Shown here in pieces: positions 1 through 32,032 of a stretch of 32,032 nucleotides of DNA. Under the pieces are notes generated by a model. The model was not told the origin of the DNA. It worked only from the letters and a program-made list of their open reading frames with translations, and made no database searches. Source of the DNA: Halomonadaceae bacterium T82-2. GTDB lineage: Bacteria > Pseudomonadota > Gammaproteobacteria > Pseudomonadales > Halomonadaceae. The stretch is taken from positions 1-32,032 of the forward strand of contig LSBP01000033.1 in the NCBI GenBank assembly GCA_001577635.1. Reading direction: 5' to 3'. How positions within the stretch are numbered: position 1 is the first letter of the stretch; each line of letters starts with the position of its first letter. Made by a program: the position numbers and the translations under genes.

Positions 1-57
1 AAATCAGCGAAAAAGCGGAGTTTACGGGGTGTAAATGAGCATTTTGAGCTGATTTTT
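1..57. repeat. Palindromic intergenic element at the window edge
   Basis: The first bases form nested inverted repeats. AAATCAGC (1-8) pairs with GCTGATTT (48-55), and TTTAC (21-25) pairs with GTAAA (31-35) inside it. A run of five T follows at 53-57. The element probably extends left of the window. It lies upstream of the aldo/keto reductase and could be the terminator of a gene outside the window or a dispersed palindromic repeat. The bases just after it (71-90) resemble a hairpin inside the guanidine operon at 12941-12960, which favours a dispersed element. Confidence 0.45.
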
Positions 58-128
58 AACGCAGTATGGCCGAGCGCAGACAGTTTTCAGACAATGCCTA
101 ATCCCTGTCCACTCACAGGAGGGTCACC

Positions 129-1115
129 ATGGACTATCGTCGTCTGGGCCATACCGGGCTTCAGGTCTCGTCGCTCTGCCTGGGCACCATGACCTACGGC
201 ACCCCGCAATGGCGCGACTGGGTGCTCGACGAGACGCAGAGCCGTCCGTTCATCCAGCAGGCCCTGGACGCGGGGATCAACTTCTTCGATACCGCCGACA
301 TGTACTCCGACGGCGAGTCGGAGCGGGTGGTGGGGCGCGCCCTGCGGGACTTCGCCCGGCGCGAGGAGGTGGTCGTCGCCACCAAGGTCTACAACCCGAC
401 CGGCAACAAGGGCCCCAACGAACGCGGGCTGTCGAAGAAGCACATCCGTCATGCCATCGATGCCTCGCTGACGCGGCTGGGCATGGAGTACGTGGATCTC
501 TACCAGACCCATCGCTGGGACTACGACACGCCCATCGAGGAGACCATGGAGGCGCTGCACGAGGTGGTGCAGTCGGGCAAGGCGCTCTACCTGGGGGCGT
601 CGAGCATGCATGCCTGGCAGTTCGCCAAGGCGCAGCGTATCGCCCACGAGAACGGCTGGACGCCGTTTGCCACCATGCAGCCGATGGTCAACCTGATCTA
701 TCGCGAGGAGGAACGGGAGATGATCCCGCAGTGCCTCGATCAGGGCGTGGCGGTGATCCCCTGGAGTCCGCTGGCCCGCGGCATTCTCGCCGGCAGCAAG
801 CCGGTCGGCAGCGAAGGCGAGACCACGCGTGCCCGCAGCGATGCGCAGATGCGTCAGTGGTACCTGGGGCTGGAGCGCGACCGGCCGGTGATCGAGGCGC
901 TGCAGGCGATCGCCGGGGAGAAGGGGGCATCGCCCGCCCAGGTGGCACTGGCCTGGCTGCTGCAGAAGCCCGGCATCACCGCGCCGATCATCGGCGCCAG
1001 CAAGTCGCATCATCTGGACCAGGCGCTGGGCGCGCTCGGACTGACCCTCAGCGAGGCGGAGGTCGAGCGCCTCGAGTCACCCTATGTGCCCCACGAGGTG
1101 GTGGGGTTCCGCTGA
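129..1115 (+). CDS. Aldo/keto reductase
   Basis: A 328-residue NADPH-dependent oxidoreductase of the aldo/keto reductase superfamily, a cytoplasmic (beta/alpha)8 barrel that reduces aldehydes or ketones. The N-terminus (YRRLGHTGLQVSSLCLGTM) is the usual first strand. The catalytic tetrad is visible as Asp54, Tyr59, Lys86 and His128, in the contexts FFDTADMYSDG, ATKVY and LYQTHRWD. The C-terminal part ends with the cofactor-binding IIGASKSHHLDQAL segment. Length is normal for the family members related to E. coli YajO/YghZ. AGGAGG lies just upstream of the ATG. It stands alone on the plus strand and converges on the lactate permease across a perfect terminator hairpin. The physiological substrate cannot be read from the sequence. 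Confidence 0.93.
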   Translation: MDYRRLGHTGLQVSSLCLGTMTYGTPQWRDWVLDETQSRPFIQQALDAGINFFDTADMYSDGESERVVGRALRDFARREEVVVATKVYNPTGNKGPNERGLSKKHIRHAIDASLTRLGMEYVDLYQTHRWDYDTPIEETMEALHEVVQSGKALYLGASSMHAWQFAKAQRIAHENGWTPFATMQPMVNLIYREEEREMIPQCLDQGVAVIPWSPLARGILAGSKPVGSEGETTRARSDAQMRQWYLGLERDRPVIEALQAIAGEKGASPAQVALAWLLQKPGITAPIIGASKSHHLDQALGALGLTLSEAEVERLESPYVPHEVVGFR

Positions 1116-1153
1116 TCGACGGGCCCCCGACGTCGTCACGCCCTTCTGAAACG

Positions 1154-1184
1154 ACAACACCCCGGCCACTGGCCGGGGTGTTGT
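1154..1184. terminator. Bidirectional intrinsic terminator between the reductase and lactate permease genes
   Basis: A perfect 14-bp stem (1154-1167 with 1171-1184) closes on a 3-base loop. It sits between the converging 3' ends of the aldo/keto reductase and the lactate permease. The outer bases are A/T-rich rather than a long U run, so it could work in both directions. Confidence 0.8.
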
Positions 1185-1204
1185 GCGTTCAGGGTGGTGC
1201 GGTA

Positions 1205-2902
1205 TCAGCCGCCCAGCAGACCGTCGGTCACGTGCAGCCCGTAGAAGGCGATCATGCCGATGATGCCCGCGAACAGTACATAGTAGAGGGTCGGCAGGAT
1301 GGTCTTGCGCAGGGTCACGCCCTCGCGTCCCAGCAGACCCACCGTGGCCGAGGCCGCCACCACGTTGTGGATGGCGATCATGTTGCCGGCCGCGGCGCCC
1401 ACCGCCTGCAGGGCCACCATCATGCTGGTGGACAGGCCCAGTGCGCTGGCGACGTTGAACTGGAAGTCCGACAGCATCAGGTTGGAGACGGTGTTGGAAC
1501 CGGCGATGAAGGCACCCAGGGCACCCACGGTGGGCGCGAACAGCGGATAGATGTCGCCCACGCTGTCGGCCACGAACCGTGCCATGGCCACCGGCATGGA
1601 GACCAGATCGGCCCCGTTGACACCGGAGTTGATCAGGATACGCACCATGGGGATGGTGAACAGCAGCACGAAGCCGGCGCCGAGCAGGGTGCGGGTGGAT
1701 TCGTGGAAGGCGGCCTTGACTTCGCTGCCGCGCATGCGGTGCAGGCCGATGGTCAGCAGCACCACGAACACCAGGATGCCGCCCGGCAGGTACAGCGGCT
1801 GCAGGCTGCCGGAGATGCCGGTCTCGCCGAGGATGTTGCTCCAGCCGAGGCTCGCCGAGGTCAGGGCGTCCTTGAGCGGTGCGATGGTCCGTGAGAGCAC
1901 CAGGAACACGGCCAGCAGCACATAGGGCACCCAGCCCATGAACACCGAGATCGGCGTGCGGTCGGTGACCTCGTTGGCCTTGATCTCGAGGTCGCCGTGC
2001 CACTCCTGGGGCCAGCTCTCGGCATTGGGGAAGTCCCAGGTTTCCTTGGGCAGCAAAAAGCCCTTGCGCGCCGCCGGCACGACGATGGCCAGGCCGACCA
2101 TGGCGCCGATCATCGACGGGAACTCTGGCCCGAGCAGCACGCCGGCCAGCATGTAGGGCACCACGAAGCAGACCCCGGCGAACAGCGCGAACGGCGCGAT
2201 CGCCAGGCCTTCACGCCAGGAGCGGTTGGCACCGAAGAAGCGCACCATGATGGTGACCAGGATCAGCGGCATGAACAGGCCGATGATGCCGTGGGTGATG
2301 GCGACCTCGGAGGTGATGAGGTGGTAGTAGTGGTCCCAGCTGGAGCCGTTGGCGGTCAGTTGCTCGCTGATGCCGGACTTGTGCAGGCCGCCGGTGACGC
2401 CCACCACGATCGGCGTGCCCACGGCACCGAAGGAGACCGGTGTGGACTGGATCATCATGCCCACGACCACGGCGCCCAGCGCCGGGAAGCCCAGGGCCAC
2501 CATCAGCGGTGCCGCGACGGCGGCCGGGGTGCCGAAGCCGGACGCCCCTTCGATGAAGCAGCCGAACAGCCAGGCGACGATGATGGCCTGGACGCGGCGG
2601 TCCGGGCTCACACCGGAGAAGCCGTTGCGAATCGCGGCGATCCCGCCGGAGTGCTTGAGCGTGTTGAGCAGCAGGATGGCGCCGAAGATGATCCACAGGA
2701 TGGCGACCGTGAGAATCAGGCCCTGGAATGTCGACGCCAGCACGCGTGTGAACGTCATGTTCCAGGCGAACAGGCCGATCAGGGCGGTGACGACGAAGAC
2801 GACCGGCATGGCGGTCCGCGCGGGCAACCGGAAGCCGATCAGCAGTATCCCCGCCAGCAACAGCGGTAGAAAGGCCAGAAGCGCGAGTAACGATTCATTC
2901 AT
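1205..2902 (-). CDS. lldP: L-lactate permease (LctP family)
   Basis: A 565-residue inner-membrane protein of the lactate permease family (TC 2.A.14), importing lactate (often also glycolate) with protons. It is almost wholly hydrophobic with about 12 or more predicted membrane spans. Family-typical stretches include [27 protein letters not shown] and [14 protein letters not shown]. Length matches the usual 550-570 residues. The open frame continues upstream, but ATG at 2902 ([11 protein letters not shown]) gives the expected N-terminus, and GAGGG lies a suitable distance before it. The gene is monocistronic here; no lactate dehydrogenase or LldR regulator is next to it. Its long upstream region carries a TTGGT-N3-ACCAA palindrome, suggesting control by a GntR-family lactate sensor. 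Confidence 0.93.
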
Positions 2903-3275
2903 GAGGCACAGTCCCTCTTGTTGTTGTCCAGCGTCAGGCTGGGCATGGCACGACCAGAAGCGAAGGGTTCGGCAGGCTTGCCGTGCTGCCGGGGGCAGCA
3001 GGTCTGGCACGATAATCAGGAATCGTCGGCTTGGCCATCCTTGGAAAATTGGTTTTACCAATGGTGCGGCGCACTGGTATGACCTATTTTTAATTTTAAA
3101 ATCAATGAGTTGTGATGAAAAATACAGCCTGGTCAGCGAGTGGCGGAGAGCAGGATTGGTCAATTTATTCGACTAATAGATGATGCGGAGGGCGAATCCG
3201 CCCGACACCATGGCGCGTCTCGGCGCAGGATGGTAGCGTTCTAAGCATTCATCGAAACGGCATGACGAGGACGCT
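2903..3275. other. Divergent intergenic region between lactate permease and glutathione S-transferase genes
   Basis: This 373-bp gap separates two divergent genes and I see no credible coding sequence in it. It contains an AT-rich block (about 3080-3120) that probably holds the lactate permease promoter, the GntR-like operator annotated separately, and a small hairpin GGGCG/CGCCC near 3190. No clear -35/-10 pair stands out for either gene. Confidence 0.6.
3048..3062. promoter_or_regulatory. Predicted GntR/FadR-family (LldR/PdhR-like) operator
   Basis: ATTGGT-TTT-ACCAAT is a perfect 6+3+6 palindrome. It matches the TGGT-N3-ACCA pattern bound by FadR-subfamily GntR regulators such as LldR (L-lactate) and PdhR (pyruvate). 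A weaker half-conserved copy (TGGTATGACCT, 3075-3085) lies 25 bp away. Placement between an AT-rich promoter zone and the lactate permease start fits repression relieved by lactate. The regulator itself is not in the window. Confidence 0.6.
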
Positions 3276-3980
3276 ATGGCACGAATTCTCTACGACCTTT
3301 GCGGCATTGACGAAGGGCTGCGCTTCTCACCCTATTGCTGGCGCGTGAAGTACGCCCTGGCGCACAAGGGGCTGGACTACGAGACCCGTCCCTGCCACTT
3401 CACCGACAAGGGCATGCTCGCCTTTTCCGGGCAGGGCAAGGTGCCGGTGCTGGTCGATGGCGAGGAAACCGTCGTCGACAGCTACGAGATCTTCCGTTAT
3501 CTGGATCGGGTCTATCCCGAGTCGTCGCTGCTGGGCGGCCCGGAGGCCGAGGCGCGGGCTCGCTTCTTCAAGTTCTACGCCGAGCGCAACCTGGCACCCG
3601 CCATCATCAAGACGGTGATGATGGACCTGTTCAATGTCGTGGCCCCGCAGGATCGCGAGTACTTCCGCGAAACCCGGGAAAAGGCCTTCGGGCGCACGCT
3701 CGAGGAAGTCCACGCCCCGAGTCGCGGGCTGAGCCAGCTCGACCAGGCGCTGGAGCCGATGCGGGCCCGCCTGGAGGAAGCCGAGTTTCTCGACGGCCAG
3801 GCGCCCGCCGCCGCCGACTACCTGGTGTTCGGTGCCTTCATGTGGGCGCGCACCGTGTCGGCCGCCGATCTGGTCTCCAATGCCGACCCGGTCTACGCTT
3901 GGGTGGAGCGCATGCTCGATCTGCACGACGGGCTGGGTCGCAATGCGCTGCGCAGCGTCGATATCGAGGGCGTCTACTGA
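3276..3980 (+). CDS. Glutathione S-transferase family protein
   Basis: A 234-residue cytosolic GST-fold protein. The thioredoxin-like N-terminal domain (residues 1-82) carries SPYC (18-21) at the glutathione-activating position, a KVPVLV cis-proline strand (55-60) and the Asp68-Ser69 pair that binds the gamma-glutamyl group. The all-helical C-terminal domain follows to the end. The N-terminal pattern FSPYCWR...ALAHKGL...FSGQGKVPVLVDG resembles beta-etherase/LigE-like GSTs from memory, but the lignin substrate is not implied. The ATG at 3276 gives the right N-terminus; the ribosome site (GAGGA) is modest. It is divergent from lldP and ends just before the porin terminator. Substrate unknown. 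Confidence 0.88.
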   Translation: MARILYDLCGIDEGLRFSPYCWRVKYALAHKGLDYETRPCHFTDKGMLAFSGQGKVPVLVDGEETVVDSYEIFRYLDRVYPESSLLGGPEAEARARFFKFYAERNLAPAIIKTVMMDLFNVVAPQDREYFRETREKAFGRTLEEVHAPSRGLSQLDQALEPMRARLEEAEFLDGQAPAAADYLVFGAFMWARTVSAADLVSNADPVYAWVERMLDLHDGLGRNALRSVDIEGVY

Positions 3981-4027
3981 GCCTGGCGCGTCCATGAACG
4001 CCCATGCACAGCCATGAATATGAAAAA

Positions 4028-4051
4028 GCCCCGCTCGGGAGCGAGCGGGGC
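4028..4051 (-). terminator. Intrinsic terminator of the porin gene
   Basis: A 9-bp stem GCCCCGCTC/GAGCGGGGC with a 6-base loop. Read on the minus strand it is followed by five T (4027-4023), so it is oriented to stop transcription of the porin gene. It may also serve the convergent GST gene. Confidence 0.8.
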
Positions 4052-4083
4052 AAGGGAGCTATCGCGGTAATGTTGCGCGGGCG

Positions 4084-5379
4084 TCAGAAGGTCAGCCCGA
4101 AATGCGTCTGGACGCTGGTGTGCCAGTTGTCGTCCACCGGCGAGCCGAAGTAGTTCAGGCCGTTCTTGTTGGCGATGATGTCGAACCAGGCGTAGTAGGG
4201 CCCGGCGGTCACCTTCATCCCCAGATCGTTGAGCATGGGATTGTCCATGTTGCCGTAGCCGCCGTTGATCGGCGAATAGTCGTTGGCGGCATCGATGACA
4301 CTGAAGTCATTGTAGAAGTAGAGGTTCTCCACCGGCCCCCAGTTGACGTCCATGCTGTAGGCCAGACTCGCCGAATAGGTCTCGCCCTTGGCCGGAATCA
4401 GGTAGTTGAAGCCGAAGGCACCGACCTGCAGGACGTTGTCGGAAATGCCCGATACCGACTCCGCCGGGTTCTCGGCGTTGTACTCGTAGGTGGTGGCCTG
4501 CAGCAGGGTCAGCCAGTTGCCGTAGCTGCCGCTCAGGCCCAGCGCGGCCTGCCAGTTGTCGCCGCTGTCGCCGGTCCGTGTGTTGTAGAGCTGACCCCCC
4601 TTGGCCGAGAGGTTGACCTCGGTGGTGTAGTCGCTGCCCTTGCCGAAGGTGTAGGCGACGCGACCGGCGAACTGGTTCTCTTCCGTGTTGCCCTGGGCGC
4701 TGTTGCCCACGGCGTTGGCGCCATAGTGCTCGTTGTCGTCGCCGAGCTGGTCACTCTTGAAGAAGGCCAGCGAGGTGTCCCAGGCGCCGGTGCTGTGATC
4801 CCACTTGATACCGGCGTTCTGGTTGTCGTTGAAGCCCGCCAGATAGGGCAGGTTGCCGTACCAGCCGAGATACCCGTAATCCATGTTGCCGAACGGCGTC
4901 TGCACCAGACCCAGCTTGACGCTGTCGTTACCGGTTATGTCGTAGCCCAGCCAGCCGTGCTGCAGGAAACGATAGCCGTTGTAGAAGCGGTACTGGAACG
5001 AGTAATTGAACTGGTCGTAGCCCCCGCTGACGCCGAGGTTGAACTTGCCGAAGTCGAGGTCCCCGCCGGTGTCCTTGTCGCGCTGGCTCCAGTCGTTGAA
5101 GGTTGAACCGAACTCGAGCTGACCGTTGATTTCGGTGCGCTTCATGGCCTCGAGAATCTGGCTGTTTTCTTCGGCCAGCTGTCGGGTTTGATCCGACTCA
5201 CTGGTGGAAGCCTGGCGTTGCTGCTCGTCGAGCTGGGTTTGGAGTTGCTCGATCTTGTTGCGCAGTTCCTGCAGCTGTCGCTGCACGTTGGTGTTGCTGG
5301 CCTGTTGTGCCAGCGCCGGCGTGGCCAGCGTGAACAGTGTGGTGGTCAGCCCAATAGCCTTGAATGATCTCTGCTTCAC
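4084..5379 (-). CDS. Outer-membrane porin with N-terminal coiled coil
   Basis: A 431-residue exported protein. A signal peptide ends at ATPALA|QQ (residue 24/25). Residues 25-80 are rich in Q, E, L and R and read as a coiled coil (LQELRNKIEQLQTQLDEQ), which in such porins can form a periplasmic trimeric stalk. The rest is alternating aromatic/polar beta strands of a barrel, ending in a C-terminal phenylalanine (HFGLTF), the usual outer-membrane assembly signal. The start is GTG at 5379, with AGGAG seven bases upstream. It has its own extended -10 promoter and a terminator. It lies 204 bp downstream of the riboswitch operon on the same strand, with no terminator visible between them, so some read-through is possible. 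Solute specificity cannot be told. Confidence 0.87.
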   Translation of the reverse strand: MKQRSFKAIGLTTTLFTLATPALAQQASNTNVQRQLQELRNKIEQLQTQLDEQQRQASTSESDQTRQLAEENSQILEAMKRTEINGQLEFGSTFNDWSQRDKDTGGDLDFGKFNLGVSGGYDQFNYSFQYRFYNGYRFLQHGWLGYDITGNDSVKLGLVQTPFGNMDYGYLGWYGNLPYLAGFNDNQNAGIKWDHSTGAWDTSLAFFKSDQLGDDNEHYGANAVGNSAQGNTEENQFAGRVAYTFGKGSDYTTEVNLSAKGGQLYNTRTGDSGDNWQAALGLSGSYGNWLTLLQATTYEYNAENPAESVSGISDNVLQVGAFGFNYLIPAKGETYSASLAYSMDVNWGPVENLYFYNDFSVIDAANDYSPINGGYGNMDNPMLNDLGMKVTAGPYYAWFDIIANKNGLNYFGSPVDDNWHTSVQTHFGLTF

Positions 5380-5439
5380 GGTGTTCTCCTTGCGTGAGTC
5401 AAGTGAAAACGGGCCATGTCAGCCCTGTGTGAATGCCGA

Positions 5440-5459
5440 TTGTCGTTGTCAGGCGACAA
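5440..5459. promoter_or_regulatory. Inverted repeat at the predicted porin transcription start
   Basis: TTGTCG-N8-CGACAA starts one base downstream of the porin -10 box and so covers the expected transcription start. The position is typical of a repressor operator. I do not recognise the regulator. Confidence 0.4.
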
Positions 5460-5460
5460 A

Positions 5461-5489
5461 ATTATAGCATATGTTTCCAAGGTTATGAA
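5461..5489 (-). promoter_or_regulatory. Predicted sigma-70 promoter of the porin gene
   Basis: On the minus strand, TTCATA (5489-5484) and a perfect TATAAT (5466-5461) are separated by 17 bp, with TGC directly before the -10 box (extended -10). It lies in the only markedly AT-rich stretch nearby (about 5455-5560). It predicts a 5' leader of roughly 75 nt. Confidence 0.65.
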
Positions 5490-5583
5490 TATTTTGCTAT
5501 TTGTTTGTTTGCGTATTATTATTTAAATATAATGAATATATGTATTATAAATATGTCTCTTTCCTCCCCCTTCAAGAACGCCA

Positions 5584-6318
5584 TCAGTCGCCCGAGTGAA
5601 CAATCACCGGCGTGGTCTTGCCATGCGGTGGCCTCATCGGTTCGGGGGCGATGCGCTCGCCGACCCGCCAGGGCCGAGTGGACAGTGCAACCCGCCAGCC
5701 GGCGTCGTCGCGGTGCAGATAGTGCAGGGCCAGGCCGGCGCGCCATCTCAGGGCGTCGTCGGGCAGGGTCGAGGCGGGCGCCAGAAGGTCGTGTGTCTCG
5801 GGCATGGCGCCTCGCGGCTCGATCCACACCGCATGATCGCCGCGCTGCAGCCAGCGGGGCAGCCCCTGTGCGTCCAGGCGCACTGTGTCGCCGGTCTCGA
5901 CGCTGTCGGTGAGGCACGCCCAGTCCTCCCGGTAGCGCCCCCGGGGATCGCGTTCCTCGAGGCGGTGCGGATCGAGAAAGCGCATGTCGCCGACGTCCTT
6001 GTCGAGCCCCGGCGAGAGATCGACGAGCCGGTGCCAGGTGCAGAAGCGCCCCTCGACCCGGGTCAGCCCGACGAAGGCGGTCAGGCTCGCCAGCCAGATG
6101 AGCTGGTCGCGGCGGCACTCGGCCAGCGATGCGACGCCGCGAAAGTCGGGGGTATCCACCGGCACGCGCAGATCGGCGTGCCAGCACGCCGTCTGAAGCC
6201 AGACGACCCGGGTCGAGCGATCGTCCACGCACTGGCCATCGTCGTCCTCGCCGACATAGCGCAGGCGTTGCCACACGCCGCGATAGACCGGCGGTACGCC
6301 GGGCAGCGGCATGCTCAT
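5584..6318 (-). CDS. Unknown protein, last gene of the guanidine riboswitch operon
   Basis: A 244-residue protein that I do not recognise. It has no signal peptide or membrane span and looks soluble and cytoplasmic. It is rich in Trp, Arg and Asp, with segments such as YRGVWQRLRYVGED, TRVVWLQTACWHADLRVPVD and EGRFCTWHRLVDLSP. The alternation suggests a beta-rich (possibly lipocalin-like) fold. A faint likeness to the HRI1 family is from memory only and unverified. The start ATG at 6318 overlaps the TGA of the upstream oxygenase (ATGA), with GGGAG ahead of it, so it is translationally coupled to that gene. Placement implies a role connected to the oxygenase, for example handling its substrate or product. 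No terminator is obvious after its stop codon. Confidence 0.8.
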   Translation of the reverse strand: MSMPLPGVPPVYRGVWQRLRYVGEDDDGQCVDDRSTRVVWLQTACWHADLRVPVDTPDFRGVASLAECRRDQLIWLASLTAFVGLTRVEGRFCTWHRLVDLSPGLDKDVGDMRFLDPHRLEERDPRGRYREDWACLTDSVETGDTVRLDAQGLPRWLQRGDHAVWIEPRGAMPETHDLLAPASTLPDDALRWRAGLALHYLHRDDAGWRVALSTRPWRVGERIAPEPMRPPHGKTTPVIVHSGD

Positions 6319-7397
6319 GGCGTCTCCCGATCGACTTGCGGATGACGTGCGTGCTGGCCCAGGGTAGCGGTATCGCGAGCGCCATCCGGCAGGTGAATCT
6401 CGCCCGTGGCTAGACGTTCTTGCAGATAGGCGAAGGTATGGATGGTCTGGGCGTAAAGGTGCTCGCCGGCCTTGAGCGGGGCATAACGTGCCTCGCCGTC
6501 GCGCGCGACGAGCTGGGGCAACGGCGCCACGGTGGTGGCGTAATCGCAGGCGAAGAACAGCGGGAACGCGTAGCGCTCCTCCTTGACCTTGCGGACCCGA
6601 TGCGAGGTCGCGACGAATTCGCCATTGGTCCAGATCTCCAGCATGTCACCGATATTGATGACCAGGGCATCGTCGCGGTAGGGCACGTCGATCCATTCGC
6701 CCTTGCCGTTCATGACCTCGAGACCCGGCGCGGTCGGCAGCAGCAGGGTGAAGCATTCGTAGTCGGTATGCGCGCCGATGCCCTGGGCGTCCTCGGCGTC
6801 GGGATTGTACGGGTAGTGGATCAGGCGCAACTGGCTGGGCGGCCGGGTCACGTCCTTGAGGAAGTGTTCCTCGGGCAGCCCCAGGGCCAGGGCGAAGCCA
6901 CGCATCAGGGCGCGGCCCACCGCGTAGGCTGTCTGGTAGTAAGCGTAGACCTGCTCACGGAAGCCGGGCAGGTCGGGCCACACGTTGGGCCCTAGCATCG
7001 GGGTGCCGGCGATCACCGCGGGATCGTCGGCGGGGAGCTCGAAGGACAGGTCGAAGGCCTCCTTGAGATCGCGCTTGCCCTTCTCGGGAACTTCCTCGCC
7101 TTCGGGAACGTAGCCGCGATGGCGGGTGGTGCCGTTGCCGGCGGAAAGGCCGATGTAGTGGCGCATCTTGGCTTCCATCGGCTGGGCGAAGAAGCGCCTG
7201 GCCTGATCCAGCAGCCCTCGGCGCGTCTCCTCGCCGATGCCGTGACCGACGACATGGAAGAAGCCCACGTTGCGCGCCGCATCGCCAAGCTGCTCGGCGA
7301 CGGCCAGACGTTCGCCCTTCTGTTGACTGAAGAGCCCGCTAATGTCGATCACCGGCAGTGACTGGAAATCGCCGGGTTGGCGTTGTGCATGGCTCAT
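6315..7397 (-). CDS. 2-oxoglutarate/Fe(II)-dependent oxygenase, isopenicillin N synthase-like
   Basis: A 360-residue non-haem iron oxygenase. An N-terminal DIOX_N region (PVIDISGLF, NVGFFHVVGHGI) is followed by the double-stranded beta-helix core. The iron ligands are His210 and Asp212 (GIGAHTDYE) and His266 (VATSHRV). Arg275 in ERYAFPLFF is the expected 2-oxoglutarate carboxylate ligand; the usual RxS serine is Ala, as I recall for ethylene-forming enzyme (ERFACAYF). The family couples decarboxylation of 2-oxoglutarate to oxidation of a second substrate. Both ends overlap neighbours by ATGA (allophanate hydrolase upstream, unknown protein downstream). In a guanidine-controlled operon, an attractive inference is hydroxylation next to the guanidino nitrogen of a substituted guanidine, releasing free guanidine. 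The substrate itself is unknown. Confidence 0.9.
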   Translation of the reverse strand: MSHAQRQPGDFQSLPVIDISGLFSQQKGERLAVAEQLGDAARNVGFFHVVGHGIGEETRRGLLDQARRFFAQPMEAKMRHYIGLSAGNGTTRHRGYVPEGEEVPEKGKRDLKEAFDLSFELPADDPAVIAGTPMLGPNVWPDLPGFREQVYAYYQTAYAVGRALMRGFALALGLPEEHFLKDVTRPPSQLRLIHYPYNPDAEDAQGIGAHTDYECFTLLLPTAPGLEVMNGKGEWIDVPYRDDALVINIGDMLEIWTNGEFVATSHRVRKVKEERYAFPLFFACDYATTVAPLPQLVARDGEARYAPLKAGEHLYAQTIHTFAYLQERLATGEIHLPDGARDTATLGQHARHPQVDRETP

Positions 7398-9223
7398 GAG
7401 CGTTCTCCCTGTTGGGAGTCGAGCCAGCCGCGCCAGCCGCCGAAACGGGTCACGTCCTCGGCCGGGCCATCCGCTTCCAGGGCCCCGGCGGCGCAGATGA
7501 AACCGCACTTCCACTGACCGTCTTCCAGTTCGACCTGCCCCAGTCCGAGCGGGGCGGGAATGCCGGCGAGAAAGCTGCCGACGCCGTCGATGGGTAGGCG
7601 CCAGACCTCCACCTCGATGGCGGCGCCGTTGGCATCGTCGCGGACCATCGCCGGGCGCGCTGGCGGGCCGCCGGCCAGCGCATACAGGCGGTAGTTCGCG
7701 CTGCTGCGGGTCGTGGCGACCTTGATCGCGCCGCGGCGGGTCAACTGGTGATTGAGCGCCAGGCCGTCGAGATGCGCCCCGCACACCACCAGTTCCAGGG
7801 TGCCGTCGTGGGCCTCCGGCAAGGCCGGCAGCGGGGCGCGGGCGACGCCGGTGGCGCCCAGCGGCAAGTCGAGGCGGCGCTCCAATGCGCGGCCGAGGCT
7901 CAACAGCGTCAGGTCGGCGAAAGCCGGGCCGAACAGCGTGACGCCGAACGGCAACCCGGCGTCGGTGAAGCCGGTGGGCACGGCCAGGGCGCTGTAGTCG
8001 AGCAGGTTCATGAAGTTGGTCCAGGTGCCCAGCCGCGAATTGACGGCGACGGGCTCGGCGGCCACCTCGGCCTTGGTGGGATGCGTCACGGTGGTCGGCG
8101 CGAGCACGACGTCGACCCCGGCCAGCAGGGCATCGGCCTGGCGCTTGTACTCGGCGAGCTGGTAGCGGGCGTCGAAGGCGTCCACGGCACGCGGCTTGCC
8201 GCCGCCCTCGATGACCTGGCGTGTCACCGGATGCAGGGCGTCGGGACGGTTCTCGATCAGCTCGCGTACCGCATGGTAGCGCTCGGCGACCCATGGCCCT
8301 TCGTAGAGCAGGCGCGCCGCGGCCAAAAGCGGCGTGCAGTCGAGCTCGACCTTGATGCCGCCCAGCGCCTCGAGAGTGTCGACGGCCCGGCGCATGCCGG
8401 CGGTGTAGGCGTCATCGGTCTGCCACTGCGATTCGAGCGGCACGCCGAAGCGAAAGCGCCCCGGCGCCTCGCCGTAGGCCTGGCCGGCCACGGCGAAATC
8501 GTGGCGTCGCGACCAGGCGCAGTCGGGATCGTACTCGCCGGCGACACTCAGCACGGCGTTGGCGTCGTCGGCGCTCAGCGCAAAAAGGCTGATGGTGTCC
8601 AGGGTAGCGCAGGCCGGTACCACGCCGGCGGTGCTCAGCAGGCCTAGTGTGGGCTTGATACCGAACAGGTTGTTGAAGCACGCCGGTACGCGCCCGGAGC
8701 CGGCGGTGTCGGTGCCCAGCGCGAAGCTGACCTGGCCCTGGGCGGTGGTGACCGCCGAGCCGCTGCTCGAGCCGCCGGGAATGCGCTCGCCGTCGAAGGC
8801 GTTGCCGGGCACGCCGTAGATGTCTGGGGCGCGCTCGCCGACCAGACCAGTAGCAAACTGATCGAGGTTGGTCTTGCCCAGCGGAATGGCACCGGCCTCG
8901 ATCAACTGGCGCACCACGAAGGCGGATTCATCCGGTGTGTAGGCATAGGCCGGGCAACCCGCCGTGGTCGGCACACCGGCGAGGTCGATGTTGTCCTTGA
9001 TGGCAAAGGGGATGCCGTAGAGCGACAGCGTCTGCGGGTCGGTCGCCTCGAGACGTTCGAGATAGGGTTCGAGCTGCTCGCGCGTGAGCCGGGTGATCCA
9101 GGCGGGATCAAAGCCACGCGCGTCGGCATCCGCCAGCAGCGTGTCGATCAATTCACGCGGGGTCAGCGCATTGGCGCGATAGCGCGCCAGCAACGAAGCA
9201 ATGGTCATGTCGACGGCATTCAT
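7394..9223 (-). CDS. atzF: Allophanate hydrolase
   Basis: A 609-residue amidase-signature enzyme that hydrolyses allophanate to two ammonia and two CO2, the last step of urea/guanidine carboxylase pathways. The N-terminal amidase domain (to about 450) shows the Ser-cisSer-Lys triad: Lys76 (FAIKDNID), Ser152 in the GGSSSGSA loop and nucleophile Ser176 (GTDTAGSGRVPA). The C-terminal domain (about 475-609, LELVVCGAHLDGLALN onwards) is the specific allophanate hydrolase extension with a gamma-glutamylcyclotransferase-like fold. Length agrees with stand-alone AtzF (about 605), so it is not fused to the carboxylase as in yeast urea amidolyase. The start ATG at 9223 overlaps the carboxylase TGA, and the stop overlaps the oxygenase start. 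Confidence 0.95.
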   Translation of the reverse strand: MNAVDMTIASLLARYRANALTPRELIDTLLADADARGFDPAWITRLTREQLEPYLERLEATDPQTLSLYGIPFAIKDNIDLAGVPTTAGCPAYAYTPDESAFVVRQLIEAGAIPLGKTNLDQFATGLVGERAPDIYGVPGNAFDGERIPGGSSSGSAVTTAQGQVSFALGTDTAGSGRVPACFNNLFGIKPTLGLLSTAGVVPACATLDTISLFALSADDANAVLSVAGEYDPDCAWSRRHDFAVAGQAYGEAPGRFRFGVPLESQWQTDDAYTAGMRRAVDTLEALGGIKVELDCTPLLAAARLLYEGPWVAERYHAVRELIENRPDALHPVTRQVIEGGGKPRAVDAFDARYQLAEYKRQADALLAGVDVVLAPTTVTHPTKAEVAAEPVAVNSRLGTWTNFMNLLDYSALAVPTGFTDAGLPFGVTLFGPAFADLTLLSLGRALERRLDLPLGATGVARAPLPALPEAHDGTLELVVCGAHLDGLALNHQLTRRGAIKVATTRSSANYRLYALAGGPPARPAMVRDDANGAAIEVEVWRLPIDGVGSFLAGIPAPLGLGQVELEDGQWKCGFICAAGALEADGPAEDVTRFGGWRGWLDSQQGERS

Positions 9224-12200
9224 GCGGAGGTCTCCAGGTTCGCGGTCTGTTCGAGAATCACGATCGGCTGGCCGGGCGCGACGGCGGCCCCTTCGGCCAG
9301 CGGCAGGCGCGTGACCTGGCCCGCCTGCTGGGCGAGGATCTCGACCTCCATCTTCATCGACTCGACCAGCGCCACCACCTGGCCGGCCTCGACGTGCTCG
9401 CCTTCGGCGACCGTCAGCTTCCACAAGCTGCCGGTGACCGGGCTGTCGATGCCCAGCTCGTCGCTACCCAGTTCCGTGGCCTCGACGGCTTCCGGGGCCT
9501 GATCCTCGAAGGTGAACTGGCCGTTGGCGCGCCAGTCGGCCATCTCCTGCTGGAAGGCCGCCTCGCGGCGTTCGCGGAAGTCGCGAATCCGTTCGGCGCG
9601 GTCCTCGATATCGGCCTGGTAGTCGGCGAGCCGGAAACGCGTGGTCTCGACCTGGAGCGGATAGCGCCCGTGGGGAAAGTCTCGGCGGATGCGCATCAGC
9701 TCGTCGTGGCTGACCTCGAAGAAGCGCAGCTGATCGAAGAAGCGCAAAAGCCAGGGGTTGTCGAAATACTCGGTGCGGCGATAGCGGTTCCACATCTGCA
9801 GGGTGCGGCCGACGAACTGGTAGCCGCCGGGACCTTCCATGCCGTAGACGCACAGATAGGCGCCGCCGATGCCCACCGAGTTCTCGGCGGTCCAGGTGCG
9901 TGCCGGGTTGTACTTGGTGGTGACCAGACGCTGGGTCGGATCGAGCGGCGTGGCCACCGGCGCGCCGAGGTAGACGTCGCCCAGGCCCATGACCAGATAG
10001 CGGGCATTGAAGACGATGTCGCGGACCTGCTCGACGGCATCGAGCCCGTTGATGCGGCGGATGAACTCCAGGTTGCTGGGACACCAGGGCGCATCCGGTC
10101 GCACCGAGCGCTGGTACTTGTCGATGGCTTCCTGGCAGGCCGGGTCGTCCCAGGACAGCGGCAGGTGAACGGTGCGCGCCTCGACCTCCAGCGACTCGAC
10201 GTCGCGCAGCTCAAGCTCGGCGCGCTCGAGATGCGCAAGCAGGGCATCGAGGGCAAGTTCGTCGGGTTCGTAGTGGATCTGCAGCGAGCGGATGCCCGGC
10301 GTCAGCTCGCGCAGGCCGGACAGGGAATTCTCCTGCAGCCACAGCATCCAGGCGTGGGCGCGAAAGCGCAGGGCGATGTCGAGCTCCATGGCGCCGAACT
10401 CGATGAGCAGGAAGTCGTCGCCGGCACGGCGATAGACGATGCGTTCGCCGCCCGTCTCGGCCGGTACGTCGCGCAGCACCGGGCTGCCGCGATCCTCTTT
10501 GAACGCCACGGCGGGCTGCTCGCTCAGGGCCTCGAGCTGGGCCTGCTGGCGCGCTTCCAGTTGCCGGGCAGTGGCCAGATCCACCGGCACGAAGCGAACA
10601 TGATCGCCGGCGGTGAGCTGGCCGAGTTTCCAGCGTTCGGCGCGCACCACCGTGGCCGGACACACGAAGCCGCCCAGCGAGGGGCCGTCGGGCCCCAGGA
10701 TCACTGGCATGTCACCGGTGAAGTCGATGGTGCCGAAGGCGTAGGCGTTGTCGTGGATGTTCGACGGGTGCAGGCCGGCCTCGCCGCCATCGGCGCGGGC
10801 CCATTCGGGACGCGGGCCGATCAGGCGCACGCCGGTGCGGCTGGAGTTGTAGTGCACTTCCCACTCATGAGCGAAGAAGGTATCGATGTCGCCTTCGGTG
10901 AAGAAGTCCGGCGCGCCATGCGGGCCGTAGAGCACGGCAATCTGCCAGACATGGCCATCCTGGCCGCCGAGTTCGGGCCTGAGCGCTTCAGGCAGGGCGC
11001 GTGACGCGGTGGGGTCGAGTGCGGGCAGGGCGAGCATGTCGCCGGTGCGCAGGGCGCGCCCGCCATGACCGCCGAACTGGCCCAGCGTGAAGGTGGCTCG
11101 GGAGCCGAGATACTTCGGGCAGTCGATGCCGCCACGCACCAGCAGATAGGCGCGCGCGCCGGCACTGGCCTTGCCCAGCGTCAGCGTGGCCCCGGCGGGA
11201 ACGTCCAGCACCTGCCAGAAGGCCACGGCCTTGCCGTCGAGTTCGGCAGGCAGCTCGCTGCCGGCCAGCACGATCTGGGTGGCGCGGTGAAAGCGCAGCG
11301 TGGGGCCGGTGAGGGTGATCTCCAGCCCCGCCGCGTCGGCGGAGTTATCGAGCAGGCGGTTGCCGAGGCGGAACGACCAGTCATCGAAGGGGCCGGAGGG
11401 CGGCACACCCACGTCCCAGTGGCCCTGGCGCCCGGGGTAGTCCTGAATCGTGGTCAGCGTGCCGGCACTCAGCACCTCGATGGCCGGCGGCGCCCAGGCG
11501 AGATCGGCCAGCCAGCGGGTGTGCAGGTCGGCGTCGCGAAAGCGCGCGTCGCGCAGCACGTGCGACAGCCAGGTACGGTTGGTGGCGATTCCATAGATGC
11601 TGGACTGCTCTAGAACTTCAGCCAGACGTTCGCGGGCCGTGTCGCGGTCGTCGGCATGCACGATCACCTTGGCCAGCATGGGGTCGAACAGCGCCGAGAC
11701 CGTGAGCCCCGCCTCGATGGCGTGGTCGACACGCAGGCCGGGCGTCTCGGGAAACGCGACCTCGGTAAGCAGGCCCGCGCTGGGACGGAAATCGTGACTC
11801 GGGTCCTCGGCGTAGAGGCGCGCCTGGATGGCATGGCCAGTGGGCGCGAGATCGCGGGTCAGGGCGTCGAGCGGGGGAAGCTCACCGGCACCGAGGCGGA
11901 TCATCCATTCGACGATGTCGACGCCCCAGACTTCCTCGGTGACGCCGTGCTCGACCTGCAGGCGGGTGTTGACCTCGAGGAAGTAGAAGCGCTGGCGCTC
12001 GGCGTCGTAGATGAACTCCACGGTGCCGGCGTTGCGATAGCCGACCGTTTCGCCCAGGCGCACGGCGGTGGCGTGCAGTTCGCGGCGCACCGTGTCCGGC
12101 AGCTCCGGGGCCGGGCACTCCTCGAGCACCTTTTGGTGGCGGCGCTGGGTGGAGCAGTCGCGCTCGCCCAGCGCCACCACCTTGCCCCGGCCGTCGCCGA

Positions 12201-12888
12201 AGAGCTGCACTTCCAGATGGCGGGCGCGGGCGATATAGGTTTCGAGAAACACCCCGGCGTCGCCGAAGTTGCGCTCGCCGAGGCCGCGCACCGAGTCGAA
12301 GGCGCGCCGGAGTTCGGCGTCGTCGGCACACACCTGCATGCCGATGCCGCCACCGCCGGCGGTGGACTTGAGCATCACCGGATAGCCGATGCGTTCGGCC
12401 TGGACGAGGGCGTCATCGACGCTGGCGAGCAGCCCGGAACCGGGCACCAGCGGCACGCCGGCGCGTTCGGCGAGTGCTCTGGCCTCGTGCTTCAGGCCGA
12501 AGTCACGGATCTGCTCGGCCGTCGGGCCGAGAAACACCAGGCCGGCATCCTCGCAGGCCTGGATGAAATTCGTGTTCTCGGACAGGAAACCGTAGCCGGG
12601 ATGCACTGCCTCGGCGCCGCTTTTTCTGGCGATGTCGATCAACGTGTCGATGGCCAGGTAGGTGTCGGCGGCGGCACCGTCGCCGAGCGAATAGGCCTCG
12701 TCGGCCTGGAAAACATAGGGCGCGTCGCGGTCGGCCTCGGCGTAGACCACCACCGAGGCGATGCCCAGGCGCTTGAGCGTGCGCTGGATGCGGGCGGCGA
12801 TGGCGCCGCGATTGGCAATCAGGACTTTGCTGAACATGAAAGCGGTCCATGACGTGGCGGGCCGTCCCGCCGGGACTGGTAGCGCCAT
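9220..12888 (-). CDS. Biotin-dependent guanidine/urea carboxylase
   Basis: A 1222-residue ATP-dependent carboxylase annotated by homology as urea carboxylase. Order: biotin carboxylase with ATP-grasp (to about 465; FSKVLIANRGAIAARI, KSTAGGGGIGM, FLEVNTRLQVEHGVTE), a carboxyltransferase made of AHS2-like then AHS1-like (KipA/KipI-type) halves, and a C-terminal biotinyl domain with Lys1179 in VESMKMEVE. The riboswitch and flanking DUF1989 genes point to guanidine as the real substrate, giving carboxyguanidine; this is inference from context, not from active-site residues. Start choice: ATG at 12888 has GGAG at good spacing but adds 17 residues; homologues begin at MFSKVLIANRG, corresponding to ATG 12837, which lacks a clear ribosome site. 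A terminator-like hairpin lies just upstream. Confidence 0.93.
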   Translation of the reverse strand: MALPVPAGRPATSWTAFMFSKVLIANRGAIAARIQRTLKRLGIASVVVYAEADRDAPYVFQADEAYSLGDGAAADTYLAIDTLIDIARKSGAEAVHPGYGFLSENTNFIQACEDAGLVFLGPTAEQIRDFGLKHEARALAERAGVPLVPGSGLLASVDDALVQAERIGYPVMLKSTAGGGGIGMQVCADDAELRRAFDSVRGLGERNFGDAGVFLETYIARARHLEVQLFGDGRGKVVALGERDCSTQRRHQKVLEECPAPELPDTVRRELHATAVRLGETVGYRNAGTVEFIYDAERQRFYFLEVNTRLQVEHGVTEEVWGVDIVEWMIRLGAGELPPLDALTRDLAPTGHAIQARLYAEDPSHDFRPSAGLLTEVAFPETPGLRVDHAIEAGLTVSALFDPMLAKVIVHADDRDTARERLAEVLEQSSIYGIATNRTWLSHVLRDARFRDADLHTRWLADLAWAPPAIEVLSAGTLTTIQDYPGRQGHWDVGVPPSGPFDDWSFRLGNRLLDNSADAAGLEITLTGPTLRFHRATQIVLAGSELPAELDGKAVAFWQVLDVPAGATLTLGKASAGARAYLLVRGGIDCPKYLGSRATFTLGQFGGHGGRALRTGDMLALPALDPTASRALPEALRPELGGQDGHVWQIAVLYGPHGAPDFFTEGDIDTFFAHEWEVHYNSSRTGVRLIGPRPEWARADGGEAGLHPSNIHDNAYAFGTIDFTGDMPVILGPDGPSLGGFVCPATVVRAERWKLGQLTAGDHVRFVPVDLATARQLEARQQAQLEALSEQPAVAFKEDRGSPVLRDVPAETGGERIVYRRAGDDFLLIEFGAMELDIALRFRAHAWMLWLQENSLSGLRELTPGIRSLQIHYEPDELALDALLAHLERAELELRDVESLEVEARTVHLPLSWDDPACQEAIDKYQRSVRPDAPWCPSNLEFIRRINGLDAVEQVRDIVFNARYLVMGLGDVYLGAPVATPLDPTQRLVTTKYNPARTWTAENSVGIGGAYLCVYGMEGPGGYQFVGRTLQMWNRYRRTEYFDNPWLLRFFDQLRFFEVSHDELMRIRRDFPHGRYPLQVETTRFRLADYQADIEDRAERIRDFRERREAAFQQEMADWRANGQFTFEDQAPEAVEATELGSDELGIDSPVTGSLWKLTVAEGEHVEAGQVVALVESMKMEVEILAQQAGQVTRLPLAEGAAVAPGQPIVILEQTANLETSA

Positions 12889-12930
12889 GGAGTCGTCTCC
12901 AAGGCAAAAAAAACGTTGTTATGGGCCGGT

Positions 12931-12958
12931 AAAAACTGAGCGAGCGCAGCCAGTTTTT
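12931..12958. terminator. Terminator-like hairpin inside the operon, before the carboxylase
   Basis: AAAAACTG (12931-12938) pairs with CAGTTTTT (12951-12958), with a GC-rich loop and U runs on both sides. It starts directly after the stop codon of the upstream DUF1989 gene. A separate T8 run on the minus strand follows at 12914-12906. It may attenuate the downstream carboxylase genes relative to the transporter genes, or be a dispersed repeat: 16 of 18 bases (12941-12958) match 71-88 at the window start. Confidence 0.5.
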
Positions 12959-13597
12959 CTAGTCCCAGATCAGCAGCTCGATCGGCGTCGGGTTATAGCC
13001 GTTGCACGGGTTGTTGAGCTGCGGGCAGTTGGAGATCAGCACCACCACGTCCATCGCGGCGATCATCTCCACGTACTTGCCCGGTGCCGAGATGCCGTCG
13101 GCGAAGGTCAGCCCGCCTTCGGCGGTCACCGGCACGTTCATGAAGAAATTGATGTTGTGGGTGATGTCGCGCTTGGTGAGGCCGTACTCGGGATGATTGG
13201 CGATGGCCTGCATCCAGTTGTCGCGGCACGAATGCATGTGGCGCTTCTCGAGGTCGTAGCGCACGGTGTTGCTCTCGCTGGCGCAGGCCCCGCCCAGGGT
13301 GTCGTGGCGACCGCAGGTGTCGGCGGTGAGGGTCAGCAGCACGTTGCCCTCGTTGGAGAGCAGCCGGGAGCCGGCAGTCAGGTAGACCGCGCCCTGCTCG
13401 CGCAGGGTATCCATGGCGCTGTAGCGTTCGGCGGTGTCATGGGCGTTGAAGAACAGCGTGTCGGCGGCCTGGTTGCCTTCCAGATCGAGGATGCGCAGGG
13501 TCTGGCCGGCCTGGACGATGCCGATGTAGTGATCGCCGGCCTCGACCGTGGTGCGGCTTGTGGCGTTCTCGGGACGCTTGGTGCTCTCGATGATCAT
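12959..13597 (-). CDS. Carboxyguanidine deiminase subunit (DUF1989, urea-amidolyase-associated protein)
   Basis: A 212-residue soluble protein of the DUF1989 family, the shorter of the two paralogues that accompany urea/guanidine carboxylases (UAAP proteins). In guanidine-assimilating bacteria the pair forms carboxyguanidine deiminase (CgdAB), converting carboxyguanidine to allophanate and ammonia. Family-typical blocks are visible: [52 protein letters not shown] and the C-terminal [18 protein letters not shown]. The start ATG at 13597 has AAGGGAG upstream and lies 12 nt after the paralogue. Which of CgdA or CgdB it is should be settled by profile search, so no symbol is given. Confidence 0.87.
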
Positions 13598-13609
13598 GGG
13601 CAGTCTCCC

Positions 13610-14350
13610 TTACAGGCCGAGATGGTAGAGGCGGTTGTTGGCGAAGCCGCGAGCGTTCTCCGGGCGCGAGCGGTAGCAGACGTCGTCCTCGGTGGGCGCC
13701 GGCGCGGTCCCCAGCGCGATATCCACGCCGCGGCGCGGATACTCGGCGCTGGGGTCGAGCGGGTGCGGACAGGTGTGCAGGATCACCAGGGTATCCATTT
13801 CCAGGCGCAGCGTGACGCTGGCACCGGGCTGGCAGTGCCCGGGCACGAAGCGCAGCCGGCCCTCGCCGTCGCTCTCCACCCGTGAGAACAGATTGAGATT
13901 GGCAGCCATGTCGCGCCGGCCGAGGCCGTACTTGGCCAGTTCGACCAGGAAATTGTCGTAGCCGGTGCGGGTCCACGCGTTGTGAGCCTTTTGATAGCTG
14001 ACCGGTTGCCAGCCCTTCTGAACCATGTGATGTGGCATGAGGTTGCCGCCCACGCTGTCGTGCCAGCCCAGGTCGTCGTCGACGATCGAGGCGAAGATGC
14101 GCCCCATGTCGGAATACAAGCAGTGGCCGCGGGTCAGCTTGAAGGTGTGCTGGGCCTTCAGCGTGTCCGGCAGATTGAGGCGCTCGAGCAGGTTCTCGGG
14201 GTTGTAGCACAGCAGGCCGACGTTGGTGTCGGCCTCCTTCGCCGTCAGCGTCAGCGTGGTACCGCGACGTAGACGCAGCGACCAGTGCTGGCCGCCGGGC
14301 AGATGCGTGGTGTAGCGCGCATCGTCGTTGGGGGGCATGGGCGTACTCAT
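13610..14350 (-). CDS. Carboxyguanidine deiminase subunit (DUF1989, urea-amidolyase-associated protein)
   Basis: A 246-residue protein, the longer DUF1989 paralogue of the operon and presumed partner of the following gene in carboxyguanidine deiminase. It shares the paralogue layout: TNVGLLCYNPENLLERLNLPDT, GHCLYSDMGRI, LGWHDSVGGN, NLNLFSRV and, near the end, HTCPHPLDPSAEYPRRGVDI. No signal peptide or membrane span is seen, so it is cytoplasmic. The start ATG at 14350 overlaps the ATPase TGA by ATGA, and the stop is 12 nt before the next paralogue, so the two should be made together. Older annotation as a urea-carboxylase accessory protein of unknown role would be superseded if guanidine is the substrate. 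Confidence 0.87.
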   Translation of the reverse strand: MSTPMPPNDDARYTTHLPGGQHWSLRLRRGTTLTLTAKEADTNVGLLCYNPENLLERLNLPDTLKAQHTFKLTRGHCLYSDMGRIFASIVDDDLGWHDSVGGNLMPHHMVQKGWQPVSYQKAHNAWTRTGYDNFLVELAKYGLGRRDMAANLNLFSRVESDGEGRLRFVPGHCQPGASVTLRLEMDTLVILHTCPHPLDPSAEYPRRGVDIALGTAPAPTEDDVCYRSRPENARGFANNRLYHLGL

Positions 14351-15159
14351 GTCAGCGTCTCCTGAGTCGTGTGCGTGAGGCGGGTGGTGGCGTCGAGCTG
14401 GGCGGAAAGCCCCTCGGGGGGCTGCTGCATCTCGCCGACCGGCAGGTCATAGGTGATGGTGGCGCCATAGGCCTGGGGGGCCTGCGGGTCATGGCGGACC
14501 TTGTCGAACACCCACAGTCGGGTGCCGAGCGCGAAGGCTTCCTTGACGTCGTGGGTGATCATGAAGATGGTCAGCTGCTGCTCACGCCACAGCCGGGTGA
14601 TCAAGGCATGCATGTCCTGGCGAATGCCGGGATCGAGTGCGCCGAACGGCTCGTCGAGCAGCAGGATGCGTGGCTTCATCATCAGCGCCTGGGCGATGGC
14701 CAGACGCTGCTGCATGCCGCCGGACAGTTCGTGCGGATACTTGGCCAGCGCGTTCTGCAGGCCGACTTCCTCGAGTCGCGCGACGGCGGCGTCACGCGCC
14801 CGGCGACGCGCACTGCCGAACAGCTTGCCCAGCCATGGCGAGCGGGCCAGCTCCTCGGCCATCATCACGTTGCCGAGCACGCTGAGGTGGGGGAACACCG
14901 AGTACTTCTGGAACACCACGCCGCGATCCGGGCCGGGTTCGTCGGGCAGCGGCCGGCCGTCCAGCGTCAGGCTGCCGCGGGTGATGCGTTCGGTGCCCAG
15001 CAGCAGTTTCAGAAAGGTGGTCTTGCCGCAGCCGGAAGCGCCGACCAGGGTGATGAACTCGCCGACATCGACACGAAACGACAGGCGCTCCAGCACCACC
15101 TGGTTGCCGTAGTCCTTCTCCACGCGCCGGGCTTCGAGCAGGCTTCTTGGATGGCTCAT
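14347..15159 (-). CDS. ABC transporter ATPase, probable guanidine uptake (nitrate/taurine type)
   Basis: A 270-residue ATP-binding subunit of the nitrate/sulfonate/taurine importer type. Walker A is GASGCGKTT (residues 40-48), the ABC signature LSGGMQQR, Walker B ILLLDEPFGALD and the switch His lies in ITHDVKEAF. The longer open frame upstream is a shadow of the permease gene; ATG at 15159 (MSHPRSLLEARRVEKDYG) gives the proper N-terminus and overlaps the permease TGA (ATGA). It should energise the membrane subunit encoded just upstream. The substrate is inferred from the riboswitch and the downstream carboxylase pathway: guanidine, or possibly a substituted guanidine or urea. Confidence 0.9.
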   Translation of the reverse strand: MSHPRSLLEARRVEKDYGNQVVLERLSFRVDVGEFITLVGASGCGKTTFLKLLLGTERITRGSLTLDGRPLPDEPGPDRGVVFQKYSVFPHLSVLGNVMMAEELARSPWLGKLFGSARRRARDAAVARLEEVGLQNALAKYPHELSGGMQQRLAIAQALMMKPRILLLDEPFGALDPGIRQDMHALITRLWREQQLTIFMITHDVKEAFALGTRLWVFDKVRHDPQAPQAYGATITYDLPVGEMQQPPEGLSAQLDATTRLTHTTQETLT

Positions 15160-15983
15160 GTCTGGTCGCCCTCCTCGGCGTGATACCAGGGAAAGGCGCG
15201 TGTCGAGATCAGCACCAGCACCCGGTCGATGACGAAGGCCAGCAGAGTGATCCAGGCCACATAGGGCAGGATCACGTCCATAGAGAGATAGCGGCGCACC
15301 AGGAAGATGCGATAGCCCAGGCCTTCCTGGGCGGCGATGGCCTCGGCGGCGATCAGAAACAGCCAGGCGCTGCCCAGCGCCAGGCGGGTCGAGGCGATCA
15401 GTCGCGGGGTGAGCTGCGGCAGCAGCACCCGGGTCAGCACCTGCCAGGAACTCGCCCCCAGGGTCTGCGCCTTGATCAGCTGTTCGTCGGGCAGGCGCAG
15501 GGCGTGGTTCTGCAGGTCGCGGATCAGAAATGGCGTCACGCCGATGACGATCAACGCGACCTTGGCCATCTCGCCGGTACCGAAGGCGATGAACAGGATC
15601 GGCAGGATGGCCATCGGCGGGATCAACGAGATCACCGTCACCAAGGGTGAGAGCTTGGCGCGCACCAGCGGCAGGCCCCCGGTGAACAGGCCAACGAGCA
15701 GACCGATCAGGGCGCTGATGGCGATGCCCAGGCCCAGACGTTCGAGACTGGCGAAGGTGTCGTCCCACAACGGAATGGTGCCGGTGCGCACGCTGGCTTT
15801 GGTCGCCAGTTGGCCGAAGGTCTCGGCCATGGTGGCGGGCGAGGGCAGCAGGCGGTCGTCGGGATTCTCCGCCAGGCGCGCGTTGGACAAGGCCAGATAG
15901 ACCATCCCCACGAGCACGAACGGCACCAGCCCCAGCAGCCAGCGGCTGCCCCGGGTCGGTGTGAGGTTGATGAGTCGCTTCAT
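15156..15983 (-). CDS. ABC transporter permease, probable guanidine uptake
   Basis: A 275-residue inner-membrane subunit with about six to seven predicted spans. It contains the EAA-type cytoplasmic loop for ATPase docking (DEQLIKAQTLGASSWQVLTRVLLPQL). It resembles permeases of nitrate/taurine/urea-carboxylase-linked importers. Two in-frame ATGs exist. GGAG is only two bases from the first (15989) but eight from the second (15983, MKRLINLTP), so the second is preferred. The stop overlaps the ATPase start by ATGA. It is separated from the binding-protein gene by 92 nt that contain a long stem-loop. Confidence 0.9.
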   Translation of the reverse strand: MKRLINLTPTRGSRWLLGLVPFVLVGMVYLALSNARLAENPDDRLLPSPATMAETFGQLATKASVRTGTIPLWDDTFASLERLGLGIAISALIGLLVGLFTGGLPLVRAKLSPLVTVISLIPPMAILPILFIAFGTGEMAKVALIVIGVTPFLIRDLQNHALRLPDEQLIKAQTLGASSWQVLTRVLLPQLTPRLIASTRLALGSAWLFLIAAEAIAAQEGLGYRIFLVRRYLSMDVILPYVAWITLLAFVIDRVLVLISTRAFPWYHAEEGDQT

Positions 15984-16014
15984 GAGCATGACTCCGTCGG
16001 GTGGATGGCGTGCT

Positions 16015-16054
16015 GCCGGCGCCGCCTGCTTGGCACGAGCTCAGGCGGGCCGGC
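16015..16054. repeat. Long stem-loop between binding-protein and permease genes
   Basis: GCCGGC-GCCGCCTG (16015-16028) pairs with CAGGCGG-GCCGGC (16042-16054): about 13 bp with one bulged base and a 13-base loop. No T run follows on the minus strand, so it is not a normal intrinsic terminator. Such stems after binding-protein genes commonly protect the upstream mRNA and give more binding protein than membrane subunits. Confidence 0.6.
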
Positions 16055-16075
16055 GATGATGCGAGACGTGGCGGT

Positions 16076-17128
16076 TTATTGCTGCGACTCGACGTAGGCG
16101 TCGGTATAGCGGGGGTCGAAGCGCAGCTTGACGTTGGACTCGTTGCCGAACACGCCCTGGGGCGTTTCGATGCCCACGAAGCCCGGGTTGGGGGCCATTT
16201 CGCCGAGCAGGCCGTGCTTGAAGCTGAACTCGGCGACACGCTGCATGGTGGAGAGCAGATCCTCGCTGCGCATCAGTGAGGCGGCCTCGACGGGGTCGGT
16301 GTAGAGGTGGGTGGCGGCGAGCTGGTTCCGGTAGCCGGCGAGGTCGGTGCCGGCGGCCTCGGCCATCTGCGAGAGCGCCTGCTCGTCGCCGGCCTCCATC
16401 GTCTCCATGACTTCATACCAGGCGCCTACCAGGGCATGGCCGAAATCGGGGTTGGCGGCCAGGGTGTCGGTGTTGACCACCATCATGTCGAGGATTTCGC
16501 GGGGGATCTGCTTGGAGGTGTAGACCACGTGGCTGTTGTCCAGTCCGTCGATGGCGCTGAGCTGCGGATTCCAGGTCACCACGGCCTCGATGTCGTCGTT
16601 GGGGTAGATGGCGACGATGTCGGCATCCGAGGTGTTGACGGTCTCGATGTCGCGCTCGGTGAGGCCGACGCTCTCCAGGGCCCGGGCCAGGAAGTAGTGG
16701 GACACGCTGAACTGCACCAGATTGACCTTGCGACCTTTGATGTCGGCCAGGTCGTCGCTGTCCTTGAGCACGATGCCGTCGTTGCCGTCGGAGTAGTCGT
16801 TGATGATCAGCGCGGTGGAATCGACGCCGCTGGCGGCGGGCAGGGTCAGAGCGTCCATGTTGGTCATGGCGCAGCCGTCGACGTTGCCGGAGGTGTACTG
16901 GTTGATGGACTCGATGTAGTCGTTGACCTGCACGAGATCGATGTCGATGTCGTACTTGTCGGCCCACTTGTCGATGATGCCCTGGGTGTCGGCATAGCTC
17001 CACGGCATCCAGCCGGCATAGATCGACCAGCAGACGCTGAAATGGTCGCGGCTCTGGGCATTCGCCAGAGGTGAGGCCAGCAGGGCCGACAAGGTCAGGA
17101 CGGGGAGAGTGAGATTGTGCAAGCGCAT
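16076..17128 (-). CDS. Periplasmic binding protein of the riboswitch-controlled ABC transporter
   Basis: A 350-residue exported solute-binding protein of the nitrate/taurine (NMT1/SsuA-like) class found beside urea carboxylase genes. The signal peptide MRLHNLTLPVLTLSALLAS continues to a cleavage site at ANA|QS. The mature start (FSVCWSIYAGWMPWSYAD), GCAMTNMDALTLPAASGVDSTA and the two-lobe layout fit type II binding proteins. The start ATG at 17128 has GGAGG six bases upstream; the longer open frame runs back into the riboswitch and is not coding. As first gene of the operon it is the direct target of riboswitch control. It presumably captures guanidine or a close relative; the ligand is inference. 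Confidence 0.92.
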   Translation of the reverse strand: MRLHNLTLPVLTLSALLASPLANAQSRDHFSVCWSIYAGWMPWSYADTQGIIDKWADKYDIDIDLVQVNDYIESINQYTSGNVDGCAMTNMDALTLPAASGVDSTALIINDYSDGNDGIVLKDSDDLADIKGRKVNLVQFSVSHYFLARALESVGLTERDIETVNTSDADIVAIYPNDDIEAVVTWNPQLSAIDGLDNSHVVYTSKQIPREILDMMVVNTDTLAANPDFGHALVGAWYEVMETMEAGDEQALSQMAEAAGTDLAGYRNQLAATHLYTDPVEAASLMRSEDLLSTMQRVAEFSFKHGLLGEMAPNPGFVGIETPQGVFGNESNVKLRFDPRYTDAYVESQQ

Positions 17129-17183
17129 GAGGCCTCCAATGGTTTGGCGAAAGGCGGGGGTATCGGTGGCAGCCTGTGACACC

Positions 17184-17316
17184 GTATCCTCCCGGGCTTT
17201 TCTCCCGCCGTGTAACCCGTCGTCAGCCATACTCGTTCAGTGCGGCGGGTCGATGGCTCTCGGACCAGTCATCGCATCGGGGTGAGTAGGTGATGCGATC
17301 GGAACCCTAGCCATCC
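17184..17316 (-). promoter_or_regulatory. Guanidine-I riboswitch (ykkC class)
   Basis: The minus-strand leader carries the conserved blocks of the ykkC guanidine-I aptamer in order: GGCTAGGGTTCCG, then ACTGGTCCGAGAG, then ACGGCGGGAGAAAAG and GCCCGGGAGGATAC. The stems also form: GATGGCT with AGCCATC, ATCGCATC with GATGCGAT, and ACCCG with CGGGT. It sits 55 nt before the ATG of the binding-protein gene. The 55 nt contain no hairpin followed by a U run. GGCTGCC (17174-17168) could pair with the ribosome-binding GGAGGCC (17137-17131), so control of translation seems more likely than termination. Binding of guanidine should turn the operon on. Confidence 0.93.
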
Positions 17317-17543
17317 ATTGGAAACCGAATTGTGTGGCGGCATGGCCGCCGATACCCCTGTTTCTCTCGCTGACACCCGTTACAAAATTCCTGCCAGTCA
17401 GGGTAAATATATTACTTTTCAGCTGGTTGCGATATTTCGAGCAGGAATTGTTCCAGACGGGGATTTTTCAGGAGTACCCTTGTGCTGCTTTTTGGTGCAA
17501 CGCTGATAGTCATTCTCAGCAATGGTGCAGAGTCCATGGAGTG
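17317..17543. other. Upstream region of the guanidine operon
   Basis: Together with the riboswitch and leader this makes a 415-bp gap without a gene (17129-17543). Short plus-strand open frames here have no ribosome site or recognisable protein. Apart from the possible sigma-54 promoter and NtrC-like half-sites, only a weak hairpin (GCTGA/TCAGC, 17502-17520) after the efflux operon is visible; it lacks a T run. Confidence 0.5.
17381..17396 (-). promoter_or_regulatory. Possible sigma-54 promoter of the guanidine operon
   Basis: On the minus strand TGGCAGG-N4-TTGTA matches the -24/-12 consensus TGGCACG-N4-TTGCA with exact GG-N10 spacing, but has GT where GC is expected at -12. The start would fall about 50 nt before the riboswitch. 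TTGCACC (minus strand, 17499-17493) and CTGCACC (17530-17524) lie about 110-145 bp further upstream and look like NtrC half-sites. Nitrogen-limitation control would suit the pathway. An alternative AT-rich -10-like block (TATATT) lies at about 17407-17412. Confidence 0.35.
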
Positions 17544-19583
17544 CTATCGGGCAGGGGCTGTGTCGAGCCGCTCGGCGATTCGCCCGGCCTGCTGATATAG
17601 CGTCAGGCTCAGACGCTCGAGCATGCCCTGCAGCAGATCGGTGCGTGCGTCGGGCAGCGCCTGGTGCTCCCGGACCGTATCGAGCAGGGTGCGGGCGGCA
17701 TCGTCCAGCATCGGATACGACCGGCCATCGGCGCAGTGCCGATAGGCCTCGGCCAGGGCCTGCTGGAAATGTCGCCGGGCACGGCGTACCGCCGCGCTGT
17801 CGGTATCATCGAGCCACTGGCGCAGGCGCAGGCTGCTGGCACCGAGATCCAGACCGGTAAGGCCCAGCGCGAACAGATGACGTTGATCGTCGGGCAGCAT
17901 GTCGTCGTGGCGAGCGAGGGCCAGCAGTCGATCGGCGATATGGCCGCTGAAGCGTGTTTCGGCCTCACCCAGCGAGCCCTGGTCGAGCCGACGCAAGTCC
18001 TGGGCGATGGCGCCGACCAGGCGCCGCTGCCGCAAGGTGGCGCCAAGTCCGGGAAGCAGGCGGAAGCTCATCACCACGGCACTCAGACCGATGATCACCG
18101 CGATCGCGCGGTTGGCGAAGCTATCGAAGGAGAAATCCATGCCATTGCCGGGCATGGTCAGCAGGATATTGAAGATGGTGAAGGCCAGGCAGTAGCCCAT
18201 GGTACGTGGGTTGCCGGCACCCAGCAGACCGAGGAACAGCGGCGTGCCGAAGAGCATGGCGAGCATCGGATAGCCGTTGGCCTGGGACAGCAGAACGTGG
18301 CCGAACAGGAAAGCGCTGGGAATCGCCGCCAGCATGCCCTTGTAGAACATCAGGGTGATTGCCACCGGATTGTCGCGGCTGGCGAAGAATGCCGAGAACA
18401 GTGTCCCGAGCAGCATCGCCACCTGGCCGTTCGACCAGTGAGTGAGGATCCAGAAGGTCGCCAGGCAGCCGAACACGATGCCGGCACGCAGCGCGTTGAC
18501 GCCTGCCGCGAGATGGTCGCGGTGCCAGGACAGTCGGCCGCTGCGGACGTGCTTGCTGCCCGGCGTGACGATCGCCTCGCGCGCATCGAGCATGACGATG
18601 GCGTGGCCGAGAATGTCGCGCAGCCCCAGCACCAGCCGTCGCTGCAGGGGCGCCCGTTGGGTCTCGTCGAGTTCCAGGGCCCGATGGCGCAGCGTCTGCA
18701 AGCGGCTTCTGGCGGCCGGTACACCCTCGACGTTCTCGGCGTCGCGGAAGCCCCGGGCGCATTCCGTGGCCAGCTCGCGAATATCCGCGTCGAGCGCCTC
18801 GTGGCGATCGCGCAGCAGATGATGCATGGCGTGCAGGGTGGCGAAGAAGCGCAGCGTGCGGCGCGTCAGCACGTGGGTGGCGCGGACCCGGCCGTTGCCC
18901 TCCGGCCCCTCGTAGCGTGCCGCCTGGCTGTCGGTTTCGAGCTGAGTCAGCGGCGCCAGACTGCCGGTCAGCGAGGTTTGTAGCTCGGTATCGTCGTGGC
19001 TCGCCTCGAGGCGTTGGGCGGCCTGCAGGAAGGCCTGATTGATCACCGTGTTGGCCTGGTCGGCGAGGTGATCGCGCACCTTGGAGGGCCAAAGCAGCGA
19101 GCTGACCAGGGTCGCGCAGGTCGCCCCCAGGGCCAGTTCGGACAGGCGCGCCACCGCCACGTCGAAGACGCTGGCCGGGTTGCTGCCGGCGATCACCACG
19201 ATCAGCATCGCCGTCACCGCGGCCATGATGCAGCCATAGGAAAAGTTGTTGCGCAGCAGCGAACTGCCGTAGGTACACAGCATGATCCAGGCGGTCAGGG
19301 TGATCAGCGCCGGCACCCGCGCCTGGACGAACAGCGCCATGATCACGGTGCCGGCGACGGCGCCGATGACGGTGCCGCCGATCTGGCAGAGGCCCTTCTC
19401 GATCACCATGCCGCTCATCGGCCGGATCTGCAGGAAGGCCGCCGAGATCAGCGCCCAGTAGGGGCGGTCGAGGTTGAACCAGAGCGCCAGATAGAGCGCC
19501 AGGAACATCGCCAGGGTCGCCTTGATGGCGAACTTGACCGCACTCGCCGACGGGGTGAGATAGGCCTTGAGAAGGGCAGACAT
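17544..19583 (-). CDS. FUSC-family efflux membrane protein (AaeB-like)
   Basis: A 679-residue inner-membrane protein of the fusaric acid resistance/aromatic acid exporter family. The layout is typical: an N-terminal hydrophobic block of about six spans (roughly 15-170), a hydrophilic middle region (about 175-350), a second block of spans (about 365-520) and a soluble helical C-terminus. DRPYWALISAAFLQIRPMSGM is the family's conserved first-domain segment, with GTVIGAVAGT following. It works with the adaptor encoded 10 nt upstream to export hydroxylated aromatic acids or similar toxic weak acids. It is the last gene of a three-gene operon. No LysR-type aaeR regulator gene is adjacent, so the inducer is unknown. 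Confidence 0.9.
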   Translation of the reverse strand: MSALLKAYLTPSASAVKFAIKATLAMFLALYLALWFNLDRPYWALISAAFLQIRPMSGMVIEKGLCQIGGTVIGAVAGTVIMALFVQARVPALITLTAWIMLCTYGSSLLRNNFSYGCIMAAVTAMLIVVIAGSNPASVFDVAVARLSELALGATCATLVSSLLWPSKVRDHLADQANTVINQAFLQAAQRLEASHDDTELQTSLTGSLAPLTQLETDSQAARYEGPEGNGRVRATHVLTRRTLRFFATLHAMHHLLRDRHEALDADIRELATECARGFRDAENVEGVPAARSRLQTLRHRALELDETQRAPLQRRLVLGLRDILGHAIVMLDAREAIVTPGSKHVRSGRLSWHRDHLAAGVNALRAGIVFGCLATFWILTHWSNGQVAMLLGTLFSAFFASRDNPVAITLMFYKGMLAAIPSAFLFGHVLLSQANGYPMLAMLFGTPLFLGLLGAGNPRTMGYCLAFTIFNILLTMPGNGMDFSFDSFANRAIAVIIGLSAVVMSFRLLPGLGATLRQRRLVGAIAQDLRRLDQGSLGEAETRFSGHIADRLLALARHDDMLPDDQRHLFALGLTGLDLGASSLRLRQWLDDTDSAAVRRARRHFQQALAEAYRHCADGRSYPMLDDAARTLLDTVREHQALPDARTDLLQGMLERLSLTLYQQAGRIAERLDTAPAR

Positions 19584-19593
19584 GGCGGTCGGC

Positions 19594-20457
19594 TCAGCGG
19601 TTTTCGTCGACGATGCGTACCGTTGCGGTCATCCCGGCGCTGAGCAGTGTCTCGTCGGGAATGGTGTCGAGCTCGATGCGCACCGGGATGCGCTGAGCGA
19701 GGCGTACCCAGCTGAAGGTCGGCTGTACCCGGGGCAGCAGCTCACTGTTGGTGTCGGTGTTGGCGTTGGCGATGCCGCGCCCGATGCCGGCGACGTGGCC
19801 GCGCAGTTGCGTATTGCCGCTCATCAGGGTCACCCGTGCCGGGGCGCCGACGTGGATGAACGGCATCTTGGTTTCCTCGAAGTAGCCGGTCACGTAGTAG
19901 GAGTTCGAGGCGACCAGCGCCATCACCGGATTGCCGGCGGTCACGTAGTTGCCGGCGTTGAGATGCAAATTGAGGATATGGCCGGCGATCGGGGCTGTCA
20001 CGGTGGTGCGTTTCAGGTCGAGTCGGGCGCGTTCCAGGTCGGCCCGGGCCTGGCCCAGGTTGGCTTCGGCGACCCGGGTGTTGATGCGGGCGACCTCCTG
20101 GTTTTCGGCGCTGATCGCCTGATCGCTCAGATGCTGGCGCCGGGAGGCTTCGTGACGCTTGAGCTCCAGCGTCGCCCGGCGCTGGGCGACCACGGCCTCG
20201 GCCTTGTCGACTGCAGCCTGGTAGCGGGCGTCGTTGATGGTGAACAGCACCTCGCCCTTTTTCACGGCGGCGGTGTCCTGCACGGCCAGGGTGTCGACCC
20301 AGCCCGAGACGTCCGGGGCGATGGTGATGATGTTGGCGCGAACCCGGCCGTCCCGCGTCCAGGGGGTGTACAGGTAGTAGTGCCACAGCCACAGCCCGGC
20401 GGCGACGGCGGCTGCCACGATCAGCAGTGTGACGAGAATGCGGAGCGATCGGCGCAT
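19594..20457 (-). CDS. HlyD-family periplasmic adaptor (AaeA-like)
   Basis: A 287-residue membrane-fusion protein. One N-terminal span (about 7-27, LRILVTLLIVAAAVAAGLW) anchors it in the inner membrane. A split barrel-sandwich (lipoyl-like) domain follows (IITIAPDVSGWVDTLAV, then VTAPIAGHILNLHLNAGNYV). The two halves flank a helical hairpin (about 80-150, EAVVAQRRATLELKRHE). A beta-barrel domain comes after (YVTGYFEETKMPFI). It links the FUSC pump to an outer-membrane channel, which is not in the window. Length fits AaeA (about 310) and EmrA-like short adaptors. The ATG at 20457 shares one base with the TGA of the DUF1656 gene (TGATG), so the two are coupled. Confidence 0.92.
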   Translation of the reverse strand: MRRSLRILVTLLIVAAAVAAGLWLWHYYLYTPWTRDGRVRANIITIAPDVSGWVDTLAVQDTAAVKKGEVLFTINDARYQAAVDKAEAVVAQRRATLELKRHEASRRQHLSDQAISAENQEVARINTRVAEANLGQARADLERARLDLKRTTVTAPIAGHILNLHLNAGNYVTAGNPVMALVASNSYYVTGYFEETKMPFIHVGAPARVTLMSGNTQLRGHVAGIGRGIANANTDTNSELLPRVQPTFSWVRLAQRIPVRIELDTIPDETLLSAGMTATVRIVDENR

Positions 20458-20678
20458 CAGAAGGGCGTCCCTGTCAGCAATGAAGAGGCGAAGGCGATGG
20501 CGGCGGTGAGAATGACGAACAGGGCGGCATCGAACCAGGCTTCGTACCAGAGCACCTGCTGGCCGAGGAAGCGGTGCAGCAGGTTGCGTGTCACCACGGC
20601 GCAGACGAAGCCCAGCAGCGCGTACAGCAGCAAGGGGCTGAAGTAGATGCCGCCCACGGCGATTTCCTGAAGTCCCAT
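20457..20678 (-). CDS. DUF1656 small membrane protein (AaeX-like)
   Basis: A 73-residue membrane protein with two predicted spans (YFSPLLLYALLGFVCAVVTR and AALFVILTAAIAFASSL). Small DUF1656 proteins are the standard first gene of AaeXAB-type efflux operons; their exact role is unknown. The ATG at 20678 has AGGAG upstream; the longer open frame above it lacks similarity and a ribosome site. It is the first gene of the operon and is divergent from the branched-chain amino acid binding-protein gene. Confidence 0.87.
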   Translation of the reverse strand: MGLQEIAVGGIYFSPLLLYALLGFVCAVVTRNLLHRFLGQQVLWYEAWFDAALFVILTAAIAFASSLLTGTPF

Positions 20679-20759
20679 GGCTTCTCCTGGTGTCTTGCCA
20701 CGTCCTGTGCGCCGGCCCATGGTAGCAAGTGACGGGGCTGCATGCCCCCGTGCAAGCGT

Positions 20760-20778
20760 TGACAGGGCGCCGCTGTCA
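20760..20778. promoter_or_regulatory. Inverted repeat in the divergent efflux/ABC promoter region
   Basis: TGACAG and CTGTCA flank 7 bp (centre GGCGCCG). It overlaps a plus-strand TTGACA that could act as a -35 box, though no good -10 box follows at normal spacing. A second GC-rich inverted repeat (ACGGGG/CCCCGT) lies at 20732-20751. It may be an operator for either divergent unit; the regulator is not recognised. Confidence 0.35.
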
Positions 20779-20892
20779 CGCTTTGTGTCTTCGAGGTCTC
20801 CCGCTTATGCTGGACCCGCGTGAATGTCAACGAAGGGTCACGCCCGCCGATCGACAATCAACAATCAAAGGTCTGCAATGGAGGCATATTCC

Positions 20893-22113
20893 ATGACCGT
20901 CAAGAAACCGCTTGTCGCTGCCGTTTCCGCTCTTGCGCTGACGACCAGTCTGTCGGCCCTGGCCGCCCCGATGAAGATTGGGGTGCTGGTGCCGCTGACC
21001 GGTGACCTGCAGAGCTACGGCGAGCCCGCGCTCAAGGCCACGCAGTTGGCCGCCAAGGAGATCAATGCAGCCGGTGGCGTGATGGGCGAGGATGTCCAGA
21101 TCGCCAGCGGCGATACCCAGACCTCGCCGCAGCCGGGGGTGTCCGCGGCCCAGAAGCTGGTCAACGTCGAAGGTGTGAGCGGCATCATGGGTGCACTCTC
21201 CAGCGGCGTGACCATTCCGGTGGCCCAGAGCGTCTCCAAGCCGGGCAAGATCCCGCAGATCAGCAGTGCCTCCACCTCGCCGGTGATCACGTCGCTCGAC
21301 GACGGCGACTTCCTGTTCCGCACGGTGCCCTCGGATGCCTTCCAGGGCGTGGCACTGTCGCAGATCACCGCCGACAAGGGCTACAAGACGGTCAGCATCA
21401 TCTACATCAACAACGACTACGGCAAGGGGCTGGCCGAAGCCTTCACCACCGCGTTCGAGAAGCAGGGCGGCAAGGTCGCCTCGACGGTCGCCTACGAGAA
21501 GGGCCAGCCGGCCTATCGCGGCGAGCTGCAGCAGGCCGACAAGGGCGATCCCGAGGCGCTGGTGCTGATCGGCTATCCGGAGAACGGCCAGACCATCCTG
21601 CGTCAGGCGTTGGAAGGGGGCTACTTCCGCAACTTCGTGTTCACCGACGGCATGAAGGCCCCGGAGCTGGTCGAGAACCTGGGCGCCGAGTACCTCAACG
21701 GCTCGGTGGGTACGGTGCCGCAGGCCCGCGACGACTCCCCCGGGGCGCAGCATTTCAGCACCGCCTATGAAGAGGCCTACGGCGCGGTGCCGCCCAAGCC
21801 TTACCTGGATACCGCCTATGACGCCTTCTACCTGATGGCGCTGGCCGCCGAGGCCGCCGGCTCCACCGACGGTGTGGCGATCCGCGATCATCTGCGCGAG
21901 GTTGCCAACCCGCCGGGCGAGCAGGTCGGTCCCGGCGAGTTCGAGAAGGCGGTGAAGCTGCTCAAGGCGGGCAAGGACATCGACTACGAAGGGGCGTCCG
22001 GTTCGGTCAACTTCGACGACAACGGTGACGTGCCCGGTACCTTCGGCGAGTGGACCTTCGAGGACGGCAAGATCGTCACCAAGCGTATCTTCGAGCCGAC
22101 GATGCCCAAGTAA
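20893..22113 (+). CDS. Branched-chain amino-acid type ABC transporter binding protein
   Basis: A 406-residue exported type I periplasmic binding protein (LivJ/HAAT class). The signal peptide ends near SALA|AP (residue 24/25). The mature protein opens with MKIGVLVPLTGDLQSYGEPAL, the usual first strand, and contains SGVTIPVAQ, ISSASTSPVIT, YINNDYGKG and YLDTAYDAFYLMALA. The start ATG at 20893 has GGAGG eight bases upstream; earlier in-frame ATGs add an unrelated leader. The gene converges on the matching permease/ATPase genes at 22256-25593, which lack their own binding protein, so it is presumably their partner. The ligand could be leucine-type amino acids, an amide or another small carboxylate. 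Confidence 0.92.
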   Translation: MTVKKPLVAAVSALALTTSLSALAAPMKIGVLVPLTGDLQSYGEPALKATQLAAKEINAAGGVMGEDVQIASGDTQTSPQPGVSAAQKLVNVEGVSGIMGALSSGVTIPVAQSVSKPGKIPQISSASTSPVITSLDDGDFLFRTVPSDAFQGVALSQITADKGYKTVSIIYINNDYGKGLAEAFTTAFEKQGGKVASTVAYEKGQPAYRGELQQADKGDPEALVLIGYPENGQTILRQALEGGYFRNFVFTDGMKAPELVENLGAEYLNGSVGTVPQARDDSPGAQHFSTAYEEAYGAVPPKPYLDTAYDAFYLMALAAEAAGSTDGVAIRDHLREVANPPGEQVGPGEFEKAVKLLKAGKDIDYEGASGSVNFDDNGDVPGTFGEWTFEDGKIVTKRIFEPTMPK

Positions 22114-22172
22114 GCTGCCGTGATGCGGCGGTTGGCGGCATGGGCCGCCAGCCGCTGCCACGCTGCAACGCG

Positions 22173-22204
22173 AAGCCCCGGCCATGGCCCCATGGCCGGG
22201 GCTT
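22173..22204. terminator. Intrinsic terminator between binding-protein and livM genes
   Basis: A perfect 14-bp stem (22173-22186 with 22191-22204) with a 4-base loop, ending in CTTTCT on the plus strand. It lies between two convergent genes and can serve the binding-protein gene; the minus-strand side has GAAAG/CTTCG and is less clear. Confidence 0.82.
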
Positions 22205-22255
22205 TCTGATGGCCTGCAGGCTCAGCCCGCCCGAGAGCGGCACTGAGCCAGCCGC

Positions 22256-23209
22256 CTATCGGGAACGGCGATCCCGGGCGATCAGGCGGGGCGGCTTTTC
22301 GGGGAGCAGCCCCTGCGGGCGCAGGACCAGGATGACCTGCAGCAGCACACCGATCAGCAGCACGCGCAGTGCCGCGCCCTGGGTGGCGTGTTCAGCCGGC
22401 AGCATGTCGGTGAACAGCTCGGTGACCGACCAGATGCCCCAGACCACCACCGCACCGAGGATGGCACCGCGGTTGTTGCCGCTGCCCCCGGCGATCAGCA
22501 TGACCCAGACGATGAAGGTGCCGTAGAGCGGGCGGAAGGCTTCGGGGCTGAGGAAGCCGAAGAAGTGGGCGTACAGCCCGCCGCCCAGGCCCATGATTGC
22601 CGAGCCGAGCACGAACGCCTGGAGGCGGAAGTTGGCGATGTCCTTGCCGGCCGCCGCGGTGGCCGGCTCGTTCTCGCGGATCGCGCGCAGCACGCGGCCC
22701 CAGGGCGAAGCGTAGGCACGCTCGACCAGGAAGTAGACGCCGACCACGAAGACCACCACTACCAGCAGGTAGCCCAGCGGTGTGTCCAGCGGAGTGCCCT
22801 GTAGCGGCCGCGGAATGCCGGCGATACCGCGCACGCCGTTGGAGAGCCAGTCCTCGTTCTTGATGAACAGGCGAATCATCTCGGCGATGCCGATCGAGGC
22901 GATCGCCAGATAGTCGGTGCGCAGGCGCGCGGTGATCAGGCCGATGATCACGCCGATGATCGTCGAGGCGATCACGGCGCCCCCCAGGCCTACCAGGAAG
23001 GGCAGGCCGAAGCCCCCCAGATAGGCGGGGCTGCCGGGGGTGGTGAGGATGGCGCTGGTGTAGGCGCCCACCGCGAAGAAGCCGGCGATACCGATATTGA
23101 ACTGGCCCGTGAAGCCCCACTGCATGTTGAGCCCCAGGGCGAGCACGGCATAGACCCCGGCGAAGGTCAGAAACGAGACGAGATAGGACGCGATGCCGGT
23201 GAGTTCCAT
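22256..23209 (-). CDS. livM: Branched-chain amino-acid type ABC permease (LivM)
   Basis: A 317-residue inner-membrane subunit with about nine predicted spans. The LivM family pattern is clear: YAVLALGLNMQWGFTGQFNIGI, the ARLRTDYLAIASIGIAEMIR loop, the docking segment RVLRAIRENEPATAAAGKDI, and a C-terminal LRPQGLLPEKPPR. The start ATG at 23209 shares one base with the TGA of livH (TGATG). It forms the channel with LivH. Last gene of the operon livG-livF-livH-livM, an order in which the ATPases come first. Confidence 0.92.
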   Translation of the reverse strand: MELTGIASYLVSFLTFAGVYAVLALGLNMQWGFTGQFNIGIAGFFAVGAYTSAILTTPGSPAYLGGFGLPFLVGLGGAVIASTIIGVIIGLITARLRTDYLAIASIGIAEMIRLFIKNEDWLSNGVRGIAGIPRPLQGTPLDTPLGYLLVVVVFVVGVYFLVERAYASPWGRVLRAIRENEPATAAAGKDIANFRLQAFVLGSAIMGLGGGLYAHFFGFLSPEAFRPLYGTFIVWVMLIAGGSGNNRGAILGAVVVWGIWSVTELFTDMLPAEHATQGAALRVLLIGVLLQVILVLRPQGLLPEKPPRLIARDRRSR

Positions 23210-24078
23210 CAGACTGTCCCCTTGAAGATGCCCTGCGGGCGCAGGATGAGCATGCCGACCATGATCGCGAAGGCCACGGCGGGCTTGTAGGCGGCGGGGA
23301 TGATCAGCGTCGACATCTCCATGGAGACGCCGATGATCATGCCGCCGGCGATCGCGCCGTAGGGCCGGCCGATGCCGCCGAGGATGGTGGCGGCGAAGAC
23401 CGGCAGCAGGGCGCTCCAGCCCATCACCGGGTGCAGGCGCGTATCGATGCCCAGGAACACCCCGGCCGCCGCGGCCAGGGCGCCGCCGATCACCCAGGTG
23501 ACCATGATCACCCGTTCGGCGGGGATGCCCGAGACCAGCGCCAGGTCCATATTGTCGGACATGGCGCGCATGGCCTTGCCCAGCCGGGTGCGGGTCAGGA
23601 ACAGGTGCACCGCCATCACCAGCCCCAGCGAGATCAGCACGATCCACAGGTGATCGGGCTTGAGGCGGATGCCGCCCAGCCAGTCGAGGCGCCAGGGGAA
23701 CTGGATGCCGGTAGTGTAGCTCTGGTTGTCGGAGCCCCAGATCAGCTGCACCAGGCTGCGCAGGATCAGCGCCATGCCGAACGAGGCGATCAGCAGGATC
23801 ACCGGCTGGGTGCGGCGAATGCGCCGATAGAGCACCTGGTCGATGAATACCGCGACCACCGCCATGCCGACCATCGCCGCGGGCAGTGCCCACCAGGCGC
23901 TGAGTCCGAAGGCGGAAATGAAGGTCAGGCCCAGGTAGGCGCCTAGTGTCATGAAATCGCCGTGGGCGAAGTGGGCAAAGCGCAGGATGCCGAAGATCAT
24001 CGACACGCCGATGGCGCCCATGGTCAGCACGCTGCCCAGCACCAGGCCGTAGACGAGCAGTTGCAGGATATCGGTCAT
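23209..24078 (-). CDS. livH: Branched-chain amino-acid type ABC permease (LivH)
   Basis: A 289-residue inner-membrane subunit with about eight spans. LivH features: VYGLVLGSVLTMGAIGVSMIFG followed by ILRFAHFAHGDFMTLGAY, the loop TRLGKAMRAMSDNMDLALVSG for ATPase contact, and GIGRPYGAIAGGMIIGVSME. The start ATG at 24078 lies one base after the livF stop codon. It pairs with LivM. Confidence 0.92.
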   Translation of the reverse strand: MTDILQLLVYGLVLGSVLTMGAIGVSMIFGILRFAHFAHGDFMTLGAYLGLTFISAFGLSAWWALPAAMVGMAVVAVFIDQVLYRRIRRTQPVILLIASFGMALILRSLVQLIWGSDNQSYTTGIQFPWRLDWLGGIRLKPDHLWIVLISLGLVMAVHLFLTRTRLGKAMRAMSDNMDLALVSGIPAERVIMVTWVIGGALAAAAGVFLGIDTRLHPVMGWSALLPVFAATILGGIGRPYGAIAGGMIIGVSMEMSTLIIPAAYKPAVAFAIMVGMLILRPQGIFKGTV

Positions 24079-24079
24079 C

Positions 24080-24787
24080 TCAGCCCCCCAGGAACATTTC
24101 AGCGACTTCCGGATCGGCCAGGAGGTTGGGACCGGTGTCTTCGTGACGGTTGCGGCCGGTGGCCAGTACATAGCCGCGATCGGCGATGGCCAGGGCCTGC
24201 TTGGCGTTCTGCTCGACCATCAGCACGCCGATGCCCTGGGCATTGATCTCCTTGATGCGCTCGAAGGTCTCGTCGATCAGCAGCGGCGAAAGCCCGGCGG
24301 TGGGCTCGTCGAGCATCAGCAGTTCGGGGTCGATCATCAGCGCGCGGCCCATGGCGACCATCTGACGCTCGCCGCCGGACATCAGCCCGGCCTGCTGGCG
24401 ACGCCGCTCGGCGAGCTTGGGAAACAGCGTGTAGACCTTGTCGAGGCGCTTCGAAAGATCACCCTTCATCAGGTAGGCGCCCATCTCGAGATTCTCGCGG
24501 ACCGTCATCGAGGGGAAGACGTTCTTCTCCTGGGGCACGTAGGCGATACCGCGCCGGACCATCTGTTCCGGCTTGGCGTTGGTGATCGGCTCGCCCTTGT
24601 AGAGGACGTCGCCGGCACGGATGCGCAGCAGGCCGAAGACCGCCTTCATCGCCGTGGACTTGCCGGCGCCGTTGGGGCCGACGATCACCACGATCTCGTC
24701 GGTCTCCACGCGCAGGTTGGTACCCTGGAGAATATCGACGCCGCCGTAGCCGCCATAGAGGTCCCGGGCTTCGAGAAGACTGGTCAT
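24080..24787 (-). CDS. livF: Branched-chain amino-acid type ABC ATPase (LivF)
   Basis: A 235-residue cytoplasmic ATPase subunit. Walker A is VGPNGAGKST, the signature MSGGERQMVAMGRAL, Walker B LLMLDEPTAGLSP, and the switch region MVEQNAKQAL has the Gln-Asn of LivF in place of the usual His-Asp pair. It lacks the C-terminal extension of LivG. The start ATG at 24787 overlaps the livG stop codon (ATGA). It forms a heterodimer with LivG. Confidence 0.93.
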   Translation of the reverse strand: MTSLLEARDLYGGYGGVDILQGTNLRVETDEIVVIVGPNGAGKSTAMKAVFGLLRIRAGDVLYKGEPITNAKPEQMVRRGIAYVPQEKNVFPSMTVRENLEMGAYLMKGDLSKRLDKVYTLFPKLAERRRQQAGLMSGGERQMVAMGRALMIDPELLMLDEPTAGLSPLLIDETFERIKEINAQGIGVLMVEQNAKQALAIADRGYVLATGRNRHEDTGPNLLADPEVAEMFLGG

Positions 24788-25593
24788 GAGGCATCTCCCT
24801 GGTTCGAAGGCCGGGCGTTCTCGCCCATCTGCCCGCTCATGCCGCCGCCGAGATAGGCCTCGCGGACCTGTTCATTGCGGCGCAGGTCGGTCATGGCGCC
24901 GGAGGCGATCAGTTCGCCGTTGGCCATCACGTGGACCGGGTCGCACAGCGCCGAGATCAGGTCCATGTCGTGCTCGATCACGCAGAAGGTGTAGCCGCGC
25001 TCGCGATTCAGGCGCTGGATCGCCTCGCGGATCTTGCCCAGCAGGGTGCGGTTGACCCCGGCGCCGGGCTCGTCGAGCAGGACCATCCGGGCATCGGTCA
25101 TCATGGTGCGCCCCAGGTCGAGCAGCTTTTTTTGGCCACCCGAGAGGTTGCCGGCCAGCTCGTCGGCGACATGGGTGATCTCCAGAAAGTCGAGCACGTC
25201 GTCGACTTTGTCGAGCACCGCGCTGTCCTCCTGCTTGACCCGGCCCCAGCGCAGCCAGGCGTTGAACAGGTTCTCACCGCTCTGACCGGGCGGCACGACC
25301 ATGAGATTTTCGCGCACGGTCATGCGCGAGAACTCGTGGGGGATCTGGAAGGTGCGGACCAGGCCGAGATGAAACAGCTTGTGCGGCGGCAGGCCGGTGA
25401 TGTCGCGGCCGTCCAGCAGCACGCGGCCTTCGCTGGGGGGAAAGAGTCCGGCGACCATGTTGAACAGGGTGCTCTTGCCGGCACCGTTGGGGCCGATCAG
25501 GCCGGTGATGCTGCCCTCGGCAACCTCGAGCGAGACCCCTCGCACTGCCTGTATGCCGCCGAACGTCTTGGAGACGTTGTCGATCTGAATCAA
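24784..25593 (-). CDS. livG: Branched-chain amino-acid type ABC ATPase (LivG)
   Basis: A 269-residue cytoplasmic ATPase subunit and first gene of the operon. Walker A is LIGPNGAGKST, the signature NLSGGQKKLLDLGR, Walker B VLLDEPGAGVN and the switch VIEHDMDLI. The C-terminal REAYLGGG tail is the LivG-type end, here followed by about 18 extra polar residues. The start codon is TTG at 25593 (reading MIQIDNVSKTFGG), chosen because GAGGAG lies about seven bases upstream and the next residues are the normal first strand. The non-ATG start may lower expression. Confidence 0.9.
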   Translation of the reverse strand: MIQIDNVSKTFGGIQAVRGVSLEVAEGSITGLIGPNGAGKSTLFNMVAGLFPPSEGRVLLDGRDITGLPPHKLFHLGLVRTFQIPHEFSRMTVRENLMVVPPGQSGENLFNAWLRWGRVKQEDSAVLDKVDDVLDFLEITHVADELAGNLSGGQKKLLDLGRTMMTDARMVLLDEPGAGVNRTLLGKIREAIQRLNRERGYTFCVIEHDMDLISALCDPVHVMANGELIASGAMTDLRRNEQVREAYLGGGMSGQMGENARPSNQGDAS

Positions 25594-25943
25594 GGAGAAG
25601 CTCCTCGCAAGCGTCCTCTTTCCGGGGCGGCGCGGGCGGTGAAACGGCGTTCACGGATGCCGGCCCGGCGATGGAGTTGTGATTGTGATGGGCCCGGGCC
25701 ATCGGAGGCGGGGCGGGGATCGCCACGGGCCGTATGAGGGTGACCTTACAGGGGCTTGACCTCGCCGGACAAGCGCCGCCACCGATGGCCTTTAAACGGT
25801 TGCACCGCGCGCGATGGCGTGGGCGGCCGTCGACAGCCCCGGGCATGACAAGGCATGTTGCACTGCAACAAGGGGTCTGCTATGTTGCACTGCAACGAAG
25901 GCCGAAACCTTCGAGGTCAGCCCACCACGACGGAGGTCCTATC
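25594..25943. other. Divergent intergenic region between livG and the phasin gene
   Basis: This 350-bp gap holds the phasin promoter and paired palindromes (annotated separately) on its right side. The left part (25600-25740) is GC-rich with no coding sequence or clear promoter that I can support; the livG promoter should lie there. Open frames running through it are shadows without ribosome sites. Confidence 0.5.
25857..25896 (+). promoter_or_regulatory. Phasin promoter with two identical 13-bp operators
   Basis: GTTGCACTGCAAC, a perfect palindrome around a central C, occurs twice (25857-25869 and 25884-25896), 27 bp centre to centre. A possible sigma-70 promoter overlaps both: TTGCAC (25858-25863), 17-bp spacer, TATGTT (25881-25886), so each palindrome would cover one promoter box. 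TGC/GCA-rich palindromes upstream of phasin genes are the known target type of the PHA-sensing repressor PhaR, which makes PhaR the leading candidate. About 47 bp separate the second copy from the start codon. Confidence 0.65.
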
Positions 25944-26318
25944 ATGGCTACCAACACCCAGAACGCATTCGATCAGGTCAACAAGCAGTTCGAGACTTTC
26001 TATACCGGCCCGGCGCGCGCTTACGCCGCCATGGCCATGGATTACACGGAGCAGCTGGTCAACACCCAGATGAGCTTCACCAAGGCCTATGTCGACGCCG
26101 GCTTCGCCCAGACGCGCGCCATGCTCGACGTGCGTGATGCCGAAGGCTTCCGCAGCTACGTCGAGGAACAGCAGAAGGTCGTCAAGGATCTGGGCGAGCG
26201 CCTGAAGGGCGATGCCGAGAAGGTCGTTGCCCTTAACCAGGACTTCGCCAAGCAGAGCCAGCAGCTGGTCGAGGAAAACCTCAAGACCGCCAGCAAGACG
26301 GCGGGCCAGACGAAGTAA
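25944..26318 (+). CDS. phaP: Phasin family protein
   Basis: A 124-residue phasin, a small amphipathic helical protein that coats polyhydroxyalkanoate granules and limits their coalescence. The sequence is low in Cys and Trp, rich in Ala, Gln, Lys and Glu, and almost all helical. FETFYTGPARAYAAMAMDYTEQLV and the C-terminal LVEENLKTASKTAGQTK are typical. ATG 25944 has CGGAGG at good spacing; the longer open frame upstream overlaps the operators and is not coding. It is monocistronic between a regulated promoter and a strong terminator. No PHA synthase or phaR gene is in the window. Confidence 0.88.
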   Translation: MATNTQNAFDQVNKQFETFYTGPARAYAAMAMDYTEQLVNTQMSFTKAYVDAGFAQTRAMLDVRDAEGFRSYVEEQQKVVKDLGERLKGDAEKVVALNQDFAKQSQQLVEENLKTASKTAGQTK

Positions 26319-26341
26319 GCGTCGCTTCGGCGTCGTATCCG

Positions 26342-26372
26342 GGCCGGCGACTCCTGTCGCCGGCCTTTTTTT
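26342..26372 (+). terminator. Intrinsic terminator of the phasin gene
   Basis: GGCCGGCGAC (26342-26351) pairs perfectly with GTCGCCGGCC (26356-26365) around a TCCT loop, followed by seven T. A strong rho-independent terminator 23 bp after the phasin stop codon. Confidence 0.93.
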
Positions 26373-26409
26373 GTCTTGCCGTTTTGTCGTGCCGTTTTGT
26401 CGTGCCGCG

Positions 26410-27294
26410 TCAGGGGCGTGGCGTCGTGCCTTCGCGGCGCGCCCACCACCGGCCGGGCAGACGCACGTTGATCACCGCCAGGCCCGCTACCACCAGTAGT
26501 CCGCCGATGAGCTTGTTGGCTCCCAGCGGGTCGCCCAGCAGCCACATGCCCAGCAGCACGGCGAAGACCGGCATCAGCAGCGACAGCGGCACGACGCGGC
26601 TGACCGGATGCTTCTGCAGCAGCCGATACCACACCCCATAGGCGACGATCGACGACATCACGGCGGTATAGAAGACGGCACCCCAGCCGCTCCAGCCGGC
26701 GTTGCCCAGCGCCGCCCATTGCGCATCCTCGAAGAGCCAGGACCCCAGCCCCACCTGGGGAATGGCGAACAGCGCGATCCAGCCGGCCAGGGTCAGCGGC
26801 GGGATGGGGGGCGCCACCTTGATGATCAGGTTCGACACTGCCCAGAAGAAGGCGCTGGCCAGCAGCAGGGTGGTGGGCAGCGGCGCCGGCAGGGAGGGCC
26901 CGCCGGCCAGCACCACCACGCCGCTGAAGGACATTGCCAGGCCCAGCCAGCGGCGCAGGTCAAGCCGGTCTCTAAGGAAGGCGGCGGCCAGCAGGGTCGC
27001 GAAGGGCGTACCCATCTGCACCAGCAGTGCGCCGGTGCCGGCCTCGGCCTGGCCGAGCCCCAGAAACAGCAGCGGGAAATGCAGACCACCGAAGGTTACC
27101 GACAGCAGCAGCAGCCAGGGCAGCTGGCGGCGGTTGAAGCGGGTGAAGGGCACCAGCAGGGCCGCGACCAGCGAAAAGCGCAACGTCATCAGCAACAGGG
27201 GCGGCATGTCCGCCACCCCGACCTTGATGACGATGATGTTGAGGGCCCAGATGACAATTACGGTCAATCCGAGCAGAAGGTCGCGTAGGGGCAC
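26410..27294 (-). CDS. EamA-family (DMT) transporter
   Basis: A 294-residue inner-membrane protein with ten predicted spans arranged as two EamA repeats (about 1-135 and 145-280). The first repeat opens LLGLTVIVIWALNIIVIKVGV, and each repeat ends in a hydrophobic segment after a charged turn (FLRDRLDLRRWLGLAMSFSG; LGDPLGANKLIGGLLVVAG). Such proteins usually export amino acids or other metabolites; the pattern resembles E. coli RhaT/YdcZ-like and EamA (cysteine/O-acetylserine) exporters but the substrate is not determinable. The start is GTG at 27294, with AAGGA seven bases upstream. It converges on the phasin gene and is divergent from the DUF192 gene. Confidence 0.88.
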   Translation of the reverse strand: MPLRDLLLGLTVIVIWALNIIVIKVGVADMPPLLLMTLRFSLVAALLVPFTRFNRRQLPWLLLLSVTFGGLHFPLLFLGLGQAEAGTGALLVQMGTPFATLLAAAFLRDRLDLRRWLGLAMSFSGVVVLAGGPSLPAPLPTTLLLASAFFWAVSNLIIKVAPPIPPLTLAGWIALFAIPQVGLGSWLFEDAQWAALGNAGWSGWGAVFYTAVMSSIVAYGVWYRLLQKHPVSRVVPLSLLMPVFAVLLGMWLLGDPLGANKLIGGLLVVAGLAVINVRLPGRWWARREGTTPRP

Positions 27295-27315
27295 GAATTC
27301 ATCCTTGAATGGCGG

Positions 27316-27328
27316 TCAGGTAACCTGA
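27316..27328. promoter_or_regulatory. Perfect 13-bp palindrome in the EamA/DUF192 divergent region
   Basis: TCAGGT-A-ACCTGA lies in the 119-bp region between the divergent EamA exporter and DUF192 genes. A minus-strand TATACT (27351-27346) could be the exporter -10 box, placing the palindrome about 12-24 bp after the transcription start. It may be an operator for an unknown regulator. Confidence 0.3.
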
Positions 27329-27413
27329 GGGAAAACCGATAGAGCAGTATAAAGAAGGGGGGCGGAGGCTGCGAGGCGCCTTCGATGCGCATAATGGAAG
27401 ACGGGAGGCTGTG

Positions 27414-27902
27414 ATGCCGCGACGAGGAGTGGTTTTCGCGCTCTGGTGCGGGCTCGCCGTGCTGGGCGTGCTGACAGGGTGGGCAGGGGTGCAGGCCGGC
27501 GACCTGGAACAGCGGACTCTGGTCATTGTCAGTGGCGATCGGCGGCAGGCGATTCAGGCGGAAATCGCCCGGCGCCCGGCCGACAGGGCCCGGGGCCTGA
27601 TGGAGCGAGAGCGGCTGCCCGCCGGCGCCGGCATGCTGTTTCTCTTCCCTCGCGAGCAATCCGCCACGGGCGCCTTCTGGATGTTCAACACCCGCATTCC
27701 GTTGTCGATCGCCTTCATCGATACCCAGGGCGTCATCCGCGCCATCCGGCGAATGGTCCCCTGTGCCAGCGAGCGACCTGCCGACTGCCCGCGCTATCCC
27801 GCGGGGGTCCCGTTTCGCATGGCACTGGAGGTCAACGCCGGGTTCTTCGCGCGCCATGGCATCACGGTGGGGGATCGGCTGTTGCCGACCTCGCTGCCCT
27901 GA
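27414..27902 (+). CDS. DUF192 exported protein
   Basis: A 162-residue DUF192-family protein. A signal peptide (MPRRGVVFALWCGLAVLGV onward) probably ends near VQA|GD (28/29). The domain shows the family pattern: RARGLMERERLPAGAGMLFLF, then TGAFWMFNTRIPLSIAFID and VRFRMALEV-like PFRMALEVNAGFF near the end. DUF192 proteins are small beta-rich periplasmic or membrane-associated proteins of uncertain function. The ATG at 27414 sits five bases after GGGAGG; an in-frame GTG directly before it (27411) is less well placed. It ends 13 bp from the convergent parA stop codon. Confidence 0.87.
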   Translation: MPRRGVVFALWCGLAVLGVLTGWAGVQAGDLEQRTLVIVSGDRRQAIQAEIARRPADRARGLMERERLPAGAGMLFLFPREQSATGAFWMFNTRIPLSIAFIDTQGVIRAIRRMVPCASERPADCPRYPAGVPFRMALEVNAGFFARHGITVGDRLLPTSLP

Positions 27903-27915
27903 CGGTCGGGGTGAC

Positions 27916-28650
27916 TCAGCCCAGGCGCTGGGCGATTTCGCGCCACAGGGCGGCATAGGCCCGACTGCCGGCGCAGCGCGGGGCGAAGGCGTTCACCGGG
28001 GCGCGCTCCAGCCCCATGCGCTCGATGGCGCTGGCATTGGGGATGGTCGTGGACAACCGGGTGGGCCAGTGTTCGCCGAGGTCGTCCACGATTTCCCGGT
28101 GCAGCTTGCGGCGGCGGTCGGCGAGGGTCACGAAGGGCCAGACCGGGCAGTCCTGATTGGCGTCGTCCAGGTAGTGGCGCAGCTGGTCGAGGGTGCGTTG
28201 CGAGAGCGTGGTGGGGATCACCGGCACGAGCAGGGCGTCGACACTCGAGACGATCTGTTCGGCCAGCGTCGACAGGCTGGGCGGGCAGTCGAGGATGATC
28301 AGGTCGTAGTCGTCATGCACGGGCTGGAGCATGCGGCGCAGGCGGCTGGGCTTGCGGTCTTCCAGCAGCTGTTCCATCGCCCGCGAGCCGATAGCGGCCG
28401 GCAGCAGATCGAGCCCCTCGACGCCGGTGTTGCGAATCACCTTGTCGAGCGCCGCCTTGCCCTTGACCAGCTTGCCCACGCCGCCGCGTACCTTGGGCTT
28501 GGCGCGCAGATAGAAGGTGGTCGCCGCCTGGGGGTCGAGATCCCAGAGCAGCACGCGACGGCCGTCACGGCAGGCCTCGGCGGCGAGATTGACGGCGGAG
28601 GCGGTCTTGCCCACGCCGCCCTTGATGCTGTAGAGCGCCAGCATCTTCAT
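27916..28650 (-). CDS. Orphan ParA/MinD-superfamily ATPase
   Basis: A 244-residue cytoplasmic ATPase of the ParA family. The deviant Walker A is KGGVGKT (residues 10-16) with the signature lysine, the Walker A' region is LLWDLDPQAATT and Walker B LIILDCPPS. There is no N-terminal DNA-binding domain, so it is of the small Soj-like type. These ATPases dimerise with ATP on DNA or membranes and position plasmids, chromosomes, chemoreceptors or protein complexes. No parB or other cargo partner gene is next to it; the flanking genes are a DUF192 protein and a TRAP transporter. It is monocistronic and convergent with the DUF192 gene. Function is therefore open. Confidence 0.88.
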   Translation of the reverse strand: MKMLALYSIKGGVGKTASAVNLAAEACRDGRRVLLWDLDPQAATTFYLRAKPKVRGGVGKLVKGKAALDKVIRNTGVEGLDLLPAAIGSRAMEQLLEDRKPSRLRRMLQPVHDDYDLIILDCPPSLSTLAEQIVSSVDALLVPVIPTTLSQRTLDQLRHYLDDANQDCPVWPFVTLADRRRKLHREIVDDLGEHWPTRLSTTIPNASAIERMGLERAPVNAFAPRCAGSRAYAALWREIAQRLG

Positions 28651-28964
28651 GGCGGGCTCCCACGGTTCGGCCGTCTGAAAGGGCGCCTTAGTCTAGCAGC
28701 GATGGTGGCCGGCCGCGTGACGGTTCGATGACAGCCGTGGGCATATTGCCAGGCTGTCATTCATTCGATAGCGCTTTACAATGATGGCTGGATCGATACA
28801 CGCCCGCGCCCACCGTGCCGGGCGTGCCTCGGCGGGCAGCCACGAGCTGCGCGCCGCGGGTCCTTATCCTCCGGACCTGCATGCGGGGAAGCCGCCCGGC
28901 TTCATGATAACCAATAACGTAGCCAGACCCGGCCCGCGGGCTGGCGCATGCAAGGAATCACGAC
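28651..28964. other. Divergent intergenic region between parA and the TRAP operon
   Basis: A 314-bp gap without a gene. It contains a 33-bp near-palindrome (annotated separately) and a tight hairpin GAAGCCG-CC-CGGCTTC (28888-28903). A TTTACA at 28775-28780 might be a -35 box for the TRAP operon, but no convincing -10 box follows at 16-18 bp. The run up to the dctP start is GC-rich and could form leader structure. Confidence 0.5.
28728..28760. promoter_or_regulatory. 33-bp near-palindrome upstream of the TRAP operon
   Basis: ATGACAGCC (28728-28736) is the exact inverse of GGCTGTCAT (28752-28760), and the interior (TGGGCATATTGCCA) is itself nearly self-complementary. Only about one or two bases break the symmetry. 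It lies upstream of a TTTACA -35-like box. The length suits an operator for a dimeric or tetrameric regulator; no T run follows, so a terminator is less likely. Confidence 0.45.
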
Positions 28965-29972
28965 ATGCTGACACGCCGCTTTACCGGATTCACCGCTGCC
29001 CTTGCGGGGGCCGCCCTGCTGTGCACCGCGTTGACCGCACAGGCCCGCGAATATTCCGTCTCCACCGTGCTTTCGAATGCCTTCCCCTGGGGGCAGGCCG
29101 CCGACAAGTGGGCCGAGCTGGTCAAGGAACGCTCCGACGGGCGCATCACGTTGCGCGTCTATCCCAACTCGCAGCTGGTCAACGGCGACCAGACCCGCGA
29201 ATTCTCGGCCATGCGCCAGGGGCTGATCGACATGGCGGTGGGCTCGACCATCAACTGGTCGCCGCAGGTCCCGCAGCTCAACCTGTTCTCGCTGCCGTTT
29301 CTGATGCCCGATTATGACGCTGTCGACGCGGTCACCGGCGGCAAGGCCGGTGAGATGGTCTTCGACGCCATCGAATCGCGCGGCGTGATCCCGCTGGCCT
29401 GGGGCGAGAACGGCTTCCGCGAACTGTCCAATTCCAAGTTGCCGATCAATGAGCCCGAGGATCTCGACGGCCTGAAGATCCGCGTGGTCGGCTCACCGCT
29501 GTTCCACGACACCTTCACCGCGCTGGGCGCCAACCCCACCCAGATGAGCTGGGCCGACGCCAAGCCGGCGCTGACCACCGGGGCGGTGGACGGCCAGGAG
29601 AATCCGCTGTCGGTGTTCGACGTGGCGCGCATCGATCAGGTAGGGCAGAAGTACCTGACGCTGTGGCACTACATGAACGATCCGCTGATCTTCGCCGTCA
29701 ATCGCAACGTCTGGCAGCAGTTCCCCGAAAAGGACCGCGAGCTGCTGCGTCAGGCCGCCAAGGACGCCGGTGCCTGGGAGATCGAGAAATCGCGCGGCGA
29801 GCGTGACGATCGGCTGGCAGCGATCAAGGAGCGCGGTGTCGAGGTCGTCGAGCTCGACGACGCCCAGCACCAGGCCTTCGTCGACGCCACCCGCAGCGTC
29901 TATGACACCTGGACGCCGAAGATCGGCGAGGCGCTGGTCGAGACGGCACGCCAGGCCGCCGAAAACCGCTGA
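28965..29972 (+). CDS. TRAP transporter substrate-binding protein (DctP type)
   Basis: A 335-residue exported binding protein of a tripartite ATP-independent periplasmic transporter. The signal peptide (MLTRRFTGFTAALAGAALLC) is cleaved near AQA|RE (27/28). Core features include WAELVKERSDGRITLRVYPNSQL, the carboxylate-binding region LDGLKIRVVGSPLFHDTFTALGANPT with its conserved Arg, and GAVDGQENPL. This points to a carboxylate ligand such as a C4-dicarboxylate, sugar acid or 2-oxo acid. The ATG at 28965 follows CAAGGA. First of three genes dctP-dctQ-dctM, with a 71-nt gap before dctQ that allows more binding protein to be made. Confidence 0.92.
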   Translation: MLTRRFTGFTAALAGAALLCTALTAQAREYSVSTVLSNAFPWGQAADKWAELVKERSDGRITLRVYPNSQLVNGDQTREFSAMRQGLIDMAVGSTINWSPQVPQLNLFSLPFLMPDYDAVDAVTGGKAGEMVFDAIESRGVIPLAWGENGFRELSNSKLPINEPEDLDGLKIRVVGSPLFHDTFTALGANPTQMSWADAKPALTTGAVDGQENPLSVFDVARIDQVGQKYLTLWHYMNDPLIFAVNRNVWQQFPEKDRELLRQAAKDAGAWEIEKSRGERDDRLAAIKERGVEVVELDDAQHQAFVDATRSVYDTWTPKIGEALVETARQAAENR

Positions 29973-30043
29973 GCGGCAAGTGTCGCCAACCCGCAAGCCC
30001 CGTCGGCCGGCCGAGGTGCCGGCCGACACACGATGAGGTCAAC

Positions 30044-30523
30044 ATGAAACCGCAACCGGATGCGCGACTCGAGCGCGTTCTGGCCACGCTTGCCCTGGTG
30101 GTGATCGCCCTGATCAGTTTCGCCAACGTGGTGGTGCGCTACGTCACCGATGCCTCCTTCGCCTTCACCGAGGAGATCTCGGTTTTCCTGCTGGTGGTTG
30201 TGACCTTCGCCGGGGCGGCGGTGGCGCTGCGCCGCAACGGTCACATTCGCATCGGCCTCGTCGAGCGTGCCCTGCCGCCCGGACCGCGCCGTGTGCTGAT
30301 TGCGCTGCAGGGCCTCGCCGGGCTGGTGGTGCTGGGGCTGATCACCGGTTACGGCGCGCAGATGGCCTGGCAGGAGTATCACTGGCAGTCGCTGTCGCCG
30401 GGGCTCGGCGTGCCGCAGTGGTGGTACCTGGTGTGGCTGCCGCTGCTGTCGCTCGCGATGCTCGTGCGACTGGTCCAGCAGACTCTCGATCGGCTGCGCG
30501 GAGGGCTCGACGATGAGTCCTGA
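30044..30523 (+). CDS. TRAP transporter small permease (DctQ type)
   Basis: A 159-residue inner-membrane protein with four predicted spans, the small subunit of the TRAP transporter. The typical FANVVVRYVTDASFAFTEEIS segment is present, with the Arg and the Glu pair, followed by GAAVALRRNGHIRI. It organises the complex with the large subunit, whose gene overlaps it by 11 bp. Confidence 0.92.
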   Translation: MKPQPDARLERVLATLALVVIALISFANVVVRYVTDASFAFTEEISVFLLVVVTFAGAAVALRRNGHIRIGLVERALPPGPRRVLIALQGLAGLVVLGLITGYGAQMAWQEYHWQSLSPGLGVPQWWYLVWLPLLSLAMLVRLVQQTLDRLRGGLDDES

Positions 30524-31808
30524 TTTCCTGATGATCGGCAGCTTCGGGCTGCTGTTGCTGGCCGGCGTGCCGGTGGCCTTCGCGCTGGGCCTGGCCGGGG
30601 CGGTGGGCATCGTCACCGGGCTCTCGCCGGACATGCTGGCGGCACTGGGTACCAACACCTACAACAGCATCGCCAAGTACCCGTTGATCGCCATTCCGCT
30701 GTTCATCCTCACCGGCCTGATCTTCGAGCGCGCCGGGGTCGCCGCGCGGCTGGTGCGCTTCGCCCAGGCGCTGATCGGCCCGCGCCACGGCGGGCTGGCG
30801 CTGGTCGCGGTGCTGGTCTGCCTGATCATGGGCGGGATGAGCGGCTCGGGACCGGCGGATGCCGCGGCGGTGGCGATGGTGATGCTGCCCAGCATGACCC
30901 GTGCCGGCTACCCCAGGCCATTCTCGGCGACGCTGATTGCCGCCTCGGCATCCACCGCGATCCTGATCCCGCCGTCGGTGGCGCTGATTCTCTACTCGAT
31001 CGTGGTGCCGGGCGTCGATCTGCGTGCGCTGTTCGCCGCCGGGCTATTCCCCGGCATTTTGGCCGGCGTGGCGCTGCTGCTGCCGGCGTTCTGGCTGTCG
31101 CGGCGCCATGGCTGGGAGGCACCCTCTGAGGTCGAACGGCCGGCGCTGGGCGAGAGCTTTCGCCAGGCGATCCCCGCACTGTTCGCCCCGGTGCTGATCC
31201 TCGGCGGGCTGCGCAGCGGCCTGTTCACGCCCACCGAGGCCGCCGTCGCGGCGGTGGCCTACGGCGTGGTGGTGGGGCTGTTCCTGACCCGTGAGCTCGA
31301 CTGGCGCGAACTCTGGCGACTGGTCGGCGAGGCGGCGACGATCTCCGGGGTGGTGATGCTGATCATCGCCCTGGCGGGGATCTTCGCCTGGGCGGGCACC
31401 ATGCTGGGGACGTTCCGGCATCTCGCCGAGTGGCTGATCACGCTATCCGACAACGGCGCGGTACTGCTCACCCTGATCATGATTGCGGTGCTGCTCGCCG
31501 GCATGCTGCTGGATGCGATCTCGATCTACCTGATCCTGATGCCGATCCTCATTCCGGTGATGCAGCACTTCGGCTGGAATCCGGTGTGGTTCGGCATTCT
31601 GCTGGCGATGAACATCGCCATCGGCCAGTACACGCCGCCGGTGGCGGTCAACCTGATGGTCACCACCGAGGTGGCGGGCATCCGCCTCGAGCAGACCCTG
31701 GGCTGGGCGCTGGTGTTCGTGGCGGCGATGGCTATAGCGTTGCTGCTGGTGGCGCTGTTTCCGCCGATCGCGCTGTGGTTGCCGGGGGTGTTGGGCTACA
31801 ACGTCTGA
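30513..31808 (+). CDS. TRAP transporter large permease (DctM type)
   Basis: A 431-residue inner-membrane protein with about twelve spans, the sodium-driven transport subunit of the TRAP system. DctM-family segments include LLAGVPVAFALGLAGAVGI, MGGMSGSGPADAAAVAMVMLP, IPPSVALILYSIV, FTPTEAAVAAVAYGVVVGL and IGQYTPPVAVNL. Its ATG lies inside the 3' end of dctQ, indicating translational coupling. It works with the binding protein and DctQ to import a carboxylate. A terminator follows 25 bp after the stop codon. Confidence 0.93.
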   Translation: MSPDFLMIGSFGLLLLAGVPVAFALGLAGAVGIVTGLSPDMLAALGTNTYNSIAKYPLIAIPLFILTGLIFERAGVAARLVRFAQALIGPRHGGLALVAVLVCLIMGGMSGSGPADAAAVAMVMLPSMTRAGYPRPFSATLIAASASTAILIPPSVALILYSIVVPGVDLRALFAAGLFPGILAGVALLLPAFWLSRRHGWEAPSEVERPALGESFRQAIPALFAPVLILGGLRSGLFTPTEAAVAAVAYGVVVGLFLTRELDWRELWRLVGEAATISGVVMLIIALAGIFAWAGTMLGTFRHLAEWLITLSDNGAVLLTLIMIAVLLAGMLLDAISIYLILMPILIPVMQHFGWNPVWFGILLAMNIAIGQYTPPVAVNLMVTTEVAGIRLEQTLGWALVFVAAMAIALLLVALFPPIALWLPGVLGYNV

Positions 31809-31833
31809 GCGTCGGAAAAGGTAGAAAGGAGAG

Positions 31834-31859
31834 GGCGGCGACCGGAGACGGTCGCCGCC
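31834..31859. terminator. Intrinsic terminator after the TRAP operon
   Basis: GGCGGCGACC pairs with GGTCGCCGCC across a GGAGAC loop, followed by TTT. It sits between the convergent TRAP operon and the partial transporter gene and may serve both. Confidence 0.78.
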
Positions 31860-31884
31860 TTTGCGTGAGAACGCCTGAGGAGAG

Positions 31885-32032
31885 TCAGTCCCGGGGCTCG
31901 ATCAGCCCCTGCTCGCGGGCCATGGCATAGGCGGCCTTGGGGCCGGTCCACAGCGAGGGCAGCAGCACCAGCGACACCGGGATCGCGGTGATCACGATGA
32001 ACTGCTGCAGCACGCTGATCTGCCCCGAGCCC
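31885..32032 (-). CDS. Partial C-terminus of a transporter, probably BCCT family
   Basis: The last 48 codons and stop of a minus-strand gene cut by the window edge. It reads GSGQISVLQQFIVITAIPVS, continues with a hydrophobic span and ends with a polar tail (KAAYAMAREQGLIEPRD). The LQ..IVITAIP span followed by a short charged tail resembles the final membrane helix of betaine/carnitine/choline transporters, which halophiles use to import compatible solutes. With so little sequence the family call is tentative; a coding region in this frame is well supported by codon use and the terminator spacing. Confidence 0.6.
   Translation of the reverse strand, partial: GSGQISVLQQFIVITAIPVSLVLLPSLWTGPKAAYAMAREQGLIEPRD

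Follow-up and report, generated by a model that had tools for sequence, protein, structure and literature searches.

The 32,032-nucleotide stretch of DNA analysed here (the window) comes from Halomonadaceae bacterium T82-2 and carries, on its minus strand, a gene for a 2OG/Fe(II) oxygenase set within an operon for guanidine degradation. The question raised by this locus is which substrate the oxygenase acts on, and whether it supplies the operon with guanidine. A sequence-only reading had put the oxygenase forward as a candidate guanidine-releasing enzyme, listing several substituted guanidines as possible substrates and noting that such a bacterial enzyme would be new.

The oxygenase gene and the operon around it

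The oxygenase gene (P0001; 6315-7397, minus strand) is not a chance reading frame. It translates to 360 amino acids with an ATG start, a TGA stop and zero internal stops, and the product matches the Pfam families DIOX_N (107 bits) and 2OG-FeII_Oxy (81.6 bits); neither this protein nor the product of the downstream gene mgdL matched an NCBIfam model at E <= 0.001. Residues 210, 212 and 266 are H, D and H, so the intact HxD...H site described earlier (His210, Asp212, His266) is present as the metal triad, and it is kept in all 21 aligned oxygenases. The window and locus L036 have R275-Y-A277 at the R-x-S motif, which we take to be the 2OG-binding motif, against R-Y-S in the other 19 of the 21 aligned sequences. 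The ATGA overlaps on both sides of the gene are likewise real: its ATG at 7397 overlaps the TGA of atzF (7396-7394), and its own TGA (6317-6315) overlaps the ATG of mgdL at 6318. In addition, a GGAG lies 5-7 nt upstream of the start codons of both mgdH, as we call the oxygenase gene below, and mgdL. Among 151 genomes sampled from the family, ten (the window's own counted) have a 69-100% identical oxygenase adjoining the same partner gene, and the 4-nt overlap between mgdH and mgdL is kept in 10/10 Halomonadaceae loci, the window among them.

Based on Rfam, Pfam and NCBIfam searches and a frame check, the minus strand carries one tightly packed guanidine operon that runs from a Gd-I riboswitch at the 5' end to mgdL, in the order Gd-I, substrate-binding protein (SBP), permease, ATPase, UAAP1, UAAP2, Gd-II, gca, atzF, mgdH and mgdL. 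The Gd-I riboswitch (17187..17321; RF00442, 84.6 bits, cut-off 63) is the sole RF00442 match in the assembly from which the window was taken. It is followed by the genes of an ABC importer, namely the substrate-binding protein (16076..17128; TIGR03427, 494 bits, cut-off 334; an open frame from the ATG at 17128), the permease (15156..15989; Pfam BPD_transp_1) and the ATPase (14347..15159). The ATPase gene is an open frame of 270 amino acids with an ATGA overlap at both ends, and 73-86% identical homologues occupy the same position in the six relatives where the gene caller found it. UAAP1 (13610..14350; TIGR03425, 298 bits, cut-off 206) and UAAP2 (12959..13597; TIGR03424, 335 bits, cut-off 285) are presumably the subunits of carboxyguanidine hydrolase, and we equate them with CgdA/B. 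A Gd-II (mini-ykkC) riboswitch (12857..12904; RF01068, 42.7 bits, cut-off 32) lies just upstream of gca (9220..12837; TIGR02712, 1795 bits), which encodes a guanidine carboxylase of the urea carboxylase family and shows 80% identity to gca of Vreelandella boliviensis. The allophanate hydrolase gene atzF (7394..9223; TIGR02713, 734 bits) shares ATGA overlaps with gca and with mgdH, and the operon ends with mgdH (6315..7397) and mgdL (5584..6318). The same 4-nt overlap also joins the permease gene to the ATPase gene and the ATPase gene to UAAP1. The start codons of the genes for the substrate-binding protein, gca and atzF are those chosen in the present analysis. Both riboswitch scores exceed the Rfam gathering scores, which confirms the guanidine setting proposed from the sequence.

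Directly after mgdL there is a porin-like gene of 431 amino acids with a GTG start (4084-5379, minus strand); the porin call is a reading of the sequence, and searches of Pfam and NCBIfam with this gene gave no match. A promoter-like site (5489-5461) precedes it and a terminator-like hairpin (4051-4028) follows it, the totals of such sites being at most slightly above those in shuffles (3 vs 1.6; 7 vs 6.1). In locus L018 a different gene on the opposite strand stands in its place. We left the porin-like gene outside the operon.

Orthology to the published methylguanidine pathway

Sinn et al. (Nat Commun, 8 October 2025; PMC12508155) described two enzymes, MgdH and MgdL, from Vreelandella (Halomonas) boliviensis LC1. 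Of the compounds tested there, only methylguanidine and N,N-dimethylguanidine were hydroxylated by MgdH, and the product, N-(hydroxymethyl)guanidine, has a half-life of more than 1 hour. MgdL, whose substrate range is narrow, cleaves N-(hydroxymethyl)guanidine to guanidine and formaldehyde, and D49 and R51 proved essential in mutants (PMC12508155). The paper also reports that the Gd-II RNA of V. boliviensis binds guanidine and methylguanidine alike as ligands, that the strain grows on methylguanidine, and that similar operons occur in Salinisphaera and Vreelandella.

We identified the published MgdH with our locus L041 from the name of the strain and the layout of the operon. This locus holds genes for the substrate-binding protein, permease, ATPase, UAAP1 and UAAP2, then gca, mgdH, mgdL and atzF, plus Gd-I and Gd-II sites, in agreement with the legend of Figure 1 in PMC12508155. 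The window and L041 oxygenases are identical at 256 of 351 positions (73%), and the two MgdL proteins at 109 of 236 (46%), the catalytic D49 and R51 carrying identical numbers in both. In a quick maximum likelihood tree of 60 oxygenases, supported by SH-aLRT values with no bootstrap, the two oxygenases fall into a common clade of 17 rows (SH-aLRT 99), and gca and MgdL are present in all 17. Within this clade, the window and its three nearest relatives (L017-L019) form a subclade (98) in which mgdH-mgdL comes after atzF rather than before it. The two systems are thus alike in their orthologous genes, operon content, both riboswitch classes and the D49/R51 numbering of MgdL. However, they differ in gene order. 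The window and L017-L019 read gca-atzF-mgdH-mgdL, whereas V. boliviensis, like the majority of the other Halomonadaceae loci examined, reads gca-mgdH-mgdL-atzF, with atzF some 6 kb farther along in L050.

From these comparisons of sequence and context, we consider the window oxygenase to be an orthologue of MgdH, and hence a 2OG/Fe(II)-dependent methylguanidine hydroxylase, with a probability of about 0.93. The assignment of methylguanidine as the substrate follows from the orthology to the V. boliviensis enzyme. Points against this assignment are the MgdL identity of only 46%, the differing gene order, A277 in place of the usual Ser in the R-x-S motif, the indirect matching of the published MgdH to L041, and the subfamily members described below that lack both MgdL and gca. 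Methylguanidine was on the list of candidate substrates drawn up from the sequence, and it is a substrate of the V. boliviensis orthologue (PMC12508155). The expectation of a new enzyme did not survive, since that orthologue had been published in October 2025 (PMC12508155). The pathway is therefore already published for an orthologue. What the window adds is one more orthologue and an alternative gene order, and with them the newly described pathway reaches another branch of the Halomonadaceae.

Judging from the characterised orthologue, MgdH of the window would use O2 and 2-oxoglutarate to hydroxylate the N-methyl group of methylguanidine, giving N-(hydroxymethyl)guanidine, and N,N-dimethylguanidine would be a further substrate. 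The product would be a long-lived hemiaminal, which MgdL would split by acid-base catalysis through D49 and R51 into guanidine and formaldehyde. Subsequently, Gca, UAAP1/2 and AtzF would break guanidine down to CO2 and ammonia. Uptake of methylguanidine and guanidine probably proceeds through the ABC importer, the Gd-I and Gd-II riboswitches would turn the operon on, and the outcome of the demethylation would be a supply of nitrogen for the cell. The proposal that the oxygenase feeds the operon with guanidine thus very probably holds, except that the oxygenase alone would free none quickly, the splitting of N-(hydroxymethyl)guanidine being the task of MgdL. The genome of the window also encodes an S-formylglutathione hydrolase (428.6 bits, cut-off 281.7), which is consistent with formaldehyde disposal but not specific to it.

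Alternatively, the oxygenase might free guanidine from an arginine-type substrate (arginine, homoarginine or agmatine), as the ethylene-forming enzyme (EFE) or the plant 2-ODD-C23 enzymes do. All these enzymes belong to one superfamily, and the best solved relative of the window oxygenase, 9ovh, is labelled as an ethylene/succinate-forming enzyme and matches residues 12-303, nearly the whole domain (210.7 bits, or 304 bits with a subfamily profile). On the other hand, the well-studied EFE 5v2t reaches 60 bits and covers residues 92-218 only (126 bits over profile positions 35-222 with the subfamily profile), and a strict partnership with an MgdL that is narrow for N-(hydroxymethyl)guanidine is hard to explain under an arginine-type substrate. 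Taken alone, the PDB matches leave EFE kinship possible, as the best of them carries the EFE label, although we know 9ovh by its label alone; it is chiefly the orthology to MgdH that led us to reject an EFE-type arginine oxygenase, and we regard an arginine-type substrate as very improbable. EFE, which occurs in Pseudomonas and fungi, and plant 2-ODD enzymes, here the 2-ODD-C23 homoarginine-6-hydroxylases, had been cited beforehand as known guanidine releasers; they stand as mechanistic analogues and are probably not the nearest kin. According to PMC12508155, EFE is a 2OG/Fe(II) oxygenase that converts a guanidino substrate to guanidine via hydroxylation, and the plant enzymes are 2OG oxygenases that also release guanidine. 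Unlike MgdH, EFE uses arginine as the substrate with ethylene as the main product, and its 5v2t representative gives the partial and weak match noted above. The plant enzymes, which we set apart by description, act on homoarginine or arginine, and their products decay spontaneously with no lyase involved (PMC12508155). That paper also draws an analogy between MgdL and a known dedicated lyase for a hydroxylated C-N intermediate, and reports no sequence homology between the two.

Another alternative is that the main substrate is not methylguanidine but N,N-dimethylguanidine or a guanidine derived from a drug. The V. boliviensis enzyme is nearly as good on N,N-dimethylguanidine (KM 0.25 mM, kcat 17.3 per s); however, this compound supports poor growth of V. 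boliviensis and elicits no Gd-II response, and its hydroxylated forms are untouched by MgdL (PMC12508155). We therefore hold a different main substrate of this kind to be very improbable.

Distribution of the pair and the wider oxygenase subfamily

An MgdL homologue was found in 12 of the 151 genomes sampled from the family of the window. Ten of these 12 have mgdH-mgdL in a gca operon and five have a distant second pair, three genomes being common to both groups. All nine relatives' operons have a Gd-II site and six of the nine have a Gd-I site, the other three loci ending before the operon start.

Oxygenases at least 50% identical to that of the window were sought in samples of 151 genomes of the family, 398 of the phylum and 369 of the class, which partly overlap. 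This gave at least 33 loci, a lower bound because at most five candidates per genome were scored in the phylum and class samples. An MgdL homologue is present in 19 of them, and 17 of these 19 have gca genes within about 9 kb. The remaining 14 loci (L031-L036, L117, L118, L120, L122, L126, L128, L132 and L133), with oxygenases 51-59% identical to P0001, have a TIM-barrel gene, no MgdL, and no gca in the stretch fetched. The TIM barrel is xylose-isomerase-like (PF01261 in L034, the others by homology), and it may be a replacement of MgdL. An amino-acid-type ABC importer accompanies it in 12/14 loci and an agmatinase-like ureohydrolase in 8/14.

These data bear on the possibility that the oxygenase has no part in the pathway of its operon and works on a substrate that lacks a guanidino group. 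The DIOX_N/2OG-FeII_Oxy enzymes form a very diverse group, and the homologues at 51-59% identity stand outside guanidine operons. Nevertheless, every member of the 17-row clade lies in a gca operon with MgdL, the 4-nt overlap is invariant in the ten Halomonadaceae loci, and the V. boliviensis orthologue has been assayed (PMC12508155). We rejected a bystander gene on the strict linkage within the clade, and consider this reading extremely improbable. As to whether orthologues are found mostly away from guanidine genes, a point raised by the sequence-only reading, this is not so for any row of the clade; the wider subfamily is mixed, with 17 of at least 33 loci linked to gca. Because at least 14 of the sampled loci lack both MgdL and gca, other substrates may be in use across the subfamily at large.

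The distant pair of oxygenase and MgdL-like genes (42-45% and 28-32%) occurs in Halomonadaceae (L026:8223-15948 and L027-L030) and in roseobacters (L081, L084, L088 and L099), and keeps D49/R51. It is preceded by a LysR gene and followed by PotA/D/B/C-type importer genes in L026, L027/L107, L093 (on the contig of L028), L110 and L112, and Pot-type ABC importer genes also lie beside it in the four roseobacter loci. No guanidine riboswitch was found in the five Halomonadaceae loci scanned (L026-L030). Our guess is that the distant pair is a related demethylase for another N-methyl cation. Nine loci with MgdH and MgdL but no gca were scanned, and a guanidine riboswitch was found in one only (L097).

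The MgdL family and a candidate second route to guanidine

The mgdL product of the window (P0002) has 244 amino acids and no Pfam or NCBIfam match. Two peptide patterns derived from an MgdL alignment were run against 84,980 species genomes, and at least 80 loci matched. D49 and R51 are kept in all 84 aligned MgdL sequences, which comprise the 80 listed loci, the window and three more, with near-copies included and with L026 and L112 being the same contig. A search of PDB sequences with MgdL alignment profiles gave no match at E <= 1 and E <= 5. We also considered and rejected a plasmid-borne module, as no MgdL homologue was found in 72,556 plasmid records (E <= 1e-3). Meanwhile, 18 of 70 MgdL-family proteins match Pfam HRI1 (PF16815), presumably a fungal family (best E 1.3e-7; for example L105:9911-10771), hinting that Hri1 might be a distant relative of the MgdL lyase; the window MgdL itself has no HRI1 match. 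The available text of PMC12508155 makes no mention of HRI1, and a literature search on HRI1 gave nothing.

Among the 80 MgdL loci listed, a 2OG oxygenase is present in 40, a protein of the FA_desaturase family in 28, neither in 12, and both in none. The 28 di-iron loci belong to Pseudomonas, Halopseudomonas, Paraburkholderia, Hydrogenophaga and other Burkholderiales, Plasticicumulans, and metagenome-assembled genomes (MAGs). In the fullest form, the gene order is SBP, FA_desaturase di-iron hydroxylase (8-His), SDR, SDR, EamA, creatininase, amidase, MgdL, and ABC permease/ATPase; examples are L056:3980-12458, L062:343-7265 and L066:3730-10588, with 25 similar loci among L054-L087. The HxxxH motif and two HxxHH motifs of the membrane di-iron hydroxylase are present in 28/28 loci listed, and a creatininase in 27/28 (in L056, TIGR04448 with 376 bits, cut-off 235). 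The two SDRs and the EamA transporter are usual, as are the ABC permease and ATPase, and most of the loci have the amidase; that of L056 is biuret-hydrolase-like, with 248 bits, under the NCBI cut-off of 370 for that enzyme. In 14 of 15 di-iron loci scanned with Rfam, the upstream end of the operon has a Gd-I riboswitch oriented like the genes; the exception, L076, is truncated by a contig end, and the first gene of L064 was left unnamed. Genes of the gca operon lie a few kb downstream in five Burkholderiales loci (L062, L065, L066, L080 and L083). Genomes for 11 of the 28 loci with the di-iron/creatininase/MgdL operon were tested, and all 11 have gca, two of them inside the locus; this is weak evidence, because in the genus of one of these genomes 17 of 25 members (that genome counted) have gca. 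A literature search, with thin coverage of subscription journals, found no publication on this operon.

The combination of creatininase, hydroxylase, dehydrogenases and amidase under a guanidine riboswitch suggests that the starting compound is creatinine or creatine and the product methylguanidine or guanidine. The di-iron loci thus suggest that guanidine is made from creatinine-like compounds by a route not yet described, in which the lyase is kept and the hydroxylase swapped. Our broader proposal, to which we give even odds, is that MgdL heads a larger family of hemiaminal lyases for hydroxylated guanidines with swappable hydroxylases, and that the di-iron operon serves the carboxylase pathway by oxidising creatinine, creatine or the products of their ring opening to methylguanidine or guanidine. 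Two chemistries can be envisaged. The N-methyl group could be hydroxylated and lost as formaldehyde, as with MgdH/MgdL, or the carbon beside the guanidine nitrogen could be hydroxylated to a creatol-like intermediate with release of a glyoxylate unit; under either, MgdL would break the C-N bond. If true, this would provide an enzymatic source for the (methyl)guanidine whose origin is termed elusive in PMC12508155. Should several hydroxylases share MgdL-type lyases under guanidine riboswitches, the vertebrate waste product creatinine would become a testable natural source of bacterial guanidine, and there would be a concrete, testable answer as to why guanidine sensing is so widespread among bacteria. 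In this respect, the related di-iron operons matter more than the finding in the window itself.

Two further loci carry creatininase-like genes. In a Pseudonocardia MAG (L097:9060-11148 onward), a Gd-I riboswitch directly precedes genes for MgdL, MgdH and a creatininase-like protein (38%), which ties creatininase to the methylguanidine demethylase. In a Gammaproteobacteria MAG, a match to the Rfam 5' ureB sRNA (L092:13036-13318; 99.6 bits) falls in a locus that combines an MgdL homologue with gca genes and a distant creatininase-like gene.
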